From: an uncultured Carboxylicivirga sp.
Lineage (GTDB): Bacteria; Bacteroidota; Bacteroidia; Bacteroidales; Marinilabiliaceae
DNA: 64,000 nt
Assembly (NCBI GenBank): GCA_947491945.1
Contig: CANLLN010000002.1
Location: 124,001 to 188,000 of the forward strand
Reading direction: 5' to 3'
Shown here: positions 1 through 64,000 of the stretch, piece after piece
Layout: every line of letters begins with the position of its first letter
Position numbering within the stretch: the first letter of the stretch is position 1
The notes under the pieces: model-generated
The model's input: only the letters and a program-made list of their open reading frames with translations
Databases searched by the model: none
Told to the model about the DNA's origin: nothing
Position numbers and translations under genes: made by a program

Positions 1-1
1 C

Positions 2-406
2 GTGGCATTTCTATTCGCATACTACTGCGGACTTTTCAGCAAGGAGCCGTGGTTAAGCAGCACCATTAGCATTGGCGAGTACAAAACAGCATCACCCTTC
101 TTAAAAACCATGGTAAAGGGCATTGCCTGTAACTGGATGGTAGCCCTGGCCATGTGGCTGGCTTATGCCGCCAAGGATGTGTCAGGTAAGATACTCGGCA
201 TCTGGTTTCCCATCACAGCCTTTGTGGCCATGGGATTTGAGCACAGTGTGGCCAATATGTTCTTTATCCCCACCGCCATTTTCTACGGTGCTGACGTAAG
301 CTGGACTACCTTCCTGTTTAGCAACCTGCTGCCCGTTACGCTGGGTAATATCATTGGTGGGGCACTCTTTGTGGGAACGGCGTATTGGTTTGTTTACGAG
401 AAGTAA
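2..406 (+). CDS. Formate/nitrite transporter family channel, C-terminal part (5' end outside window)
   Basis: The open frame enters the window from the left, so the first visible codon is not a start. About 134 residues remain of a family that is usually near 270-290 residues with six membrane helices forming pentameric channels for small monovalent anions in the inner membrane. The visible half carries the NWMV and GFEHSVANMFF segments; the latter is the conserved FNT stretch with the pore-lining His before helix 6. Hydrophobic helices follow up to a short YEK tail. Whether it moves formate, nitrite or another anion cannot be decided from the tail alone. A possible -7 box for the next gene begins only 7 bp after the stop. 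Confidence 0.9.
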   Translation: MAFLFAYYCGLFSKEPWLSSTISIGEYKTASPFLKTMVKGIACNWMVALAMWLAYAAKDVSGKILGIWFPITAFVAMGFEHSVANMFFIPTAIFYGADVSWTTFLFSNLLPVTLGNIIGGALFVGTAYWFVYEK

Positions 407-412
407 ATTAGA

Positions 413-420
413 TACTTTTG
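413..420 (+). promoter_or_regulatory. Bacteroidota -7 box (TACTTTTG) ahead of the Cys-rich gene
   Basis: TACTTTTG matches TAnnTTTG exactly and would start transcription near 427. If used, the long hairpin at 436-488 would lie in the 5' leader of the gene at 518. No clear -33 TTTG was seen at the expected spacing. Confidence 0.45.
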
Positions 421-435
421 CACAAGTTTACAATA

Positions 436-488
436 AACTCATCGTATGACCAAACTACTGATTATCAGTTTAGTCATACGATGAGTTG
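436..488. repeat. Long inverted repeat (hairpin) between the FNT channel and the Cys-rich gene
   Basis: The arm AACTCATCGTATGAC (436-450) is perfectly repeated in inverse after a short spacer (GTCATACGATGAGTT, ending near 487). Pairing continues inwards through AAACT/AGTTT after one mismatch, giving about 20 paired bases around a loop near ACTGATTATC. It lacks a T-run, so it is not a textbook terminator. A related hairpin with the core CTCATCGGATG lies at 54617-54660. Confidence 0.8.
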
Positions 489-517
489 TATCTTTCAGAC
501 ACACTAAAACAGGCCGC

Positions 518-787
518 ATGGAACTCAAAACAGAAAATTACAAGTTCATTCAGCACAATAAATGTGAGTTTTTTCCCTGTCACAAAGTAAAAAACGTGGC
601 GGAGTTCAATTGCCTGTTCTGCTTCTGCCCTCTTTATATGCTTAAGGACAAATGCGGCGGGAATTTCACCTACCTCAATGAAGTAAAAGACTGCAGCGCA
701 TGCACCATACCCCATAGTAAAGGAGGCTACGACCACATTATGAGTAAAATGGCAGAGGTAATCAAAATAGGTAGCCAAAGAGATTAG
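518..787 (+). CDS. Small cysteine-rich protein (Cys-rich small domain type)
   Basis: This 89-residue soluble protein has eight cysteines, at about residues 16, 21, 32, 35, 37, 46, 59 and 62, arranged as C-x4-C, C-x2-C-x-C and C-x2-C groups with the tail motif CSACTIPH. That pattern fits the family called 'cysteine-rich small domain', which probably binds a metal such as zinc or an Fe-S cluster; its cellular role is not established. It starts about 90 bp after a TACTTTTG box, with a long hairpin in between. The downstream gene is convergent, so it is probably transcribed alone. No signal peptide is seen. Confidence 0.7.
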   Translation: MELKTENYKFIQHNKCEFFPCHKVKNVAEFNCLFCFCPLYMLKDKCGGNFTYLNEVKDCSACTIPHSKGGYDHIMSKMAEVIKIGSQRD

Positions 788-831
788 AAAAGTGGCGCAA
801 GAGTTACCTCTCCACCGCTCTATCTTCCTTT

Positions 832-1779
832 TTATTGATTCAGCGAGCTGTACAAACGGCCCTGCCAGGTATCTTTTTCTGCCAGGCGCTTCTCCACTTT
901 TGTTACAAACTCAAAATTCTTAAGTCCCCAGCGTGGTGCAATGAGTAGGTTGTGCGGTGCCTGACTGATAAAACGCTCCATCACAATGCGAGGGTTCATC
1001 AGTTCGAGAAAATCAAGCACCAGATCCACAAACTCTTCTGCCTCATAAAGCTTAAAATAGTCCGGTTGATCATCATATAGCTTGGCAAAGGCACTGCCTT
1101 TAACGATTTGCAGCTGATGGAGTTTTAAGAAACTAATGGGTAACTGAGATACTTCACGGGCATGCTGCAGCAATTGCTGTCTGTCCTCCCCCGGTAAGCC
1201 CAGAATCAGATGAAGCCCCACAGGAATACCGGCCGCAGCGATACGCTTGGTAGCATCCACCGTTTCGGCATGACCATGGCCACGGTTAATCTGTCCAAGG
1301 GTATCATCATTGGTTGATTCCGCACCCAGCTCAATGGCGATATAATAATCTTTGCGCCACTCCTTCAAAACTGCCAACAGCTCATCGCTGATGCAGTCGG
1401 GTCGGGTACCCAAAACGATGCCCTTTACTTTAGGGTGACTCAATGCCTGTTGGTATTGGGCAATCAAATGCTCGGTTTCGCCATAGGTATTGCTGTAGGC
1501 CTGAAAATATGCCAGGTATTGTTGCGTTTGATACTTGGGTCGAAAAAATGAAATACCCTTGTCTATTTGCTCGGTAATCGTCAGCTCAGGACCACAATAC
1601 GAAGGATTGAAAGTACTGTTATTACAAAAAGCACAGCCCCCGGTACCCTTTGAGCCATCGCGGTTAGGACAAGTAAAACCGGCATTGACCGATACCTTCT
1701 GTACCCGCTCGCCAAAAGTGCGTTTTATGTATGAACTATAATCGTTATATCGCTTCTCGTGCCCCCAGGGATATTGCAT
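832..1779 (-). CDS. TIGR01212-family radical SAM protein (YhcC-like)
   Basis: The protein of about 315 residues has the N-terminal segment typical of this radical SAM subfamily (KRYNDYSSYIKRTFG), then the cluster-binding cysteines in FTCPNRDG...GGCAFC. A C-x11-C-x2-C spacing replaces the canonical CxxxCxxC and is usual for this family. SAM-binding segments such as GLHLILGLPGE follow. Members resemble Elp3-type enzymes, but the substrate is unknown. The open frame extends 15 codons further upstream, but a TACCTTTG box at 1800-1807 lies inside that extension. The Met at 1779 is therefore the more likely start. Confidence 0.85.
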   Translation of the reverse strand: MQYPWGHEKRYNDYSSYIKRTFGERVQKVSVNAGFTCPNRDGSKGTGGCAFCNNSTFNPSYCGPELTITEQIDKGISFFRPKYQTQQYLAYFQAYSNTYGETEHLIAQYQQALSHPKVKGIVLGTRPDCISDELLAVLKEWRKDYYIAIELGAESTNDDTLGQINRGHGHAETVDATKRIAAAGIPVGLHLILGLPGEDRQQLLQHAREVSQLPISFLKLHQLQIVKGSAFAKLYDDQPDYFKLYEAEEFVDLVLDFLELMNPRIVMERFISQAPHNLLIAPRWGLKNFEFVTKVEKRLAEKDTWQGRLYSSLNQ

Positions 1780-1799
1780 AACTGTTGTATTTTGGGCGG

Positions 1800-1807
1800 C
1801 AAAGGTA
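1800..1807 (-). promoter_or_regulatory. -7 box TACCTTTG for the radical SAM gene
   Basis: The minus strand reads TACCTTTG, an exact TAnnTTTG match, about 20 bp ahead of the Met codon at 1779. It excludes the upstream Met at 1824 as the usual start. Confidence 0.6.
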
Positions 1808-1846
1808 TAAATTATACCGATCATTTAGTAGATTCGCTCATGCGAG

Positions 1847-2857
1847 CTATCCATTTAATTTATTTATCAATGCCACAAGCTCATGATTGGAAGCTCCATA
1901 GCTAACAATGTTAATTTTCAATGGCGTGTTTTTGAATTTTGATACAGACAGTTCAAGCGCATCCAGAATCCATTCTGCTTTGTTTCCAAAGGCATCACCG
2001 CCTACGAGTGTTAGAAATACTTTTGGACATCCTGTTCGTCCATGATTAATTAACGCTGCATAAAGGGTAGCTTCATAACTTGCCTCTAAAATTAGCCGCG
2101 CAAAACTTTCCCAATATACGAATGCAATATCTGAGTAGGCTACGGGCAAAGCCGAGCAGTAAGCCTGCGAAACCAAATGATTTGATTCTCCAATCGTGAC
2201 CTCTGTATCCCACTGTATTCCAATTTTCAGCTTCTCTTTTAATTGTTCGCGTTGTGATTGGCATACATTATTGAGTTGGGCATTTATTTTGGCAATCCCT
2301 CCTCTGCTGGCTAAGGCATAACCATTACGCATACTCCACAATGCTTCCTTATCATTCCCCAATTCTTTTTCAATAAGCTCCAAGCAATTAATTTGATTGC
2401 TTGAAGACTGCCCTATTTGATTGTTTACAGAGGCAAAATAGTTCCTATAAATAGTACCGGCACCACAGGCAATGGCGCATGCCGGCCCCTGCGTATAATC
2501 ATGCTCATAAATTCCAACTCCTCTTTCGGGTGAAATATGCGGCCCAACCATTTCCAATAAATTAAATTGGGAAGCCGCTTGAAAAAGGGCATTGCGATTG
2601 CTTGGCTTGCTGTGCAAATCCTGAACATCACTCACAATTTCATTGATACTCATAACTCCCTTGTTACCCACTTTTTGTGCTTGCTGTTTAAGCTCTTTCA
2701 AGGTAGGTATTTCAAGTCTTCCAAATTGGTATGACTCATTATTAACAAGTGAGAGGAGTTTATTTCCTATGATGGAAATTTTATTTCTTACATTATCCGG
2801 GCTTTGTTCTTCAAATCCCATTAAATCCTCAAACCACATCTCTATTTCAATTATCAA
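1847..2857 (-). CDS. Conserved protein of unknown function, C-terminus macrodomain-like
   Basis: I do not recognise a named family for this 336-residue soluble protein. Two stretches look strongly conserved: GPHISPERGVGIYEHDYTQG with PACAIACGAGTIYRNYF in the middle, and VFLTLVGGDAFGN with INIVSYG near the C-terminus. The second, a hydrophobic strand followed by a Gly-rich GGxxFGN loop and a further strand, is reminiscent of the ligand loop of macrodomains, but that is only a visual resemblance. No signal peptide is seen. An alternative Met start lies six codons in. It sits at the edge of the AT-rich accessory patch and might concern ADP-ribose or nucleotide metabolism; this is unproven. Confidence 0.55.
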   Translation of the reverse strand: MIIEIEMWFEDLMGFEEQSPDNVRNKISIIGNKLLSLVNNESYQFGRLEIPTLKELKQQAQKVGNKGVMSINEIVSDVQDLHSKPSNRNALFQAASQFNLLEMVGPHISPERGVGIYEHDYTQGPACAIACGAGTIYRNYFASVNNQIGQSSSNQINCLELIEKELGNDKEALWSMRNGYALASRGGIAKINAQLNNVCQSQREQLKEKLKIGIQWDTEVTIGESNHLVSQAYCSALPVAYSDIAFVYWESFARLILEASYEATLYAALINHGRTGCPKVFLTLVGGDAFGNKAEWILDALELSVSKFKNTPLKINIVSYGASNHELVALINKLNG

Positions 2858-2950
2858 TTAGCACTTGCTGCATCTTATAAACTGCAAATACAGTAATTGC
2901 AAATACCATAATATCCTGGATGTTTCATCTTCAATTACAACTTTACTGAT

Positions 2951-3526
2951 TTAGTCTTCCATGATGCATCGCGCCATTTCTGCCGTCTTTATTACATTCC
3001 TCCTTTTAACTGAAAAAGCTTCATTTTTTCCTTCAAATTCTATTGCTAAAGCTGTAATTCCACCGATACTCGATATTTGCTGCATTTGTTCCCTTGAACA
3101 ATCAAAGAAAATACTGTAAACGGAACTTACGTCAGTTGATTGGGCTCTTACTTTTTTAACCTCATCTCTTGTAGAATACAACTTTAACATCTCTCCAGAA
3201 TTTAACCGCATTCCCAATTCTGTTCCCGCTGGGATTACATATTCATGCAATATTCCGTGAAAGTAAATGTATAGTTCAATTTGAAGTACCCCACCGATGT
3301 TGTGGAATTTCAAAATACCCAATGTAAATGGTAGATTATCACTAAGTACCTTAGGAGGCGGATTATTTATAGAAATAAGCTTTATTTCACTCATTTTAAT
3401 CACCTCTCCTGTTACAGGATTGATTTTACGCTCCTTATATTTGCATTTTTTTTGTGCTTGTAAATTACTTGCAAAGCCCATTGAAAGGACAAGCAGAACC
3501 AGTGGCAAAAGCGACTTTCTCTTCAT
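2951..3526 (-). CDS. Exported protein of unknown function
   Basis: This 191-residue protein starts with a clear Sec signal peptide (KRKSLLPLVLLVLSMGFASNLQAQ, broken here after the basic start, cleavage expected after QAQ). The mature part is strand-rich and ends with several Arg/Lys residues and MARCIMED. No catalytic motif or known domain was recognised; a periplasmic or surface location is inferred. A TAGCTTTG promoter box lies at 3550-3557. The base composition is AT-rich, like the following genes. Confidence 0.6.
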   Translation of the reverse strand: MKRKSLLPLVLLVLSMGFASNLQAQKKCKYKERKINPVTGEVIKMSEIKLISINNPPPKVLSDNLPFTLGILKFHNIGGVLQIELYIYFHGILHEYVIPAGTELGMRLNSGEMLKLYSTRDEVKKVRAQSTDVSSVYSIFFDCSREQMQQISSIGGITALAIEFEGKNEAFSVKRRNVIKTAEMARCIMED

Positions 3527-3922
3527 TGCTTTGATTTAAAGGGGTTGAACAAAGCTAACACTCAATATTTAACAGTATTCGTTATTAATACAAATATTTT
3601 GGCTTGCATTAATGAGTATAATTTTGAAAAAAAATCTGACCAAAACAAATATTATCCCCTAAAAATCAAATATTTATATCTCACTCGCGATTGTCAGTTT
3701 TTCAGCTAAATTCTGCTAGCCAATTTTAGGTAGCTTCAGACTTCAATAAACTCTATAAAGTATCGATTACCCTGATCTTAAATATACCCTGCAGGTTTAT
3801 AGGGAGGGATGGCGCTAATAGTAAATTGTATGAGTAGTGACAGATTGCGTGGTTATTTCCTGTCAAACCGCTACAATGATTGAGCGTGCTACAGGCCTCT
3901 AAATTTACTACATCGCCTGCCA
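3527..3922. other. 396-bp AT-rich spacer without a recognisable gene
   Basis: The spacer separates the exported protein from the toxin-antitoxin pair. A TAGCTTTG box for the exported-protein gene lies at its left edge. The rest has no open frame I can support, no tRNA-like fold and no clear insertion-sequence end. It may hold decayed sequence. Confidence 0.5.
3550..3557 (-). promoter_or_regulatory. -7 box TAGCTTTG for the exported-protein gene
   Basis: The minus strand reads TAGCTTTG, matching TAnnTTTG, 24 bp ahead of the start at 3526. Confidence 0.5.
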
Positions 3923-4252
3923 TTACTTATACAATTGGCCACTGGGCTTTATTCCTTTCTCATATAATATGATCCCAACTCGTTTTATATGCTGTATTAA
4001 CTCTTGATTATCAAGTTTATCAAATATTGAAATGTCTATATTATATGGTAATAACAAATCATCTAGTTCAGTCTCAATTCTCAGAAGCTTATTTAAATTT
4101 AATTTATCACCAACTAAGCTAATATCAATATCAGAACCTTCTCTATAATTACCTTTTGCTCTTGAACCGTAAAGAATAGCTTTGTAAATATCAGGATAAT
4201 TAGCAAATACTGATATTATTTTATTTATATGTAATTCATTTAATCCGTACAT
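3923..4252 (-). CDS. Minimal nucleotidyltransferase (MNT), antitoxin half of a HEPN/MNT pair
   Basis: The 109-residue protein has the MNT signature GS-x10-DxD: Gly29-Ser30, then Asp41 and Asp43, within GSRAKGNYREGSDID. These residues bind metal and nucleotide in the pol-beta-like fold. In characterised HEPN/MNT (type VII) modules the MNT protein neutralises the HEPN toxin by transferring AMP to its Tyr. Its ATG overlaps the stop of the upstream HEPN gene by one base, which indicates translational coupling. Composition is much more AT-rich than the neighbouring core genes, suggesting acquisition. Toxin-antitoxin function here is inferred from motifs and gene order. Confidence 0.88.
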   Translation of the reverse strand: MYGLNELHINKIISVFANYPDIYKAILYGSRAKGNYREGSDIDISLVGDKLNLNKLLRIETELDDLLLPYNIDISIFDKLDNQELIQHIKRVGIILYEKGIKPSGQLYK

Positions 4253-4743
4253 TATTCCTTATCAAATAAACTTTGTTGTTCTCCAGTTCTTTTTCCTTCC
4301 ATTACTTCTTGAAATTTCAGAAATGCAGAATGATATTCATTTATAATTTTTAAATATATTTCATTAGCTGTTTCTTCATTATAGGTATGTGATGTTTTAA
4401 TTCGGCTTTTTATCATATCCATCCACATATCTCCATTTTCAATAAGTTTTGTAGAGAAAGCAAATCTTATAGCGTCTCTAGAACCTCCTATTTCAGAATT
4501 TCCTTGATAAAAAGCATAATCTTTCATTACGTTCCAAGCCATCTCATATGTATATTCAAAACGTTGAATTAATCCTTCCTTTATAATCTCTTCAAGAACA
4601 CCTTCTGCATCTTCATTCTCAATTTCCAGTTCGTTCTTTTGGAGTTCCTTTTTTATATAATTTATAGCTTCAGATAACTTCTTTAATGCCTTGTTATAAT
4701 TGGAAAATCTTTGTTCCCATCTTATATCTTTTTTGTCTGTCAT
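4252..4743 (-). CDS. HEPN-domain protein (HI0074-like), toxin half of a HEPN/MNT pair
   Basis: This 163-residue helical protein belongs to the nucleotidyltransferase substrate-binding HEPN group. It shows the RX4HXY motif exactly: Arg114, His119 and Tyr121 in RIKTSHTY. In studied HEPN toxins Arg and His form the RNase centre and the Tyr is the residue modified by the MNT partner. The family is usually about 130-145 residues; the extra length here is an N-terminal Lys/Glu-rich helix (residues 20-55). It is the first gene of the pair, directly followed by the MNT gene with a one-base overlap. Activity is inferred from the retained residues. Confidence 0.85.
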   Translation of the reverse strand: MTDKKDIRWEQRFSNYNKALKKLSEAINYIKKELQKNELEIENEDAEGVLEEIIKEGLIQRFEYTYEMAWNVMKDYAFYQGNSEIGGSRDAIRFAFSTKLIENGDMWMDMIKSRIKTSHTYNEETANEIYLKIINEYHSAFLKFQEVMEGKRTGEQQSLFDKE

Positions 4744-4925
4744 GATGCTTCCTTTATTGCATTATAAAACTCTCTAAAGTTAAAAATTAATTATTAGTCA
4801 TTGATGGGAGTACATACTAAGCAATTTCATTTCTTATTGGATTGTGCTTTTGCCTGTGGCCAACGGTCAGGCTATGAAGCCTAGCTTGTGTTGCGCCTGC
4901 GGCAAGCATGCTTTATGAGCCATTG
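4744..4925. other. Structured spacer between the thioredoxin-like gene and the HEPN gene
   Basis: The left part (to about 4840) is AT-rich. The right part is abruptly GC-richer and full of short inverted repeats, for example AGGCT-ATGA-AGCCT and GCTTG...CAAGC enclosing GCGCCTGCGGC. It resembles the structured extragenic or cassette-type repeats found next to small accessory genes, but no attC core could be assigned with confidence. Confidence 0.35.
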
Positions 4926-6050
4926 TTACAAACCGTTATTGTTTTCGCTAAAAATTAGATCTAACTCATAATCCGCTGAACTTTCATTGCATAGCCTATA
5001 CTTAATTATTTTACCATCTGGATTTATTAAATAATTCTGAGGTATAAACTTCACATCATAAATAAGAAATGCCTCATTTCTCCAACCTTTCAAATCTGAT
5101 ATATTTACCCATTCTATAGAGTCTTGTTTAATCGCATTTACCCACCTCCGTTTTTCAGTATCTCCGGATATGCCTATAATTTCGAAACCTTTTGAGTTGA
5201 ATTTCTTGTATATCCGTCTTAACCACTTATGAGAGCCACGGCAAGGTGCACAACGTGAGTCCCAAAAATCGAGTAAAACATACTTTCCTCTATAATCAGA
5301 AAGACTGATTGTATCGCCCTTTGGAGTTACTTGCTGTATTTCAGGTGCAATGTCACCAACTTTCGGAGGATCTGGCAAATTAATATATTCTTTTATCTCA
5401 ACACCTTGTTTTAATGATTTTAATTCTTCTGAAAGGTTTTGGTATATGTTTTTAATTTGTTTTTTATTCAAATGTCTATAAGCCATACAGCACTCTTCAT
5501 ACAAAGAAGTTAAAGTAACATATGAATTCGATTTATTTAGTAGAAAGCTAGTAATACTGTCGATTAAGTTTTCCTGTAACCATTCAATTTTTAGTGAATC
5601 CTTTTTTTTCTCTTCATTTGATTTGAAGTGAATTTGTTCTCTTAAAGTGTTGATTTGTTTATTAGCATTGTTTATGAGTAAAATATAGTCTTCGAATTCA
5701 GAATGCATTTCGGAACCTAAAACTTCTAAGTTCTTGAGGAATCTATAATCACCATTTATTGTAATTTCTGATGGTTCAAGCCAAATGATTTTTCGATCCC
5801 TAAATTCATATTTATTTCTTCTATTATGCAAATAAAATTTACGAGGGGTGCTTAATTGAACTTTGAAATCAATTTTCCCATTCAAAACCTTTATTGAATC
5901 AACTAACTTTTTGTTTTCGTAATTCGTCAAGAACAAGGTCGTTGAATCAGGTGCATTTTCTAATGTCCCTTTGAGTTGACAGTTTCTTTGTTGAGTATTA
6001 CACGAAACAATGATGGCTAAGGTAATAATTAAGGTTAGTTGTGTTTTCAT
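4926..6050 (-). CDS. Thioredoxin-like (TlpA/ResA type) lipoprotein with N-terminal DUF4369-like domain
   Basis: The 374-residue protein has a lipoprotein signal ending in IIVSC-N (Cys16 lipidation), then a beta-rich domain of the DUF4369 type (residues about 20-115), a helical linker, and a C-terminal thioredoxin fold from about 240. The active site is CAPC in DFWDSRCAPCRGSH, and the cis-Pro loop is FIPQNYLI. Such proteins face the periplasm and act as thiol reductants or oxidants. The gene is AT-rich and ends in the structured spacer. The same 10-mer, GTTACAAACC, lies in inverse orientation just past the stop (4925-4934) and just before the start (6058-6067). Confidence 0.85.
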   Translation of the reverse strand: MKTQLTLIITLAIIVSCNTQQRNCQLKGTLENAPDSTTLFLTNYENKKLVDSIKVLNGKIDFKVQLSTPRKFYLHNRRNKYEFRDRKIIWLEPSEITINGDYRFLKNLEVLGSEMHSEFEDYILLINNANKQINTLREQIHFKSNEEKKKDSLKIEWLQENLIDSITSFLLNKSNSYVTLTSLYEECCMAYRHLNKKQIKNIYQNLSEELKSLKQGVEIKEYINLPDPPKVGDIAPEIQQVTPKGDTISLSDYRGKYVLLDFWDSRCAPCRGSHKWLRRIYKKFNSKGFEIIGISGDTEKRRWVNAIKQDSIEWVNISDLKGWRNEAFLIYDVKFIPQNYLINPDGKIIKYRLCNESSADYELDLIFSENNNGL

Positions 6051-6205
6051 TTTTAATGGTTTGTAACTTCTCTATTGACTCACCTTTTCCTTCTATTGCC
6101 CTTTTAAGCAAATCAAAAGTTTGTAGTTATAATTTTCTTTTTTTCACTTAATATTATAATACTTTTAGGTCACTATTACCCCGCAGTATCATGTTGTAAG
6201 TAGGT

Positions 6206-7285
6206 CTAATGAAACAGCACACATGCAGGGCTATCTGCTTTTATTTCACTCATGTACTGTAATAAGCCACTTTGAGCATCACGCTGAAAGGCCGCAAGGT
6301 TGTGCGATCGTTGGTTGGCTACCACCAGCAAGGCGCCATCCGGAGTAAGCGCAAAGTTACGGGGCCAGTCGCCGCGCACAGGCTCATAAGCAATGGCTTG
6401 CAGCTCTTTTCCGGAATCAGATATGCTGAAGATGCCGATGGAGTTATGCCCGCGATTGGAAGCATAGAGAAAACGCGCATCGGGCGACAGATGGATATCT
6501 GCACAGTAACTCTTGCCTGTAAAATCATTGGGTAAGGTAGATAAGGTGGCCATCACCTGCCATCCTTGCCCTTCCCTGCTTACAACTGACACGGTGCTGT
6601 TGAGTTCATTGACCACATAAAGCAGCTTGCCATTGGGATGAATGGCTAAATGCCGTGGTCCGCTGCCACTAGCTAGCGATAAGCTATCCATCCGGTGCAT
6701 AGCTTGATCTTTCAGTTCATAGAAAATAAGCTGATCAAGTCCTAGATCCAGTGCCACTACATTTTTAGCATCCAAAAACCAGGTCGAATGCGCATGGGAG
6801 CTAACATCTGAATCATCCGATCTATGTTGTGCCACATCCAGTAAGGGTGACAACTGCCCTGCGGCATCTACTGTAACATATCCTACATTGCCTCCGCTAT
6901 AATTAGCCAGCAGCACATCACCAGCCGACCCAACCGCAATATGACAGGGATGCGCCCCGCCCGTGGCGGCCGTGTTAAGCACTTTTAGTCCATCATCTTG
7001 TCGTTGATAGGAGTGAATAATACCCGTTCCCTCATCGTCCACTTCACTAACGGCCAACAGCGTTTGACGCCCATTGGCCCAGGTCAGGTAAGAAGGATTA
7101 ACCATGGAAGCTGCCAGGCGCAGGGTATCAAAGGTACCATCCGCACGCAGCGCACCTTGATAAATCCCTTCACTTTCGCCATCGGTGTAAGTGCCCAAAT
7201 AGTATGTATAGCTTTTCCCATCAGGCTTATCACTACACGACCAGAGTAGGAATAGTATTGATATCAGCGAAAATAGGTTCTTCAT
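6206..7285 (-). CDS. Lactonase-family beta-propeller lipoprotein
   Basis: The 359-residue protein starts with a lipoprotein signal (LLWSC-S, lipidated Cys17) followed by the 6-phosphogluconolactonase-like (Pgl/YbhE type) seven-bladed propeller. Typical pieces are YYLGTYTDGESEGIY, GGAHPCHIA, GSGPRHLAIHPNGKLLYVVNE and a blade with FLYASNRGHNSI. GPRH and the HP-N-G repeats are hallmarks of the family. The cytosolic enzyme opens 6-phosphogluconolactone, but exported members probably act on other lactones, so the substrate is open. Normal length for the family. The next gene downstream is in the accessory patch and separately transcribed. Confidence 0.85.
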   Translation of the reverse strand: MKNLFSLISILFLLWSCSDKPDGKSYTYYLGTYTDGESEGIYQGALRADGTFDTLRLAASMVNPSYLTWANGRQTLLAVSEVDDEGTGIIHSYQRQDDGLKVLNTAATGGAHPCHIAVGSAGDVLLANYSGGNVGYVTVDAAGQLSPLLDVAQHRSDDSDVSSHAHSTWFLDAKNVVALDLGLDQLIFYELKDQAMHRMDSLSLASGSGPRHLAIHPNGKLLYVVNELNSTVSVVSREGQGWQVMATLSTLPNDFTGKSYCADIHLSPDARFLYASNRGHNSIGIFSISDSGKELQAIAYEPVRGDWPRNFALTPDGALLVVANQRSHNLAAFQRDAQSGLLQYMSEIKADSPACVLFH

Positions 7286-7483
7286 GCGTTCTTCTTATTT
7301 TATTGTTCTTAGATCATCTGAACGCTAAAGATAGAAAAAGCCATTGACACATCCGCTCCAGTATGCTGCGCACGCAGGAAAAATGCTATTTAAGCGCAAC
7401 ATCAGCCCCGTCCATTAGGTTCCTCCCATCCTGTAGACTAGGAAAGGTGCCCATAGGCAGGGAGATCTACCAAAGATTACATT

Positions 7484-8626
7484 CTAAATTTCGTGATTCA
7501 CCCCTTTACTTTTGGGCTTAAACCTTGCCTTCGCCAACAAATATCCCAGCGTGAAAGGCATACCAAAGAGCACAGCCACCAATACAATGACCACGAATAC
7601 AATAAGCCATGATATACGTCGCACAAAACGAATAAGATTATCGGTGGTTTCCTCAATCAGCACCTTGCCCGAGACGGTCAAATCCTCTTTCAACAATACG
7701 CGCTGCTCATTTAGATACTTTTGCAAGGCATCGCGCTCATTGGATAGCTCATAGATACTAGATTCCATGCCCCGGTTGAAATCATGCACAAGAGGAGTCA
7801 GCTCCTCACGCAGCCGCACTGCGATGATGCCCATCATCTCGGGCGACTCCTGAGCCACTATGGCCAGGCGATTCAACATCTGCGACAAGGAATCGATGCG
7901 CGCCAGATAAGGCTCCACAAGCGTATCATTCTCAAAGGTTAGTAATAGCAGTTCCTTCTCCCAGGCCAACTGCGACTTAATCTGCTCGTTATACACACTA
8001 ATGCGGTCGGTAAAATCATTCACCACCTCGGCACCGGTACCTATGGTAGTAGTATAAAGCGAATCGGGGATATTCAGGTGCTTTATTAGATGGGGACGCG
8101 TATCCGATTTTGTAAACTGCCAGCCTTGTATTGCTTTAGGCAGGGGATAGTTGTCCACAAAAGATGCCAACTGCTGATAGCGGCTACGATCATTGCTCCT
8201 TCGTGCCAAATCATCGATCTCAACATAAAGATCATGGGCACAGTCCTGCGCCAGATGAGTGTGCTCGCCAAAAACCTCAGCGCCCTCCCCATCAAAATAG
8301 TTCTTCATCTGACGAGCCAGCAACCAGGTATCAACCAGCGATATCTCGGGGTCGGTTTGAAAAGCCGTGCGCGTGCAAGCCGATGTGGCGGCACCTTTCC
8401 ATTTAATGGCTTCGGCACGTATACTCAAATCGCTGCTGAGACCTGCTATGGAATCGGCTGTTTGCACCACCAAGCCACTAAAGGTTTTGTAATAGGAACG
8501 AACAGCCAATCGATTATTCAAATGCTGCGCAGGAAGGGGATCCGTGCCATACTGTGGTTCAAACTTAATTAAAGAACAGGCCGATAAACCCAAGGCAAAA
8601 GCCATTAAAATAATATATGCTCTCAT
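7484..8626 (-). CDS. Lipoprotein with C-terminal membrane helix, function unknown
   Basis: I do not recognise this 380-residue protein. It has a lipoprotein signal (ALGLSAC-S, Cys17), a long mainly helical periplasmic part with several His/Cys (for example HTHLAQDCAHD), a probable coiled coil around residues 255-320, and one strong membrane helix near 335-365 followed by a basic tail (KARFKPKSKG). A lipid anchor at one end and a membrane helix at the other is unusual; it would hold a periplasmic loop against a membrane. Spacers of about 200 bp on both sides suggest a single-gene unit. Confidence 0.6.
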   Translation of the reverse strand: MRAYIILMAFALGLSACSLIKFEPQYGTDPLPAQHLNNRLAVRSYYKTFSGLVVQTADSIAGLSSDLSIRAEAIKWKGAATSACTRTAFQTDPEISLVDTWLLARQMKNYFDGEGAEVFGEHTHLAQDCAHDLYVEIDDLARRSNDRSRYQQLASFVDNYPLPKAIQGWQFTKSDTRPHLIKHLNIPDSLYTTTIGTGAEVVNDFTDRISVYNEQIKSQLAWEKELLLLTFENDTLVEPYLARIDSLSQMLNRLAIVAQESPEMMGIIAVRLREELTPLVHDFNRGMESSIYELSNERDALQKYLNEQRVLLKEDLTVSGKVLIEETTDNLIRFVRRISWLIVFVVIVLVAVLFGMPFTLGYLLAKARFKPKSKGVNHEI

Positions 8627-8753
8627 GGCAATGAATATTGTATTATACTATAAGTGTAGGAAAAAATAAGGGCTAATTTCACCCAAATAACCTTATTATG
8701 ATTGTTGTTAGGCCTTATAAAATTAGCTTTTATTAGTTTTAAGCGCAATAAAA

Positions 8754-8761
8754 TATGTTTG
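8754..8761 (+). promoter_or_regulatory. -7 box TATGTTTG for the C69 peptidase gene
   Basis: TATGTTTG matches TAnnTTTG and lies 34 bp ahead of the start at 8796. A T-rich stretch sits where a -33 element would be. Confidence 0.5.
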
Positions 8762-8795
8762 AAAGCTACATACTCAAAATTAAAGATGCATAATC

Positions 8796-10409
8796 ATGAT
8801 TAAAAAAACATCGTGCCTGCTATTAATGGCCTTTCTGGGCAGCATTATCGCACAAGCACAAACCTTATCAGAACAAAAAAACAATCCCTTTTTTGGTGAG
8901 ACCTGCACCAGTATAATGGTGGGCAAAGCCGCCACCACCGATGGCTCAGTCATTACCTCGCACACCTGCGATGGCCGTTACCGTACCTGGCTTACAATTG
9001 AAACAGGCCAAACCTTTGACAACGACACTACTACACCTATTTATAAAGGCAAGCTAAAAACTGAAACCCCTTGGGATATGCGCAAGATGCAGCAGGTAGG
9101 CACTATACCACAGGCAAAGGAAACTTACAGCTTTTTAAACACAGCCTATCCCTGTTTAAACGAAAAGCAGCTGGCCATTGGCGAAACGACTTTTGTGGGA
9201 CCCGAAGAGTTGGTGAATGAAAAAGGCATGTTCCTGATTGAAGAGCTGCAGCGCATTGCGCTGGAACGCTGCTCGACTGCGCGCGATGCCATTCAACTAA
9301 TTGGTGAACTGATTGAAGAATATGGTTACGGCGACTGGGGCGAATGTATTACCATAGCGGACAAAAAGGAAGTATGGCAGATGGAAATTGTGGGCGAAGG
9401 GCCAGATAAGATTGGTGGTATCTGGGCGGCGCAGCGCATTCCTGACGGGCATGTGGGCGTATCGGCCAACATATCGCGCATCGGCGAAATAGACCTTAAA
9501 GACAAAGACCATTATATGGCTTCGAAGAATGTGAAAACGGCCGCCAAGAAGCTGGGGCGCTGGGACGGAAAGAAACCCTTTAAATTCTGGAAAGCCTATG
9601 GCGATGTGGAGAAGCCTTTTAAAATTCGCGAATATTTCATTTTGAACGCATTGGCTCCTTCATTAAATCTTGATTTTAATGCTAATGAACTACCCTTTTC
9701 AGTAAAGCCCGATAAAAAAGTGTCGGTGCAGGATGTGATGGCACTCTACCGTGAGACCTACGAAGGTACAGCCTACGATATGACACAAAACCTGTTAGTG
9801 ACCAAAAAGAAATACAACGACAAAAAAGAAGAGATTGGCGTTGACACCATTAAGTCACCCATTGCCAACCCATGGATGGGACGCAGTGAGCGTAACCTTT
9901 ACAACCAACTAAATGAAGGAACGGTTGAATTCCAGCGTACCGTGGCTGTTGCGTGGTGCTCTTATTCAGAGATTATACAACTGCGCGACTGGTTACCGGA
10001 CGAGATTGGTGGCATCGCATGGTTCAGCTTTGACAACCCCGGTCAGTCGCCTCGAATCCCTATTTACTCGGGCACGACCCAGCTACCTGAGAGCTTTAAT
10101 TTTTGCGGTCAGAAGCGTTACCGCGAAGATGCAGCCATCTGGCAATACCGCAAGGCTAATAAGCTGGCTACGCTGGCATGGCAATCTACCAAAGACGACT
10201 TTTTGAAAGAAGTCGCTTATTTTGAAGAGAAAGGACTGACAGAAACAAAAGAATTAGAAGCACGCATAGCAAAACTCATTGAAGCGAATAAGCAGACAGA
10301 AGCCAAGGCGCTGCTCAACCGCTACACGAAAGACTTCACAGGTGCCACTATGCTGCGCTGGAAAGAGCTGGAAGAAAAATACTGGACCCGATTTGGATTG
10401 GGTTTCTAA
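8796..10409 (+). CDS. Exported C69 (U34)-family dipeptidase
   Basis: The 537-residue protein has a Sec signal peptide (cleavage near AQAQ) and then the N-terminal-nucleophile motif GETCTSI, with Cys37 as the expected catalytic nucleophile. Further family pieces are GKAATTDGSVITSHTCDG and GDWGECITIADKKEVWQMEI. PepD-type Ntn hydrolases are made as precursors and cut just before this Cys, releasing dipeptides in the periplasm. Length is usual for the family (about 470-560). The C-terminal 60 residues form a charged helical tail. It is convergent with the antiporter gene, with a strong hairpin between them. Confidence 0.9.
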   Translation: MIKKTSCLLLMAFLGSIIAQAQTLSEQKNNPFFGETCTSIMVGKAATTDGSVITSHTCDGRYRTWLTIETGQTFDNDTTTPIYKGKLKTETPWDMRKMQQVGTIPQAKETYSFLNTAYPCLNEKQLAIGETTFVGPEELVNEKGMFLIEELQRIALERCSTARDAIQLIGELIEEYGYGDWGECITIADKKEVWQMEIVGEGPDKIGGIWAAQRIPDGHVGVSANISRIGEIDLKDKDHYMASKNVKTAAKKLGRWDGKKPFKFWKAYGDVEKPFKIREYFILNALAPSLNLDFNANELPFSVKPDKKVSVQDVMALYRETYEGTAYDMTQNLLVTKKKYNDKKEEIGVDTIKSPIANPWMGRSERNLYNQLNEGTVEFQRTVAVAWCSYSEIIQLRDWLPDEIGGIAWFSFDNPGQSPRIPIYSGTTQLPESFNFCGQKRYREDAAIWQYRKANKLATLAWQSTKDDFLKEVAYFEEKGLTETKELEARIAKLIEANKQTEAKALLNRYTKDFTGATMLRWKELEEKYWTRFGLGF

Positions 10410-10440
10410 GCCTAGAAAGCAGAAGGAAAATCGATAATAG

Positions 10441-10485
10441 AGGTTCGTATCTTTATTGGAATCGTATTAATAAAGATGCGAACCT
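10441..10485. terminator. Long hairpin between the C69 peptidase and the antiporter gene
   Basis: The arms AGGTTCGTATCTTTATT (10441-10457) and its inverse (10469-10485) pair over 17 bases with one G-T wobble and an 11-base loop. It sits between convergent stops, and its right arm touches the antiporter stop codon, so a bidirectional transcript end is likely. The ATCTTTAT core recurs in the hairpin at 32455-32488. Confidence 0.7.
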
Positions 10486-11702
10486 TAATTCTTTGACAAT
10501 AATCTTGGGCCAAACGCTTTGATACCAATCGCACCGAGGGGTGCTGTAGTAACAATACTTAGTACAGCCATGGCCAGAATTATCTGCCCTGTTTCGATGG
10601 GTACAGAACCTAGCTTACCGGCCTCAATTAAAGTAAGGGGCACAGCACCAATGGCGGCCTGCACCGTTGCTTTGGGCCAGTAGGCAATCACACAAAACAG
10701 CTTCTCCTTATTATTAAGTGCCGAGCTCAGCAAGACGATCCACACTCCTGCACTACGAGCAGCAAGCCCCAGCACCAGAAGCAACAATCCGGCACCCAAC
10801 AACTCTGTATCCAACTGATTAATCTGCACTTCAGTACCAATGTACACAAACAGCAGTATCTCAGATAGTACCCATACTTTATTAAATTTGGCCGATAGAC
10901 GTTTTGCCAACTTGCCATAGCGCTCCAATATGATAAAACCAATGGCCATGATGCCCAGAAGGCCTGCAACGGGGATCATGCTTTTTACAGCCTCATACTC
11001 GCACAGCTCATAAAACACCACAGCTACAATCATAAAGATGATGACTTTCTTGGTGTCGCGAATGTGGAAATGTTTAAAGAAGGCCACCAAAGCGATGCCC
11101 AGCAAACACCCCAGTAAAGCACCCATCACAATTCCGGCAGGCACCTGCCACAATAACTGTCCAACATGTATCTCGGCACCGGCCGCTAAGCCCACAAAAA
11201 CACTGAAGATAGTAATAGCAAATACATCATCCACCGAGGCACCTGCCAACACCAGAGTAGGCACTTCTTTTTTCCTTCCCCAGCCTTTATCTTTCAGATC
11301 AAGCATGGTGGGTACTACCACGGCAGGCGATACAGCCGCTATGATAAAGCCCAGCATCCCTCCTTCTATCCAACTGAAATGGAAAATATAATGCGCCATG
11401 GCCATCACCGTTAGTCCTTCGAACACGCCGGGTATAAAACTCATATTAATGGCAGGACGGCCAACCTTATGCAGCGTCTCTCGATTAATACCAAGACCCG
11501 CCCGGATGAGAATAACAAGGAGTGCAGCTGTTTTCAACTCTTTGAGAAGCAACGACACCTCCGGATCCACCACATTGAGCACTCCGGGTCCCACCACAAC
11601 ACCGGCCACAATTAAACCCAGAATACCGGGCAGACGCACTAAAGAAAAAACGTAATAAAGTATTAGTGCCAGGGTGACGATTAAGGCTATGTTGAGGAGC
11701 AT
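10485..11702 (-). CDS. Cation/proton antiporter (CPA family)
   Basis: The 405-residue polytopic protein has about 11-12 membrane helices with the CPA layout. Near the N-terminus is GLIVAGVVVGPGVL, and in the middle the ASVDDVFAI segment with paired Asp residues, as in Na+/H+ antiporters that exchange cytoplasmic cations for protons. The family is often about 380-420 residues when no regulatory domain is attached, and none is seen here. Ion specificity cannot be told. It is transcribed alone, upstream spacer carrying GGTGAATT-type repeats. Confidence 0.85.
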   Translation of the reverse strand: MLLNIALIVTLALILYYVFSLVRLPGILGLIVAGVVVGPGVLNVVDPEVSLLLKELKTAALLVILIRAGLGINRETLHKVGRPAINMSFIPGVFEGLTVMAMAHYIFHFSWIEGGMLGFIIAAVSPAVVVPTMLDLKDKGWGRKKEVPTLVLAGASVDDVFAITIFSVFVGLAAGAEIHVGQLLWQVPAGIVMGALLGCLLGIALVAFFKHFHIRDTKKVIIFMIVAVVFYELCEYEAVKSMIPVAGLLGIMAIGFIILERYGKLAKRLSAKFNKVWVLSEILLFVYIGTEVQINQLDTELLGAGLLLLVLGLAARSAGVWIVLLSSALNNKEKLFCVIAYWPKATVQAAIGAVPLTLIEAGKLGSVPIETGQIILAMAVLSIVTTAPLGAIGIKAFGPRLLSKN

Positions 11703-11847
11703 ATTGGAGAAGGTGAAAAGGTTGAAGAATTGGTGACTGGTGAATTGGGAAACTGATGAATTGGTGAATTGGTGAATCGTTAAATTGCTTCTCTGCTAAA
11801 ATATAAACTCAGTTATTCAGTTTAACAATTCACCAATTTTTCATTAA
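11703..11847. repeat. Degenerate tandem GGTGAATT repeats with an inverted copy
   Basis: The left half reads as about five imperfect copies of a GGTGAATTG unit (11730-11780). The right half holds the inverse, CAATTCACCAATTTTTC (about 11826-11842). The two could pair into a long stem. The spacer separates the PhnA-like and antiporter genes, both on the minus strand. Confidence 0.6.
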
Positions 11848-12405
11848 CTAGTTCTTCTTCACATATTTCGTAAGAATGAAGATGGTTTGACCATTAACCT
11901 TACCAACAATATGCTCCGGGTCATCCGCCGCGAGCCCGATATTTCGAACGGGAGTACCTCGCTTAGCAGTAAAACCACCACCTTTAACATTCAAGTCTTT
12001 AATCAATACCACAGAGTCGCCTGCCTTTAACTCTACCCCATTACTATCGATATACTTCAATTCTTCCTCTTCCGCTTTGGCCCATTTCAGTGTGTCATCA
12101 TCCAGGTACAGCATGTCCAGCAAATCCTGAGTCCAGTCGGCCTCAAGCTTGTTCAGCAAGCGATAGGCCATCACCTGCACAGCAGGCTCAGTGCTCCACA
12201 TACTGTCATTCAAACAGCGCCAGTGATTGGCATCCATCGTATCAGGTTGCTCAATCTGCGAACGGCATATTTCACAGCACAAAATGCAATTGGCAACATC
12301 CTCACCCTCTACGGGTGGTACCTTATACACGCCAAGGCCTTCCTTGCTTCCACATAGTTCACATTTGCTTTCGCTTCGCGCCATCAGCGCCTTTTCAATA
12401 CTCAT
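11848..12405 (-). CDS. PhnA-family protein
   Basis: The 185-residue protein has an N-terminal zinc-ribbon-like part (CELCGSKEG near residues 15-23, CCEIC near 44-48) and the C-terminal PhnA domain with LKAGDSVVLIKDLNVKG and GKVNGQTIFILTKYVKK. PhnA proteins were named from a phosphonate-linked operon, but the biochemical role of the family is unsettled. The start is only 5 bp after the stop of the cysteate-synthase-like gene, so the two are very probably one transcript. Soluble, cytoplasmic. Confidence 0.88.
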   Translation of the reverse strand: MSIEKALMARSESKCELCGSKEGLGVYKVPPVEGEDVANCILCCEICRSQIEQPDTMDANHWRCLNDSMWSTEPAVQVMAYRLLNKLEADWTQDLLDMLYLDDDTLKWAKAEEEELKYIDSNGVELKAGDSVVLIKDLNVKGGGFTAKRGTPVRNIGLAADDPEHIVGKVNGQTIFILTKYVKKN

Positions 12406-12410
12406 TTTAT

Positions 12411-13709
12411 CTATTTTTTAAACAATTGTTTCAATACCTTCTCCACATCGGCCTGCTTAGGCGTGATGTCAAAAACATGCGCGGGCTTCAGGTAAATAAC
12501 CTCTTTCTCAGCCTTAAAACGCTCTTCACCACCACCGGTAATATTCAGCATGATGCAATCATCTTTCTTCACCGTACCCTCTTTCACTGCTTTTATAAGG
12601 GTAGCTGTGGCCACGGCCGCTGCAGGGTGTATATCAATGCCCTCCTTATCACGGAAGAGAAGTCCTGCTTCAGCCGCCTCTTCATTGGTAGCCAACAGTA
12701 CATCGCCCCCGGCCTCTTTCATAGCGTCATACAAACCTCCACTAATAGGATAAGGGGGCTTACGGTTCGACAGTACTTTAGCATCAATCGCTTCCACTTG
12801 CTTACGCGCCTCAGAATCATCGAGGGGTAGCATGGCACGCGAATCAGCTTTCCAGGCATTATGAATAGGTATAAAAGGTGTGTTTTGAGACACCATCAGC
12901 TTCATCAAATTATTACCAAATCGCCCATCTTCAATCAGGCGCTTATTAGCTTCCCAGGCAGCAATGGCTCCCGTACCGCTGCCCACAGCCTGAAAATAAT
13001 ATTGAGGAATGCGACCAATGGTAGTTACCGCCGATAAGGTTGTAGTGCCCATACCATCACGGCGAGCCACATTTTTAGCACCTCCTTCAGCAACAAAGTC
13101 ATCCAGTTCACAAGCCATATTCGACAAATGAATGGCATCAAAATAGTCACTTCCTGACTTAGTCACCACCAGCTTTACGTTGTCATTTATCGGCTCATCG
13201 AACCACATTGCATTCAGGTTATCCTCGGGCACGCATAACAATAAGGGTATGTTATTATCGGAACAAACACGCGCAAAAGCACGGGCAGTATTACCCGCTG
13301 AGGCCACTACCAATACGGTGCCATCTTCAGTATGCAATCTTCCTCCTACCGAAAAAGCTTCGGTTTCCTTAAAGGAGCAGGTACGAAAATTAGCACCTTT
13401 CTCGGGCCAGTAACCACTAAAGGTGATGTGCAAATCAGATAGCCCAAGGTACTGCGCCAGCCCCTCACTCTTGTAGGTAACCGGTGCCGATGAGCCTTGC
13501 AGCATCTTATGCACAGGCAGCCAGTCGGCAAAACGAAATACGCCGTACGATGGGTCTTTCACCTCTATTTGTTTTTTCTCATAGATGGCTCTGATCAAAC
13601 TGGGCTCTTTCTCATTGGGCGCATCCAGTGTCCAGCCTTTGTCTTCAAACTGTACACCGGTTTTAACCGACTCCAGCTTGTAAGGCGTTGCTTTGAATTC
13701 TTTAACCAT
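12411..13709 (-). CDS. Probable cysteate synthase (PLP fold-type II, threonine-synthase-like)
   Basis: The protein of about 432 residues has the PLP fold-type II layout: ANFRTCSFKETEAF with the likely Schiff-base Lys, VVASAGNTARAFA, a phosphate loop GSGTGAIAAWEA, and LNITGGGEERFK near the C-terminus. The overall pattern matches proteins annotated as cysteate synthase, which turns O-phosphoserine and sulfite into L-cysteate. In Bacteroidota cysteate feeds sulfonolipid (capnine) synthesis. The frame extends 9 codons upstream of 13709, but a TATTTTTG box covers that part, so ATG 13709 is preferred. A divergent threonine synthase is the main alternative. Confidence 0.75.
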   Translation of the reverse strand: MVKEFKATPYKLESVKTGVQFEDKGWTLDAPNEKEPSLIRAIYEKKQIEVKDPSYGVFRFADWLPVHKMLQGSSAPVTYKSEGLAQYLGLSDLHITFSGYWPEKGANFRTCSFKETEAFSVGGRLHTEDGTVLVVASAGNTARAFARVCSDNNIPLLLCVPEDNLNAMWFDEPINDNVKLVVTKSGSDYFDAIHLSNMACELDDFVAEGGAKNVARRDGMGTTTLSAVTTIGRIPQYYFQAVGSGTGAIAAWEANKRLIEDGRFGNNLMKLMVSQNTPFIPIHNAWKADSRAMLPLDDSEARKQVEAIDAKVLSNRKPPYPISGGLYDAMKEAGGDVLLATNEEAAEAGLLFRDKEGIDIHPAAAVATATLIKAVKEGTVKKDDCIMLNITGGGEERFKAEKEVIYLKPAHVFDITPKQADVEKVLKQLFKK

Positions 13710-13733
13710 AGTAACGTAGTGTTCTTTGAGCCA

Positions 13734-13741
13734 CAAAAATA
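13734..13741 (-). promoter_or_regulatory. -7 box TATTTTTG for the cysteate synthase gene
   Basis: The minus strand reads TATTTTTG, an exact TAnnTTTG match, 24 bp before ATG 13709. It overlaps the longest open frame and so decides the start. Confidence 0.55.
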
Positions 13742-13956
13742 GAAGTTTTTAAGCGGCATGGTAAATAATCAACCATAAAAACATAGTGTTTTCATAGATT
13801 AGAAGCACAGCGAACTAGTTAACAAGCTATTACATAAAGTATCATGATCGATAGAACCATTGCTTTTAAACAATATTTAACCGATTCTTACACCAGCATG
13901 CCGTGCGCTAACGCTTCATTTAATAGCTTTGTTCTTGAATCCTATTATTTGACTTA

Positions 13957-15450
13957 ATGAAACTACGCTTCTTAATATTGTTCATTGCTTTTATTGCGGT
14001 ATTTATCATCGGATGCCAGGAGAAAACGGCCACAGTAGCACCTAATATCATTTATATTCTGGCCGATGACATGGGATATGGCGATGTAAAGGCTTTAAAT
14101 GCCAATTCAAAGATTCCGACGCCAAACCTTGATCAACTGGCTAAAGAAGGCATCACATTTACCGATGCACACAGTAACTCGGCCGTATGTACACCCACCC
14201 GCTATGGCACGCTAACCGGACAATACAGCTTCCGAAGCCGTTTGAAAAGTGGCGTATTGGTTGGGCATGAACCCTCACTGATTGAAAGGCACACGCCAAC
14301 TGTCGCTACGCTCCTAAAGGCAGCTGATTACCAAACAGCATGTGTGGGCAAATGGCACCTGGGACTCAACTGGGCCAAAAAAGACACAAGCCAGCCCCTG
14401 TTTCACGGTGGTAACCTGTGGGACATCTTCCACACCGAAAATGTTGACTATGCGGCTCGTGTAAGCGGCGGCCCATGTGATTTGGGCTTTGACTACTCAT
14501 TCATCATTCCGGCCTCACTGGATATTGCCCCGTATGTCTACCTGGAAAATGATCGTCCAACGGCAGCTGTCACGCGTCAGGTTCCTTTTTTCAAGGATGA
14601 AAGTGCCCGTGGCATCTGGTACCGCAGAGGCGATGTAGCCGAAGATTTTGATCACACCAAGGTGTTGCAAACAATCACCCAAAAAGCGATTGATTTTATA
14701 ACCAACAGCGAACGTTCTCAACCCTTCTTTTTGTACTTTCCACTAACATCGCCCCACACCCCATGGTTTCCCAGCGAGGAATTCAAAGGTCGATCAGACG
14801 CTGGCGTTTATGGCGATTTTGTAGCCATGACCGACGATGTGCTTGGCCAAATTATGACGACTCTGGAAAAAGCAGGCATAGCCGATAACACCTTACTGAT
14901 TTTCACTTCCGATAATGGAGCTTCGTGGCTACCAGCTGAAATTGAAGAATTTGAGCATCGCGCCAACGGACCTTATAATGGCATGAAATCGGATGTATGG
15001 GAAGGCGGCCATCGTGTGCCGATGATTGCCCGCTGGCCCAAAGCCATTAAAGCGGGTCAAAAAAGTGATGTACTCATCTGCTCAACCGACTTAATGGCTA
15101 CCTGCGCTGAACTAAGCGGCCAGGCAACACCAGAAACAGCTGTGGACAGTTACTCATTCCTCTCCGCTTTAAAAGGTAATCCTAGTAACAACAAAGAAAG
15201 AGTGGTGGTTCATCATTCTGTAAATGGAACCTTTGCCATCCGCAAAGGGGACTGGAAGCTGATTGACGCCAAAGGTTCCGGCGGCTGGAGTTTACCGGAA
15301 GATAAATGCCCGGAGGCTCCCCCTCAACAACTTTACAATCTGGAGACAGATAAGGCCGAAACCAACAATTTATATAGCGAATATTCGGAAATTGTAAAGG
15401 AGCTCAATGCTCTTCTACACCCCTATAAGGCCGGCAACGAGGCCAAATAG
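13957..15450 (+). CDS. Arylsulfatase-type sulfatase, lipoprotein
   Basis: The 497-residue protein has a lipoprotein signal (FIIGC-Q, Cys20), the metal-binding start NIIYILADDMGYGD, and the formylglycine motif CTPTR (Cys78, Pro80, Arg82). The Cys must be oxidised by an anaerobic or aerobic sulfatase-maturating enzyme before it works; no such enzyme is in the window. Later family pieces are KWHLGLNW, SDNGASW and YNGMKSDVWEGGHRVP. It removes sulfate esters from carbohydrate or aryl substrates outside the inner membrane. Typical length. No glycoside hydrolase or SusCD pair is next to it, so the substrate is open. Confidence 0.92.
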   Translation: MKLRFLILFIAFIAVFIIGCQEKTATVAPNIIYILADDMGYGDVKALNANSKIPTPNLDQLAKEGITFTDAHSNSAVCTPTRYGTLTGQYSFRSRLKSGVLVGHEPSLIERHTPTVATLLKAADYQTACVGKWHLGLNWAKKDTSQPLFHGGNLWDIFHTENVDYAARVSGGPCDLGFDYSFIIPASLDIAPYVYLENDRPTAAVTRQVPFFKDESARGIWYRRGDVAEDFDHTKVLQTITQKAIDFITNSERSQPFFLYFPLTSPHTPWFPSEEFKGRSDAGVYGDFVAMTDDVLGQIMTTLEKAGIADNTLLIFTSDNGASWLPAEIEEFEHRANGPYNGMKSDVWEGGHRVPMIARWPKAIKAGQKSDVLICSTDLMATCAELSGQATPETAVDSYSFLSALKGNPSNNKERVVVHHSVNGTFAIRKGDWKLIDAKGSGGWSLPEDKCPEAPPQQLYNLETDKAETNNLYSEYSEIVKELNALLHPYKAGNEAK

Positions 15451-15467
15451 TTACAATTACAACCACC

Positions 15468-15505
15468 AAAAACGGCTGCTCCATCAGGAACAGCCGTTTT
15501 TATTT
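15468..15505. terminator. Bidirectional terminator between the sulfatase and acyl-CoA dehydrogenase genes
   Basis: An 11-base stem AAAAACGGCTG/CAGCCGTTTTT (15468-15478 and 15491-15501) with a 12-base loop has T-runs on both strands, between convergent stops. Confidence 0.9.
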
Positions 15506-15520
15506 TATATCTAAACATTG

Positions 15521-17233
15521 TTAGGCTTTTGCCAAATCAGGTTTATAGAAACCTAAATCATCAATCGATGAATTGAAGATAAAACCGGCTTTAGCATGGT
15601 TATCGGCTTTTCCTCTCGAAATAAATATTTCGGCTGAAGTACGGAATTTATCATCACGTTGCGTATCGTGCAGCAGCAAATAACCAAAAATGATATTACC
15701 AGCCATCTCCACCATTCGGCGGGCGTGGTAATCGACATATTCGTTGTCCTTAACAGCCACAACTGCCTTCACCGCACGCTCATATTCATCTGTCATGCCA
15801 ATTAAGGTACGACGCAGGGCGTGTAATTCAGGTTTTAGCTCCATCATCTCGAATTCACGGATTCTATCAAGGTAACCACCTGTAGTCACTCCTCGAATAG
15901 CGGCCACCACCTGCAACTGAGTTGTTCCTTCATATATCGACGTGATACGGGCATCACGGTAAATACGCTCCACCGGATAATCTTTCATAAACCCTGAACC
16001 ACCGTGAATCTGCACCGCGTCGTAAGCCAACTGGTTACTGTACTCACTGGTCATTCCTTTCAACAACGGAGTAAAGATGTCCGCCAGTTTTTGGTAGCGT
16101 TTCATCTCCTTACGCTCTTCCGGCTCCAGCTTGCGCTCTTCCGAAATGTGCATATATGTTTTGTAGACATCCACATAACGCGATGTTTCGTATAGCATGG
16201 TACGTCCGGCATCGAGCTTGGCTTTCATGGTGGCCAGCATTTCATACACCGCCGGAAATTGAATAATAGGTTTACCAAACTGTTCGCGCTCCTTGGCATA
16301 TTCCAAAGCTTCGCGGTAGGCGGCCTCACACACACCCACCGACTGTGCACCAATACCCAAACGCGCCCCATTCATTAAGGCCATCACGTATTTGATGAGT
16401 CCCATTTTACGCGTGCCAACCAGCTCGGCCGGGGCATCTTTAAACACCAGCTCACAGGTTGGCGAGCCCTTGATACCCATCTTATTCTCCAGGCGGCGAA
16501 CGATCACTGATTGATGGTTGCGATCGTAGATAAACATCGACAAGCCACGTCCATCCTGCGTACCACCTTCAGAACGGGCCAAAACAAGTGCAATGTGTCC
16601 ATCGCCATTGGTGATAAAGCGCTTCACACCGTTTAACACCCACTGACCATCTTTCATCTCGGCTTTCAGCTGAACGGCCTGCAAGTCTGAACCGGCATCC
16701 GGCTCTGTCAAATCCATAGCCATGGTTTCACCGGCTGAAACACGGGTCAGGAAGCGCTCTTTCTGATCCTCATCGGCAAACTCGTTAATGGTTTCGGCGC
16801 AGTCCTGTAAGCCCCAGATGTTAACAAAACCGGCATCGGCACGCGACACAATATCGGCGGCCATAATGTAGGGTACAATCGGGAAATTTAAGCCATCGTA
16901 CTTACGTGGCAGGGTGATACCCATGAGACCGGCCTTCACCAAGGCATCCAGGTTTTCTTGTGTACCGCGGGCATACACTACCTCGTTATTCACGATTTTT
17001 GGCCCTTCCTGGTCCACGCTTTCGGCATTGGGCGCCACAATGTCACCACATATCTCCCCTACAATCTCCAATGTTTTCTCGTAGCTATCCATGGCATCTT
17101 CAAAATCCATGGGTGCGTAATCGAATTTATCTTTATCAGCAAAATTGCGCTCTTTTAAAGCCACAATCTTCTTCATCAACGGATGCTCCAAGTGGAATTT
17201 TAAATCCGGGTTATCTGTGAAAAAATTTGCCAT
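15521..17233 (-). CDS. Acyl-CoA dehydrogenase
   Basis: The 570-residue FAD enzyme shows the substrate/FAD segment MAMDLTEPDAGSDL, the QFGKPIIQFPAV region, and IYEGTTQLQV with the expected catalytic Glu in YEGT. It is longer than classical short-chain enzymes (about 380 residues) because of a C-terminal helical extension, which is common in Bacteroidota members. It oxidises an acyl-CoA to the enoyl-CoA and passes electrons to ETF. EtfA and EtfB lie directly upstream on the same strand, a classic functional unit. Chain-length preference cannot be seen. Confidence 0.93.
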   Translation of the reverse strand: MANFFTDNPDLKFHLEHPLMKKIVALKERNFADKDKFDYAPMDFEDAMDSYEKTLEIVGEICGDIVAPNAESVDQEGPKIVNNEVVYARGTQENLDALVKAGLMGITLPRKYDGLNFPIVPYIMAADIVSRADAGFVNIWGLQDCAETINEFADEDQKERFLTRVSAGETMAMDLTEPDAGSDLQAVQLKAEMKDGQWVLNGVKRFITNGDGHIALVLARSEGGTQDGRGLSMFIYDRNHQSVIVRRLENKMGIKGSPTCELVFKDAPAELVGTRKMGLIKYVMALMNGARLGIGAQSVGVCEAAYREALEYAKEREQFGKPIIQFPAVYEMLATMKAKLDAGRTMLYETSRYVDVYKTYMHISEERKLEPEERKEMKRYQKLADIFTPLLKGMTSEYSNQLAYDAVQIHGGSGFMKDYPVERIYRDARITSIYEGTTQLQVVAAIRGVTTGGYLDRIREFEMMELKPELHALRRTLIGMTDEYERAVKAVVAVKDNEYVDYHARRMVEMAGNIIFGYLLLHDTQRDDKFRTSAEIFISRGKADNHAKAGFIFNSSIDDLGFYKPDLAKA

Positions 17234-17326
17234 TGTATTATTTTATTTTGAGTTCCTTGCGGAATTCTGATCCAACAATAATTTTAGTTAGCTGATAGCT
17301 ATCGGCTGCCAGCCATTAGCTTTTTG
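17234..17326. repeat. Degenerate AGC-rich tandem words between the dehydrogenase and etfA
   Basis: The stretch 17285-17330 is a run of imperfect words of the type TTAGCTGATAGCTATCGGCTGCCAGCC. Similar runs lie at 18385-18425, 32340-32395 and near 20036-20060. Confidence 0.45.
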
Positions 17327-18346
17327 CTACTTGGTGTTCTGCTTATAGAACTTAATTAATTTTGGCACCACCTCACCCACATCGCCAGTAATAGCATAGT
17401 CGGCCAGCTTATTAATTGGTGCATTCGGATCATTGTTAATGGCAATGATCATTGACGATTCTTCCATTCCGGCGGTATGCTGAATCTGACCGGAGATACC
17501 ACAAGCGATATATAATTTTGGGCGCACGGTTACTCCGGTCTGCCCAATCTGGCGCTCGTGTGAAGCATAACCCGCATCCACGGCGGCACGCGAGGCCCCA
17601 ACTTCACCTCCCAGCACCTCGGCCAATTCTTCCAGCTGGGCAAAGTTTTCTTTTGAGCCCACACCATATCCACCGGCCACAATGATAGATGAGTTTTTGA
17701 TGTTTACCTTTGATTTTTCCATATGGCGCTCAATCACTTTCACCACCAAATCTTCAGGTTTCAGTATTTTATCAACCTCCAGATTATTGACTTTCCCTTT
17801 GTAAGTCGCATCATAAATTTCTTTTTTCATTACCCCTTCGCGAACCGTAGCCATCTGAGGGCGGCAGTCGGGGTTAATGATGGTGGCCACAATATTTCCA
17901 CCAAAGGCGGGACGAATCTGATACAAGAGATTTTCGTAGGTTTTGCCGGCCTTTTTATCTTCGTGCGGCCCAATTTCCAATGAGGTACAGTCGGCCGTTA
18001 AGCCGCTTACTAAAGCGGATGACACGCGGGGACCTAAATCGCGACCAAAGGTAGATGCTCCTAAAAGGGCCACCTGCGGCTTCTCTTTTTCAAAAAGATT
18101 TACAATAATGCTTGTAAAAGGCAAGGTTGTATAAGGTTCCAGGCGCTCGTCATCACCAATATGGACCACATCAGCGCCGTAGGGATATAGCTCTTTTTCA
18201 ATTCCTTTGAGATTGTGTCCCAACACCAAGGCCTCCAGTTTACAGTTTAATTGATTGGCGAGCGATCGTCCCTTGGTCATTAATTCTAACGACACATCGG
18301 CTACTTTTCCCTCCTCTATTTCGCAAATAACAAATACGTTGTTCAT
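17327..18346 (-). CDS. etfA: Electron transfer flavoprotein alpha subunit
   Basis: The 339-residue protein ends with the ETF-alpha FAD domain: VAGGYGVGSKENF, GGEVGASRAAVDAGY, RQIGQTGVTVRPKLYIACGISGQIQH and INNDPNAPI. It holds FAD and, with EtfB, accepts electrons from acyl-CoA dehydrogenases and hands them to a membrane ETF:quinone acceptor. Normal length. It sits between etfB (upstream, 75 bp) and the acyl-CoA dehydrogenase (downstream, 93 bp). The upstream spacer carries the small palindrome ACCGGA-AAT-TCCGGT (18361-18375) and AGC-type tandem words. Confidence 0.95.
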   Translation of the reverse strand: MNNVFVICEIEEGKVADVSLELMTKGRSLANQLNCKLEALVLGHNLKGIEKELYPYGADVVHIGDDERLEPYTTLPFTSIIVNLFEKEKPQVALLGASTFGRDLGPRVSSALVSGLTADCTSLEIGPHEDKKAGKTYENLLYQIRPAFGGNIVATIINPDCRPQMATVREGVMKKEIYDATYKGKVNNLEVDKILKPEDLVVKVIERHMEKSKVNIKNSSIIVAGGYGVGSKENFAQLEELAEVLGGEVGASRAAVDAGYASHERQIGQTGVTVRPKLYIACGISGQIQHTAGMEESSMIIAINNDPNAPINKLADYAITGDVGEVVPKLIKFYKQNTK

Positions 18347-18360
18347 TTTTTCGATTTTTT

Positions 18361-18421
18361 ACCGGAAATTCCGGTCGGTGAAACAAAAGCTATTAGCTAA
18401 AGGCTATTAGCCATCAGCTTT
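18361..18421. repeat. Palindrome and AGC-type tandem words between etfB and etfA
   Basis: ACCGGA-AAT-TCCGGT forms a six-base-pair hairpin at 18361-18375. It is followed by imperfect AGCTATTAGC words. It lies inside a probable operon and could modulate the ratio of the two subunits or be inert repeat sequence. Confidence 0.5.
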
Positions 18422-19294
18422 CTAGCCTATAGTGTGGTTAGCAATTAATTCTTTCATTAATTCATCAATCTCCTCATCGGCAGGCGTCAGGCGCTTGGCT
18501 TCTTTGGCCTGAAACACGACATTTTCGATTTTTTTCACCTTAGTAGGTGAGCCGGATAAGCCTAACCAATTGACATCTGTTTCAATATCATTCACGCTCC
18601 ACTCTTCGATATTCAAATAGGGACGATCAGCTGTTAAATCAATGTAATCTTCCGATTCGCTCTGACGCTCGGTAATGGTTTTGGCATGCTTGAATTTCAT
18701 CAAAAGCTTAGCATTACGGGGACGGCAATCAGGCGCACTGGCATTCACCGTAATAACGCCGGGCAAGGGCATTTCTACAGTTTCTACCCCGCGCTCAAGA
18801 CGACGCTTGATGACAATCTTTTTCTTATCCGCCGAGAGCACCTCTTCGGCATAGGTTACCTGGGGTAAGCCCAGCTTTTCTGCCACCTGTGGACCTACCT
18901 GGGCGGTATCGCCATCAATGGCCTGACGACCGGCGATGATCAAGTCATATTTATCCATCTTGCGGATGGCACAGGATAAGGCGTAAGAGGTAGCCAGCGT
19001 ATCGGAACCGGCAAAGGCACGATCAGTTAGAAGAAAACCATTATCTGCACCGCGGTAAAGTCCTTCGCGGATAACATCGGCAGCTCGTCCAGGTCCCATG
19101 GTTAATATGGACACCTCAGTGCCCGGGTAAGTATCTTTTAATCGTAAGGCCTGCTCCAGGGCATTCAAATCCTCAGGATTGAAGATTGCCGGCAAAGCAG
19201 CGCGATTCACGGTTCCATCCGCTTTCATGGCATCTTTGCCTACATTTCGGGTATCAGGTACTTGCTTGGCAAGAACTACAATTTTTAATCCCAT
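18422..19294 (-). CDS. etfB: Electron transfer flavoprotein beta subunit
   Basis: The 290-residue protein starts MGLKIVVLAKQVPDT, the standard ETF-beta N-terminus, and has the AMP-binding signature region LIIAGRQAIDGDTAQVGPQVAE. It pairs with EtfA to form the soluble electron carrier. A 30-codon upstream extension of the frame overlaps a textbook promoter (19331-19360) and has no family likeness, so ATG 19294 is the start. It is the first gene of the unit etfB-etfA-acyl-CoA dehydrogenase. Confidence 0.95.
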   Translation of the reverse strand: MGLKIVVLAKQVPDTRNVGKDAMKADGTVNRAALPAIFNPEDLNALEQALRLKDTYPGTEVSILTMGPGRAADVIREGLYRGADNGFLLTDRAFAGSDTLATSYALSCAIRKMDKYDLIIAGRQAIDGDTAQVGPQVAEKLGLPQVTYAEEVLSADKKKIVIKRRLERGVETVEMPLPGVITVNASAPDCRPRNAKLLMKFKHAKTITERQSESEDYIDLTADRPYLNIEEWSVNDIETDVNWLGLSGSPTKVKKIENVVFQAKEAKRLTPADEEIDELMKELIANHTIG

Positions 19295-19330
19295 TGCTTC
19301 ATTTTTTGGTAAAGAATTATTATCGGTTGA

Positions 19331-19360
19331 CAAATATATAAAATCAGCGCAATTAACAAA
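19331..19360 (-). promoter_or_regulatory. Complete Bacteroidota promoter for etfB
   Basis: On the minus strand a -33 TTTG (19357-19360) and a -7 box TATATTTG (19331-19338) are separated by 18 bp, close to the consensus arrangement. It drives etfB, etfA and the dehydrogenase. Confidence 0.75.
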
Positions 19361-19566
19361 GTTTAACACAGAGCCCTGATCCACTGTATATTAGACAGAA
19401 ACACACATACACAACGATAAAAGTAATATTATTACTAAATGTGAAAATATCGATTCGATATCCAACACAACCAATAGGTTAGACCTGCATTCACACCAAC
19501 TAAAACTCAACAAAAGGAGGTGATTGGGCGTTTGAACAAAAAATCATTCGTTTTGCTCTATTTAAA

Positions 19567-20031
19567 ATGAGTTTAAGTAAAAAAATTACGGAGATGTTAA
19601 AGGTTTTTGTAATATTATTTTTGGCTTGCTTCACCATCGACATTATGGCACAAGATTCGACGAAATACCAACTTAACCCGCTTACAAAAGAAGAGCAACG
19701 GGTGATTTTACACAAGGGAACCGAATACCCTTTTACGGGTGAATACAATAATCACAAAGAAAAGGGTCAATACTTGTGTAAACAATGCGATACACCCCTT
19801 TATAATTCAAGCGATAAGTTTGATTCGCAGTGCGGATGGCCCAGTTTTGATGATGAGATAGACGGTGCTGTTGAGCGCGTGCCCGACCCCGATGGCCGGC
19901 GCACTGAAATAATATGCGCCCGCTGCAAAGGCCACCTGGGGCATGTATTCATTGGCGAAGGTTTCACTTCGAAAAACACACGACATTGTGTCAATTCTAT
20001 TTCTTTGAAGTTTGTACCTGCTAAGGAATAG
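19567..20031 (+). CDS. msrB: Exported peptide-methionine (R)-S-oxide reductase
   Basis: The 154-residue protein has a hydrophobic signal segment (residues about 10-28, cut likely after IMAQ) followed by a full MsrB domain. It shows the zinc-binding pairs CKQC (71, 74) and CARC (117, 120), the GWPSF motif, and the catalytic Cys141 in [10 protein letters not shown]. It reduces methionine-R-sulfoxide in proteins. The signal suggests periplasmic protein repair rather than the usual cytosolic role. No MsrA partner or dedicated electron donor is adjacent. A Met at codon 10 is a possible alternative start. Confidence 0.92.
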
Positions 20032-20179
20032 CAACTCGATGATAGCTATTAGCGACAAACAGTCCGGCGTGTCTATTAAATTTGAATGACCTAACTCAAT
20101 TAATTATGCACACATTACTTTAGTATATTAAACAGCTTTTTGAGGTTAGTTTTGAAGCGCAACTTTACTAGTATGCACT

Positions 20180-20641
20180 TTACGCCCTCTTTTTAATGGC
20201 ACAACATACGCCATGGGTATTATGTTGCGAACACAGGTCGAACAGGGGACAATGATGCGAAAGGTAATCACACATTTCGATATCCACCATCTGATACTGA
20301 AGCGGATAAACAGGCTGCGCCAGATAGTAGCGAAGGTGCCCGTACTTAATACGAGCATTGACACATTGCTCAAAAAGCGGATTAAGTCCATAGGCTGTGT
20401 AAAGCGACTGCATTCGCTCAACGAGCATCTCAATCTCTTCGTCGTCAGCATAATCAATATCAGGGAAATAAAACTGTTCGATACCAATAAGGTCACACAG
20501 CTTAATTCCTTCCTCATCGTCGTCCTGCAAGGGCTGTTCCTCATTGCCTGCGGCTGCATCAAAAAACGAATATAAACGCTCGCTCGCCTTTGCCTGTGCG
20601 CTTTCCAAATCCTCTATCAACTGCTCAATATACCTCTTCAT
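20180..20641 (-). CDS. Small Cys/His-rich conserved protein, function unknown
   Basis: I do not recognise a named family. The 153-residue soluble protein is acidic in the middle (DDDEEG) and ends with a dense Cys/His motif, CDYLSHHCPLFDLC, then HNTHGVCC, which could bind zinc or an Fe-S cluster. There is no signal peptide. It is convergent with msrB and divergent from the LutA-like gene, 147 bp apart, and probably makes its own short transcript. Confidence 0.6.
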   Translation of the reverse strand: MKRYIEQLIEDLESAQAKASERLYSFFDAAAGNEEQPLQDDDEEGIKLCDLIGIEQFYFPDIDYADDEEIEMLVERMQSLYTAYGLNPLFEQCVNARIKYGHLRYYLAQPVYPLQYQMVDIEMCDYLSHHCPLFDLCSQHNTHGVCCAIKKRA

Positions 20642-20759
20642 CCTTCATTTAATTTCCAAGCACATGACCTTCAACGCAGAAAAACCAATACAGTTACATC
20701 AAGACATGAGAAATACACACATTCTGTTGCCATTTTAGCTGGCTTTACAAGGGGAATTG

Positions 20760-20767
20760 TAACTTTG
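20760..20767 (+). promoter_or_regulatory. -7 box TAACTTTG for the LutA-like gene
   Basis: TAACTTTG matches TAnnTTTG and lies 20 bp ahead of ATG 20788. Confidence 0.5.
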
Positions 20768-20787
20768 AAGCACAAAATACAAAACGC

Positions 20788-21501
20788 ATGCAAGTCGATT
20801 TATTTGTTCCCTGTTTTATTGACCAGATGTTTCCCCACACGGCCTGGAGCACCGTTAAGCTGCTTGAGCAGGCCGGATGCGAGGTACACTACAACACAGA
20901 GCAAACCTGCTGTGGTCAGGCACTTTATAACGGAGGCGACACTTTGCATGCCACTAAACTGGCCAATAAATTCATCCGTGATTTTCCCCATACACGCCCC
21001 ATTATTACGCCCTCGGCTTCGTGTGCTGCCTACATTCGCAACCATTATGCCGATATGATAGATACTGAAAGTGCTCAACGGCTTAAAAACTACACCTTTG
21101 AGCTGAGTGATTTTCTGGTTAACCAAGTCAAAAAACTGGATTTCAGCGCACATTTCCCGCATAAAGTATGCTATCACGATGCCTGCTCGGCGCTGCGGGA
21201 ATATGGCTTGGGTGATGAACCAAGGCAGCTGCTTGCCGAGGTGGCCGGACTGAAGCTGATTAAAATGCCCCGCCGTGATGAATGTTGCGGCTTTGGCGGC
21301 ACTTTTATGCTGAAGTATGCCCCCATATCAACGGCCATGACAGAGCAAAAGGTGCAAAACGCGCTCTCCACCGGTGCTGATTATATAGTATCCAGCGAAG
21401 CTTCCTGCCTGCTTAATATCCAAAGCTACATCAAGGCTCACAACATAGCACTCAAAACCATTCATCTGGCGGATATACTGGCCGGACAGCCCACTACTTA
21501 G
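20788..21501 (+). CDS. LutA/YkgE-type cysteine-rich (CCG) iron-sulfur protein
   Basis: The 237-residue protein has two CCG domains: TCCGQALYNGGD with the preceding CFID (residues about 8-45) and DECCGFGGTFMLK with CYHDACSALREYGL (about 130-175). This is the fold of LutA, part of the LutABC L-lactate dehydrogenase, and of heterodisulfide-reductase-like subunits, which hold 4Fe-4S clusters. Here no LutB or LutC gene is adjacent, so it is either an orphan subunit or works with partners elsewhere. Its stop overlaps the convergent DUF2520-type gene by 8 bp. Confidence 0.88.
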   Translation: MQVDLFVPCFIDQMFPHTAWSTVKLLEQAGCEVHYNTEQTCCGQALYNGGDTLHATKLANKFIRDFPHTRPIITPSASCAAYIRNHYADMIDTESAQRLKNYTFELSDFLVNQVKKLDFSAHFPHKVCYHDACSALREYGLGDEPRQLLAEVAGLKLIKMPRRDECCGFGGTFMLKYAPISTAMTEQKVQNALSTGADYIVSSEASCLLNIQSYIKAHNIALKTIHLADILAGQPTT

Positions 21502-22255
21502 ACCGCCTGCTTATGCTATCAGTCAGCACCCGATAGAGGTTTTGTAACTCGGGCTGATGCGCCAGGGCATCAAGGTGCTTATTGATCACGTCCTGATCAT
21601 TACGTGCTGCCGGGCCCGTTTGAGTCTGTGCCGGCGATAAGGCCATTATTTTCTGGGCTGTCTCGGCAATCAGCGGCTTTAGCAGATCGAAGGGCAGTGC
21701 GCTGGCTTCCAGTGTTTCTTCCGCAACCCGATACATCTGATTTACAAAATTACAAGCAAATACGGCCGCAATATGCAAGTCGCCCCGTTGCTTCGAAGAG
21801 GCTTCCAGTACTGTCTCGCTAAGCGAATGAGCCAGCTCCAGCAAGCTATGAACACTGGCCATATCCGATGCCTCCACCAGAATGGGTATCTGTTTAAAAT
21901 CGGTAGCACGCTGCTTCGTAAAGGTCTGGAAAGGGTAGAAAACACCATGCTGCTTAAAACGACTCAACACGTCCATGGCAACACTGCCGGCAGTATGCAC
22001 TACACGCCCCTCTACATCGGGCATCGCTGCTGCCACCGTTAACAAGGCATCATCCTTAACAGAAATGATATACAGATCGGCCTGCCGTGTAAGCAGGTCT
22101 AGATCACTCACTGCCGATGCAGCCACCTGATCGGCCAATTCCTTAGCATGAGTAAGTTGCCGGCTAAAAACCTGCATCACTGTGTGTCCGGAAGCATACA
22201 AAGCCTTGGCAAGGTGGGTAGCCACATTTCCCGATCCGATAAAAACAATATTCAT
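21494..22255 (-). CDS. Rossmann-fold reductase of the DUF2520 type
   Basis: The protein of about 253 residues begins MNIVFIGSGNVATHLAKAL, a GxGxxA dinucleotide-binding loop directly at the N-terminus, followed by SVKDDALL and HTAGSV segments and a C-terminal helical domain with CNFVNQMY. This matches the Rossmann plus DUF2520 proteins related to pyrroline-5-carboxylate and F420-dependent reductases; the substrate is unknown. The frame extends 15 codons upstream, but Met 22255 puts the Rossmann strand at the usual position. It lies 62 bp after the TonB receptor gene, possibly co-transcribed. Confidence 0.82.
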   Translation of the reverse strand: MNIVFIGSGNVATHLAKALYASGHTVMQVFSRQLTHAKELADQVAASAVSDLDLLTRQADLYIISVKDDALLTVAAAMPDVEGRVVHTAGSVAMDVLSRFKQHGVFYPFQTFTKQRATDFKQIPILVEASDMASVHSLLELAHSLSETVLEASSKQRGDLHIAAVFACNFVNQMYRVAEETLEASALPFDLLKPLIAETAQKIMALSPAQTQTGPAARNDQDVINKHLDALAHQPELQNLYRVLTDSISRRSK

Positions 22256-22317
22256 AATATCGTGTTGTTTTCTCTTTGTTAACACCTCAAATATCGGCAT
22301 TTTTCACAACATGGCGG

Positions 22318-24711
22318 TTAAAACTCAATCATAAGACCCAGGGTGGGCAGCACTGTACCCGATGTGGTACTAATCTCCTTTAAAAGGTAACGCTGCTGAT
22401 CCAATGGCGCCCCGGGATTTATGATGATAGCCTGACCATTCTCATCCAGTGACTGCACCAGTTCAGGAGCCTGATCGGCCTTACGGTTATAAAGATTTTG
22501 AATGTCGATGTAAAAGCCAATACTCATCTTATTAAGATACCAGGTTTTATCCACCCTCACATCCAGCTGATGGAAACTATCGAGGCGGCGCGTATTAAAC
22601 TGCGAATAGTCGAGATACTGCCTGTTTTGTGCATCCCAGGCCAGCACCAGCGACGATTTCTCAAAATCGTAAGGCGTGTAAGGCAAGCCTCCCACAAAAC
22701 GCCATTTAAGCCCCAGATCCCAATTTTTACCCAGCGGACGATTTCCCGTGAAGGTAAAAATATGGCGACTATCCCACGAGGAAGGCACATAATTGTCCTT
22801 CCCATCGGTAAATTCGCTGCGCACGTAGGTGTAGGCCGCAATAATGTTAAGCCCCTTATTAGTTCGTGTACGCACCAGTAGCTCGGCACCATAGGCCTTA
22901 CCCTTTGAAGTAGAGCTGACCGCTTCATCGCCAAAAACACCAAAATCGCCGCCCTTACTTGCCATGGAAATGGAGTCGCGCAGCGAGAAAGGATAATCAT
23001 CGTAGCGCTTATAAAAACCCTCCAGCGTTATACGGGTCCGACTATTGGGACGATACTCGAGCCCACCCACCCAGTGATCGGCCTTGATATGGCTCAAACC
23101 GTTGGTCTTATTCACCAATTCGCCTTCGTTATTGCGGTAGCCCATGCTGGTGTAGGCCGGATGCTGATAATAGCGTCCCATATTCATATTCACATACACA
23201 TCGGGCAATAACATATATGAAGCAGAAAGTCGTGGACTTAGTTGCTGCATTAAATTATTCATATCCGAAGAATAGCTGTTGGCATCCATCCGCAGTCCTG
23301 CGGATAAGGTAAGCCGCTCGTTAAAAAAAGGATGTGAAACAGAGGCAAAGAGCGACCACTTAAACAAATCGAGCGTAGAGGTATAGTCGATAACCTTGGG
23401 CACATCATCTTCAAATACCTTATTAAAAGTACGATTACGATACTGCACATATTCAGTACCTGCACCCACGTTAATGGTAAAGTCATTGGGTCGCGTTGTA
23501 TATTCTATCCTGAATTTATTCTCTATCTCGTCCGATGAATAATCCGTTACCAGATTCTCGGGTATCTCAATATTATCACGATATTTGTAGGCCTCATTAT
23601 TCAGATGGTTACGACTAAGGAACATGGAGATGTAGCTACGCTCAAAAAAATGTTTGTAGGCAGCTCCCAGGGTGTAGTTCCACTGATTGTTAATAGGCAG
23701 GTAGTCCAAAATATAATTATTCTCATCGCTAGGCTCAGCATCAAGGTTTAACTTAAACCGATCAATAGCGCCTACCCCAATAAAAGTAATCTCATTTTTC
23801 GCATCTATACGCGTTTGCGTTTTAAACTGAAAATCAGTGAAGGTTGGTAAAAAGGGTAGCTCCAGCGCATCAAACAGAAATTGCAGATAAGAGCGTCGCA
23901 CGGAAGCAATCAGACCGGTCTTTTCGCTGAGGGGTGCCGTGGTAGTCAGTGACAAATCTGATGCGCCTATACTTCCTTTGAAACGCGGCTTATCCTCCCG
24001 CACATCAATCTGCTTAAATTCGAAAACCGAACTCAAGGCATTACCACGTGATGCAGGGAAAGCACTGGAATAAAAATCCACTTCCCGAATAAAATCCACA
24101 TTCAGAATGCCCACAGGGCCACCCGAGGCACCTTGCGTAGTAAAATGATTAAGATTAGGTATTTCAATGCCATCGATAAAAAAGCGATTCTCGGAAGGGC
24201 CTCCACCGCGCACGAATAAATCGTTACGGAAAGTACTGGCACTTCCCACTCCGGGAAATGACTGCAACACCTTGGATATGTCACGATTGGCACCTGCACT
24301 CTTCTCAATCTGATCGATACCTATGCGGCGCAAGGACACCGGTGCCTTTGGATTAACAGCAAAGGGCGAGGCCGTTATTCGCACCTCCTCCAATGCTTCG
24401 CTACTACTCTCGAGCCGTAATTCAAGGTAGTTATTGCGGATCTGAGATACATTGATCTGCTCGGTGATAAGTGGTTTGTAGCCAATGGACGACAATTGAA
24501 CACGAATAAAACCAGCCGGCACATTCTTCAATTCAAAGCGCCCCAGGGTGTCGGTTACCGTGCCCACGTTGGTTTCATACAACACCACATTTACAAAAGG
24601 AAGTGGCTCATTAGTATAAGCATCTTTAACAATACCCGATACAGATCCTTTCTGAGCCGATACAACACCATAAAACAGCACACAGGCCAGCGATACTAAA
24701 AGTTTCTTCAT
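22318..24711 (-). CDS. TonB-dependent receptor with carboxypeptidase-regulatory-like domain
   Basis: The 797-residue outer-membrane protein has a signal peptide (cut near VVSAQ), a CarboxypepD-reg-like beta-sandwich (residues about 22-100, GIVKDAYTNEPLPFVNVVLY), a plug domain (about 115-225, with DISKVLQSFPGV and NDLFVRGGGPSENRFFIDG), then a 22-strand barrel ending in LGLMIEF with the terminal Phe. It takes up a large ligand using the proton motive force through TonB-ExbBD. No SusD-like partner is adjacent, so it is not a classical glycan SusCD pair. A near-match -7 box (TAAACTTG) lies at 24731-24738. Confidence 0.92.
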   Translation of the reverse strand: MKKLLVSLACVLFYGVVSAQKGSVSGIVKDAYTNEPLPFVNVVLYETNVGTVTDTLGRFELKNVPAGFIRVQLSSIGYKPLITEQINVSQIRNNYLELRLESSSEALEEVRITASPFAVNPKAPVSLRRIGIDQIEKSAGANRDISKVLQSFPGVGSASTFRNDLFVRGGGPSENRFFIDGIEIPNLNHFTTQGASGGPVGILNVDFIREVDFYSSAFPASRGNALSSVFEFKQIDVREDKPRFKGSIGASDLSLTTTAPLSEKTGLIASVRRSYLQFLFDALELPFLPTFTDFQFKTQTRIDAKNEITFIGVGAIDRFKLNLDAEPSDENNYILDYLPINNQWNYTLGAAYKHFFERSYISMFLSRNHLNNEAYKYRDNIEIPENLVTDYSSDEIENKFRIEYTTRPNDFTINVGAGTEYVQYRNRTFNKVFEDDVPKVIDYTSTLDLFKWSLFASVSHPFFNERLTLSAGLRMDANSYSSDMNNLMQQLSPRLSASYMLLPDVYVNMNMGRYYQHPAYTSMGYRNNEGELVNKTNGLSHIKADHWVGGLEYRPNSRTRITLEGFYKRYDDYPFSLRDSISMASKGGDFGVFGDEAVSSTSKGKAYGAELLVRTRTNKGLNIIAAYTYVRSEFTDGKDNYVPSSWDSRHIFTFTGNRPLGKNWDLGLKWRFVGGLPYTPYDFEKSSLVLAWDAQNRQYLDYSQFNTRRLDSFHQLDVRVDKTWYLNKMSIGFYIDIQNLYNRKADQAPELVQSLDENGQAIIINPGAPLDQQRYLLKEISTTSGTVLPTLGLMIEF

Positions 24712-25041
24712 ACGTTCATTTTTTCACCCACAAGTTTAAACAAGCACAATTATAAAAAGTTTTTCAATAAACCAGGCACAACTCACTACCGTCTCAGGGT
24801 AACCGCATTTAAAATTCAAGCACACGATGGCTTTTTATAGTTTTTGGAAATGATAGGTCTTGCATTTAATGCTGGGCATATTAATACGATAGCACTGTAT
24901 CCTTACTCCTTACTGCTCATTTCTCACTCCTCAATGTTTACTCCTGACATTACTCATTTACGATGGCAACAGCATTGCTTAGTTTCGCACGGTTGCGTGT
25001 AAATATACTTTTTCACTACCTTGCTAACACAAACAAAACCC
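24712..25041. other. 330-bp spacer with degenerate ACTCCT words
   Basis: The spacer lies between divergent genes. The left part is AT-rich; 24900-24960 carries imperfect repeats of the type ACTCCTTACTGCTCATTTCTCACTCCTCA. No gene, tRNA or clear terminator is seen. A TATACTTTTT run about 35 bp before the CLC start may be a weak -7 region. Confidence 0.45.
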
Positions 25042-26811
25042 ATGAATCGAAAATCGCTCTTCCGACAGTTTTTAGTTTGGCGCCTGCGCCATGTCAGCAA
25101 CCGTCAGTTTATGATGATACTAAGTATTTTAGTAGGCATCGGCGCGGGCTTGGCGGCAGTTATCATCAAAAATTCGGTTCATTTCATCAGCGAGCTGGTT
25201 CATCAGTTTACCTTAAACAGTAAGGGTTATTTTTACCTAATTACCCCATCCATCGGCATTATGCTTTCCGTATTATTTATTAAATATGTGATTAAGCGAC
25301 CGGTACGCCATGGTATTCCCAATGTACTTTACGCCATCTCCAAGAATCAGGGGCAGATGAACCCTCACAATATGTTCTCATCGATCATCACCAGTGCCCT
25401 GACGGTCGGTTTTGGTGGCAGTGTGGGTTTGGAGGGTCCTACGGTATCCACCGGAGCAGCCATCGGAAGTAATGTAGGGCAGTTATTCCGACTTAACTAC
25501 CGGCAAATAAAGCTACTGCTGGGCTGTGCCTGCGCCGGTGCCATGGCAGCCATTTTTAAAGCTCCCATTGCTGCCATCGTATTTGCCCTGGAAGTCATTA
25601 TGCTGGATCTGACGCTGGCCTCGCTGGTACCCATTCTCATGGCTTCCATATCGGCGGTTGTCACCTCCTACCTATTTATGGGGCAGGAAGTGGTATACCC
25701 TTTCGATGTGACCCAGACCTATGAGCTGCAGGATCTTACCTATTATGTATTACTGGGTATTATTGCGGGTTTTGTTGCCACGTATTTCACACGTGTATAC
25801 ATACTCATCGAACAATGGTTTGAGAAATTCACAAAGAGCCGGGTGAAGCTGCTGGTGGGCGGTCTGCTCCTGGGGATCATACTCTTCTTCTTCCCTTCCT
25901 TGTATGGCGAGGGATACGACTATATTAACCAGGCACTGGCAGGTAATGCAAGCCATGTTTTTGATGGATCATTATTGGCACCCTTAACCGATAACTATGT
26001 GGCCATGATATCCATCCTTAGCGTCATCATCTTGCTGAAGGTAGTAGCCGCCTCACTCACCTTTGGCAGCGGTGGTGTAGGCGGTATCTTTGCTCCCACA
26101 CTCTTTATGGGTGCCAATACGGGCTTACTCTTTGCCTCCATCATCAATAAACTAGGTATCCATCAGCTACACACGCCTAACTTTGCTCTTATTGGCATGG
26201 CCGGACTTATTGCCGGAGTATTACAAGCACCCTTAACGGGTATTTTCCTCATTGCCGATCTGTCGGGAGGATATGAAATGTTTCTGCCCCTCATGATTAC
26301 GGCCACAGCCTCTTTTGCCACTACCAAAACCTTCGAGAAACACTCGGTATACACCCATCAGCTGGCCAGGCGTCGCGAGTTGATAACCCACGATAAGGAT
26401 CATGCTGTGCTAACAATGATGGAGGTAAAAAACCTGATAGAAACAGACTTTGCTATGATTAAGCCGGATGCCACCCTGGGGGATCTGGTGAAGGTCATTT
26501 CAGAGGCACACCGTAACCTCTTTCCGGTGGTGGATGGTGAGGGACAATTACATGGCATGATAAAGATGGATGACATTCGAAAAATCATCTTTAAGCCTGA
26601 GCTTTACAAAACTACCCTGGTAAAGGATCTGATGTATATGCCTGAATACTACATTAGTCCCGATGACACCATGGAAGATCTGGTGGAGATGTTCCGCAAA
26701 TCGAGCCGTTTTAATATTGCGGTGATCGACAAGGGCAAATACCTCGGCTTTATTTCACGTGCCAATGCATTTACCGCTTATCGTAATCAGTTGAAGATGT
26801 TCTCAGCCTAA
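25042..26811 (+). CDS. CLC-type chloride transporter with C-terminal CBS pair (paralogue 1)
   Basis: The 589-residue protein has a CLC membrane core (about residues 30-430) with RHGIPN in place of the first anion motif, GLEGPTVSTG containing the gating Glu, and GGVGGIFAPTLFMG. A cytoplasmic CBS pair follows (about 450-585, FPVVDGEGQLHGMI and FNIAVIDKGKYLGFISR). The retained gating Glu fits a channel or H+/Cl- antiporter. A TTG seven codons upstream is open, but ATG 25042 gives the normal basic start. A close relative of the same layout lies at 29001-30779. Confidence 0.93.
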   Translation: MNRKSLFRQFLVWRLRHVSNRQFMMILSILVGIGAGLAAVIIKNSVHFISELVHQFTLNSKGYFYLITPSIGIMLSVLFIKYVIKRPVRHGIPNVLYAISKNQGQMNPHNMFSSIITSALTVGFGGSVGLEGPTVSTGAAIGSNVGQLFRLNYRQIKLLLGCACAGAMAAIFKAPIAAIVFALEVIMLDLTLASLVPILMASISAVVTSYLFMGQEVVYPFDVTQTYELQDLTYYVLLGIIAGFVATYFTRVYILIEQWFEKFTKSRVKLLVGGLLLGIILFFFPSLYGEGYDYINQALAGNASHVFDGSLLAPLTDNYVAMISILSVIILLKVVAASLTFGSGGVGGIFAPTLFMGANTGLLFASIINKLGIHQLHTPNFALIGMAGLIAGVLQAPLTGIFLIADLSGGYEMFLPLMITATASFATTKTFEKHSVYTHQLARRRELITHDKDHAVLTMMEVKNLIETDFAMIKPDATLGDLVKVISEAHRNLFPVVDGEGQLHGMIKMDDIRKIIFKPELYKTTLVKDLMYMPEYYISPDDTMEDLVEMFRKSSRFNIAVIDKGKYLGFISRANAFTAYRNQLKMFSA

Positions 26812-26845
26812 GCTAAACAAAAGAGAGAAGCCTATTAACACATGA

Positions 26846-27895
26846 CTATTCGCCATCAGCCTCACTTGCCTGACGGCGGCGTTCCTGTTCCTTCAGAAAA
26901 TCGTTGAGTATCTGCTCCACTTCATCAAAACCGTTGGTCTCCATTAGCTGAGCACGCAACTGTACCGCTCCAGGAAAACTATTGGTGTAGATTTTGAAGA
27001 AACGCTTGAGAATGGCCCAGGGCTTTTGTCCTTCCCATGTTTGCGCATAAAGACCGGCGTGCAGACGCAAGGCTGCGATGCGCTCTTCCATCTTTGGCAT
27101 ATAATCCGGATTATAAAACCAAGGATTATGAAAAATACCGCGACCCACCATCACACCATCCACTCCATAATCCTGCACTTTCTCCTCCGACTGAGCAATT
27201 GACATCACGTCGCCGTTACCCAGTAATTTTATGGACGGATTAATTTGATTACGTAGCTGAACGGCTTTACCAATCTCATTCCAATCGGCCTCTCCCTCCG
27301 ACATCATCTTCTGGATACGACCATGCACAATCAACGCGTCGGCTTCGGAATGCAACAGCGTACTAATCCACGGCTCTGTCACCACTGACTTAAAACCTAC
27401 ACGTGTTTTCACACTCAGCGGTAAATCGCTGGCTTCATGCACCGCCGTAATAATTTCACGCGCCAGCTCAGGGGTATTTATCAAGGCCGAGCAGGCGCCC
27501 TTCTTAATAATGTTTTTCATGGGGCAGCCCATATTCACATCAATACCATCAAATTCGGTTTCTTCAGAAATGTATTTGGCAGTCTTATAAAATTTCTCAG
27601 GATCAGTACCCCAAATCTGGGCCACCAGTTTAACCCCTGTTTTGCGTGCCAGCGCTAACTCACTATCGTTAATATTAAAACGATGCACCACTTTATCTTT
27701 CCCCACCGGATGACAAAACCCATCGGTAGATAAGAACTCACTAAACAACAAATTTAAGTGTCCTGGTTGGGCCAGGCGCATCACCACCTCGCGGAAAACA
27801 GTATCGGTTACGTCTTCCATGGGTGCCAATGCCCAGAATGGCTTTTCTTGTGTTTTCCAGTAATTTTCTTTGTTGGTTATTACCTTATCCCCCAT
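26846..27895 (-). CDS. dus: tRNA-dihydrouridine synthase
   Basis: The 349-residue FMN enzyme starts its barrel with FWALAPMEDVTDTVFRE and carries VDVNMGC-like DVNMGCPMKNI, with the catalytic Cys region, followed by KTRVGF and LLGNGDV for flavin binding. It reduces uridine in the tRNA D-loop. Length is near the family norm. The C-terminal helical tRNA-binding part ends in a charged tail (KEQERRRQASEADGE). It is convergent with the CLC gene (34 bp), and a TATCTTTG box lies at 27973-27980. Which Dus subgroup it belongs to cannot be fixed by eye. Confidence 0.93.
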   Translation of the reverse strand: MGDKVITNKENYWKTQEKPFWALAPMEDVTDTVFREVVMRLAQPGHLNLLFSEFLSTDGFCHPVGKDKVVHRFNINDSELALARKTGVKLVAQIWGTDPEKFYKTAKYISEETEFDGIDVNMGCPMKNIIKKGACSALINTPELAREIITAVHEASDLPLSVKTRVGFKSVVTEPWISTLLHSEADALIVHGRIQKMMSEGEADWNEIGKAVQLRNQINPSIKLLGNGDVMSIAQSEEKVQDYGVDGVMVGRGIFHNPWFYNPDYMPKMEERIAALRLHAGLYAQTWEGQKPWAILKRFFKIYTNSFPGAVQLRAQLMETNGFDEVEQILNDFLKEQERRRQASEADGE

Positions 27896-27972
27896 TGTTG
27901 TAATTCTTTATTCTATAAAAAAATAACTTACTTGCGTATACCTTCCGGCCTGATTACAAGATCATAAAACCG

Positions 27973-27980
27973 CAAAGATA
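27973..27980 (-). promoter_or_regulatory. -7 box TATCTTTG for dus
   Basis: The minus strand reads TATCTTTG, a TAnnTTTG match, 78 bp before the dus start. Confidence 0.45.
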
Positions 27981-28191
27981 TTAAATTAGTGAACTCTGCC
28001 CGAAAGCAACGCCTTATCTATAGCAATATAAAAACGTAAGCTACAAACAAAACACCCGCACTTATACCCCTATTATACAAGCGAGTAAACACAAACAACT
28101 CCGTTCATGCAAACGACAGCCTACTGAGTTATTAACTTTTTTTAACAATATACAATTGCAGGTTCCTCTTGATATGCCTCCTTAAATTCTC

Positions 28192-28199
28192 TAATTTTG
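28192..28199 (+). promoter_or_regulatory. -7 box TAATTTTG for the NUMOD4 gene
   Basis: TAATTTTG matches TAnnTTTG, 70 bp before the start at 28270. Confidence 0.5.
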
Positions 28200-28269
28200 C
28201 TATTACCTATTAACAGTTAGTTAAACTCCCTAAGTAAGCTCAAATAACATCCATAACAGCATTTACGGC

Positions 28270-28869
28270 ATGCGCTTACAATCGGATGGCATCAAACCCA
28301 TGGTAATGGAAGCAAAAATAAAGGAACGCAAGCTACGAAAGATCGATGATGAACAGTGGAAAGAGCTAACATTCACCGATAAGAAATACGAAATAAGCAA
28401 CTATGGTCGCATCAAAAGTTATTGCTACGATAAGGAGAATGGTCGTATCGTAAAGCTGGGTAATATTAAAGGATTCTTTAACGTGAGTCTGCGCGTTAAC
28501 GGCCAGAAAAAATCTTTTTTAGTACACAAACTAACCGCTGAGTATTTTGTTGATAAAACCGCAGATGATCAGGATGTGGTTATTCACCTGGATTGGAACA
28601 AGCAAAACAACTACTACACCAACCTGCAGTGGGTAACCAAGGCCGAGAGCTACAAGCGCATGCACAAGGTATTGCAGGAGGCACGCCGAAAAGCCGGCAA
28701 AGTGGTTACCAGTTCCAAGCTGAACGCCAATGATGTGGCGGCCATTAAAGGGATGCTCGAAAAGGGAGTGAAACAAAACCTTATTGCCAAAATGTTTTGT
28801 GTGAGCGAGATGCAGATAAGCCGCATTGCCCGTAAGGAAAACTGGCCCGAAGTAGAGCCACGCTTATAA
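28270..28869 (+). CDS. NUMOD4/HNH-type protein with C-terminal helix-turn-helix
   Basis: The 199-residue protein has an N-terminal NUMOD4-like part (WKELTFTDKKYEISNYGRIKSY), a beta-beta-alpha HNH_3-like part (VHKLTAEYF, then VIHLDWNKQNNYYTNLQWVT, keeping the His and the spaced Asn residues), and a C-terminal helix-turn-helix (KQNLIAKMFCVSEMQISRIARKENW). These modules are typical of homing endonucleases, but there is no intron, intein or phage context. The stable place between core genes hints at a domesticated DNA-binding role. Later Met codons (28300, 28306) are possible starts. Confidence 0.75.
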   Translation: MRLQSDGIKPMVMEAKIKERKLRKIDDEQWKELTFTDKKYEISNYGRIKSYCYDKENGRIVKLGNIKGFFNVSLRVNGQKKSFLVHKLTAEYFVDKTADDQDVVIHLDWNKQNNYYTNLQWVTKAESYKRMHKVLQEARRKAGKVVTSSKLNANDVAAIKGMLEKGVKQNLIAKMFCVSEMQISRIARKENWPEVEPRL

Positions 28870-28984
28870 AAGGAGAGATTTTATTTTAATTAACATAGAA
28901 ATAATCTTTATAGCACAAATCTCTTCCCTCGTCTTAAGATTCGTTAAAAACAAGTGCCTACCGGTAATCCTCCTTTATTTGTAT

Positions 28985-28992
28985 TACTTTTG
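28985..28992 (+). promoter_or_regulatory. -7 box TACTTTTG close to the second CLC start
   Basis: TACTTTTG lies only 8 bp before ATG 29001. If active, transcription would start at or within a few bases of the start codon, giving a leaderless or nearly leaderless message. Confidence 0.45.
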
Positions 28993-29000
28993 TTTTCGCT

Positions 29001-30779
29001 ATGAACAATTTCAATCGGATAATCGGAAAACTTCTTATTTGGCGTGTAAAATATATTAGCCAAAAACATTTTATTCTTTTGCTTAGCCTCATGGTAGGTG
29101 TCTTCAGTGGTCTTGCGGCCGTCATTCTCAAGAATACCATTCACTTAACCCACCATTGGCTCACTGAAAACTTCTCGCTGGAAAATACCAATTATCTTTA
29201 TCTGGCCTACCCCATGATTGGTATCCTGATAACCGTAGTAATCATACGCTTTTTCATTAAGGACAGTCTGGGTCATGGAGTGAGCAAAATATTATATGCC
29301 ATCTCCAAACGGGGCGGTCATATTAAATCACATAATAATTATTCTTCGATACTTACCAGCACTTTCACCATAGGCTTTGGTGGCTCGGTAGGTGCTGAGG
29401 CTCCCATCGTGCTCACAGGTGCTTCCATCGGGTCATCATTAGGGCGCCTATTTCGCATGAATACCAAAATCATTATTTTACTGATGGGCTGTGGCGCGGC
29501 AGGTGCCATCGCCGGAATTTTTAAAGCACCCATCGCTGGCCTGGTATTCACACTGGAAGTATTGATGCTGGACCTTACCATGGCTTCGCTTATTCCACTG
29601 CTTATATCGGCCATCACAGCCTCCACCATTGCCTACTTTTTCCTGGGCAAGGGAGCTGAGTTTGCCTTCACCCTTGAAGCCCCCTTCCTACTCAATAATA
29701 TTCCCTACTACCTTCTCCTGGGTATTATTGCCGGTTTTATTTCGCTTTACTTTACACGGGGCGTTATGAATATCGAAAATCAATTTGGAAAACTAAAAAA
29801 TCCCTACGCTAAATGGATCGTTGGCGGCCTGTCGCTGAGTCTGCTCATCTTCCTGTTTCCACCCCTTTATGGCGAAGGTTATCAGACCATTATAGACCTG
29901 TTGAATGGCAATAGCCAGGCCGTAATGGGCGAGAGCTTCTTCTATGGCTGGCACGAGAATGCCTGGGCGCTCATCACTTTTTTGGTACTACTCATTGTGT
30001 TTAAAGTATTTGCCACGGCAGCCACAACCGGTAGCGGCGGTATTGGCGGCATTTTTGCTCCTACCCTGTTTATGGGCGGAGTAACAGGCTACGTCTTTGC
30101 CAAAATAATTAACACATTAGGCATTACCGATCTGCCCTCATCGCATTTTTCACTGGTGGGCATGGCCGGCATGATGGCCGGTGTGATGCATGCACCTCTC
30201 ACCGCCATTTTCCTCATTGCAGAAATCACCAATGGCTACGGCCTGTTTATTCCACTGATGATTACGGCAACGATTGCCTATTTAACCATTAAATATTTCG
30301 AATCTCACTCGCTCTACACCAAGCGACTGGCCCAAAAGGGAGAACTGATTACCCACCACAAGGACAAGGCCGTGCTAACGCTTATGCGTCTTGAAAAAGT
30401 GCTTGAGACTGATTTTAAATGCATTTATCCGGAGATGACCCTAGGAGAACTGGTAAAAACAATATCCACCTCCAAGCGTAATATTTTTCCGGTTATCAAT
30501 CATCGCAACGAATTGCGCGGCATTGTTTTACTGGATGATATCCGGGAAATCATGTTTAACCACGAGCTCTATCAGGAGACGCGTGTGGAGGAGCTGATGT
30601 CGATACCGCCGGCCATGATTGAGATCAATGAAAATATGGATCAGGTGATGCGTAAATTTGAGGAAACAAGCGCTTGGAACCTGCCGGTGGTTGAAGATGG
30701 CAAATACCTGGGTTTTGTGTCTAAATCAAAAATATTCTCCGTCTATCGCAGGGTATTGATTCACTATTCGGACGACTAA
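29001..30779 (+). CDS. CLC-type chloride transporter with C-terminal CBS pair (paralogue 2)
   Basis: The 592-residue protein is co-linear with the protein at 25042-26811. It has the CLC core with GHGVSKILYAIS, then GAEAPIVLTGASIG (the gating Glu kept, but the Gly after it changed to Ala), GGIGGIFAPTLFMGG, and two CBS segments (about 450-588, FPVINHRNELRGIV and WNLPVVEDGKYLGFVSK). Substitution in the EGP motif may alter gating or selectivity compared with paralogue 1. It is separated from it by dus and the NUMOD4 gene, so it is a dispersed, not tandem, duplication. Confidence 0.93.
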   Translation: MNNFNRIIGKLLIWRVKYISQKHFILLLSLMVGVFSGLAAVILKNTIHLTHHWLTENFSLENTNYLYLAYPMIGILITVVIIRFFIKDSLGHGVSKILYAISKRGGHIKSHNNYSSILTSTFTIGFGGSVGAEAPIVLTGASIGSSLGRLFRMNTKIIILLMGCGAAGAIAGIFKAPIAGLVFTLEVLMLDLTMASLIPLLISAITASTIAYFFLGKGAEFAFTLEAPFLLNNIPYYLLLGIIAGFISLYFTRGVMNIENQFGKLKNPYAKWIVGGLSLSLLIFLFPPLYGEGYQTIIDLLNGNSQAVMGESFFYGWHENAWALITFLVLLIVFKVFATAATTGSGGIGGIFAPTLFMGGVTGYVFAKIINTLGITDLPSSHFSLVGMAGMMAGVMHAPLTAIFLIAEITNGYGLFIPLMITATIAYLTIKYFESHSLYTKRLAQKGELITHHKDKAVLTLMRLEKVLETDFKCIYPEMTLGELVKTISTSKRNIFPVINHRNELRGIVLLDDIREIMFNHELYQETRVEELMSIPPAMIEINENMDQVMRKFEETSAWNLPVVEDGKYLGFVSKSKIFSVYRRVLIHYSDD

Positions 30780-30873
30780 ACAGAACATGAATAATATCAA
30801 ATCTGCCTTATGTCATTTTTGCATCTCCTGAAAAGTTATAAACTGCATTGTTTTTTTTATCGGGCAGTTCACT

Positions 30874-30881
30874 TAAATTTG
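30874..30881 (+). promoter_or_regulatory. -7 box TAAATTTG for glyA
   Basis: TAAATTTG matches TAnnTTTG and would start transcription near 30888, about 170 nt before the glyA start. Confidence 0.55.
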
Positions 30882-30887
30882 TGAACC

Positions 30888-31058
30888 CTGACAGAAAAAC
30901 AAGCTATTGCATCGCTTGGTGCAACAAAGCCGGCAGACTCGTAACGGCGGGCATGCTTATTGAAAATGCATTTAATAAATATTCATAATTAGTCGGCGCC
31001 AGATATACCTGACTAACAAAAGACTCTGACGCCTCCGAACGAATCAAATATCTATAAA
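30888..31058 (+). promoter_or_regulatory. Long structured 5' leader of glyA
   Basis: The leader can form a seven-base-pair hairpin (30907-30913 with 30918-30924, GCTT loop), a GCCG/CGGC hairpin (30929-30948), a closing AAGC/GCTT pair around both (30901-30904 with 30955-30958), and a nine-base stem GGCGCCAGA/TCTGACGCC with one mismatch (30995-31003 with 31025-31033) ending 25 nt before the start codon. I recognise no known riboswitch consensus. A cis-acting RNA is inferred only from length and pairing. Confidence 0.4.
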
Positions 31059-32339
31059 ATGAAAAGAGATACAGTAATTTTCGACCTCATTGAGAAGGAA
31101 TACGCTCGTCAGAAAGAGGGTATTGAGCTCATTGCTTCAGAAAACTTTGTTAGCGAGCAGGTAATGGAAGCCCAAGGCTCCTGCTTGACCAATAAATATG
31201 CCGAAGGGTATCCGGGCAAGCGCTACTACGGTGGTTGTCAGGTGGTAGACCAGACTGAGCAGCTGGCCATCGACCGTGCGTGCGAACTATTTGGTGCCAA
31301 GTATGCCAATGTACAGCCCCACTCAGGTGCTCAGGCCAACGCTGCCGTATTCTTCGCTGTTCTTAAGCCGGGCGATACTTTTATGGGGCTCGATCTGGCT
31401 CATGGTGGTCACTTAACACACGGTTCGCCGGTTAACTTCTCGGGTGTTACTTACAACCCGGTTTGTTATCATGTGAAAGAAGATACCGGCCTGGTAGATT
31501 ACGACGAGATGGAAGCCATTGCCCGTGAGCACAAGCCTAAAATGATTATTGCCGGTGCATCGGCTTACTCGCGCGAGTGGGATTATGCCCGCATGCGCCG
31601 CCTGGCTGATGAGGTTGGTGCCTTGCTGCTTTGCGACATGGCTCACCCCGCCGGTTTAATTGCCAAAGGTCGCTTAAACAATCCAATTGAGCACTGCCAC
31701 ATCGTAACTACTACTACGCATAAAACATTGCGCGGACCCCGCGGTGGTATGATTCTGATGGGTAAAGATTACGAAAACCCATTTGGTTACAAAACACCAA
31801 AAGGTGAAACCAAGATGATGAGTGCCGTACTGGATTTTGCCGTATTCCCAGGCCAGCAAGGCGGACCACTGGAGCACGTAATTGCCGCTAAGGCTGTGGC
31901 TTTTGGCGAGGCCCTTTCGGATGATTTTGCCGTGTATGTTGACCAGGTACGTTCAAACGCTCAGGCCATGGCCGATGAGTTTGTGAAGCTGGGCTATAAA
32001 ATCATCTCTGGCGGAACCGACAACCACTTAATGCTGATTGACCTGCGTACTAAATTCCCTGATATATCGGGTAAGAAAGTAGAAAACACCTTAGTGAAAG
32101 CCGATATTACCATTAACAAAAACATGGTGCCTTTTGATACCCGTTCGCCATTCTCAACCTCTGGTTTCCGTGTAGGTACGTCTGCAGTTACATCACGTGG
32201 TTTGAAGGAGGATGATATGCGCACCATCGTTGGTTTGATTGATGAAGTAATTTCGAACATCGACAACGAAACGGCCATTGCCGAAACACGCAAAAAAGTA
32301 AATGCACTGATGGCTGACAAGCCAATGTTTGCATGGTAA
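31059..32339 (+). CDS. glyA: Serine hydroxymethyltransferase
   Basis: The 426-residue PLP enzyme matches SHMT throughout: [15 protein letters not shown] near the start, [10 protein letters not shown], and the PLP-lysine segment [15 protein letters not shown] near residue 225. It converts serine and tetrahydrofolate into glycine and 5,10-methylene-tetrahydrofolate in the cytoplasm, the main source of one-carbon units. Length is standard. The gene is preceded by an unusual leader of about 170 nt and followed by a strong terminator, so it is transcribed alone. Codon use is of the highly expressed kind. Confidence 0.98.
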
Positions 32340-32400
32340 GTTAAAGCTACCAGCTGTTAGATCGCTTCGCTTTTAGCTGCCAGCGATTTACGTGACGCTT
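32340..32400. repeat. AGC-type degenerate words after glyA
   Basis: AGCTACCAGCTGTTAG, then TTTTAGCTGCCAGC: the same sort of imperfect words as in the etf operon spacers, placed between the glyA stop and its terminator. Confidence 0.4.
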
Positions 32401-32407
32401 AAAATAC

Positions 32408-32441
32408 AGAGCCGCCTCCCAAATAGAAGGCGGCTCTTTTA
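32408..32441 (+). terminator. Intrinsic terminator of glyA
   Basis: A ten-base GC-rich stem AGAGCCGCCT/AGGCGGCTCT (32408-32417, 32428-32437) is followed by TTTTATTT. Confidence 0.92.
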
Positions 32442-32454
32442 TTTACAGGGATAC

Positions 32455-32488
32455 GATCTTTATGTGCATCTGAACGAACATAAAGATC
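32455..32488. repeat. Palindromic hairpin between glyA and tonB genes
   Basis: GATCTTTATGT (32455-32465) is perfectly inverted at 32478-32488 around a 12-base loop. It lacks a T-run. Its ATCTTTAT core matches the hairpin at 10441-10485. It may be the transcript end of the tonB gene on the minus strand or an extragenic palindrome. Confidence 0.65.
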
Positions 32489-32503
32489 ACATCCTTATTA
32501 TCC

Positions 32504-33481
32504 CTAATCCAACTGAAAATGATAGGTGATGGTACCTTGCGCGTAGGCATTGGCCGATTTATCGGCATTAAACTTAGCCCGCATGGCGGCCGCCTTTGCA
32601 TTATCCACCAATTCGCGATCCTGTGTGTTTGACCCTTTCATCTCAAAGCGGGCCGATGTAACATTACCATTGCTATCTACAGTAATCTTAATCACCACAA
32701 TACCTTCTTTGTTAGAGTTATGCTGAGGTAAAGGCAAACTACCCACCAAGGAACGTCCCTTCAGATCGAAACCGTTGCCCGAATTACCCAAGCCTGAGCC
32801 GCTCCGATTTTTTGAGTTAGGATCGCCGGTTATATAGCCCTGATTACCGCTTCCGCCGGTATCGCCTTCCGAAGTACTCTCACCACTACCCTTTCCACTG
32901 AACGCGCCGGATACCCGGTTCCGCGCTTCGGCAGCCTGACGCGCTTGCTCCTCCTTACGCTTACGCTCCGCTTCTTCGCGAGCGCGCTGCTCGGCTAATT
33001 CCTTTTGGCGCTGAGCTTCCTTTTCGGCCTCTATCTGTCGCAGACGCTCTAATTCCTTTTGACGCTCCTGCTCCTTCTCCCGCTCGAGGCGTTCTTGTTC
33101 CTCACGTTTTTTGCGTTCTTCTTCCAGCCGCTCCTTTTCTTCTTTCTCCTTCTTTTTCTGCTCTGCTGATTTAATCTCCGGCGCCTCATCAAAATCCTGC
33201 GTCTTTAACTCCTCTTCCGGTTCCGGATCGGCAGTAGCCGGGGGTGGTAAAGTCTCCGCTTTGGGTGGTGGAGGCGGTGTTTTCTCCTGCTCCACTACCG
33301 GCGCCTGCGATTCTTTAGGCTCCACCTCGCCCTGGCCCAGCACCGTATCGCCAAAATTCACCAGGATGCCTTCCTCTTCCTGCGGTAACGTAGATAAGCC
33401 AAAGAAAATCAATATCAAAAGCATCCCTACATGAAAAACAGTAGTACCGATTATGCCGTATTTTTTATCCTTATCGTCCAT
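32504..33481 (-). CDS. tonB: TonB-family energy transducer
   Basis: The 325-residue protein has one N-terminal membrane helix (about residues 9-28), a Pro/Glu-rich stretch (KTPPPPPKAE), a very long charged Glu/Lys/Arg helix (about 95-185) that could span the periplasm, a Gly/Ser-rich linker, and a C-terminal TonB-like domain (about 250-325, EGIVVIKITVDSNGNVTSARF). It transmits the proton motive force from ExbBD to outer-membrane receptors or, in a TolA-like role, supports envelope integrity. The long charged helix is more TolA-like than TonB-like. It is last in the ExbB-ExbD-ExbD-TonB operon. Confidence 0.88.
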   Translation of the reverse strand: MDDKDKKYGIIGTTVFHVGMLLILIFFGLSTLPQEEEGILVNFGDTVLGQGEVEPKESQAPVVEQEKTPPPPPKAETLPPPATADPEPEEELKTQDFDEAPEIKSAEQKKKEKEEKERLEEERKKREEQERLEREKEQERQKELERLRQIEAEKEAQRQKELAEQRAREEAERKRKEEQARQAAEARNRVSGAFSGKGSGESTSEGDTGGSGNQGYITGDPNSKNRSGSGLGNSGNGFDLKGRSLVGSLPLPQHNSNKEGIVVIKITVDSNGNVTSARFEMKGSNTQDRELVDNAKAAAMRAKFNADKSANAYAQGTITYHFQLD

Positions 33482-33482
33482 A

Positions 33483-33878
33483 TTATTTACCTTGGGTAGC
33501 CAGTATCAATTTATATTTGTTACGAATGGCAATGTCGCGTATTTTACCCACCACCGAAAAAGGCACTGACTCATCAACATGCAGCGCGATATAGGTATCG
33601 GGAGCAGCTTCGATAATAGCTTTTAAGCGTCGCTCAATCTTCCAGAAGGGCAATTGCTCTCCTTCCACAAAATAACGCAAATCAGCCGTTACCGATATGG
33701 TCGTATTGGGTTTGGCCGACACTTGATGATCGCTCTTGGGCAGTATCATATCGCGTACGGCCGGCGGCGTAACCAAGGTAGAGGTAATCATAAAAAATAT
33801 AAGCAGCAGAAACACGATGTCTGTCATAGACGACATGCTGAAACCGGCCTCTACCTTATTTCGTTTTTTTAATCCCAT
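33483..33878 (-). CDS. exbD: ExbD/TolR-type biopolymer transport protein (second copy)
   Basis: The 131-residue protein has a single N-terminal membrane helix (about 17-37) containing the proton-coupling Asp in SMTDIVFLLLIFFMI, then a periplasmic ExbD domain. It sits with ExbB in the inner membrane and turns proton flow into movement of TonB. The stop is 1 bp before the tonB start, and its start overlaps the preceding exbD stop by one base, which indicates tight coupling. Confidence 0.93.
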   Translation of the reverse strand: MGLKKRNKVEAGFSMSSMTDIVFLLLIFFMITSTLVTPPAVRDMILPKSDHQVSAKPNTTISVTADLRYFVEGEQLPFWKIERRLKAIIEAAPDTYIALHVDESVPFSVVGKIRDIAIRNKYKLILATQGK

Positions 33879-34267
33879 TATCGGATATCTAAAATTACTT
33901 TAATTCCATTGCTTTCGGCAATATCTAGCACACGCGCCACATTGCCTGTTGAGGCATTACGATCGCTACGTAACTGTACAATGCTGTTATCATGCCGATT
34001 AAATGCCTGCAAGAGTCCCGACTCTACATCATCTACTCCATAGCGCTTACCATCCACATAAAAACGCCCTGACTGCGTTACCCTTACCTTCAGGTAATTC
34101 TCCACCAACACTTTTTTGGTGGTTTTCTTCGGGATGAGCAGCTTAATGGCGTTGGGGTGCACCATAGTTGATGTGATCATAAAAAATATCAACAACAGAA
34201 ACACGATGTCCGTCATGGACGACATGCTGAAGGCGGCGCTTATTTTTGTTCGTCGCTTTAAAGCCAT
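33878..34267 (-). CDS. exbD: ExbD/TolR-type biopolymer transport protein (first copy)
   Basis: The 129-residue protein is a close paralogue of the next gene, with the same KISAAFSMSSMTDIVFLLL membrane segment and Asp. The periplasmic part (from about residue 45) differs, with KLLIPKKTTKK and FYVDGKRYGVDDVE. Two unlike ExbD copies in one operon are common in Bacteroidota and suggest a heteromeric motor. The start is 1 bp after the exbB stop. Confidence 0.93.
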   Translation of the reverse strand: MALKRRTKISAAFSMSSMTDIVFLLLIFFMITSTMVHPNAIKLLIPKKTTKKVLVENYLKVRVTQSGRFYVDGKRYGVDDVESGLLQAFNRHDNSIVQLRSDRNASTGNVARVLDIAESNGIKVILDIR

Positions 34268-34268
34268 G

Positions 34269-34964
34269 TTAATGTGCAGGTTCGTTCAGTAAATCCATAA
34301 ACTCCATGGTGCGTGCCTCCATCTTAAACACCACTTTCTCCACCTTGGCAACCAGTATATTGTAGGCAAAATAAGCAATAATCCCCACCACAAGACCGGT
34401 TACGGTGGTTACCATGGCCGTATAAATACCCGACGATAAAAGCTGCACATCGATGTTATTTCCGGCATTGGCCATATCAAAAAAGGCCTTTACCATGCCA
34501 ATAACGGTACCCAGGAAACCAATCATGGGCGCTCCACCCGCCACTGTGGCCAGCGTAGGCAAGCTTTTCTCCAGGCGGCTAATCTCCAGGTTACCCACAT
34601 TCTCAATGGCCGTATTCACATCGCTCAACGGACGACCAATACGGGTGATGCCCTTTTCAATCATGCGCGACACTGGAAAATCGTGTGACTGACATAGCGC
34701 CAGCGCCGACTCTATTTTACCGTCGTGAATATAATCCTTGATCTTATTCATAAAACCAGCATCTTCGTTACTGGCACGTCGAATGGCGAAATAACGCTCA
34801 AAAAAGATATAAACCGAAACCACTGATAATACTGCCAGCGGTATCATAATCCATCCGCCGGCCATGGCCATCTCGATATAATTCATGCTTTTTTCGGCTC
34901 CTTCGACCAGCTCTTCGGCTGGCAGGTTTTCGGCTGTTGCCTGTATGAACAATTGTAACTGCAT
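34269..34964 (-). CDS. exbB: ExbB/TolQ-type proton channel
   Basis: The 231-residue inner-membrane protein has three membrane helices (about 32-52, 130-155 and 170-195) with the MotA/TolQ/ExbB signature: GGAPMIGFLGTVIGMVKAF and GIYTAMVTTVTGLVVGIIAYFAYN, carrying the polar residues of the proton path. It forms the pentameric stator around ExbD and drives the TonB protein encoded downstream. It is the first gene of the operon. A short Ala/Glu-rich N-terminal tail precedes the first helix. Confidence 0.94.
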   Translation of the reverse strand: MQLQLFIQATAENLPAEELVEGAEKSMNYIEMAMAGGWIMIPLAVLSVVSVYIFFERYFAIRRASNEDAGFMNKIKDYIHDGKIESALALCQSHDFPVSRMIEKGITRIGRPLSDVNTAIENVGNLEISRLEKSLPTLATVAGGAPMIGFLGTVIGMVKAFFDMANAGNNIDVQLLSSGIYTAMVTTVTGLVVGIIAYFAYNILVAKVEKVVFKMEARTMEFMDLLNEPAH

Positions 34965-35069
34965 ATTTCTTTTTCTTTAATTCATTCCGTGTTTGTCAGC
35001 ACACTTGTGCCATTGGTAATTCTGGCTTTAAAAATAGTAAAATAGCGCCTCAATTAAGAAAGAAATAAT

Positions 35070-38000
35070 TTAATCTTTCACCTCCTCCTCATCTTCAGTT
35101 TCTTGGGCTTTCTTTGCACGACCTGACAGCTTCATCCAATATTTATGCATCAGCTCTTCCAGGGTGTCAAATTCCTCTTTAAAAGAAAACCCAACTCCCT
35201 GTGTGGTAGGCGATGTATTGGTAGAATAAAACAGATCGTTGTTGGTTTTTGTATAGGCCTTGGCACGCAGGCTACCCGATTTATTCAGCTTCACCTCTAC
35301 ATCAAAATCACCAATTAGGTTACTGGGGCGCGTCTGATCCTGCATATATCCCACATTACCGTTCACAATCACACGGTTATTAAATATCTGAGTAGAGAGC
35401 GCCACCTCCACCTCATCGTCCGTCATTTCGCTGGCCGGGCGGTAGCTCACACCAATATCCACATCACGACTGATCTGCGACAACCAGTGACTCAGCTGAT
35501 TCGACAGCATCTCGGTGGTGGTAACGAGAGCCGCATTATTACCGGCCAGGTTACTACCCGACGAGCCGGCAGCTTGACTTTCCTGCGAATAAAAACGGTT
35601 CAGTACCAGTAAGGAAAGCACCTGTCGGTTTAACTCCTCTTCGGTATTGATAAAAGCATCAATGACATTTTGGTTATTGTCCTGCTCCGAGGGCGTGATG
35701 ATTTCGAACTGCACATTAGGTCGTGTAAGCCGGTCGGTAAGCAATAGATTACAGTTCACCGGTATGCGCCGACTATACCCCTCTTCGGGCGTGGGCATCA
35801 GGTCATTTAAACTGGTTTTCAGGCGATAAGTAGCATTCAAATCAATGATGGCATCGTAAGGATTTCCATCCCAATGAATTGAAGAGCCGGGATTGATAAC
35901 AAACTTCTTATTAAGTACATTTTGCAGGGTAAACATATAGTCTCCCTCGTCAAAACTAAAATCACCAAAAAAGTTAATACCTCCCTCCTTGTCCATCTTA
36001 ATTTGCAAATTACCATTACCGGCACCTCGCAATATATCACCCACGGTAGAATCAAAGATAACCTGACAGCGGGCATCAGGAGTTATGTCCAGATCCATAC
36101 TCACCGTCATCCCCTTGAGGTCTATTTCATAATCGCCCGATGTTGCAATATCCGGCACCTCATTTTCATCCCCTTTGATATCGTGCTTTACAAAACGAAT
36201 AAAATTACTCTCCTCGGCACTCTCTTCGTCACTAAGCGGAATAAAGAATTGAGTATTCGGCTTTGTCTGCCCTGCAATGTCAATCACCAAGTCCTTGGTG
36301 GTTCCGCTAACCGACAAGTTGCCATCGGCATACACTTCTCCATAATACAACTGATTATCGCTATACTTCGTATCGAGCACCAACATATTATTGGCAATCA
36401 GCTTTAAGTCATAACGCATATCTCGAAAGGCATCATGGACAATGGTGCCACTAAAGCTTCCTTGCCGATTATTTCGATCGGCGATTTTAAGCTCCTTAAA
36501 ACGGATCGTATTGGCTTCTAAAAACACAGAGTCGCTTATGGAATAGCTGGTCTGCAAAAGGCCCACGTCAAAAAAGGCTTTGTCGATATTAACCTTACCC
36601 AAAAGGGCAGGACGAGACAATGAACCGGCTACGGACACCTCTCCACTGGCAGTTCCAGACAGATTTTGCATCACCTTACTGAGGTACAGATTTAAAAAAC
36701 CAATCTCCAACTTATCCAGATCGTAATTAAGATACAGCTGCTGATTAGCCAAATCGATGATTCCTCCTCCTTGTAAAGGGCTTGCCCCATCCTTGGTAAC
36801 AGTGGTACCTATACGCACCTGATTATCCTGCGGCAAGTAATCGGCATTAATCACAAAGTCACCCAGCCTATCCTTGTTAAAGTGAAAGTCATCAATATGA
36901 ATATTACCACTGATAATGGGGCTTGTGTATAATTTATGAATATCGAGGACACCGCTGAGAGCACCCGCTATCTCCACCTGTTTTAAACCCTGATATCCTA
37001 CGATCTCCGCCAGGTTGATATTCTGTAGATGAATGCGCAGGCCATCTTTCACATGACGATGCACAAAACCATTGACACCAATTTCCTGATTGCCATGATG
37101 AACCCTGAAGTTCTTTGTTGAAAAACCATCGGGATGCATATGAAGACGGGTGGGCTGCATCTCCCACAGACTATCACGCACCATTATATATGACGGGTGC
37201 AGTTCTGTGGTGGCATAAAAACCATTATTGCGATCCTTTAAAGCAGTGGTTGTCATAATGGAGCCACTGTTGGTATACTCATCCCAGTTATTCCAAAACA
37301 GGTTCATTTGCAAGGTGTCGTGAGTTGCCGTATGATGAAGACTCAGGTTATGAAGCGCACCAAAGCTACCCAAATTCAATTCTTTCATGCGCGTAATCAT
37401 CAACAGCTTCTCGTTATCATCAGCAACCAGGTGAACCTCAGGATTAACAAGACTGATTCCTTTATAATTAAGATACTCAACCCCTGCTTCCAGATCCATT
37501 TTTCCGGCTTGCGAATCGTAACTACCCAGTAATAATCCCTTGTCTGAGATATCCATCTCCGGCTCAAAAAGGGCGACTATATCAGCCATCTCCTTAAGGG
37601 TGCAGGAGAAAGTAAAATCATTTTCCTTAATCACCTTATCCTTAATATTGATATAGCGCTTAAGGGATGGGAGAAACTGCATCAGGTTTTGCTTCAAGCG
37701 ATTGCCGATGTGGGTAAAGTTATAGTGCCCCACCAGATCACCCTCGGCAATGTCTGATTGCAGGACAAGCCGTTTACGCTCTTCTTCGCGAACAGAAACA
37801 AGCAGAAGAGAGTCCACGCTCACGTCGTGTCCTTCGGCCTGATAGTGAAACCCCTTCACATTAAGATAACCCACCAGGTCATCCATATCGGCACCTGAGA
37901 TATCAGTTTTAATATCAGCAGTAAGAACGCTATTACGATGCTTGTTAAGCAAATTGAGACGATCAAGCCTCAGCTCAGTCAGCTTTGCGGCAAAACGAAA

Positions 38001-39482
38001 ATTAGGGACGGCTCCCGACAGATCAATCTTACCATTAAAACCCAGTTGTCCATTGGGATCGTCTATTAAAAAGTCACCATCAAATTTTTTATTGGCAAAC
38101 AAGCCATTAAGGCGGATATTCTTATAGTCGTAATTGTTAACACGCAAGGTATCTACTATACCGCTCAGGTAGGCGTTAAAATCATCTTTCGAACTGCGCC
38201 GTCCCTTTATGGAAACCGACATGGATGTCTTTCCAATATGTTTTTCGGCACCCGCTAGGCGTCCAATATCAAACTGCCTTGTAGATAACTGACCGGAGAA
38301 CAAAAGGTTATCCTCTTCATCAATCTTAAGCCCCAAGTCGGTGCTGATATTACCCAAAGCCGTGGAGAATTCGCCATAAGCCACCAGGTCGGTCAGGAAG
38401 CCGGTAAAACTACCCCGGTAATTAATATCATCCAAGCTACCAATGGCGGCCGGCAGTTGAAGCGCTCGCCCCCGCACATGCGAAAAGATCATGCTTAGGT
38501 CATCAGGACTTGTTTTAAGCCTTTTCACACCAAGATATATAAAGGTCTCGTCAAGATGCGGCAGGCCGCTAATATCAAAATCAGCCAGCAAGTTCGAGTA
38601 CTGACCAAAATCCAGACGCACATTGCGACCCTTTATATTATCAAGCCGCCCATATACCTCTCCCGACAAAGCCAAGTTAGTGGCGCGATTTAGCTCGGTA
38701 ACCTGCACAATATCGCGGGCACTAAGGTGAGACTGATGCAACTTGACGTAGAAATCTCCCAGCTGATCCAAACCCTGCTGACCTGCTATAAAATTAACAC
38801 TCAGCGAATCGATGTGGCAGGAGGAGTAAGCCGTGTGTGCCTTGGCATTAAGCAAGTGAAGGGCAGTGTTACTCAGTTGCACACGCCCACTCACACCCTT
38901 GGGCGATAAACCCTTGAGGCGATTATCAAAGTTAAAATCTTCTATATCGAAATGCCAAATACTATCGCGCGCAATGTTATGCAAGGCCACATTAATATCA
39001 CTAAAAAAAACCTTAGGTGGAAGGCTGTCTTCCTTATAACTAAGATGTCCACCCAATAAATCCAAGTCAGTAAGACGAAACTGCCATGCCTGCACCGGCA
39101 TAGTATCTTGTTTGATTTTGAGGGCATCAATCAGGAAATTATAGTTATAGGTGGAGTCATACTTCACCACGCCTATCTGAGGATCTTGCAAGCCAAGACT
39201 ACTAATGTATAATCTTTTTTGCTTGAAAAACACCGAATCGATATTAGCAGCAAGTCGGCCGACCGATACCAGTGTGTCTTGCTGCTGGTCGAAGATAACC
39301 ACCTCATCAAGCACAAGCTTTTTAAAAGGACGCAGATGCACGCGCCCAATAGAAATCTCTGTATTAAGGTCTTCGCTGAGCTCGCCCGTAATATAATTGA
39401 CCACAGCAGTTTGAACAACAGGCAATAAAAGCACTGAATACAACAAAAGCGGCACAATTATGAGTCCCGCTAAAGCATACAA
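35070..39482 (-). CDS. TamB-like translocation/assembly module protein (DUF490/AsmA-like)
   Basis: The 1470-residue protein has one N-terminal membrane helix (LIIVPLLLYSVLLLPV), then more than a thousand residues of repetitive beta-strands forming the hydrophobic groove of bridge-like lipid-transfer proteins. The C-terminal TamB domain (about 1250-1440) includes FDEGDYMFTLQNVLNKKF and NRQVLSLLVLNRF. It spans the periplasm and is thought to move phospholipids or assist outer-membrane assembly. The start is uncertain: TTG 39482 is the first possible one, and the in-frame codons just upstream encode a Lys-rich stretch but contain no ATG, GTG or TTG. It ends with an acidic tail. Confidence 0.9.
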   Translation of the reverse strand: MYALAGLIIVPLLLYSVLLLPVVQTAVVNYITGELSEDLNTEISIGRVHLRPFKKLVLDEVVIFDQQQDTLVSVGRLAANIDSVFFKQKRLYISSLGLQDPQIGVVKYDSTYNYNFLIDALKIKQDTMPVQAWQFRLTDLDLLGGHLSYKEDSLPPKVFFSDINVALHNIARDSIWHFDIEDFNFDNRLKGLSPKGVSGRVQLSNTALHLLNAKAHTAYSSCHIDSLSVNFIAGQQGLDQLGDFYVKLHQSHLSARDIVQVTELNRATNLALSGEVYGRLDNIKGRNVRLDFGQYSNLLADFDISGLPHLDETFIYLGVKRLKTSPDDLSMIFSHVRGRALQLPAAIGSLDDINYRGSFTGFLTDLVAYGEFSTALGNISTDLGLKIDEEDNLLFSGQLSTRQFDIGRLAGAEKHIGKTSMSVSIKGRRSSKDDFNAYLSGIVDTLRVNNYDYKNIRLNGLFANKKFDGDFLIDDPNGQLGFNGKIDLSGAVPNFRFAAKLTELRLDRLNLLNKHRNSVLTADIKTDISGADMDDLVGYLNVKGFHYQAEGHDVSVDSLLLVSVREEERKRLVLQSDIAEGDLVGHYNFTHIGNRLKQNLMQFLPSLKRYINIKDKVIKENDFTFSCTLKEMADIVALFEPEMDISDKGLLLGSYDSQAGKMDLEAGVEYLNYKGISLVNPEVHLVADDNEKLLMITRMKELNLGSFGALHNLSLHHTATHDTLQMNLFWNNWDEYTNSGSIMTTTALKDRNNGFYATTELHPSYIMVRDSLWEMQPTRLHMHPDGFSTKNFRVHHGNQEIGVNGFVHRHVKDGLRIHLQNINLAEIVGYQGLKQVEIAGALSGVLDIHKLYTSPIISGNIHIDDFHFNKDRLGDFVINADYLPQDNQVRIGTTVTKDGASPLQGGGIIDLANQQLYLNYDLDKLEIGFLNLYLSKVMQNLSGTASGEVSVAGSLSRPALLGKVNIDKAFFDVGLLQTSYSISDSVFLEANTIRFKELKIADRNNRQGSFSGTIVHDAFRDMRYDLKLIANNMLVLDTKYSDNQLYYGEVYADGNLSVSGTTKDLVIDIAGQTKPNTQFFIPLSDEESAEESNFIRFVKHDIKGDENEVPDIATSGDYEIDLKGMTVSMDLDITPDARCQVIFDSTVGDILRGAGNGNLQIKMDKEGGINFFGDFSFDEGDYMFTLQNVLNKKFVINPGSSIHWDGNPYDAIIDLNATYRLKTSLNDLMPTPEEGYSRRIPVNCNLLLTDRLTRPNVQFEIITPSEQDNNQNVIDAFINTEEELNRQVLSLLVLNRFYSQESQAAGSSGSNLAGNNAALVTTTEMLSNQLSHWLSQISRDVDIGVSYRPASEMTDDEVEVALSTQIFNNRVIVNGNVGYMQDQTRPSNLIGDFDVEVKLNKSGSLRAKAYTKTNNDLFYSTNTSPTTQGVGFSFKEEFDTLEELMHKYWMKLSGRAKKAQETEDEEEVKD

Positions 39483-39530
39483 TCCTATTTTGATATTTTT
39501 TTTTATACTTTTATCCCGTTTTTAACCCAC

Positions 39531-39538
39531 CAAAATTA
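39531..39538 (-). promoter_or_regulatory. -7 box TAATTTTG for the TamB-like gene
   Basis: The minus strand reads TAATTTTG, a TAnnTTTG match, in the divergent spacer with tsaD; start of transcription expected near 39524. Confidence 0.5.
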
Positions 39539-39592
39539 GCAAAAAGGTGGGAATAATAATTTGATTACGAAGAATTCTATCTGACAAAAATT

Positions 39593-40612
39593 ATGAGTGT
39601 GATAATATTGGGAATCGAGTCGTCGTGCGACGATACTTCAGCCGCCGTTTTTAAAGATGATGTGATCCTTTCCAATCGCGTTGCCAATCAGGATGTTCAT
39701 AAAGCCTACGGTGGTGTGGTGCCCGAGCTGGCCTCGCGCGCACATCAGCAAAATATCATTCCGGTAGTTGAGCAAGCCATCCATGATGCCGGCATACAGC
39801 GCAGCGACATCGATGCGGTGGCTTTCACCCGTGGTCCGGGTCTTATGGGCTCTCTGCTGGTAGGTACTTCCTTTGCCAAAGGCTTTGCCCTGGCCAACAA
39901 ACTACCCCTTATCGAGGTGAATCACCTACATGCCCATGTGCTTGCTCATTTTATTAAGGAAGATGAGAATGATACTGACCAACCTCAGTTTCCCTTTCTT
40001 TGCCTTTTGGTATCGGGGGGTAACAGTCAAATTATTGTAGTACGCGATCACCTGGACATGGAAATCATTGGCCAGACCATTGATGATGCGGCTGGTGAAG
40101 CCTTCGATAAATGTGCCAAAATAATGGGACTCCCTTATCCGGGTGGTCCACTTATCGACAAGCTGGCCCGGGAAGGTAATCCTGAAGCTTTTCGCTTTAG
40201 TAAACCCCGAATTAAGGATTACGACTATAGCTTCAGCGGACTGAAAACATCGGTACTATATTTTCTTCGAGATGAATTAAAGAAAAACCCTGATTTTATT
40301 GAGGAGAACAAAGCCGACATCTGTGCATCCCTCCAAAAAACCATTGTCGACATATTAATGGATAAGCTTATTAAAGCGGCAGAAGACACCGGCATTACTC
40401 AGGTGGCACTGGCCGGTGGCGTATCGGCCAATTCAGGTTTGCGCGACCGACTGGGCGCCCTGGCTACCGAGAAAAAATGGGAAACCTTTATTCCCAAGTT
40501 TGCGTACACCACCGATAATGCCGCCATGATTGCCATTAACGGCTATTATAAATATTTAAAAAGTGAATTTATAGGACAAGATGCGGCACCCTTTGCCCGA
40601 ACTACCTTTTAA
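39593..40612 (+). CDS. tsaD: tRNA N6-adenosine threonylcarbamoyltransferase
   Basis: The 339-residue ASKHA-fold enzyme has the diagnostic GIESSCDDTSAAV start, the metal-binding His pair in VNHLHAHVLAHF, LVSGGNSQI and GVSANSGLRDRL. It transfers the threonylcarbamoyl group to A37 of ANN-decoding tRNAs together with TsaB and TsaE, which are not in the window. Standard length. It is divergent from the TamB-like gene. A weak hairpin with a short T-run at 40646-40676 separates it from the peptide cassette. Confidence 0.97.
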   Translation: MSVIILGIESSCDDTSAAVFKDDVILSNRVANQDVHKAYGGVVPELASRAHQQNIIPVVEQAIHDAGIQRSDIDAVAFTRGPGLMGSLLVGTSFAKGFALANKLPLIEVNHLHAHVLAHFIKEDENDTDQPQFPFLCLLVSGGNSQIIVVRDHLDMEIIGQTIDDAAGEAFDKCAKIMGLPYPGGPLIDKLAREGNPEAFRFSKPRIKDYDYSFSGLKTSVLYFLRDELKKNPDFIEENKADICASLQKTIVDILMDKLIKAAEDTGITQVALAGGVSANSGLRDRLGALATEKKWETFIPKFAYTTDNAAMIAINGYYKYLKSEFIGQDAAPFARTTF

Positions 40613-40645
40613 TTCAAAACAGAGTTAGACATCAGGCAAATAAAC

Positions 40646-40676
40646 GGAACCTTTTATCAAATTATTCGGTTCTTTT
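40646..40676 (+). terminator. Weak terminator-like hairpin after tsaD
   Basis: GAACC pairs with GGTTC across a 16-base loop and is followed by TTTT. The stem is short, so termination may be partial. Confidence 0.4.
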
Positions 40677-40709
40677 CTCACAAAAGAGTGCCTAAATGTT
40701 GTTTTTTAC

Positions 40710-40717
40710 TATTTTTG
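40710..40717 (+). promoter_or_regulatory. -7 box TATTTTTG for the peptide cassette
   Basis: TATTTTTG matches TAnnTTTG. It lies inside the longest open frame of the first cassette gene (which opens at 40696), so translation must start further on, most likely at GTG 40741. Confidence 0.55.
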
Positions 40718-40740
40718 CGCACATTATTATAAGGATTGTT

Positions 40741-41025
40741 GTGGGAACGAAACAATACATAAAAAAGAACGGCTTTGTGGAAAAACACATCGGGGACGAA
40801 ACCGTTGTGGTACCGCTGGTAGGCAGCGTGGCACAAATGGAAAAGGTGTTTTCACTCAATGAAGTAGGTTCGTTAATATACAGTAATTTAAGTGCTGCAA
40901 AAACCAACGATGAACTGTTGACATTAGTACTCAATACTTTTGACGTAAGCCCACAAACAGCCGCAGCAGACCTTAAACATTTTTTACAGGAAGCGGTTAA
41001 TAAAGGGATTATTACAGTACTTTAA
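40741..41025 (+). CDS. PqqD-like peptide-recognition protein (RRE)
   Basis: The protein of about 94 residues has the PqqD pattern: an N-terminal three-strand sheet (GFVEKHIGDETVVVPLVG), the FSLNEVGSLIYSNLS segment that matches the family's LNExG motif, and a helical C-terminus ending in ALKxKGII-like AVNKGIITVL. PqqD folds bind the leader of precursor peptides and present them to modifying enzymes. GTG 40741 is preferred because a -7 box precedes it and AAGGA lies 5 nt upstream. It is the first gene of a five-gene same-strand block, 20 bp before the small peptide gene. Confidence 0.85.
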   Translation: MGTKQYIKKNGFVEKHIGDETVVVPLVGSVAQMEKVFSLNEVGSLIYSNLSAAKTNDELLTLVLNTFDVSPQTAAADLKHFLQEAVNKGIITVL

Positions 41026-41045
41026 AAACGGGGAAGCCAATAAGA

Positions 41046-41279
41046 ATGAGGATTAAGAAAAAATATATAAAACCGGCAATTGAGGAGCATTTTTTAGATA
41101 TGGCAATCAATTTAGGAATTCAATCAGAACAACCACCGACACCTCCTGTAGAGGTTGGACCAGGATCACAATCAGTCCAATTCGAGCAACCCTACCTGAA
41201 ATCAGCCCCCAATTACTCCAACCCGGCACAACAGCCCAATCCCTTTGGTGGTGATTCGCCTGATTACTCAAACATGTAG
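41046..41279 (+). CDS. Small peptide, probable precursor of the PqqD/kinase cassette
   Basis: The 77-residue peptide starts with the basic MRIKKKYIKPAIEE, which contains YIKPAI, a match to the YxxPxL/I leader motif recognised by PqqD-type proteins in lasso-peptide and related pathways. A short amphipathic helix follows (LDMAINLGIQ), then a Pro/Ser/Asn/Tyr-rich tail (GPGSQS, APNYSNPAQQPNPF, SPDYSNM) without any Cys, Lys after residue 53, or signal peptide. Ser and Tyr in the tail are possible kinase targets. It sits between the PqqD-like and kinase-like genes. No family name is known to me; precursor status is inferred from motif and context. Confidence 0.65.
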   Translation: MRIKKKYIKPAIEEHFLDMAINLGIQSEQPPTPPVEVGPGSQSVQFEQPYLKSAPNYSNPAQQPNPFGGDSPDYSNM

Positions 41280-41282
41280 TGG

Positions 41283-42185
41283 ATGAGCAATACACAACCA
41301 AACAAAAAATATACAATAGGGGGCATAAGATTTAACACAAACATCTTATGCCCCCTTTTTGAGTTGGATACAAAGGCCAGCAGCTACCCCTTTGCCGTAA
41401 GCAATAGCACAGAAGCCGGAGATTGGAACATGAGCATAGATGCAGCCTCGGTGATTGAGCGGCAGCACCATACAAATTGCTTTTCCGGCGTAGAAGAATT
41501 TGACAATGAGCTGCCCTATAAATGGTCAGTCGTAAAGCAGGGAAGCCACGAAGGAATTTTGGTGGAGTTTGAACAGGACGAAGGCATCCGCGAGGCCCTG
41601 GCCATCATCAATACAGCGGAACGGCAAGTTACCATTCAGCTTTGCCTGCACAAGCAACAAGCCCTGCTCATCGATCCTTTTATGCACCCCATCGGCATCC
41701 TCATACTACAATACATCGTACACTACTACGGCGGCTTTGTTATTCATGCATCCACGGTTAGCTATCATGGCAAAGGCTATCTGTTTACGGCCGTGTCGGG
41801 CACCGGCAAATCCACCATGGCAGGTTTATGGCAGGCATATGGCGCCACCATCATTAATGATGACCGCCTGATTGTGCTACCCGAAGGCAATGGGTTCTGT
41901 GCTTATAACACGCCTATGCCCTATTACCAGGATGTAAGCAAAAAAGTGCCCCTGCACAAGGCTTTTCTCATTGATCAATCGCCCACTAACTTTCTGGACA
42001 AGCAAACTGTTTTAAAGGGTACCCTGGGGCTTTTAGGCAATTGCATGCAGTTTCAGTACAACGAGGCACAGGTGCAGCAACGCCTCAACACCCTGCATAA
42101 ACTAACGGAGCAAATTGGCGTATACCGCTGTGGCTTTAAACCCGATGAGGAGATTGTGAAACTAATACTCCGTGAACTTGGTTAA
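41283..42185 (+). CDS. HPr-kinase-like protein
   Basis: The 300-residue protein has a variable N-terminal domain and a C-terminal HPr-kinase-like P-loop domain: FVIHASTVSYHGKGYLF, Walker A SGTGKST (residues 172-178) and the INDDRL acidic motif (191-196). Members next to PqqD and small peptides include kinases that phosphorylate the tail of lasso-peptide precursors, for example in the paeninodin pathway. ATG 41283 lies 3 bp after the peptide stop. Codons 13-25 coincide with a 13-base perfect terminator-like hairpin (41319-41355), yet the encoded strand (YTIGGIRFNT) fits the family start, so the hairpin is really inside the gene. The target residue is unknown. Confidence 0.82.
   Translation: MSNTQPNKKYTIGGIRFNTNILCPLFELDTKASSYPFAVSNSTEAGDWNMSIDAASVIERQHHTNCFSGVEEFDNELPYKWSVVKQGSHEGILVEFEQDEGIREALAIINTAERQVTIQLCLHKQQALLIDPFMHPIGILILQYIVHYYGGFVIHASTVSYHGKGYLFTAVSGTGKSTMAGLWQAYGATIINDDRLIVLPEGNGFCAYNTPMPYYQDVSKKVPLHKAFLIDQSPTNFLDKQTVLKGTLGLLGNCMQFQYNEAQVQQRLNTLHKLTEQIGVYRCGFKPDEEIVKLILRELG
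41318..41360 (+). terminator. Strong terminator-like hairpin embedded in the start of the kinase gene
   Basis: GGGGGCATAAGAT (41319-41331) and ATCTTATGCCCCC (41343-41355) pair perfectly over 13 bases (14 with A41318-T41356), with an 11-base loop, and TTTTT follows at 41356-41360. It has all features of an intrinsic terminator, but begins 36 bases after the kinase ATG. It would favour short transcripts that contain only the PqqD-like and peptide genes. Confidence 0.85.
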
Positions 42186-42612
42186 GCAGCAACTACAAAG
42201 CGCCCTGATGCAACTCCTGAAAGAAGGACAGCGCGTGGCCGTACCCGCCCATGGAATGAGTATGTACCCCTTGTTGCGCCCGGGCGATACACTGCTGGTT
42301 GAACCCCGGCCTCCACTGATCGGCGACATTGGGGTATTTTACCACAATGGCCTCCTGGTGGCGCATCGCTTGCTTCATCAAAAAGGCAACATCTACTATT
42401 TTAAGGGCGATGGCCTGATAATGCCTGATGCTCCCGTTGAGTCCGGCAAAGTATTGGGCACTGTAACACAATGCACACGCAAAAACAGGGCAATCAGCTG
42501 TAATACATTTTCCTTTCGCCTTTTTAAGCGATTTATTCCCTATACACACGCCTTCAGCGGACGCTTGTTTTTCTATCTGGGCAGAATCAGTCTACGGCTT
42601 CAAAATAAATAA
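42172..42612 (+). CDS. S24/S26-type peptidase (signal-peptidase-like, Ser/His arrangement)
   Basis: The 146-residue protein has the signal-peptidase/LexA box GMSMYPLLRPGD with the expected nucleophile Ser30, then GDIGVFYHNGLLVAHRLLH with His65 where bacterial enzymes carry Lys, as in archaeal/ER-type S26B peptidases. YYFKGDGLIM continues the fold. There is no N-terminal membrane anchor; a C-terminal hydrophobic stretch (FIPYTHAFSGRLFFYLG) is weak. GTG 42172 overlaps the kinase stop by 14 bp; ATG 42208 is an alternative. By position it may cut the peptide leader. That role is inferred. Confidence 0.78.
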   Translation: MNLVKQQLQSALMQLLKEGQRVAVPAHGMSMYPLLRPGDTLLVEPRPPLIGDIGVFYHNGLLVAHRLLHQKGNIYYFKGDGLIMPDAPVESGKVLGTVTQCTRKNRAISCNTFSFRLFKRFIPYTHAFSGRLFFYLGRISLRLQNK

Positions 42613-42632
42613 ACCGGGCATTGCTAATGAGC

Positions 42633-42648
42633 CCTTGCATATGCAAGG
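42633..42648. promoter_or_regulatory. Perfect 16-bp palindrome before the ABC exporter gene
   Basis: CCTTGCATATGCAAGG is fully self-complementary without a loop, which fits a dimeric protein-binding site better than an RNA hairpin. A near-consensus -7 box TACTTTAG (42661-42668) follows, so the exporter may have its own regulated promoter. Confidence 0.5.
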
Positions 42649-42692
42649 CAACATTTTTATTACTTTAGTGCCATAATCACACGTTTCCTCGA

Positions 42693-44474
42693 ATGAACAT
42701 CATCAATAAACTATCACTGAGCCATCTCCTCGAGTCCCTGCGCATTGTTTATCACAGTTCGAAAAAGTGGACACTCATCAATGCTGCCGTCACCGTGGTG
42801 CGGGGTATCGTGCCGCTGCTACTGCTCTATGTGGTAAAGCAACTGATCGATGTGGTCAGCCATCAGCTTACGGGAACTAATATTGATGCTCAGCAAATAT
42901 ATACCGCCATTGGATTAACAGCCGCCTTCTTTTTGCTCAATGCTATCAGCGGATCGGTGGCTGCCCTGGTGCGTGAACGACAGAGTCATTTTGTCAACGA
43001 CTATGTGCAAAACATCATCCACAAAAAAACCATACACCTGGCCTACCAATACTTTGAAGATGCTAATTTTCAGGATACCTTTTACCGGGCCTTGAACGAT
43101 GCAAGCTACCGGCCGGCGCGCGTATTTTACAACTTGCTACAAACCCTACAAAGCAGTCTCACCCTCATTTTGGTGGTACTGGTACTTACCAACATACACT
43201 GGGGCATGGTACCCTTGTTGGTCATTTCCGGTGCTCCTATTTTTTACTACCGCATTAGCTACACGCGCAAGCTCTACCGCTACCGACGAGAACATACGGA
43301 GGATGAGCGGCGCGTGCACTACTTCAACCGCCTGTTAACGGCTAAAGATTTTGCCAAGGAACTTCGTGTTTTTAATCTCGGTGAAACCTTTAAAAATGAG
43401 TATGAAACCTTTAAAAACGAGCTGCGTGAGAAGCAATGGTCGCTCTCCAAAACCAAAACACTGAGTGAGATATTCGTACAGCTCTTTGCCACCCTCATTC
43501 TGCTCTTCATCATTGGTTTTGTGGTGATGCAGGCCGTTAAGGGGGAAATCAGCAGCGGCTCCATGGCCATGTATTTCCTGGCACTGCAAAGGGCCTATGC
43601 CGTGCTGCAGGGACTCCTGAGTGGACTGAGTTCTCTTTATGAAGATAACCTCTTCCTCAAGAATTTCTTCGCCTTCAGAACCATGGCCCGCAGTGAAGAA
43701 AAACTTCAGGCACCCTTCCCCACACCATTGTGCGATGGCATTAGTTTCGACAAGGTGAGCTTTAAGTATCCCAACACCGAAAAGTGGGTGTTAAAAGATA
43801 TCAGTCTGCACATACCAAAGGGAAAAACAATTGCTCTGGTGGGGCGTAACGGATGCGGGAAAACCACCCTGGTGAAATTGCTGTGCGGACTATATCAACC
43901 CAACGAAGGTCAAATAAAAGCAGATCAACAAGATTGGTCAAGCATTTCGCGGGAGGCACTGGCCAGGCATATTTCCGTGATTTTTCAGGATTTTATGCTG
44001 TACAATGTCAGCGCGCAGGACAATGTACGCTACGGCAATACACGCCGCAATAAAGAAGAGCGCTTTATCACCGAGGCAGCCGATAAAGCCGGTATCCACC
44101 ACCTGTTTTCTGATCTGCCCCAAGGCTACAACACCCCTTTGGGCACGCTTTTTAAGGGCAGTCAGATGCTTAGCCGGGGCGAATGGCAGCGCACAGCCCT
44201 TGCTCGTTCCTTTTACAATACCGATGCCCAGCTGATCATTCTGGATGAACCCACCAGCTCACTGGACGCCTTCACCGAGGCACGGCTGATTGAGCACTTT
44301 AAAGACATTACAAAAGACAAAACCGCCATTATAGTGAGCCATCGTCTATCCACCATCAAGCTAGCTGATATTGTAGTGGTAATGCAGGATGCAGGTATTG
44401 CAGAAATAGGCACACCCGATGCACTCATGGCTCAAAAAGGCATGTACTATAATATGATTGAGTCACTGAAGTAA
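42693..44474 (+). CDS. ABC exporter (membrane domain fused to ATPase)
   Basis: The 593-residue half-transporter has six membrane helices (about 25-310) and an ATPase domain from about 340: Walker A GRNGCGKTT (about 383), a variant signature LSRGEWQR (about 492) instead of LSGGQ, and Walker B IILDEPTSSLDA (about 515), then the SHRLST switch. It should act as a homodimer pumping a lipid or peptide out of the cytoplasm. It lacks an N-terminal C39 peptidase domain, so leader removal would need another enzyme, such as the S26-like protein upstream. An 80-bp gap with a palindrome separates it from that gene. Confidence 0.9.
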   Translation: MNIINKLSLSHLLESLRIVYHSSKKWTLINAAVTVVRGIVPLLLLYVVKQLIDVVSHQLTGTNIDAQQIYTAIGLTAAFFLLNAISGSVAALVRERQSHFVNDYVQNIIHKKTIHLAYQYFEDANFQDTFYRALNDASYRPARVFYNLLQTLQSSLTLILVVLVLTNIHWGMVPLLVISGAPIFYYRISYTRKLYRYRREHTEDERRVHYFNRLLTAKDFAKELRVFNLGETFKNEYETFKNELREKQWSLSKTKTLSEIFVQLFATLILLFIIGFVVMQAVKGEISSGSMAMYFLALQRAYAVLQGLLSGLSSLYEDNLFLKNFFAFRTMARSEEKLQAPFPTPLCDGISFDKVSFKYPNTEKWVLKDISLHIPKGKTIALVGRNGCGKTTLVKLLCGLYQPNEGQIKADQQDWSSISREALARHISVIFQDFMLYNVSAQDNVRYGNTRRNKEERFITEAADKAGIHHLFSDLPQGYNTPLGTLFKGSQMLSRGEWQRTALARSFYNTDAQLIILDEPTSSLDAFTEARLIEHFKDITKDKTAIIVSHRLSTIKLADIVVVMQDAGIAEIGTPDALMAQKGMYYNMIESLK

Positions 44475-44499
44475 TAAGCTGACCTTAAAGATCAGACTA

Positions 44500-45843
44500 T
44501 TAGCGAAGTACAAAACTAACACCGCCATACACGCCCACCGAATAGGGCTGAAAACTATAATCACTATTCGCGCTCACCGAATTTAAAAAATACTTGATGC
44601 GCGGTTCAATATTGAAACGAATGCGCTTACTCAGCGGCACATCCATGCCAATGCCCAAAGAACTACTCATTACAAAAGGGCGAATGTCCCGCGTATGACC
44701 AACGGCCTCTTTATCTCCACCAGCCTCGGCATAAGCCGTGTTTCCCACCAAAATATTAGAGCTAACACCACCGGATAAAGAGAGATATGGAAAACTCTTC
44801 AGCAAGGTATAACGCGCCATTAATGGCACCTCCACATATTCCAGGGTCTGCTTAATATTACCCAGTGTTGACACAGTACCCTTCGTTGAACTGGTCACAA
44901 AACCCACATTATCTAAATTATTACCAACAGCACCCGGCATCTTACTGAGCGCTACCGAACCCATAGAATTAGTGATGTGTAAATTGGTAACCTGAGCACC
45001 CTCCGCCGTGTGAATGGGCGAGCTACTGTAGGCTTGATACATCTGCGTATTTTCCACCGACTGCCCAACACGTGCATATAACACACCGGTTTCAAAGCTC
45101 CAACGTGAAGCCGTTTTCAGACGCAGCTGCAAACCACCACCCAAAGATGTGATACCCTGCTCATTGGGTTGATTAGTGCCGGTGGAAAAAGTTTGAACCC
45201 CATCGCCCCCTGAATATTTAGAACTATAGGCAGGTGTTACTACTCCGCCAAGGATAAGGCTCGGCTTATTCCTCGTCGCGGAGACCTGTGTCGAAGCTGC
45301 ATAGAGCGGGTAATACACTTTTTCCTTCTCTGCATAACGCAACTGACTACTAACAGTATATTTATCGACCAGCACCACAGCACGCTCCCCTTCCAAGGCC
45401 TGACATACGCTTACTCTGTCATTACTTATTACATTAAGTACAGGCTCCGCTGCTTCTTCCTGCACCGGTAAAATAACTGCTCCTGAGTGCTCGCTAGCAT
45501 CCGCCAGGCTTGGATTCGCCACCTCCTGCATTACCGTGCTAACCACACCCTGATCATTCGCTAACAGCGGCGTACGCTCCTGATGCACAGAAGCCAAAGG
45601 CAGGGACATAACAGCATCGTTACGGAGCGCGCCCCGATCCTTGAGTAAGGCCAGCGACACGAGTACTACCGCGGCCAAACAGGCAGCTGCCAATGTACGC
45701 CACACAAGCAAGACTGAGCGCTGCTTGCGTTGCTCACCAAGACCTTTTTCAAGACCTTCCCACACATAAGCTGCCGGTGCCTCCTGATAATCAGACAGGC
45801 CTTCCTGAAACAGCGCATCGATATCTTTACCACCCTTTAACAT
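44500..45843 (-). CDS. Outer-membrane beta-barrel protein with N-terminal anti-sigma-like segment and membrane helix
   Basis: The 447-residue protein has an N-terminal soluble helix (ALFQEGLSDYQEAPAAYVWEG, split at this length), a strong membrane helix (about 45-67), a periplasmic linker, and a C-terminal beta-barrel-like half (about 190-447) with alternating strands such as GLQLRLKTASRWSFETGVLYARVG and the end GVYGGVSFVLR. This layout, next to an ECF sigma gene, suggests a sigma-regulating protein that joins the inner and outer membrane. Its start overlaps the sigma stop by 7 bp. The regulatory role is inferred from the neighbour. Confidence 0.8.
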   Translation of the reverse strand: MLKGGKDIDALFQEGLSDYQEAPAAYVWEGLEKGLGEQRKQRSVLLVWRTLAAACLAAVVLVSLALLKDRGALRNDAVMSLPLASVHQERTPLLANDQGVVSTVMQEVANPSLADASEHSGAVILPVQEEAAEPVLNVISNDRVSVCQALEGERAVVLVDKYTVSSQLRYAEKEKVYYPLYAASTQVSATRNKPSLILGGVVTPAYSSKYSGGDGVQTFSTGTNQPNEQGITSLGGGLQLRLKTASRWSFETGVLYARVGQSVENTQMYQAYSSSPIHTAEGAQVTNLHITNSMGSVALSKMPGAVGNNLDNVGFVTSSTKGTVSTLGNIKQTLEYVEVPLMARYTLLKSFPYLSLSGGVSSNILVGNTAYAEAGGDKEAVGHTRDIRPFVMSSSLGIGMDVPLSKRIRFNIEPRIKYFLNSVSANSDYSFQPYSVGVYGGVSFVLR

Positions 45844-46388
45844 ACGGCTTGTTTTTTCTCTAACATACGATTTTCAACATTGCGCTTAAGCCATTGACGT
45901 GCCCGCGCCAGATTGGACTTAGAGGTACCCACCGACACGCCGGTTACCTCGGAAATTTCGGCATGTGTTAAACCGTCCAGCACATAGAGATTAAATACCA
46001 ATTTATATTTGGGCGGCAAGTCTCCTATCATGCTCATTAGCTCCTCATGACTAAAAGCACAGTCGTAGGTATTTCTATCCTCGGGCTCAGCCAGCATGGG
46101 AAATTCATCCACCAGCACCTCGGGCTGCTTCTTGCGATACATCTCAATGACAGTATTGACCATGATGCGCCGCACCCAGCCCTCAAAAGATCCTTTAAAT
46201 TGATATTGATGAATATTATTAAACACCTTAATAAAACCCTCTTGCAAACAATCTTCAGCTTCCGTCCTGTCTTTGCAATATCGCAGACACACCACGTACA
46301 TCTTAGGTGCAAAAGTTTGATAGAGTTCCTTTTGCGCCTTAGCTTTTCGGTTCTGACATCCTTTTATTATAGCCTTTAGATCATTCAC
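45837..46388 (-). CDS. ECF-type RNA polymerase sigma factor
   Basis: The 183-residue protein has region 2 (AEDCLQEGFIKVFNNIHQYQF, here cut short, and the core-binding part with GWVRRIMVN) and region 4 (LPPKYKLVFNLYVLDGLTH with the helix-turn-helix AEISEVTGVSVGTSKSNLARAR). It directs transcription of a small regulon in response to an envelope signal, probably controlled by the protein encoded just downstream. The start is GTG 46388. The Bacteroidota -7 motif is not seen upstream, so the operon may be autoregulated. Confidence 0.92.
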   Translation of the reverse strand: MNDLKAIIKGCQNRKAKAQKELYQTFAPKMYVVCLRYCKDRTEAEDCLQEGFIKVFNNIHQYQFKGSFEGWVRRIMVNTVIEMYRKKQPEVLVDEFPMLAEPEDRNTYDCAFSHEELMSMIGDLPPKYKLVFNLYVLDGLTHAEISEVTGVSVGTSKSNLARARQWLKRNVENRMLEKKQAVC

Positions 46389-46537
46389 TGCAATCCTTTG
46401 TCATTTATTTGAGAAACGTTTTTGTATCCAATAATTGAACCAAAGATTGCCCTGTGTGCTTAAATAAATCCATCTCATACTTTCAGGTTTCGCAGGTTAG
46501 ATGGAAAAGTAAACGCAGGGTTGCGTACCACAGAGAA

Positions 46538-46999
46538 TTAGTACTTTTTTCGCACACGATCCATTTCACGCCCGGCATCTTTCATCTTGAGAGTCTCACG
46601 TTTGTCGTGTTGTTTCTTACCCTTCGCCAGGGCAATCTCAATTTTCACAAAACCACGCTCGTTAAAGAACAAACGAATCGGCACAATTGTAAGACCCGAC
46701 TCTTTGGTCTTACGCTCCAGCTTTTGCAGCTCTTTCTTATTCAGCAGAAGCTTACGTTCACGCTCTGGTTGATGGTTATTAAAAGTGCCATAAAAATACT
46801 CCGACACACGCATCCCCTTGAGCCATAGCTCTCCTTTCACAAAATAACAGTAGGAGTCTACTAAGCTCGCCTTGCCCAGGCGAATGGATTTTATCTCAGT
46901 GCCAGCCAGCTGAATACCAGCCTTAAAACGCTCGATTAACTCATAGTCAAAAGTAGCTCTCTTATTTCTTATATTGATGCGTGATGATGGTAAACTCAT
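46538..46999 (-). CDS. smpB: SsrA-binding protein
   Basis: The 153-residue protein matches SmpB over its whole length: [41 protein letters not shown], and a basic C-terminal tail ([28 protein letters not shown], split here) that enters the ribosomal A site. It brings tmRNA to stalled ribosomes. The tmRNA gene was not found in the window. Its ATG overlaps the stop of the upstream YIP1-type gene (ATGA). Confidence 0.97.
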
Positions 47000-47589
47000 A
47001 CAGTTAAGTTACTAACAAACATAAACAATCGACTTATCAGGGAAGGCATAAGCAACACCACAAGACCAATAACAATACTTAGCCAAATGCGGTTTTCACT
47101 CGCTATTTGTTTCAGCACATGCAAGGCCTGCCAGATAAGGTAAACAACATACAAATTAATAATACCGGCAATAACAATGGTCTCCGGCACTATGGCCACA
47201 AGGCTACCTGTAATGTATAGTACTCCGGATGAATAAGCCACCAATTGAAACACCTTAATCTTATCCAGGGCGTGCCCCATCATAGCCAATGCCTTAAGCA
47301 ATAAAAAATAGCTCACATATAGGCCAAAAAAACATGATGAAAAGGTAAACACCGCTTCCCGCAAAGCCAGTTGAAAATCCAGCTGCTGAAGTCCCATCAG
47401 GTAACCAATAAATACCGTAATAGTATAAATGCCAATTAGTGGAAGACTATAGTTTGTAAGAACATCATTCAGCGTTTTTCCTTCTGATAAGATAGCACTC
47501 CACTCCTTTTGAGGACTCACAGCCAAACCCTTAACTCTAACTATCAAATTTTTATACAAGCCACCTATGCTAATTGAATCTTTATCCAT
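46996..47589 (-). CDS. YIP1-family membrane protein
   Basis: The protein of about 197 residues has five hydrophobic segments after a soluble start, with the motif [10 protein letters not shown] typical of YIP1-domain proteins. The role of bacterial members is unknown. The frame opens at 47640, but a TACTTTTG box at 47619-47626 lies inside the extra 17 codons; Met 47589 ([10 protein letters not shown]) is therefore the preferred start. The stop overlaps the smpB start, so the two are co-transcribed. Confidence 0.75.
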
Positions 47590-47618
47590 GCGAACGATTT
47601 TTGTTGCACCATATACTG

Positions 47619-47626
47619 CAAAAGTA
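47619..47626 (-). promoter_or_regulatory. -7 box TACTTTTG for the YIP1-smpB operon
   Basis: The minus strand reads TACTTTTG, an exact match, 29 bp before Met 47589. Confidence 0.55.
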
Positions 47627-47763
47627 GCAAATTTCTCCAATAGTTATAAGATACTGAGCTGAACCAACGCAAACCAAAGTCAATTAAAGACCTGTAGACA
47701 CATGCTAGGCTTATGGCATAAAATGAATTGCAGCTTACTAAAGTAATAATCGCTAATTTTTCT

Positions 47764-47771
47764 TACTTTTG
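47764..47771 (+). promoter_or_regulatory. -7 box TACTTTTG for the DUF5063 gene cluster
   Basis: TACTTTTG matches TAnnTTTG, 47 bp before ATG 47819, and probably drives the run DUF5063, exonuclease, methyltransferase and helicase. Confidence 0.6.
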
Positions 47772-47818
47772 CCCATTAATATTATAATAATACAGCCTCT
47801 TGTAAAAGGTGAACATTA

Positions 47819-48463
47819 ATGCGTATGGAAGAAACTTATGAGCACATCGTCTATTCAAAAAATGTTATTGAATTTGTTACGGTTGCTAAGGAATACTGCT
47901 CATTTCTAGAGTCTGCTGATAATTTTGACCGTAAAGAATTTGTTACTATTGCCACGCGCATAATTCCTCTGCTTTATATAAAAGCGGCCGTACTTCCCAA
48001 GCTAGAATTCGAATTAGAGGAAGAAATCGAAAAAACTGTTGATGCCTTAAGCTATGCTCAAATACAAGAGAGCATAAGTGCCAAACTTGGACGATTTAAC
48101 GATTACCTGGAAGTGTTCACCCCCGACATGGAGCGCAGCGATTCACCCATCATAGCGTTTATCGGCGAAGACATGGCCGATATCTATCAGGACATCAAAG
48201 ATTTTATTTCGGCCTACCGATTGGGCGTTACCGAGGTAATGAACGATGCAGTGGCAGCGGTGATCACTAATTTTGAATTATATTGGGGGCAGCGACTTGT
48301 AAACACCCTCCGTGCTTTGCATGCCATACTATACAGTGGCGACAGCCTGGACGAAGAAGAGGGCGAAGAAGCCTACCGCGACAACCAGCAGAAAGAAAAC
48401 TGGTACAATCGTATGCAGCAAGACTGGCAAGATGAGCAGGACGATGAAACCCCGGTATTTTAA
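47819..48463 (+). CDS. DUF5063-family protein
   Basis: The 214-residue acidic helical protein matches the DUF5063 pattern (FVTVAKEYCSFLES, AFIGEDMADIYQDIKDFISAYRLG and WGQRLVNTLRALH). The function of the family is unknown. There is no signal peptide or membrane segment. It is the first of four close genes with RNA- or DNA-related roles, 15 bp before the exonuclease gene, a neighbourhood seen in many Bacteroidota. The C-terminus is a Glu/Asp/Gln-rich tail. Confidence 0.85.
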   Translation: MRMEETYEHIVYSKNVIEFVTVAKEYCSFLESADNFDRKEFVTIATRIIPLLYIKAAVLPKLEFELEEEIEKTVDALSYAQIQESISAKLGRFNDYLEVFTPDMERSDSPIIAFIGEDMADIYQDIKDFISAYRLGVTEVMNDAVAAVITNFELYWGQRLVNTLRALHAILYSGDSLDEEEGEEAYRDNQQKENWYNRMQQDWQDEQDDETPVF

Positions 48464-48478
48464 AAGTGAAGGAGATAC

Positions 48479-49075
48479 ATGGAGAAAACCATAACGAAAG
48501 AAGCACTTAGCCAATTACCTTTAAAACATTTTGAGGGCGCTGTGGATGTGGTGGAAGACGCCGCTGCCATAGACGCCTGCGTGAAGGAACTGGAACAACA
48601 CACCTGCATCGGATTTGACACCGAAACCAAACCCTCCTTTCAAAAGGGCAAGATGAATCAGGTAGCCTTACTTCAGTTGGCCACACGCACCAAAGCCTAC
48701 TTATTCCGACTTAATAAAACCGGTTTCCACCCGGCACTTATCCGCCTCTTGGCCAACCCCGCAGTCAAGAAGATTGGAGTGGGCATACGCGACGATATTA
48801 AAGGACTGAATCGCTTGACTACTTTTAAGGCTGGCGGTTTCGTAGAGATGCAGGAACAAGTAAAAAAGGTAGGCATTGAAGATACAAGCCTTAAAAAACT
48901 GGCCGGTCTGGTACTTAATATCCGCGTGAGCAAACGACAGCGTCTGTCTAACTGGGAGGCGCATCACCTAACCGAAGGACAAGTAATCTATGCTGCCACC
49001 GATGCTTGGGTAGCGCTGGAACTGGCCCATCAACTATCAGAGAAGTTTCCCGCTTTTAAAGCACAAACAATATAA
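48479..49075 (+). CDS. 3'-5' exonuclease, DnaQ-like (WRN type)
   Basis: The 198-residue protein has the DEDDy exonuclease motifs: CIGFDTETKPSF (Asp-Glu pair), VGIRDDIKGLN in the middle, and VIYAATDAWVALEL with the final Tyr and Asp. It should remove nucleotides from 3' ends of DNA or RNA using two metal ions. No helicase or other domain is fused; length is usual for stand-alone members. It is 1 bp before the methyltransferase gene, indicating coupled translation. Confidence 0.9.
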   Translation: MEKTITKEALSQLPLKHFEGAVDVVEDAAAIDACVKELEQHTCIGFDTETKPSFQKGKMNQVALLQLATRTKAYLFRLNKTGFHPALIRLLANPAVKKIGVGIRDDIKGLNRLTTFKAGGFVEMQEQVKKVGIEDTSLKKLAGLVLNIRVSKRQRLSNWEAHHLTEGQVIYAATDAWVALELAHQLSEKFPAFKAQTI

Positions 49076-49076
49076 C

Positions 49077-50279
49077 ATGACAGAAGTGATTGAAGAACGC
49101 CCGCAACTGGTGCTTAAGCAAGGAAAAGAACAAAGTCTCAACCGTTATCACCCCTGGGTGTTTTCTGGTGCCGTTAAAGGCGTAAAAGGACCCGAGCTAC
49201 AAGAAGGTGATATAGTGGAAGTGCGCGACAGTATGGATAATTTTCTAGCGCTGGGACATTATATCATCGGCTCCATCGCCGTGCGAATACTCAGCTTTGA
49301 GCAACTGCCTATCAACTATTCATTCTGGAAAAGCAGAATACAGAAAGCTTATGAACTGCGCAAAGCGGTAGGCCTTATCGATAATAAAAATACCAACGCC
49401 TTTCGCCTGGTACATGGCGAGGGAGATTATCTGCCAGGCTTAATCATTGATTACTACAATGGCACTGCCGTAGTGCAGATGCATACCGTAGGTATGTATC
49501 TCGAAAAAGATAACATTGCCAAAGCATTGCAGGAAGTACTGGGTGATCGTTTACAATCCATCTTCAACAAATCCGAAGGCACCATGCCCTACAAGGCAGA
49601 TATAGAAGCTGTCAATGGCTATATTTACGGCAAAAGCTCAGAAAAAATTGCTCTGGAGAACGGCCTTCAATTTAAAGTGGACTGGGAACGTGGACAAAAA
49701 ACAGGCTTCTTCGTTGATCAGCGCGAGAATCGCTCACTAATAGAACACTATAGCAAAGACCGTGAGGTACTCAACATGTTTTGCTACACGGGAGGCTTCT
49801 CCTTTTATGCAATGCGAGGAGGTGCCAAATCAGTACATTCTGTCGATAGCTCGGAGCGAGCCATACAGATCACCAAAGAAAATGTGGATCTCAATTTCCC
49901 CGATGACACACGCCATGAGGCCTTTGCCGTGGATGCTTTTAAGTACCTGAATAAGATCAAAAATAAGTACGACCTGATTATTCTCGACCCACCGGCATTC
50001 GCCAAGCACGTAAACGTGGTGAAAAACGCCTTGCAGGGCTATCGCCGCCTAAATGCCAAGGCACTGGAGCAGATACGTCCCGGCGGCATACTGTTCACCT
50101 TCTCATGCTCTCAGGTAATTAGTAAAGAGCAATTCAGGACCATGGTATTTTCCGCTGCTGCACGGGCCGATCGTAAGGTTAGAATACTGCAGCAACTCAC
50201 GCAACCGGCCGATCATCCGGTTGATATTTACCACCCGGAAGGAGAGTACCTCAAGGGCTTGGTTGTTTATGTTGAATAA
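49077..50279 (+). CDS. RlmI-like class I rRNA methyltransferase with PUA domain
   Basis: The 400-residue protein has an N-terminal PUA domain (about 8-85, NRYHPWVFSGAV and GDIVEVRDS), a central linker, and a SAM-methyltransferase domain (about 185-395) with VLNMFCYTGGFSFYA, HSVDSSERAI and the DPPAF catalytic loop. The layout is that of RlmI, which makes m5C in 23S rRNA. The substrate here is inferred from likeness only. It overlaps the helicase start by 11 bp. Confidence 0.9.
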   Translation: MTEVIEERPQLVLKQGKEQSLNRYHPWVFSGAVKGVKGPELQEGDIVEVRDSMDNFLALGHYIIGSIAVRILSFEQLPINYSFWKSRIQKAYELRKAVGLIDNKNTNAFRLVHGEGDYLPGLIIDYYNGTAVVQMHTVGMYLEKDNIAKALQEVLGDRLQSIFNKSEGTMPYKADIEAVNGYIYGKSSEKIALENGLQFKVDWERGQKTGFFVDQRENRSLIEHYSKDREVLNMFCYTGGFSFYAMRGGAKSVHSVDSSERAIQITKENVDLNFPDDTRHEAFAVDAFKYLNKIKNKYDLIILDPPAFAKHVNVVKNALQGYRRLNAKALEQIRPGGILFTFSCSQVISKEQFRTMVFSAAARADRKVRILQQLTQPADHPVDIYHPEGEYLKGLVVYVE

Positions 50280-51546
50280 GACTAAATGTAACGTTTTGGA
50301 ATTTAAAGAATTTGGATTTTCAGATGAATTGATGGATGGCCTTGATGCTATGCGTTTTGAGAAAGCCACACCTGTTCAGGAAAAAACAATCCCCATCATA
50401 AAAGAAGGCAAAGACTTAATTGCCTGCGCACAAACCGGTACCGGTAAAACGGCGGCTTACCTTTTGCCCGTACTGGATAAACTGGTTAAGTATGGCCACA
50501 ACGACATCAACGCCTTAATCCTTGTTCCAACACGTGAGCTGGCCATTCAGATTGATCAGCAGATGGAAGGTTTTGGCTATTTTCTTGATGTGTCATCAAC
50601 CGCCATCTACGGTGGTAATGATTCCGGTGAATGGAACCGACAGAAAACCGCGCTAACTACCGGTGCCGATATCGTTATCGCCACGCCGGGACGCCTTATT
50701 CAGCACCTTACCATGGGCTATGTTGACATGGGCACCCTGCAGCACCTTATCCTCGATGAGGCCGACCGCATGCTTGATATGGGATTCTTCGACGACATCA
50801 TGCAAGTGGTGAAACATCTGCCGGCAAAACGTCAGACACTCATGTTCTCGGCTACCATGCCCCCAAAGATCAGGGAGCTGGCCAAGAACATACTGAACGA
50901 ACCCGACGAAGTGAATATCTCTATCAGTAAACCGGCCGAAGGCATTCTGCAAGCCGCCTATATGGTGTATGATACACAGAAAATACCCTTGCTGAACACT
51001 TTACTGAAGGACAAGGATCTACCGAGCATTATTATTTTTTCATCCACCAAACAGAAGGTGAAGGAAATAGCCCGTTCACTGAGTAAAAATGGATTTAACA
51101 GTGCTGCCATTAGCTCTGACCTGGAACAGGCTGAACGCGAAAATGTGCTGCGCGACTTTAAGAACCGGAATATACAAATACTGGTGGCCACCGATATTAT
51201 TGCACGAGGCATCGACATTGAAAAGATTGACTTGGTAATTAACTTTGATGTACCCCGCGATGCCGAGGATTATGTGCACCGGGTGGGTCGTACTGCACGT
51301 GCGCAAACACAGGGCGTAGCCATCACCCTCATCAACGACAAGGAGGTACTGGAGTTCCATAAGATTGAACGCCTGATTGAAAAGGATGTTTATAAAATAC
51401 CTTTAAACCCCGAGCTGGGGGAAGCGCCTGAATACAACCCTGAGGCACTCCTCAAGAGACGCCGAGGAAAAGGTGGCGGAGGAAAAGGCAGAGGTGGCAA
51501 TAACAAGCGCAAGCCACAAAAGAAAAGAGCACCACGTAAAAACTAA
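50269..51546 (+). CDS. DEAD-box RNA helicase
   Basis: The protein of about 425 residues has the full set of DEAD-box motifs: Q motif (FEKATPVQEKTI), AQTGTGKT, PTRELA, ATPGRL, DEAD (LDEADRMLD), SAT, FSST, ATDIIARGIDI and HRVGRTAR. A basic Gly/Lys/Arg tail (GKGGGGKGRGGNNKRKP) ends the protein and probably helps RNA binding. It likely serves ribosome assembly or RNA turnover. ATG 50269 overlaps the preceding stop; TTG 50296 (giving the common EFKEFGFS start) is an alternative. The frame is open further upstream, inside the methyltransferase gene. Confidence 0.95.
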   Translation: MLNKTKCNVLEFKEFGFSDELMDGLDAMRFEKATPVQEKTIPIIKEGKDLIACAQTGTGKTAAYLLPVLDKLVKYGHNDINALILVPTRELAIQIDQQMEGFGYFLDVSSTAIYGGNDSGEWNRQKTALTTGADIVIATPGRLIQHLTMGYVDMGTLQHLILDEADRMLDMGFFDDIMQVVKHLPAKRQTLMFSATMPPKIRELAKNILNEPDEVNISISKPAEGILQAAYMVYDTQKIPLLNTLLKDKDLPSIIIFSSTKQKVKEIARSLSKNGFNSAAISSDLEQAERENVLRDFKNRNIQILVATDIIARGIDIEKIDLVINFDVPRDAEDYVHRVGRTARAQTQGVAITLINDKEVLEFHKIERLIEKDVYKIPLNPELGEAPEYNPEALLKRRRGKGGGGKGRGGNNKRKPQKKRAPRKN

Positions 51547-51646
51547 TATCTACCTACACCTTACCCAGAAAAAAATTCCTTACCGGCTTACTTATAAATG
51601 GAGCCGGTAGGCGATGCTTTGCTTATACCCCATAACGAACCACTCA

Positions 51647-53770
51647 ATGATGCAATTACCTCAACTGATAGCGCAGGAGCTGAAGCTAAACCTGCAAAGT
51701 GTAGAAAATACAGTAACGCTTCTTAACGAAGGCGCTACTATCCCTTTTATCAGCCGCTACCGCAAGGAAATGACTGGCAGCCTCGACGAAGTGCAGGTAG
51801 GTGCCATCAAAGAGCGATACGATAAGCTACTGGAGATTGAGAAACGCAAGGAAACCATTCTCAAATCGATCGATGAGCAAGACAAACTGACACCTGAACT
51901 GGAAGCTGCCATCAAAGGCACTTTTAATGCCACCGAACTGGAGGATATATATTTACCCTACAAGCCCAAGCGCAAAACAAGAGCCGTTAAAGCCCGTGAA
52001 AAAGGCCTGGAGCCACTGGCTAAAATCATGATGAAACAGTACGAGCGGGACATCCAAAGTCGCGCTTCAGCCTTTATTAACGACGAGGTACAGAACAGTG
52101 AGGAAGCCTTACAGGGCGCCCGCGACATTGTTGCCGAGTGGGTGAATGAACACCAGGTAGGACGCGAGATTGTTCGTTCAGTATTTGAAAAGGAAGCCGT
52201 CATCACTTCAAAAGTTGCCAAGGGAAAAGAGGAAGAAGGCATCAAATACAAGGACTATTACGATTGGAGTGAACCCTTACGCCGCTGTCCATCCCATCGT
52301 TTCATGGCGATGCGCAGGGGCGAAAAAGAAGGCTACTTAAAACTATCCATATCGCCCGATGCTGAGAATGGGATACAGCGACTGGAGCGATTTTTTGTAA
52401 AGGGCAACAACAGCGCCTCGGAGCAGGTAGCTTTGGCCGTAAGCGATGCTTACAAGCGTTTGCTGGCACCCTCCATCGAAACCGAATTTACTAATCTATT
52501 CACGGGAAAGTCTGATGAGGAGGCCATTCGTGTATTTGCCGAGAATCTGCGTCAACTGCTGCTGGCATCTCCCTTGGGACAAAAGCGCGTGTTGGCTCTC
52601 GACCCGGGCTACCGCACCGGCTGTAAAGTGGTATGCCTCGATGCGCAGGGTAACCTACTGGAGAATACCACAATTTATCCGCATCCCCCACAAAACGACC
52701 ATGAGAAAGCTGCACAGCGTGTGAAGAAACTCGTGGAAAAATACCAAATAGAAGCCATCGCCATTGGTAACGGTACAGCATCGCGCGAGACCGAAGCCTT
52801 TGCTAAAAAGCTACCTCTAAGTAATAATCCACAGATTTTTGTAGTGAGTGAAGACGGTGCATCGGTCTATTCAGCCGGCAAAGTGGCGCGTGAAGAATTT
52901 CCCGATCATGATGTGACCGTTCGCGGTGCTGTTTCCATCGGTCGTCGCCTGATGGATCCTTTGGCTGAACTGGTAAAAATCGACCCCAAATCCATTGGCG
53001 TGGGGCAGTATCAGCACGATGTGGATCAGACAGCCCTCAAAAAATCACTGGATACAGTGGTGGAATCCTGCGTTAATGCCGTTGGTGTTAACCTGAATAC
53101 TGCCAGCAAGCATTTGCTCACCTACGTGTCGGGGCTCGGACCTCAGCTGGCACAAAACATCGTTAACTACCGCGCCGAAAATGGTCCTTTTGAAACGCGC
53201 GATAAACTAAAAAAAGTACCCCGCCTGGGCGCCAAGGCCTTTGAACAGGCTGCCGGTTTCCTACGCATACATAAGGCAAAAAACCCGCTTGACAATACGG
53301 CAGTTCACCCGGAGGCCTACAAAGTAGTTAAGCAAATGGCAGCCGATATGGGCTGTAAAGTCGATGATTTGATTGCCGACAAGCAACTGCGCGAAAAAAT
53401 TAACCTGAAGGATTATGTGAGCGATACCATAGGTCTGCCCACCCTTAACGATATTATGAAGGAATTGGATAAGCCAGGACTGGATCCGCGCAGCGAAATC
53501 AAAACTTTCGCCTTTGCCGAAGGAATTTACAGCATCGACGACTTGCATGAAGGGATGGTATTGCCGGGGCTGGTAAGTAACATCACCAATTTTGGAGCGT
53601 TTGTGAATATAGGTGTTAAGCAAGACGGCCTGGTGCATATCTCTCAACTAGCCGATCGTTATGTGAGTGATCCTAACGATGTAGTGAAACTGCAACAACA
53701 GGTACAAGTAAAAGTACTGCAAATAGATCGCAGCAGAAACCGTATTCAACTGAGCATGCGGGATATTTAA
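51647..53770 (+). CDS. tex: Tex-like transcription accessory protein
   Basis: The protein of about 707 residues has the Tex layout: an N-terminal helical region (ENTVTLLNEGATIPFISRYRKEMTG, split by eye), the YqgF/RNase-H-like domain (about 320-445, LALDPGYRTGCKVV), a helix-hairpin-helix region (about 480-550, NLNTASKHLLTYVSGLG) and a C-terminal S1 RNA-binding domain (about 640-705, NITNFGAFVNIGVKQDG). Tex binds nucleic acid and affects transcription and stress survival in several bacteria. Met 51647 is chosen over the upstream Met because the family starts with the LPQLIAQEL region. Confidence 0.95.
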   Translation: MMQLPQLIAQELKLNLQSVENTVTLLNEGATIPFISRYRKEMTGSLDEVQVGAIKERYDKLLEIEKRKETILKSIDEQDKLTPELEAAIKGTFNATELEDIYLPYKPKRKTRAVKAREKGLEPLAKIMMKQYERDIQSRASAFINDEVQNSEEALQGARDIVAEWVNEHQVGREIVRSVFEKEAVITSKVAKGKEEEGIKYKDYYDWSEPLRRCPSHRFMAMRRGEKEGYLKLSISPDAENGIQRLERFFVKGNNSASEQVALAVSDAYKRLLAPSIETEFTNLFTGKSDEEAIRVFAENLRQLLLASPLGQKRVLALDPGYRTGCKVVCLDAQGNLLENTTIYPHPPQNDHEKAAQRVKKLVEKYQIEAIAIGNGTASRETEAFAKKLPLSNNPQIFVVSEDGASVYSAGKVAREEFPDHDVTVRGAVSIGRRLMDPLAELVKIDPKSIGVGQYQHDVDQTALKKSLDTVVESCVNAVGVNLNTASKHLLTYVSGLGPQLAQNIVNYRAENGPFETRDKLKKVPRLGAKAFEQAAGFLRIHKAKNPLDNTAVHPEAYKVVKQMAADMGCKVDDLIADKQLREKINLKDYVSDTIGLPTLNDIMKELDKPGLDPRSEIKTFAFAEGIYSIDDLHEGMVLPGLVSNITNFGAFVNIGVKQDGLVHISQLADRYVSDPNDVVKLQQQVQVKVLQIDRSRNRIQLSMRDI

Positions 53771-53833
53771 GCAATATTTTTCAGGAAACTTAAATCACAC
53801 TCTCTGTTTTTCAACCAATACTTTCCCGCTTGT

Positions 53834-53918
53834 CACCCTTTTTTAGCTTATGGGTGTCTGTTATCATAGACGAAGAAGAGCGTTTTTTTGAAGGTTGGCG
53901 TAAACCTTAACTTCTTCG
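53834..53918. promoter_or_regulatory. Nested inverted repeats ahead of the Crp/Fnr-type gene
   Basis: CGAAGAAG (53871-53878) pairs with CTTCTTCG (53911-53918) around an inner AAGGTT/AACCTT hairpin (53891-53908). A separate CACCC/GGGTG hairpin lies at 53834-53856 and may end tex. The nested stems are 27 bp before the regulator gene and could be an operator or a structured leader. Confidence 0.45.
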
Positions 53919-53945
53919 CTACATAACCTATATAAATGCAAAAAA

Positions 53946-54590
53946 ATGGAAGGAACCAGGGAAAGCAGAGAGCATTTATTCTCTTCATTTAACAAATGTG
54001 CCATGTACGAAAGTGGCGAGGTTGTTTACAATGCTAATAGCAAAGCACAAACGGCCTACCTTGTTAAAAAAGGCATGGTTAAACTATACAGTATTGGCGC
54101 TAAAGGCAATAAGCAAATAGTGCGCATGGTGCCTGAAGGCGAAATCATTGGGTATTATTCGCAGTTTACCAATGAGCCGGAAATTACCGGATGCGAGTGC
54201 CTGGTGAATACGGTATTGTGCGAGCTATCGGAACACAGCCTGCAGGAGGCCTTTAAAACTGATAGCAGTCTGGCACTTTCCATGCTTCGCAAAGCCTGCA
54301 CAGAGATTAAAGAAACCTGTGCTTCCATTATGGATCTGAGTCAGAAAACCGTGCGCGGACGTGCGGCCAACATTTTGGTAAAACAAATGGAGCTATTCAA
54401 TGTAGAAGAGGGTCACAACTTCCCTATACGCATCACCCGATCAGACATGGCCAGCTGGATTGGCACCTCTAAAGAATCGGTAAGCCGATCACTCAACGAT
54501 TTTGTGCGCGAAGGACTCATTCAAATGGATCGCGACACTATCAAAATCACTAATCTAAAAGGACTTAAGCGAGTTAGTATAGTCAGCTAG
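53946..54590 (+). CDS. Crp/Fnr-family transcription regulator
   Basis: The 214-residue protein has an N-terminal cyclic-nucleotide-binding-like barrel (about 15-115, VKKGMVKLYSIGAKGNKQIVR, split by eye) and a C-terminal Crp winged helix (about 145-214) with the recognition region ITRSDMASWIGTSKESVSRSL. Cysteines are present (for example CECLVNTVLC), but the FNR-type N-terminal 4Fe-4S pattern is not seen, so the signal is unknown. It is preceded by nested inverted repeats and followed by a hairpin of the CTCATCGGATG type. Confidence 0.92.
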   Translation: MEGTRESREHLFSSFNKCAMYESGEVVYNANSKAQTAYLVKKGMVKLYSIGAKGNKQIVRMVPEGEIIGYYSQFTNEPEITGCECLVNTVLCELSEHSLQEAFKTDSSLALSMLRKACTEIKETCASIMDLSQKTVRGRAANILVKQMELFNVEEGHNFPIRITRSDMASWIGTSKESVSRSLNDFVREGLIQMDRDTIKITNLKGLKRVSIVS

Positions 54591-54616
54591 CAGCAAGATT
54601 GTTCAATCACACACAG

Positions 54617-54660
54617 CTCATCGGATGACTACTTGTAAAAACAATCAGCCATCCGATGAG
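54617..54660. repeat. Hairpin with CTCATCGGATG arms between the Crp/Fnr and SDR genes
   Basis: CTCATCGGATG (54617-54627) is perfectly inverted as CATCCGATGAG (54650-54660) around a 22-base region that can partly pair further. It lies between convergent genes and shares the arm core CTCATCGNATG with the hairpin at 436-488. Confidence 0.75.
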
Positions 54661-54677
54661 TGAGGCATGCTTGAAAA

Positions 54678-55454
54678 TTAAACCTCCTGCATTTTACGCA
54701 CCTGGCGCAAAATAATTTTTATAGGTAAAAAAGGCAGCAACTTCATTAATATCTGCTGGATAAAGGTAAGCCCGGCAGTATGGTTAATTTTTCCTTTCAT
54801 CATTGCAATATAGCCCGCTTCTGCCACGCGCTGTGCCTTGGCTGTTCTCTTAAAAACAGGAGTTTTATCCATGCCCGATCGCGCGCCGAATTCGCTTTCT
54901 GTTGCACCCGGCATCAGGTTAGTAACGGTAACACCACTGCCCCGCAATTCCTCGTGCAAAGCGTTACTAAACGAAGTAACATAGGCTTTGGAAGCGAAAT
55001 ACACCGCCTGATAAGGTCCCGGCATACGACTCACCGTAGAAGATACATTCAGTATCCTACCGCTTCTGCGCTGCTTAAATTGCGGAAGAAACAAACGAGT
55101 GAGCAGGGTCAGTGCGGCAATATTGAGTTGAATCATCTGTAAATGAAAGGATGCATCACGACCATCGAAAGCCCCCAATCCACCAAAGCCGGCATTATTG
55201 ATCAGGTAATCAACCACAATGTTTTCCTGCTGCACTTCATCGTACAAAGAGCGAACAGCCGCCATATCGCTTAGATCCTTTTCGATAACCTTAACACAGA
55301 TTCCATACTCAGTCTCCAGCCTGTTTTTAAGCTCAACTAACTTATCTACACGCCGTGCCACCACAATCATATCACCACCGTGCCGGGCATGCACACAAGC
55401 CAGCTCCTTTCCTATACCTGAGGAGGCACCAGTTATCAGAGCCACACGTTTCAT
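54678..55454 (-). CDS. Short-chain dehydrogenase/reductase
   Basis: The 258-residue protein has the classical SDR motifs: the NADP-binding loop TGASSGIGKEL, NNAGFG, the catalytic Ser region LNVSSTV and YFASK (YxxxK). ARRVDK after the first strand favours NADPH. It is related to the DltE/YqjQ-like oxidoreductases; the substrate is unknown. The C-terminal 40 residues are hydrophobic and basic (LMKLLPFLPIKIILRQ), which may bring it to the membrane. It is transcribed alone. Confidence 0.92.
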   Translation of the reverse strand: MKRVALITGASSGIGKELACVHARHGGDMIVVARRVDKLVELKNRLETEYGICVKVIEKDLSDMAAVRSLYDEVQQENIVVDYLINNAGFGGLGAFDGRDASFHLQMIQLNIAALTLLTRLFLPQFKQRRSGRILNVSSTVSRMPGPYQAVYFASKAYVTSFSNALHEELRGSGVTVTNLMPGATESEFGARSGMDKTPVFKRTAKAQRVAEAGYIAMMKGKINHTAGLTFIQQILMKLLPFLPIKIILRQVRKMQEV

Positions 55455-55544
55455 ATTACATTTAATTTATTATCATAACATTACCTTAAGCCACTGAAGC
55501 TTCGCCTTACCATAGCCAGCACATCACCGTTAGAACGAAGCGTT

Positions 55545-55889
55545 CTACTTAATAAGTATTTTTACTTCGCGTGCCACTTGCTGATTGTACTCAAAGGCAA
55601 GGTTTTTATGGTTTACTAAATCCACAATGGTACCAATAAAGCACAATCCCGCTGTAAAAAAATACAATATGCCCATGCCAATATGATTCACAAAAAAGCG
55701 GTGTATACCAGCAAAGCCAAAGAAGCCCAACAAGGCCGTTAGTAAAATGGTTTGCGGGTCTTTGCGACGCCCACGATAGATTACCAAAAAGTTTTGTATC
55801 TGCTCCTCACTCATGTCTTTAATCAGTGAGTCTAAAAAAATGGCTTCTTCACCTTCCACCTCAGGTAACAGTGTGTAGATCTTACTCAT
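55545..55889 (-). CDS. TM2-domain membrane protein
   Basis: The 114-residue protein has an N-terminal soluble segment, then the TM2 domain: two membrane helices joined by a short turn (TILLTALLGFFGFAGIHRFFVNHIG and LYFFTAGLCFIGTIVDLV, split here). TM2 proteins are widespread small membrane proteins without a settled function. It lies 7 bp after the DUF2752 gene, so the two are co-transcribed. Confidence 0.88.
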   Translation of the reverse strand: MSKIYTLLPEVEGEEAIFLDSLIKDMSEEQIQNFLVIYRGRRKDPQTILLTALLGFFGFAGIHRFFVNHIGMGILYFFTAGLCFIGTIVDLVNHKNLAFEYNQQVAREVKILIK

Positions 55890-55896
55890 AGTACAG

Positions 55897-56196
55897 TTAA
55901 TTAATAATAGTTATATCTTTTTTTAGAATTGAATAACAACGATGTATTAGCACTAAAACCGCCAGAATAGCCAGGGGATGCATTTGCCACGAAGCCATCA
56001 ATTGTCCGTGCAATAGATAGATAATAGCACGTCCTAATCCACAACCCGGGCAGAAATCAAAGCCCAGATGATTGAAAATACACAGGCTAAAATGCGTTTC
56101 TTCGCCCGGTGAAGATACGGCTAATGAAACAAGGGCAATTAACCAAAAATAAGCTTCTAAATGGGAGTTTTTATACTTGTAGGTTACTCGTTTCAC
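55897..56196 (-). CDS. DUF2752-family membrane protein
   Basis: The 99-residue protein has the DUF2752 signature CPGCGLGRAI between two membrane helices, followed by the usual SWQMHPLAIL. The CPxCG motif might bind metal. Function is unknown. It is the first gene of a two-gene unit with the TM2 protein, a pairing common in Bacteroidota, possibly because both are small membrane proteins of one complex. Confidence 0.88.
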   Translation of the reverse strand: MKRVTYKYKNSHLEAYFWLIALVSLAVSSPGEETHFSLCIFNHLGFDFCPGCGLGRAIIYLLHGQLMASWQMHPLAILAVLVLIHRCYSILKKDITIIN

Positions 56197-56411
56197 ACCT
56201 TATCAGTTGAATATCATCAAAAATAAGCAATTTTATAGGATGGCAATGCCCCTCAGCTACTTTTTTCACTTCCTTCCTGCGTCTGTAACTATTGGCCTAT
56301 TTTGCTCATATACATTTTCTCCACGGAACGATTCTCTATAAGCACCTTACCATAGAGAACCGTTCCCAAAATACTTATTGAACGATCGACTACCGGACAT
56401 ATTTATTCCAT

Positions 56412-56447
56412 AAAAAAACTCCGGAACAAAAGCTGCTCCGGAGTTTT
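56412..56447 (-). terminator. Intrinsic terminator of the foldase operon
   Basis: An 11-base stem (AAAACTCCGGA/TCCGGAGTTTT, 56415-56425 and 56437-56447) with an 11-base loop is followed on the minus strand by a run of T. Confidence 0.88.
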
Positions 56448-56467
56448 AAGTCGCGCCATTAAGGCTG

Positions 56468-57832
56468 CTATTCCTTTATCCAGTTATCGTATTCAAAATC
56501 GCAGTTCACCCAATTTTTATCAATGGTGATATAGGTCTCCTGCTGCTTGGTCTTAATCCACTTATCCAGCGTTTCCTGCCGTTTATTGCCTTCCAGCATC
56601 GTTTGCAAGAGCTGATAATCTTCTTTTAGGTTGGCCCTATGCGGATCCGACTTACGTTTGAGCTTAACCAAACGAACTGTTTCTTTTCCCTTGCGCTCGT
56701 CCAACATAAAGAATGTTGGAGACATATCGCCTTCCTTCATGGTCTGCAACTGCTTATTTATATCAACAGGGATCTGCGCCAGCTCAAACTTGGAGGTTCC
56801 TGTTTGCGGATTTACCATCTGACCACCACTGGTACGAGAATCTTTATCCATTGAGAAACGCAGTGCCGCCTCTTCAAAGCTCATGGTCTCATCACTTATC
56901 AGACCACGGATTGTATCCAAACTAGTCTTTGCCTGCTCTTTCGCCTTGGCAGTCACCTTGGGCTTTAGCAAAATATGGCGACAATTAATCCGCTCGCCCT
57001 TACGATCGATCAGCTGAATAATATGATAACCAAACTCTGTTTCCACTATTTTCGATACTTTCTTTTTGTCCTGCATATTAAAGGCAACGCTGGCAAATTC
57101 CGGTACCAGACCAGAGCGCGGCATCCAGCCCAGCTCACCACCGCGGGTAGCTGTACCCTGATCCTCTGAGTAAAGCACTGCCAGGGTTGCAAAATCACGC
57201 CCTTCATTCACCTGCTTCTGAAAATCACGCAACCGCGCTTTCACACGATCAATCTCCTTTTGCTCCACCTTGGGATACAGTACAATCTGCTGAAGCTCAT
57301 ATTGCGTAGGAACCATGGGAAGGCTGTCCTTATCAAGATTACGGTAATAGCCTCGTATCTCAGCTGGTGTCACCTTAATATCCTTGGTAATCTCCTGCTG
57401 CATACGCTGAGTCAGCATCTGGGTGCGCACCATCTCCATTTGGTCGCGCTTAATCTGCAAGAGTGACTTATTAAAATACTCCTCCAGCTTATCTTTATCA
57501 CCAATCTGCTGTATGAAAAAGTTAATGCGCTGATCCACCTGGTTCACCACTTCATTTTCACCCACCTCAACACTATCCAACTTGGCCTGATTCAAAAGCA
57601 ATTTACTGATCAAAGCCTGCTCAAATAAATGACACTTCAGATCACCTGCATAGTTAGCCCCTTCGACCAGGGCTTGCTCATACTGATGTTCAATATCCGA
57701 TTTAAGAATGGCATTATCGCCCACCACAGCAATTACCTCATCAATTACGTTGGTTTGGGCATTCAAACTTGTTAAAGAAAGGGAGGCTGTGACTATCAGC
57801 ACACTCAACCTGATGAATCTCTTCATATTCAT
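56468..57832 (-). CDS. SurA-like periplasmic chaperone / peptidyl-prolyl isomerase
   Basis: The 454-residue protein has a signal peptide (cut near LNAQ), a SurA N-terminal domain (about 28-170, VIDEVIAVVGDNAILKSDIE, split) and two parvulin-type segments (about 175-280, with GGELGWMPRSGLVPEFASVAF and FGYHIIQLIDRKG, and 285-390). It escorts outer-membrane proteins through the periplasm. It is the last of three neighbouring foldase-like genes on the minus strand. The TamB-like gene elsewhere in the window serves the same envelope. Confidence 0.9.
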   Translation of the reverse strand: MNMKRFIRLSVLIVTASLSLTSLNAQTNVIDEVIAVVGDNAILKSDIEHQYEQALVEGANYAGDLKCHLFEQALISKLLLNQAKLDSVEVGENEVVNQVDQRINFFIQQIGDKDKLEEYFNKSLLQIKRDQMEMVRTQMLTQRMQQEITKDIKVTPAEIRGYYRNLDKDSLPMVPTQYELQQIVLYPKVEQKEIDRVKARLRDFQKQVNEGRDFATLAVLYSEDQGTATRGGELGWMPRSGLVPEFASVAFNMQDKKKVSKIVETEFGYHIIQLIDRKGERINCRHILLKPKVTAKAKEQAKTSLDTIRGLISDETMSFEEAALRFSMDKDSRTSGGQMVNPQTGTSKFELAQIPVDINKQLQTMKEGDMSPTFFMLDERKGKETVRLVKLKRKSDPHRANLKEDYQLLQTMLEGNKRQETLDKWIKTKQQETYITIDKNWVNCDFEYDNWIKE

Positions 57833-58054
57833 TTATTTGTAAATCTATTCTTTATACTTTTTATGGCGTAAGTCTACTTATATTTAGACCCAAAACCCGG
57901 CCTTAAACCATAGGCAAATGCAAACCTACATAATTTTTTGCTGCTATTATCAATAGTTTATAAGTTTTTAGCCTATCTACCCATGCCATTCTCACCCAGG
58001 GATAATGAAGGCAATTGAGAACAAATCAAGCAACAAAAAGACAGATACACACCT
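57833..58054. other. Spacer between two foldase genes, no gene seen
   Basis: This 222-bp AT-rich stretch contains no convincing frame or hairpin. It may hold a separate promoter for the SurA-like gene. Confidence 0.4.
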
Positions 58055-58915
58055 CTAATAAAAGGAGATGGACTTATTTTTTAATGCCTCTTCGTATAAA
58101 TCTGTTTCCAACTGCTTGATGAACTTAAGCCGTTTTTTATTTAATAAGATAGCCTTAATCTTACCCTCAACAAAATCCAGCGGAGCCAGCTCATTACTTA
58201 ACTTATATTCTTTAATAGATAAAAAATAATGGTATAAGGAGTCAGCCGTCTCATGATGATTGTTATAACGGATAAAGCGCTCGGGACGGTTGATGGGCTC
58301 TGGGAGTCGTTTATTGATGTTATCCATAGTCAACCAATGATCAAGAAACACCTCATAACGATGCGCATTTTGAAAACAGTAGGCTTCCAATCGCACCAGA
58401 TCCTCGGCCTCATCCGACCTGTATAACTCCTTTAATTTGTCAATATTGGGAGCCGATTGGGGCACAATAACAAAAACACCTTTAATAATGGGCTCCGATA
58501 GCATAAAATTATCCTCCATCTCGGTATAATATTTTTGGATTTCGGAACCTGTAATTAACGGGCTATATTTCTGCTGCAACAGCTTTTGCTGATACTGATG
58601 AATTAACAGTGATCGACGGTATTCTTCCAGCAGCGCAGCCACATCCTTCTCCTCCGGAGTTAGATTAAGCTCGGCTTTCTTAAGCAAAAGCTCAGAGCGG
58701 ATCCAGCGGTTTATATAATCCTGCGTAAAGATAATACTGTCTTCTTTTGTTAAGTTATTAGGTATGGCCTGATAAACCATTCCTTTGGTAAGTATGGTTT
58801 CTCCTATTTTCACCAGCGGTTCTTCATTAATGGAATCACCGGATTGATTACACGCTGACAGCAGTATTGACACAATCATTATTACTGTACCAGAGAGTCT
58901 TAACGCTACATTCAT
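58055..58915 (-). CDS. SurA-N-like lipoprotein without an evident isomerase domain
   Basis: The 286-residue protein has a lipoprotein signal (LLSAC-N, Cys22) and a helical part resembling SurA/PrsA N-terminal chaperone domains (VKIGETILTKGMVYQAI, INRWIRSELLLKKAEL). The region where a parvulin domain would be is short and lacks the GGxLGW and FGYHI motifs. It lies between two isomerase-containing relatives and probably works with them as a lipid-anchored chaperone. The function is inferred. Confidence 0.75.
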   Translation of the reverse strand: MNVALRLSGTVIMIVSILLSACNQSGDSINEEPLVKIGETILTKGMVYQAIPNNLTKEDSIIFTQDYINRWIRSELLLKKAELNLTPEEKDVAALLEEYRRSLLIHQYQQKLLQQKYSPLITGSEIQKYYTEMEDNFMLSEPIIKGVFVIVPQSAPNIDKLKELYRSDEAEDLVRLEAYCFQNAHRYEVFLDHWLTMDNINKRLPEPINRPERFIRYNNHHETADSLYHYFLSIKEYKLSNELAPLDFVEGKIKAILLNKKRLKFIKQLETDLYEEALKNKSISFY

Positions 58916-58960
58916 TTATGTTGGATATTTATAAATTCTCTGGCTAAAGTACTGCATTGT

Positions 58961-60871
58961 CTATTGAAAAACAAAAGTGTTCACCTGCGGCTTGTACTTA
59001 TTGCGTAGCCGCTCTACCCACTGCTTTTCCAGTGCCTCCTGATAGTCAGATATTACGCGTCCGCGCACTACATCCAGCGGCTGAATATGCGAAGGTACTA
59101 TTTCACCATCGGGCACAGCGTAGGGATAATCAGCGTCAATAACCTTTCCTTTGCTCTTCCAAACCAAAGCATCCAATTTGGGCTCCTCTCCTTTTAAGAA
59201 AGGACCTTTCTTTTCCAATATCCCCTCACGCATTTCCTGGTCGAGTGAGTCAAGCGACAGACCCGTATTTTTACGCAGCATCTTTTTTAATTTCTTATAC
59301 ACCGTCTTGGACTTACAGTAGAGTAAACGGCCCTTGAAATACTCATCCGCACGGTATTGCTCTTTATGGTTCTCATAATAGGCTGCAAGTCCAACACTAT
59401 CCTCTGAAGCCTTGGTCCATATCTCTTTTTGGCTAATTTCAAAAATCAGAAGTCCGTCATGATATTCCTGCATCAAGAAACGAAAGTCAGGATAACGCTC
59501 CTCCAGCCTGCTTTTCTCATAATTAATCAAGACATCATCAGCATATGAATTCCATAATTGAGTAATCCTACCCGTTTTCGTTTCCTCAGGGCGCCCACCA
59601 CTATGCATGGTGGCATAATGCATGAAATCATTAGCATTAACAACCTGATCATCAAAGCTTGCAAGTTTAAGATTAGACACACCATTCGCCTTAAACGAAG
59701 CATCGTCATAATCTAAACCATACTTACCTAAAAACATCTCAACTTTTTTCAATGCCTCTTCATTTACACGGTAATCATACTCGTTCTTCAAGCGCTCCAG
59801 CGTTGCCTTTTTCCCGGCAAAAGCCCTTTCATCCCGTTTTATCTTTTGTAATATCTCTTCACGAGCCTCTTCCAAGGGCTTTACCGGACGTACATCAAGG
59901 CGTTTAATAATATGCCATCCAAAACGCGTCATAACAGGCTTAGACATCTGCCCATTGGTCTTCAAAGCAAAGGCAGCATCGCTAAAAGCAGGCACCATCC
60001 GACCTGTACCAAACCAAGGTAATTCTCCCTTTGCATCCAGCGTTTGCCGATCGTCAGAATATTTTACTACCATATCCTCAAAAGAGGCACCGGCCTGCAG
60101 CTGTCGATAAACAGAATCGATCATAACTTTGGCCTGCTGCCGAACCGCTTCATCGGCCTGATAAGGGAAGGACCTCATGATGTGTGCCACCTTTATCTCT
60201 CCCTTATTCTTGCGTTTATTATGAACTTTAATAAGGTGATACCCAAAGCTGGTACGTGTAATATCGGAAACACTGCCAACAGGCGTGTTATAAGCTGCCT
60301 TTTCAAAAGGATACACCATCATAAAAGCCCCAAAATATCCCAGATGACCATCACTCTGCTGTGCCGACGGACACTGAGAATATTTTTTGGCCATCGACAC
60401 AAAATCAGCTCCTTCGTTTAACTGTTTTTTAATAGATGCAATCGTTGTATAGGCTTTTAAGGTATCCTCCGGCGTAGGGGATGCCGGAAATTTAATTAAT
60501 ATATGAGAGGCTTCCACTTCGTAAAGGCTATGCTCATATGCCTCACGCACTACTTCATCAATGGCTTTTTTATCATTCAAATAAGGTTTAGCCAGCTCAT
60601 TGCGATAGTAATTTAACTCATCTTTAAAAGATGTTAGCGTATCGAAGCCCTGCTGCATAGCTTCCACCACCTTTAGCTTATAATTCACAAATAATTCAAG
60701 ATACTGCTGCCGACTCATCGGCTCCTGGGTAAGGGTGTTATTTTTCTCATAGATATAGTTAAACTCATCCAGGCTATAATGATTATCTCCAATGGTAAGC
60801 ACTGTTTTCTCCTGAGCCGCCATGTAAAAGCAAAATGGCAACAGAAGCATAAAACTAAGGATACGATTCAT
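58961..60871 (-). CDS. Periplasmic foldase with two parvulin domains
   Basis: The 636-residue protein has a signal peptide (cut near YMAAQ), a SurA-N-like chaperone region (about 20-115), two consecutive parvulin domains (about 125-225, with DGHLGYFGAF and FGYHLIKVHN; about 235-335, with KGELPWFGTG and FGWHIIKRLD), and a long helical C-terminal half (340-636) of no known family. It likely assists folding of outer-membrane or surface proteins. It is the first of three related genes, 45 bp before the lipoprotein gene. Confidence 0.9.
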   Translation of the reverse strand: MNRILSFMLLLPFCFYMAAQEKTVLTIGDNHYSLDEFNYIYEKNNTLTQEPMSRQQYLELFVNYKLKVVEAMQQGFDTLTSFKDELNYYRNELAKPYLNDKKAIDEVVREAYEHSLYEVEASHILIKFPASPTPEDTLKAYTTIASIKKQLNEGADFVSMAKKYSQCPSAQQSDGHLGYFGAFMMVYPFEKAAYNTPVGSVSDITRTSFGYHLIKVHNKRKNKGEIKVAHIMRSFPYQADEAVRQQAKVMIDSVYRQLQAGASFEDMVVKYSDDRQTLDAKGELPWFGTGRMVPAFSDAAFALKTNGQMSKPVMTRFGWHIIKRLDVRPVKPLEEAREEILQKIKRDERAFAGKKATLERLKNEYDYRVNEEALKKVEMFLGKYGLDYDDASFKANGVSNLKLASFDDQVVNANDFMHYATMHSGGRPEETKTGRITQLWNSYADDVLINYEKSRLEERYPDFRFLMQEYHDGLLIFEISQKEIWTKASEDSVGLAAYYENHKEQYRADEYFKGRLLYCKSKTVYKKLKKMLRKNTGLSLDSLDQEMREGILEKKGPFLKGEEPKLDALVWKSKGKVIDADYPYAVPDGEIVPSHIQPLDVVRGRVISDYQEALEKQWVERLRNKYKPQVNTFVFQ

Positions 60872-60999
60872 TCTCTTTTTAATTTAGTAAACATATTTCA
60901 GAACGCTTGTACAAATAATTTATTGTAACTAAAATAAGCACACTGTTTCAGGCCTTGTCAAAACCTTTTTTAACACTCACTTAAAGCTTTATTAATTAA

Positions 61000-62652
<1,653 letters not shown>

Positions 62653-62684
62653 GCACACAACAAACCAATATACTACAATTTGGA

Positions 62685-62725
62685 GAAAAGGGGGTAAAAG
62701 TAGCTATTTACCCCTTTTTTTTGTT
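62685..62725 (+). terminator. Terminator after the ABC-F gene
   Basis: GGGGTAAA pairs with TTTACCCC around a loop near AGTAGCTA, followed by a long T-run. The T-rich end also adjoins the plsC promoter region. Confidence 0.8.
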
Positions 62726-62761
62726 TTTTTGCGCCCTGAATAAAACCATAATAGTATTACC

Positions 62762-63493
62762 ATGAAAACCATTCTTGGCTACCTCCTCACCCCAATCTTC
62801 CATCTTTATTTCGGACTGGTACTGGTCATCTTTCATTTGCCCCAGGTGCTCGCTCATAAATTATTGGGCGACCACGCACGACGCAAGGTAGTTGATGCAC
62901 TCAATTTCTGCCTGGTGAAGGGGCTTCACCTAATGGGCTGCCAGATTAAATTCTCAGGCCTCGACAATTTACCCGAAGATCGTCCACTCATTATCGTATC
63001 GAACCACCAAAGCCTATACGATATACCAGCGGTGGTGCATGGTTTCAGAAAACATTATCCGAAGTTTATTTCAAAAATTGAACTGGGTAAAAACCTACCC
63101 AGCATTTCCTATAACCTAAAACATGGTAAATCGGCCCTTATTGATCGAAATAACGGTTCCCAGTCGGTGAAAGAAATATTTAAACTGGGTCGCTTAATCC
63201 AGGCCAATAACTATGCAGCCTGCATTTTCCCGGAGGGTACCAGAAGCAAAACCGGTCGTGTTAAAAAATTTATGAGTGCCGGCATCAATACCCTATTGCG
63301 TGCCGCACCCAATGCACTGATCGTTCCTTTTGTTATCGATGGGCACAGCCGTATGATGTATAAAGGAATGTTCCCCTTAAAATTTGGTGAAAAAATAAAC
63401 TACACTGCCCTGTCGCCCATAGACCCCAAAGGTAAGGATGTGGAAGAATTAGTTACTGATATTCAGAAGTTAATAGAAGACAAGCTAAAGTAG
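62762..63493 (+). CDS. plsC: 1-acyl-sn-glycerol-3-phosphate acyltransferase
   Basis: The 243-residue enzyme has an N-terminal membrane-interacting segment (about 5-30), the catalytic NHQSLYD (HX4D, about residues 80-86) and FPEGTRSKTG for substrate phosphate binding, as in PlsC. It transfers an acyl chain to lysophosphatidate to form phosphatidate, the second step of phospholipid synthesis. Length is normal. It is followed by a strong terminator, so it is a single-gene unit. Confidence 0.93.
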   Translation: MKTILGYLLTPIFHLYFGLVLVIFHLPQVLAHKLLGDHARRKVVDALNFCLVKGLHLMGCQIKFSGLDNLPEDRPLIIVSNHQSLYDIPAVVHGFRKHYPKFISKIELGKNLPSISYNLKHGKSALIDRNNGSQSVKEIFKLGRLIQANNYAACIFPEGTRSKTGRVKKFMSAGINTLLRAAPNALIVPFVIDGHSRMMYKGMFPLKFGEKINYTALSPIDPKGKDVEELVTDIQKLIEDKLK

Positions 63494-63544
63494 TAAATTA
63501 GAACAAAGGATACTAATGTTCTAAACATCTGATATTAAAGAAGA

Positions 63545-63569
63545 AACGACCCTCGGGTCGTTTTTTTTA
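63545..63569 (+). terminator. Intrinsic terminator of plsC
   Basis: AACGACCC/GGGTCGTT forms a GC-rich stem followed by TTTTTTTT. Confidence 0.92.
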
Positions 63570-63616
63570 TCCCTTTTATTCCCCTAACTTCGCTGCTTGA
63601 AATAATCATAAAGCCA

Positions 63617-64000
63617 ATGAATTTATTAAAACAACATTCATTTCACATTCCGGTATTGGGCTTGGGATATACCCTCGATACACCCATCAACGTGGCACCC
63701 TACGGTATCTCGTCGGTAATATCGCTTGTGGATGATAAACTGATGGAGCAGATGCGCGAGTTTTATTGCAATAAATTTGACTTGCCATTCAAAGCCATCT
63801 CAGACAAGGTAGAGGATTTCAGAGCCAAACGCATCACACTGTACCTGAATATGGTAGATGATCTGGTGAGTGCGAAAGTTGCGGAGCTTAAAAAATCAGC
63901 TTTTGAAAAGGGCAGCGAGCTTGAAAAATATTTTAATATGCTGCCAGACTTCTCAGCCGTCAAAGAAAAGTTTAACCTGGGTGAAAAAAGTCGCCAACTT
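63617..64000 (+). CDS. N-terminal part of a conserved protein, cut by the window end
   Basis: A frame opens at ATG 63617 and stays open for 128 codons to the end of the window. It reads MNLLKQHSFHIPVLGLGYTL, then DTPINVAPYGISSVISLVDD and RAKRITLYLNMVDD. The pattern of a short Gly-rich strand followed by DTP and YGISSV looks strongly conserved, but I cannot name the family. The first part might belong to a flavin or TIM-barrel-type protein; this is a guess. It is preceded by a near-match -7 region (TAACTTCG). Confidence 0.6.
   Translation, partial: MNLLKQHSFHIPVLGLGYTLDTPINVAPYGISSVISLVDDKLMEQMREFYCNKFDLPFKAISDKVEDFRAKRITLYLNMVDDLVSAKVAELKKSAFEKGSELEKYFNMLPDFSAVKEKFNLGEKSRQL

Follow-up and report, generated by a model that had tools for sequence, protein, structure and literature searches.

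The stretch of DNA analysed here, termed the window, comprises 64,000 nucleotides from an uncultured Carboxylicivirga sp. (assembly GCA_947491945.1, contig CANLLN010000002.1) and contains a cassette of five genes specifying a PqqD-type leader binder, a peptide with the motif YIKPAI, an HprK-like kinase, a Ser/His S26-type peptidase and an MsbA-like exporter. The initial annotation had assigned these five parts from the nucleotide sequence, and the cassette is confirmed. Upstream of the cassette, and outside the system, lies the housekeeping gene for TsaD (39593..40612; Pfam TsaD, 3.9e-96), which was used as a synteny anchor; this gene and all features described below are located on the + strand.

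The first gene of the cassette (41025 being the last position of 40741..41025) encodes a discrete RiPP recognition element (RRE) of the PqqD type, which scores above the Pfam cut-off for PqqD and resembles LppB of the Linear Polyphosphorylated Peptides (LPPs) described in May 2026 (Popov et al. 2026, PMC13381572). Its profile matches LppB (9x8z) at 4.2e-7 and TbiB1 at 1.2e-9, and the leader-binding residues N33, D70 and F74 of LppB align with its N40, D77 and F81, of which N40 and F81 are invariant and D77 is retained in at least 90% of 28 sequences. Apparent PqqD fusions in two other loci (L066 and L258) were discarded as artefacts of choosing the first start codon. The RRE gene is followed by that of the LppA-like precursor peptide PEP1 (41046..41279; 77 aa), the reading frame of which is kept in relatives; its absence there would have contradicted the initial annotation. 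Its leader motif YIKPAI (Tyr7 to Ile12, 41064..41081) conforms to YxxPx[ILV], the Tyr and Pro being present in 89/89 family peptides, although both residues belonged to the search pattern. PEP1 ends in a conserved tail, PFGGDSPDYSNM (41241..41276), in which P66, F67, G68, G69 and P72 are kept in at least 90% of 26 sequences.

The third gene (41283..42185) encodes an LppK-like, HprK-like P-loop kinase, identified through its homologues, a profile match and its predicted fold; it falls below the Pfam cut-off, yet its profile matches HprK (1jb1) with the catalytic residues aligned. Its Walker A motif SGTGKSTM (41796..41819; S172, G173, G175, K176, S177 and T178) and its Asn-Asp-Asp motif (41856..41864), the Asp-Asp of which aligns with that of HprK, are invariant in 31/31 sequences, while a PDB sequence search using the window kinase alone returned nothing useful. 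The predicted fold is that of HprK/PEPCK and, because the whole-length model fits PEP carboxykinases, the fold alone does not mark the protein as a peptide kinase. The S26-type peptidase (42172..42612; SEC11/SipW-like Ser/His, LppS-like) scores above the cut-off for Peptidase_S24, its profile matches SEC11A at 3.2e-6, and its S30, H65, D80 and D86 are invariant in 18/18 sequences; it is predicted to act as leader peptidase. The LppD-like ABC exporter (42693..44474; ABC_tran 2.7e-32, ABC_membrane 1.7e-10) has as its best NCBIfam model MsbA at 7e-79, short of that model's cut-off.

The window holds no tRNA and no RNA feature with an Rfam match at gathering score. Seven further neighbours were identified, with the labels TamB, sigma and SmpB being upheld, and none of the seven is a lasso cyclase, a transglutaminase-type protease or a radical SAM enzyme, in agreement with what the initial annotation had stated for the adjoining genes. 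Such maturases in homologous loci would have contradicted that annotation; the 56 unlabelled kinase neighbours from 40 family regions match 78 Pfam families, of which 25 are listed (13 matched by at least two neighbours and 12 of the 65 matched by one), and these maturase families are absent from the 13 matched by at least two.

Distribution of the cassette and the residue at Tyr+20

In the family of the window (Marinilabiliaceae, judged by its named relatives) the cassette occurs in nearly every genome, mostly as a single copy and largely in conserved synteny. A kinase homologue is found in 69/71 family genomes, and in 33 of the 40 family regions that were fetched the TsaD and PqqD genes lie on the same strand at most 1.5 kb apart. 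The kinase is accompanied by a peptidase gene in 26/40 and by an exporter gene in 25/40 of these regions, some of the 40 being truncated at contig edges, and no exporter was found in the remaining 15; in one locus (L132) the exporter and a Peptidase_S24 domain are fused into one protein.

Peptide and kinase also co-occur outside the family. An order sample of 295 genomes includes 23 with both the peptide and a strong kinase, 4 with the peptide only, 3 with the kinase only and 265 with neither (Fisher p 4e-27), and this association persists when the family is removed (19, 4, 3 and 265, respectively; p 4e-23), while the three genomes with a kinase below 1e-50 in a phylum sample of 395 are the same three that encode the peptide. 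The kinase is not detectable in 4 of the 27 peptide genomes of the order sample, nor in the family genomes G023 and G032, and no peptide was detected in eight kinase-bearing family genomes (G069 and seven of genus g20). Genomes G032 and G304 are less than 80% complete.

Counted from the leader Tyr, position +20 is Ser or Thr in 89/89 family peptides (58 Ser, 31 Thr), corresponding to Ser27 of PEP1 (codon 41124..41126). All three codon groups are in use (TCN 34, ACN 31, AGY 24), and among the 51 offsets compared Tyr+20 alone is entirely Ser/Thr, these residues together making up 14.5% elsewhere. The same position is Ser/Thr in 45 of 47 peptides outside the family, a count from which twelve loci had beforehand been set aside as family members by our own sorting of titles, the two failures being one Glu and one peptide with a truncated start. 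In LPPs the phosphoacceptor Ser is located at Tyr+18 and the cleavage position at Tyr+15 (PMC13381572); among the 89 family peptides Tyr+18 is Ser/Thr in 4%, and Tyr+15 is occupied by 60 Ser, 9 Cys, 5 Asn, 5 Val, 3 Leu, 2 Ile, 2 Thr, 2 Ala and 1 Met. Tyr+5 is Ile or Leu in 79/89. The Ser/Thr at Tyr+20 thus appears, from this conservation, to be the best candidate phosphoacceptor.

Further peptides beside T9SS adhesin-type genes

At least two peptides are encoded in 53/71 family genomes, and the genome of the window carries an orphan peptide (G000:C24). Fifty-eight peptide loci outside the cassette were hand-picked from 141 matches, mostly the top ones, and in 41 of these 58 the peptide follows an ORF of at least 500 aa on the same strand at a distance of no more than 150 nt. 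This arrangement is typical of NPF-type peptides, 39 of the 43 examined lying directly behind a large gene, whereas only 1/13 non-cassette peptides of the PFGG type, the kind encoded in the window, does so. Among the large upstream proteins, 36/41 match the type IX secretion system (T9SS) signal model TIGR04183 at 0.01, a threshold at which the whole genome of the window yields 63 matches, and their C-terminal profile matches RemA (2.1e-43) and RemZ (1.2e-35). This C-terminal module was dropped as an exclusive domain of peptide partners because RemA and RemZ of Flavobacterium carry it too.

A peptide is encoded within 1.5 kb of 82 of 98 adhesin-module proteins across 227 loci, a figure which is biased upward because most of these loci were chosen for holding a peptide or a kinase. 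The module is found in none of nine large T9SS-signal proteins, chosen for size, which are encoded away from peptides in the genome of the window. Adjacency of peptide and T9SS gene recurs in G383 and G473, genomes which belong to a different class of the phylum, and in three loci (L254, L256 and L263) an adhesin-type ORF and the genes for PqqD, peptide, kinase, peptidase and exporter form a single run. The window itself contains no protein with the adhesin module, and its PEP1 gene is not located beside a T9SS gene.

A proposed phosphopeptide pathway and its alternatives

The products of the gene set probably phosphorylate a small peptide and then export it, and the location of sister peptides next to genes encoding large secreted surface proteins hints at a role for such phosphate-tagged peptides. 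Considering the gene content, conservation, synteny, invariant Ser/Thr, T9SS adjacency and peptide-kinase co-occurrence observed, the explanation we favour, and hold to be somewhat probable, is that Bacteroidota have a phosphopeptide pathway, akin to that of LPPs, which serves T9SS surface proteins. Its steps, from phosphorylation, cleavage and export to action on an adhesin, are predicted from sequence. The PqqD protein would bind the YxxPxI leader, upon which the HprK-like kinase would add one or more phosphates to the Ser/Thr at Tyr+20 (Ser27 in PEP1), the S26-type peptidase would remove the leader through its Ser/His site, and the peptide would leave the cytoplasm through the MsbA-like exporter. 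The same enzymes would handle the further precursors encoded elsewhere, most of those examined behind RemA/RemZ-related T9SS genes, and the exported phosphopeptide may then work with a partner protein on the cell surface.

It is unlikely that the product is a plain LPP-like secreted peptide, acting as signal or antagonist, which never contacts the adhesin, the T9SS adjacency being due only to joint regulation or coupled translation. The composition of the cassette is indeed that of LPPs, whose role the paper describing them leaves open (PMC13381572), and the position of PEP1 away from any T9SS gene would suit such a peptide; against this, the adjacency recurs in another class and in the full runs with an adhesin-type gene, and both the leader and the PFGG tail are conserved across 26 family peptides, unlike the C termini of LPP precursors, which are highly variable (PMC13381572). 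We regard as distinctly unlikely an intracellular or periplasmic, chaperone-like or regulatory partner which aids the passage of the large adhesin through the T9SS, with phosphorylation as a switch and no surface product: peptide genes directly behind a large gene, mostly by no more than 50 nt among the loci listed, and the loci near which no exporter was found agree with it, but genes for the peptidase and the exporter are located with the kinase gene both in the window and in most family regions, and the two are fused in L132. Improbable, finally, is a Tyr+20 Ser/Thr which serves in leader-peptidase recognition while the kinase-like enzyme acts on a different residue or catalyses other chemistry, since signal-peptidase-like sites accept Ala or Gly too, residues found at Tyr+20 in none of the 89 family peptides, and Tyr+15 is the better cleavage candidate, even though a conserved Thr coincides with or borders the cleavage site in LppA and in lasso leaders, and the kinase fold also fits PEP carboxykinases.

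The favoured phosphopeptide pathway can be extended, tentatively and with considerable doubt, to a general one of Bacteroidota, in which several large T9SS adhesins are each matched by a small partner peptide, and a common set of kinase, RRE and peptidase serves to polyphosphorylate and release all these peptides; the phosphopeptide would be bound or attached to its adhesin at the surface, serving, for instance, as a tag for metal binding or cross-linking. Several observations count against the favoured pathway itself: the rarity of PFGG-type peptides behind large genes and the lack of an adhesin module in the window; genomes with a peptide and no kinase or the reverse, and the 15/40 family regions in which no exporter was found; and the cargo C-terminal region of RemA/RemZ, the Thr at 31/89 sites and the PEP carboxykinase fit.

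Comparison with known systems

An HprK-like kinase is paired with a PqqD-like partner in SynChlorMet (ScmC/ScmD) and in the HprK-related kinase A/B systems. Membership in these was rejected, the window kinase reaching 19.2 of 200, 27.5 of 200 and 26 of 125 bits and the PqqD protein 15.5 of 35 and 25.4 of 100, all far below the NCBIfam cut-offs. Phosphorylated lasso peptides of the paeninodin type, as far as the available parts of the sources describe them, combine a YxxP/WxxP leader, a PqqD-like B1 protein, an HprK-like kinase and sometimes an NTP transferase (PMC7533575, PMC13381572), the first three being common to the present system; a lasso peptide was rejected because the B2 protease (PF13471) has no match in the window's own genome at 0.001 and no cyclase occurs among the window neighbours identified. 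The peptide-linked large proteins share their C-terminal region with the T9SS adhesins RemA and RemZ of Flavobacterium johnsoniae (8gl6, 8gl8; PMC10994853), and the available part of that source makes no mention of such a cassette. A search restricted to PMC papers yielded none that connects PqqD or RiPPs with the T9SS in this way, and the present data suggest that RiPP-type tailoring and type IX secretion are linked, a connection for which our search found no published account.

The closest likeness is to LPPs, with which the cassette shares a discrete RRE, here with an LppB-type leader pocket, a YxxPx[VIL] leader, an HprK-like kinase, an SpI/S26-type leader peptidase with predicted Ser/His/Asp residues and an MsbA-like exporter, and a macrolactam cyclase is absent from LPPs as it is from the window neighbours identified. 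That the kinase is the main modifying enzyme, as put forward in the initial annotation, and that it acts on an exported linear peptide remains the interpretation we prefer and agrees with the biochemistry of LPPs (PMC13381572), whereas the new peptide class suggested there does not hold by composition, because LPPs have been described. The full LPP leader consensus YxxPxVLxHQxIxFETxxS (PMC13381572) is not found, little beyond YxxPx[ILV] being common, with Asp at +11 and Ile-Ser-Leu at +14 to +16 here. The acceptor is Ser at Tyr+18 in LPPs and a candidate Ser or Thr at Tyr+20 here, and 31/89 candidate sites are Thr, whereas LppK phosphorylates Ser and not Thr (PMC13381572). An NTP transferase is absent from the window cassette and from the neighbours identified, and is present in loci L151, L148 and, on the opposite strand, L125. 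LPPs are said to be restricted to Bacillota (PMC13381572) and are patchy there, whereas nearly all genomes of one Bacteroidota family stably carry an equivalent, largely syntenic gene set, with further precursors encoded in trans beside T9SS genes. Many peptides of this gene set lie next to T9SS adhesin-type genes, both in the class to which the family belongs and in two genomes from a second class; this offers a concrete functional hypothesis, in which one acceptor residue is predicted and natural substrates are plentiful. If the adhesin-partner reading is true, it would be the first function assigned to LPP-like peptides.

Peptide sequence and the candidate acceptor residue

The precursor peptides considered here comprise 89 sequences from the Marinilabiliaceae (31 located at cassettes and 58 elsewhere), the search pattern for which included the Tyr, Pro and Asp of the leader, but not a Ser/Thr at Tyr+20 (offsets being counted from the leader-motif Tyr). 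These peptides carry Y at +0, P at +3, I or L at +5 (in 79) and D at +11 (in 88), while Tyr+20 is occupied by Ser (58) or Thr (31) in all 89, at an invariant spacing from the Tyr. The second-best offset for these residues is Tyr+15 (70%), and Ser and Thr together account for 14.5% elsewhere. The Tyr+20 residue is encoded by TCN in 34 cases, ACN in 31 and AGY in 24, and a Ser/Thr is also present at this offset in 45 of 47 distinct peptides from outside the family. Among 26 aligned family peptides the leader is common to all, and the P, F, G, G and P of a PFGGxxP tail are each kept in at least 90%.

In the window peptide Tyr+20 corresponds to Ser27 (codon at 41124-41126), upon which the adjacent kinase, the fold of which is a prediction, would act. 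Cleavage by the S26-type peptidase would be expected near Tyr+15, and the product would then presumably leave the cell. Composition, conservation, synteny, adjacency, co-occurrence and the invariant Ser/Thr were all read from sequence.

Distribution of the cassette genes

The kinase was found in 69 of 71 family genomes (68 with a single match); the corresponding figures for the peptidase, the PqqD protein and the peptide are 68, 67 and 63. Of the 40 family regions fetched, 33 have PqqD downstream of TsaD, in the same orientation and no more than 1.5 kb away. Kinase distances correlate with TsaD distances across 34 members (rho 0.71; 0 of 999 permutations as high), a correlation which fits vertical descent.

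In an order-level sample of 295 genomes, the peptide and a strong kinase match (below 1e-30) occurred together in 23, the peptide alone in four (G192, G231, G304 and G358), the kinase alone in three (G107, G181 and G120) and neither in 265. A kinase search at 0.001 returned no match in these four peptide-only genomes, nor in the family genomes G023 and G032; since G304 and G032 are less than 80% complete, some of these misses may represent gaps. In a phylum-level sample (n = 395), a kinase below 1e-50 was found in the window's own genome, G383 and G473, which are the three genomes with the peptide, and none of 12 genomes with weaker kinase matches encoded it.

Genome G023, in which kinase, PqqD and peptidase were all undetected, nevertheless encodes a peptide with Ser at Tyr+20 (L210). 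Seven genomes of one genus of the family (g20; e.g. loci L070 and L071) contain the kinase with the peptide undetected, and their peptides may have diverged or been lost.

In Flavobacteriales or Crocinitomicaceae relatives, an NTP_transf_5 (PF14907) gene lies beside the kinase locus (L151:7569-8666; L148:2700-3806; L125:2152-3375, other strand); none is present in the window cassette. A further locus encodes a Peptidase_S24 domain fused to an ABC exporter (L132:6675-8927), possibly a peptidase-containing exporter without the usual C39 domain.

Further peptides beside large T9SS genes

Of the 71 family genomes, 53 give two or more matches to the peptide profile. The window occupies G000:C2:124001-188000, and its own genome has a second peptide (G000:C24) approximately 25 bases behind a gene whose 782-aa product bears a Big_5 domain and a T9SS signal. 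Just upstream of this pair is a SAM-dependent methyltransferase gene (L152:6451-7176), and ORFs of approximately 235-250 aa with a similar start were seen by eye at the equivalent position in several relatives (L154-L157, L161-L164).

The 58 non-cassette peptides that were examined come from 141 family profile matches, and 41 of them are situated no more than 150 nt downstream of an ORF of at least 500 aa on the same strand. Among these 41 ORFs, 36 match the T9SS signal TIGR04183 at a threshold of 0.01, and one of the others is purF-like. By tail type, such an ORF precedes 39 of 43 NPF peptides, 1 of 13 PFGG peptides and 1 of 2 others. Giant ORFs (at least 1,574 aa) are found instead near several of the PFGG-type peptides and of the family cassettes. 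A C-terminal profile of the peptide-linked large adhesin-type proteins, to which the Flavobacterium johnsoniae proteins RemA and RemZ also correspond, is matched by large ORFs at 9 of 13 such loci compared, and at two further loci of the 13 (L153, L170) the large ORF continues past the end of the stretch. Beyond the family, the upstream gene was in view for 18 peptides, 13 of which lie behind a profile-matching ORF (8 of 13 in another count), and L254, L256 and L263 present the run profile-matching ORF, PqqD, peptide, kinase, peptidase and exporter. These arrangements suggest that the peptide works with an adhesin, for which the window peptide is the weakest case because no adhesin-type gene was found beside it.

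Comparison with Linear Polyphosphorylated Peptides

According to PMC13381572, in the main text of which the string 'Bacteroid' does not occur, Linear Polyphosphorylated Peptides (LPPs) are specified by LppB, LppA, LppK, LppS, LppD and LppN, a set that, LppN excepted, is that of the window cassette. As described there, the kinase adds several phosphates to Ser3 (Tyr+18), an S3T precursor variant is unphosphorylated, and LppS with LppB cuts after Thr-1 (Tyr+15). Residues N33, D70 and F74 of LppB correspond to N40, D77 and F81 of the window PqqD. LPPs are reported there as patchy in Bacilli, where no fewer than 61 gain and loss events are counted, whereas the family kinase is near-universal at distances consistent with vertical descent. 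The gene set is matched apart from LppN, but the LPP leader motif and acceptor position differ from the leader motif and candidate acceptor of the window peptide, and the cassette is therefore named LPP-like rather than filed as an LPP proper.
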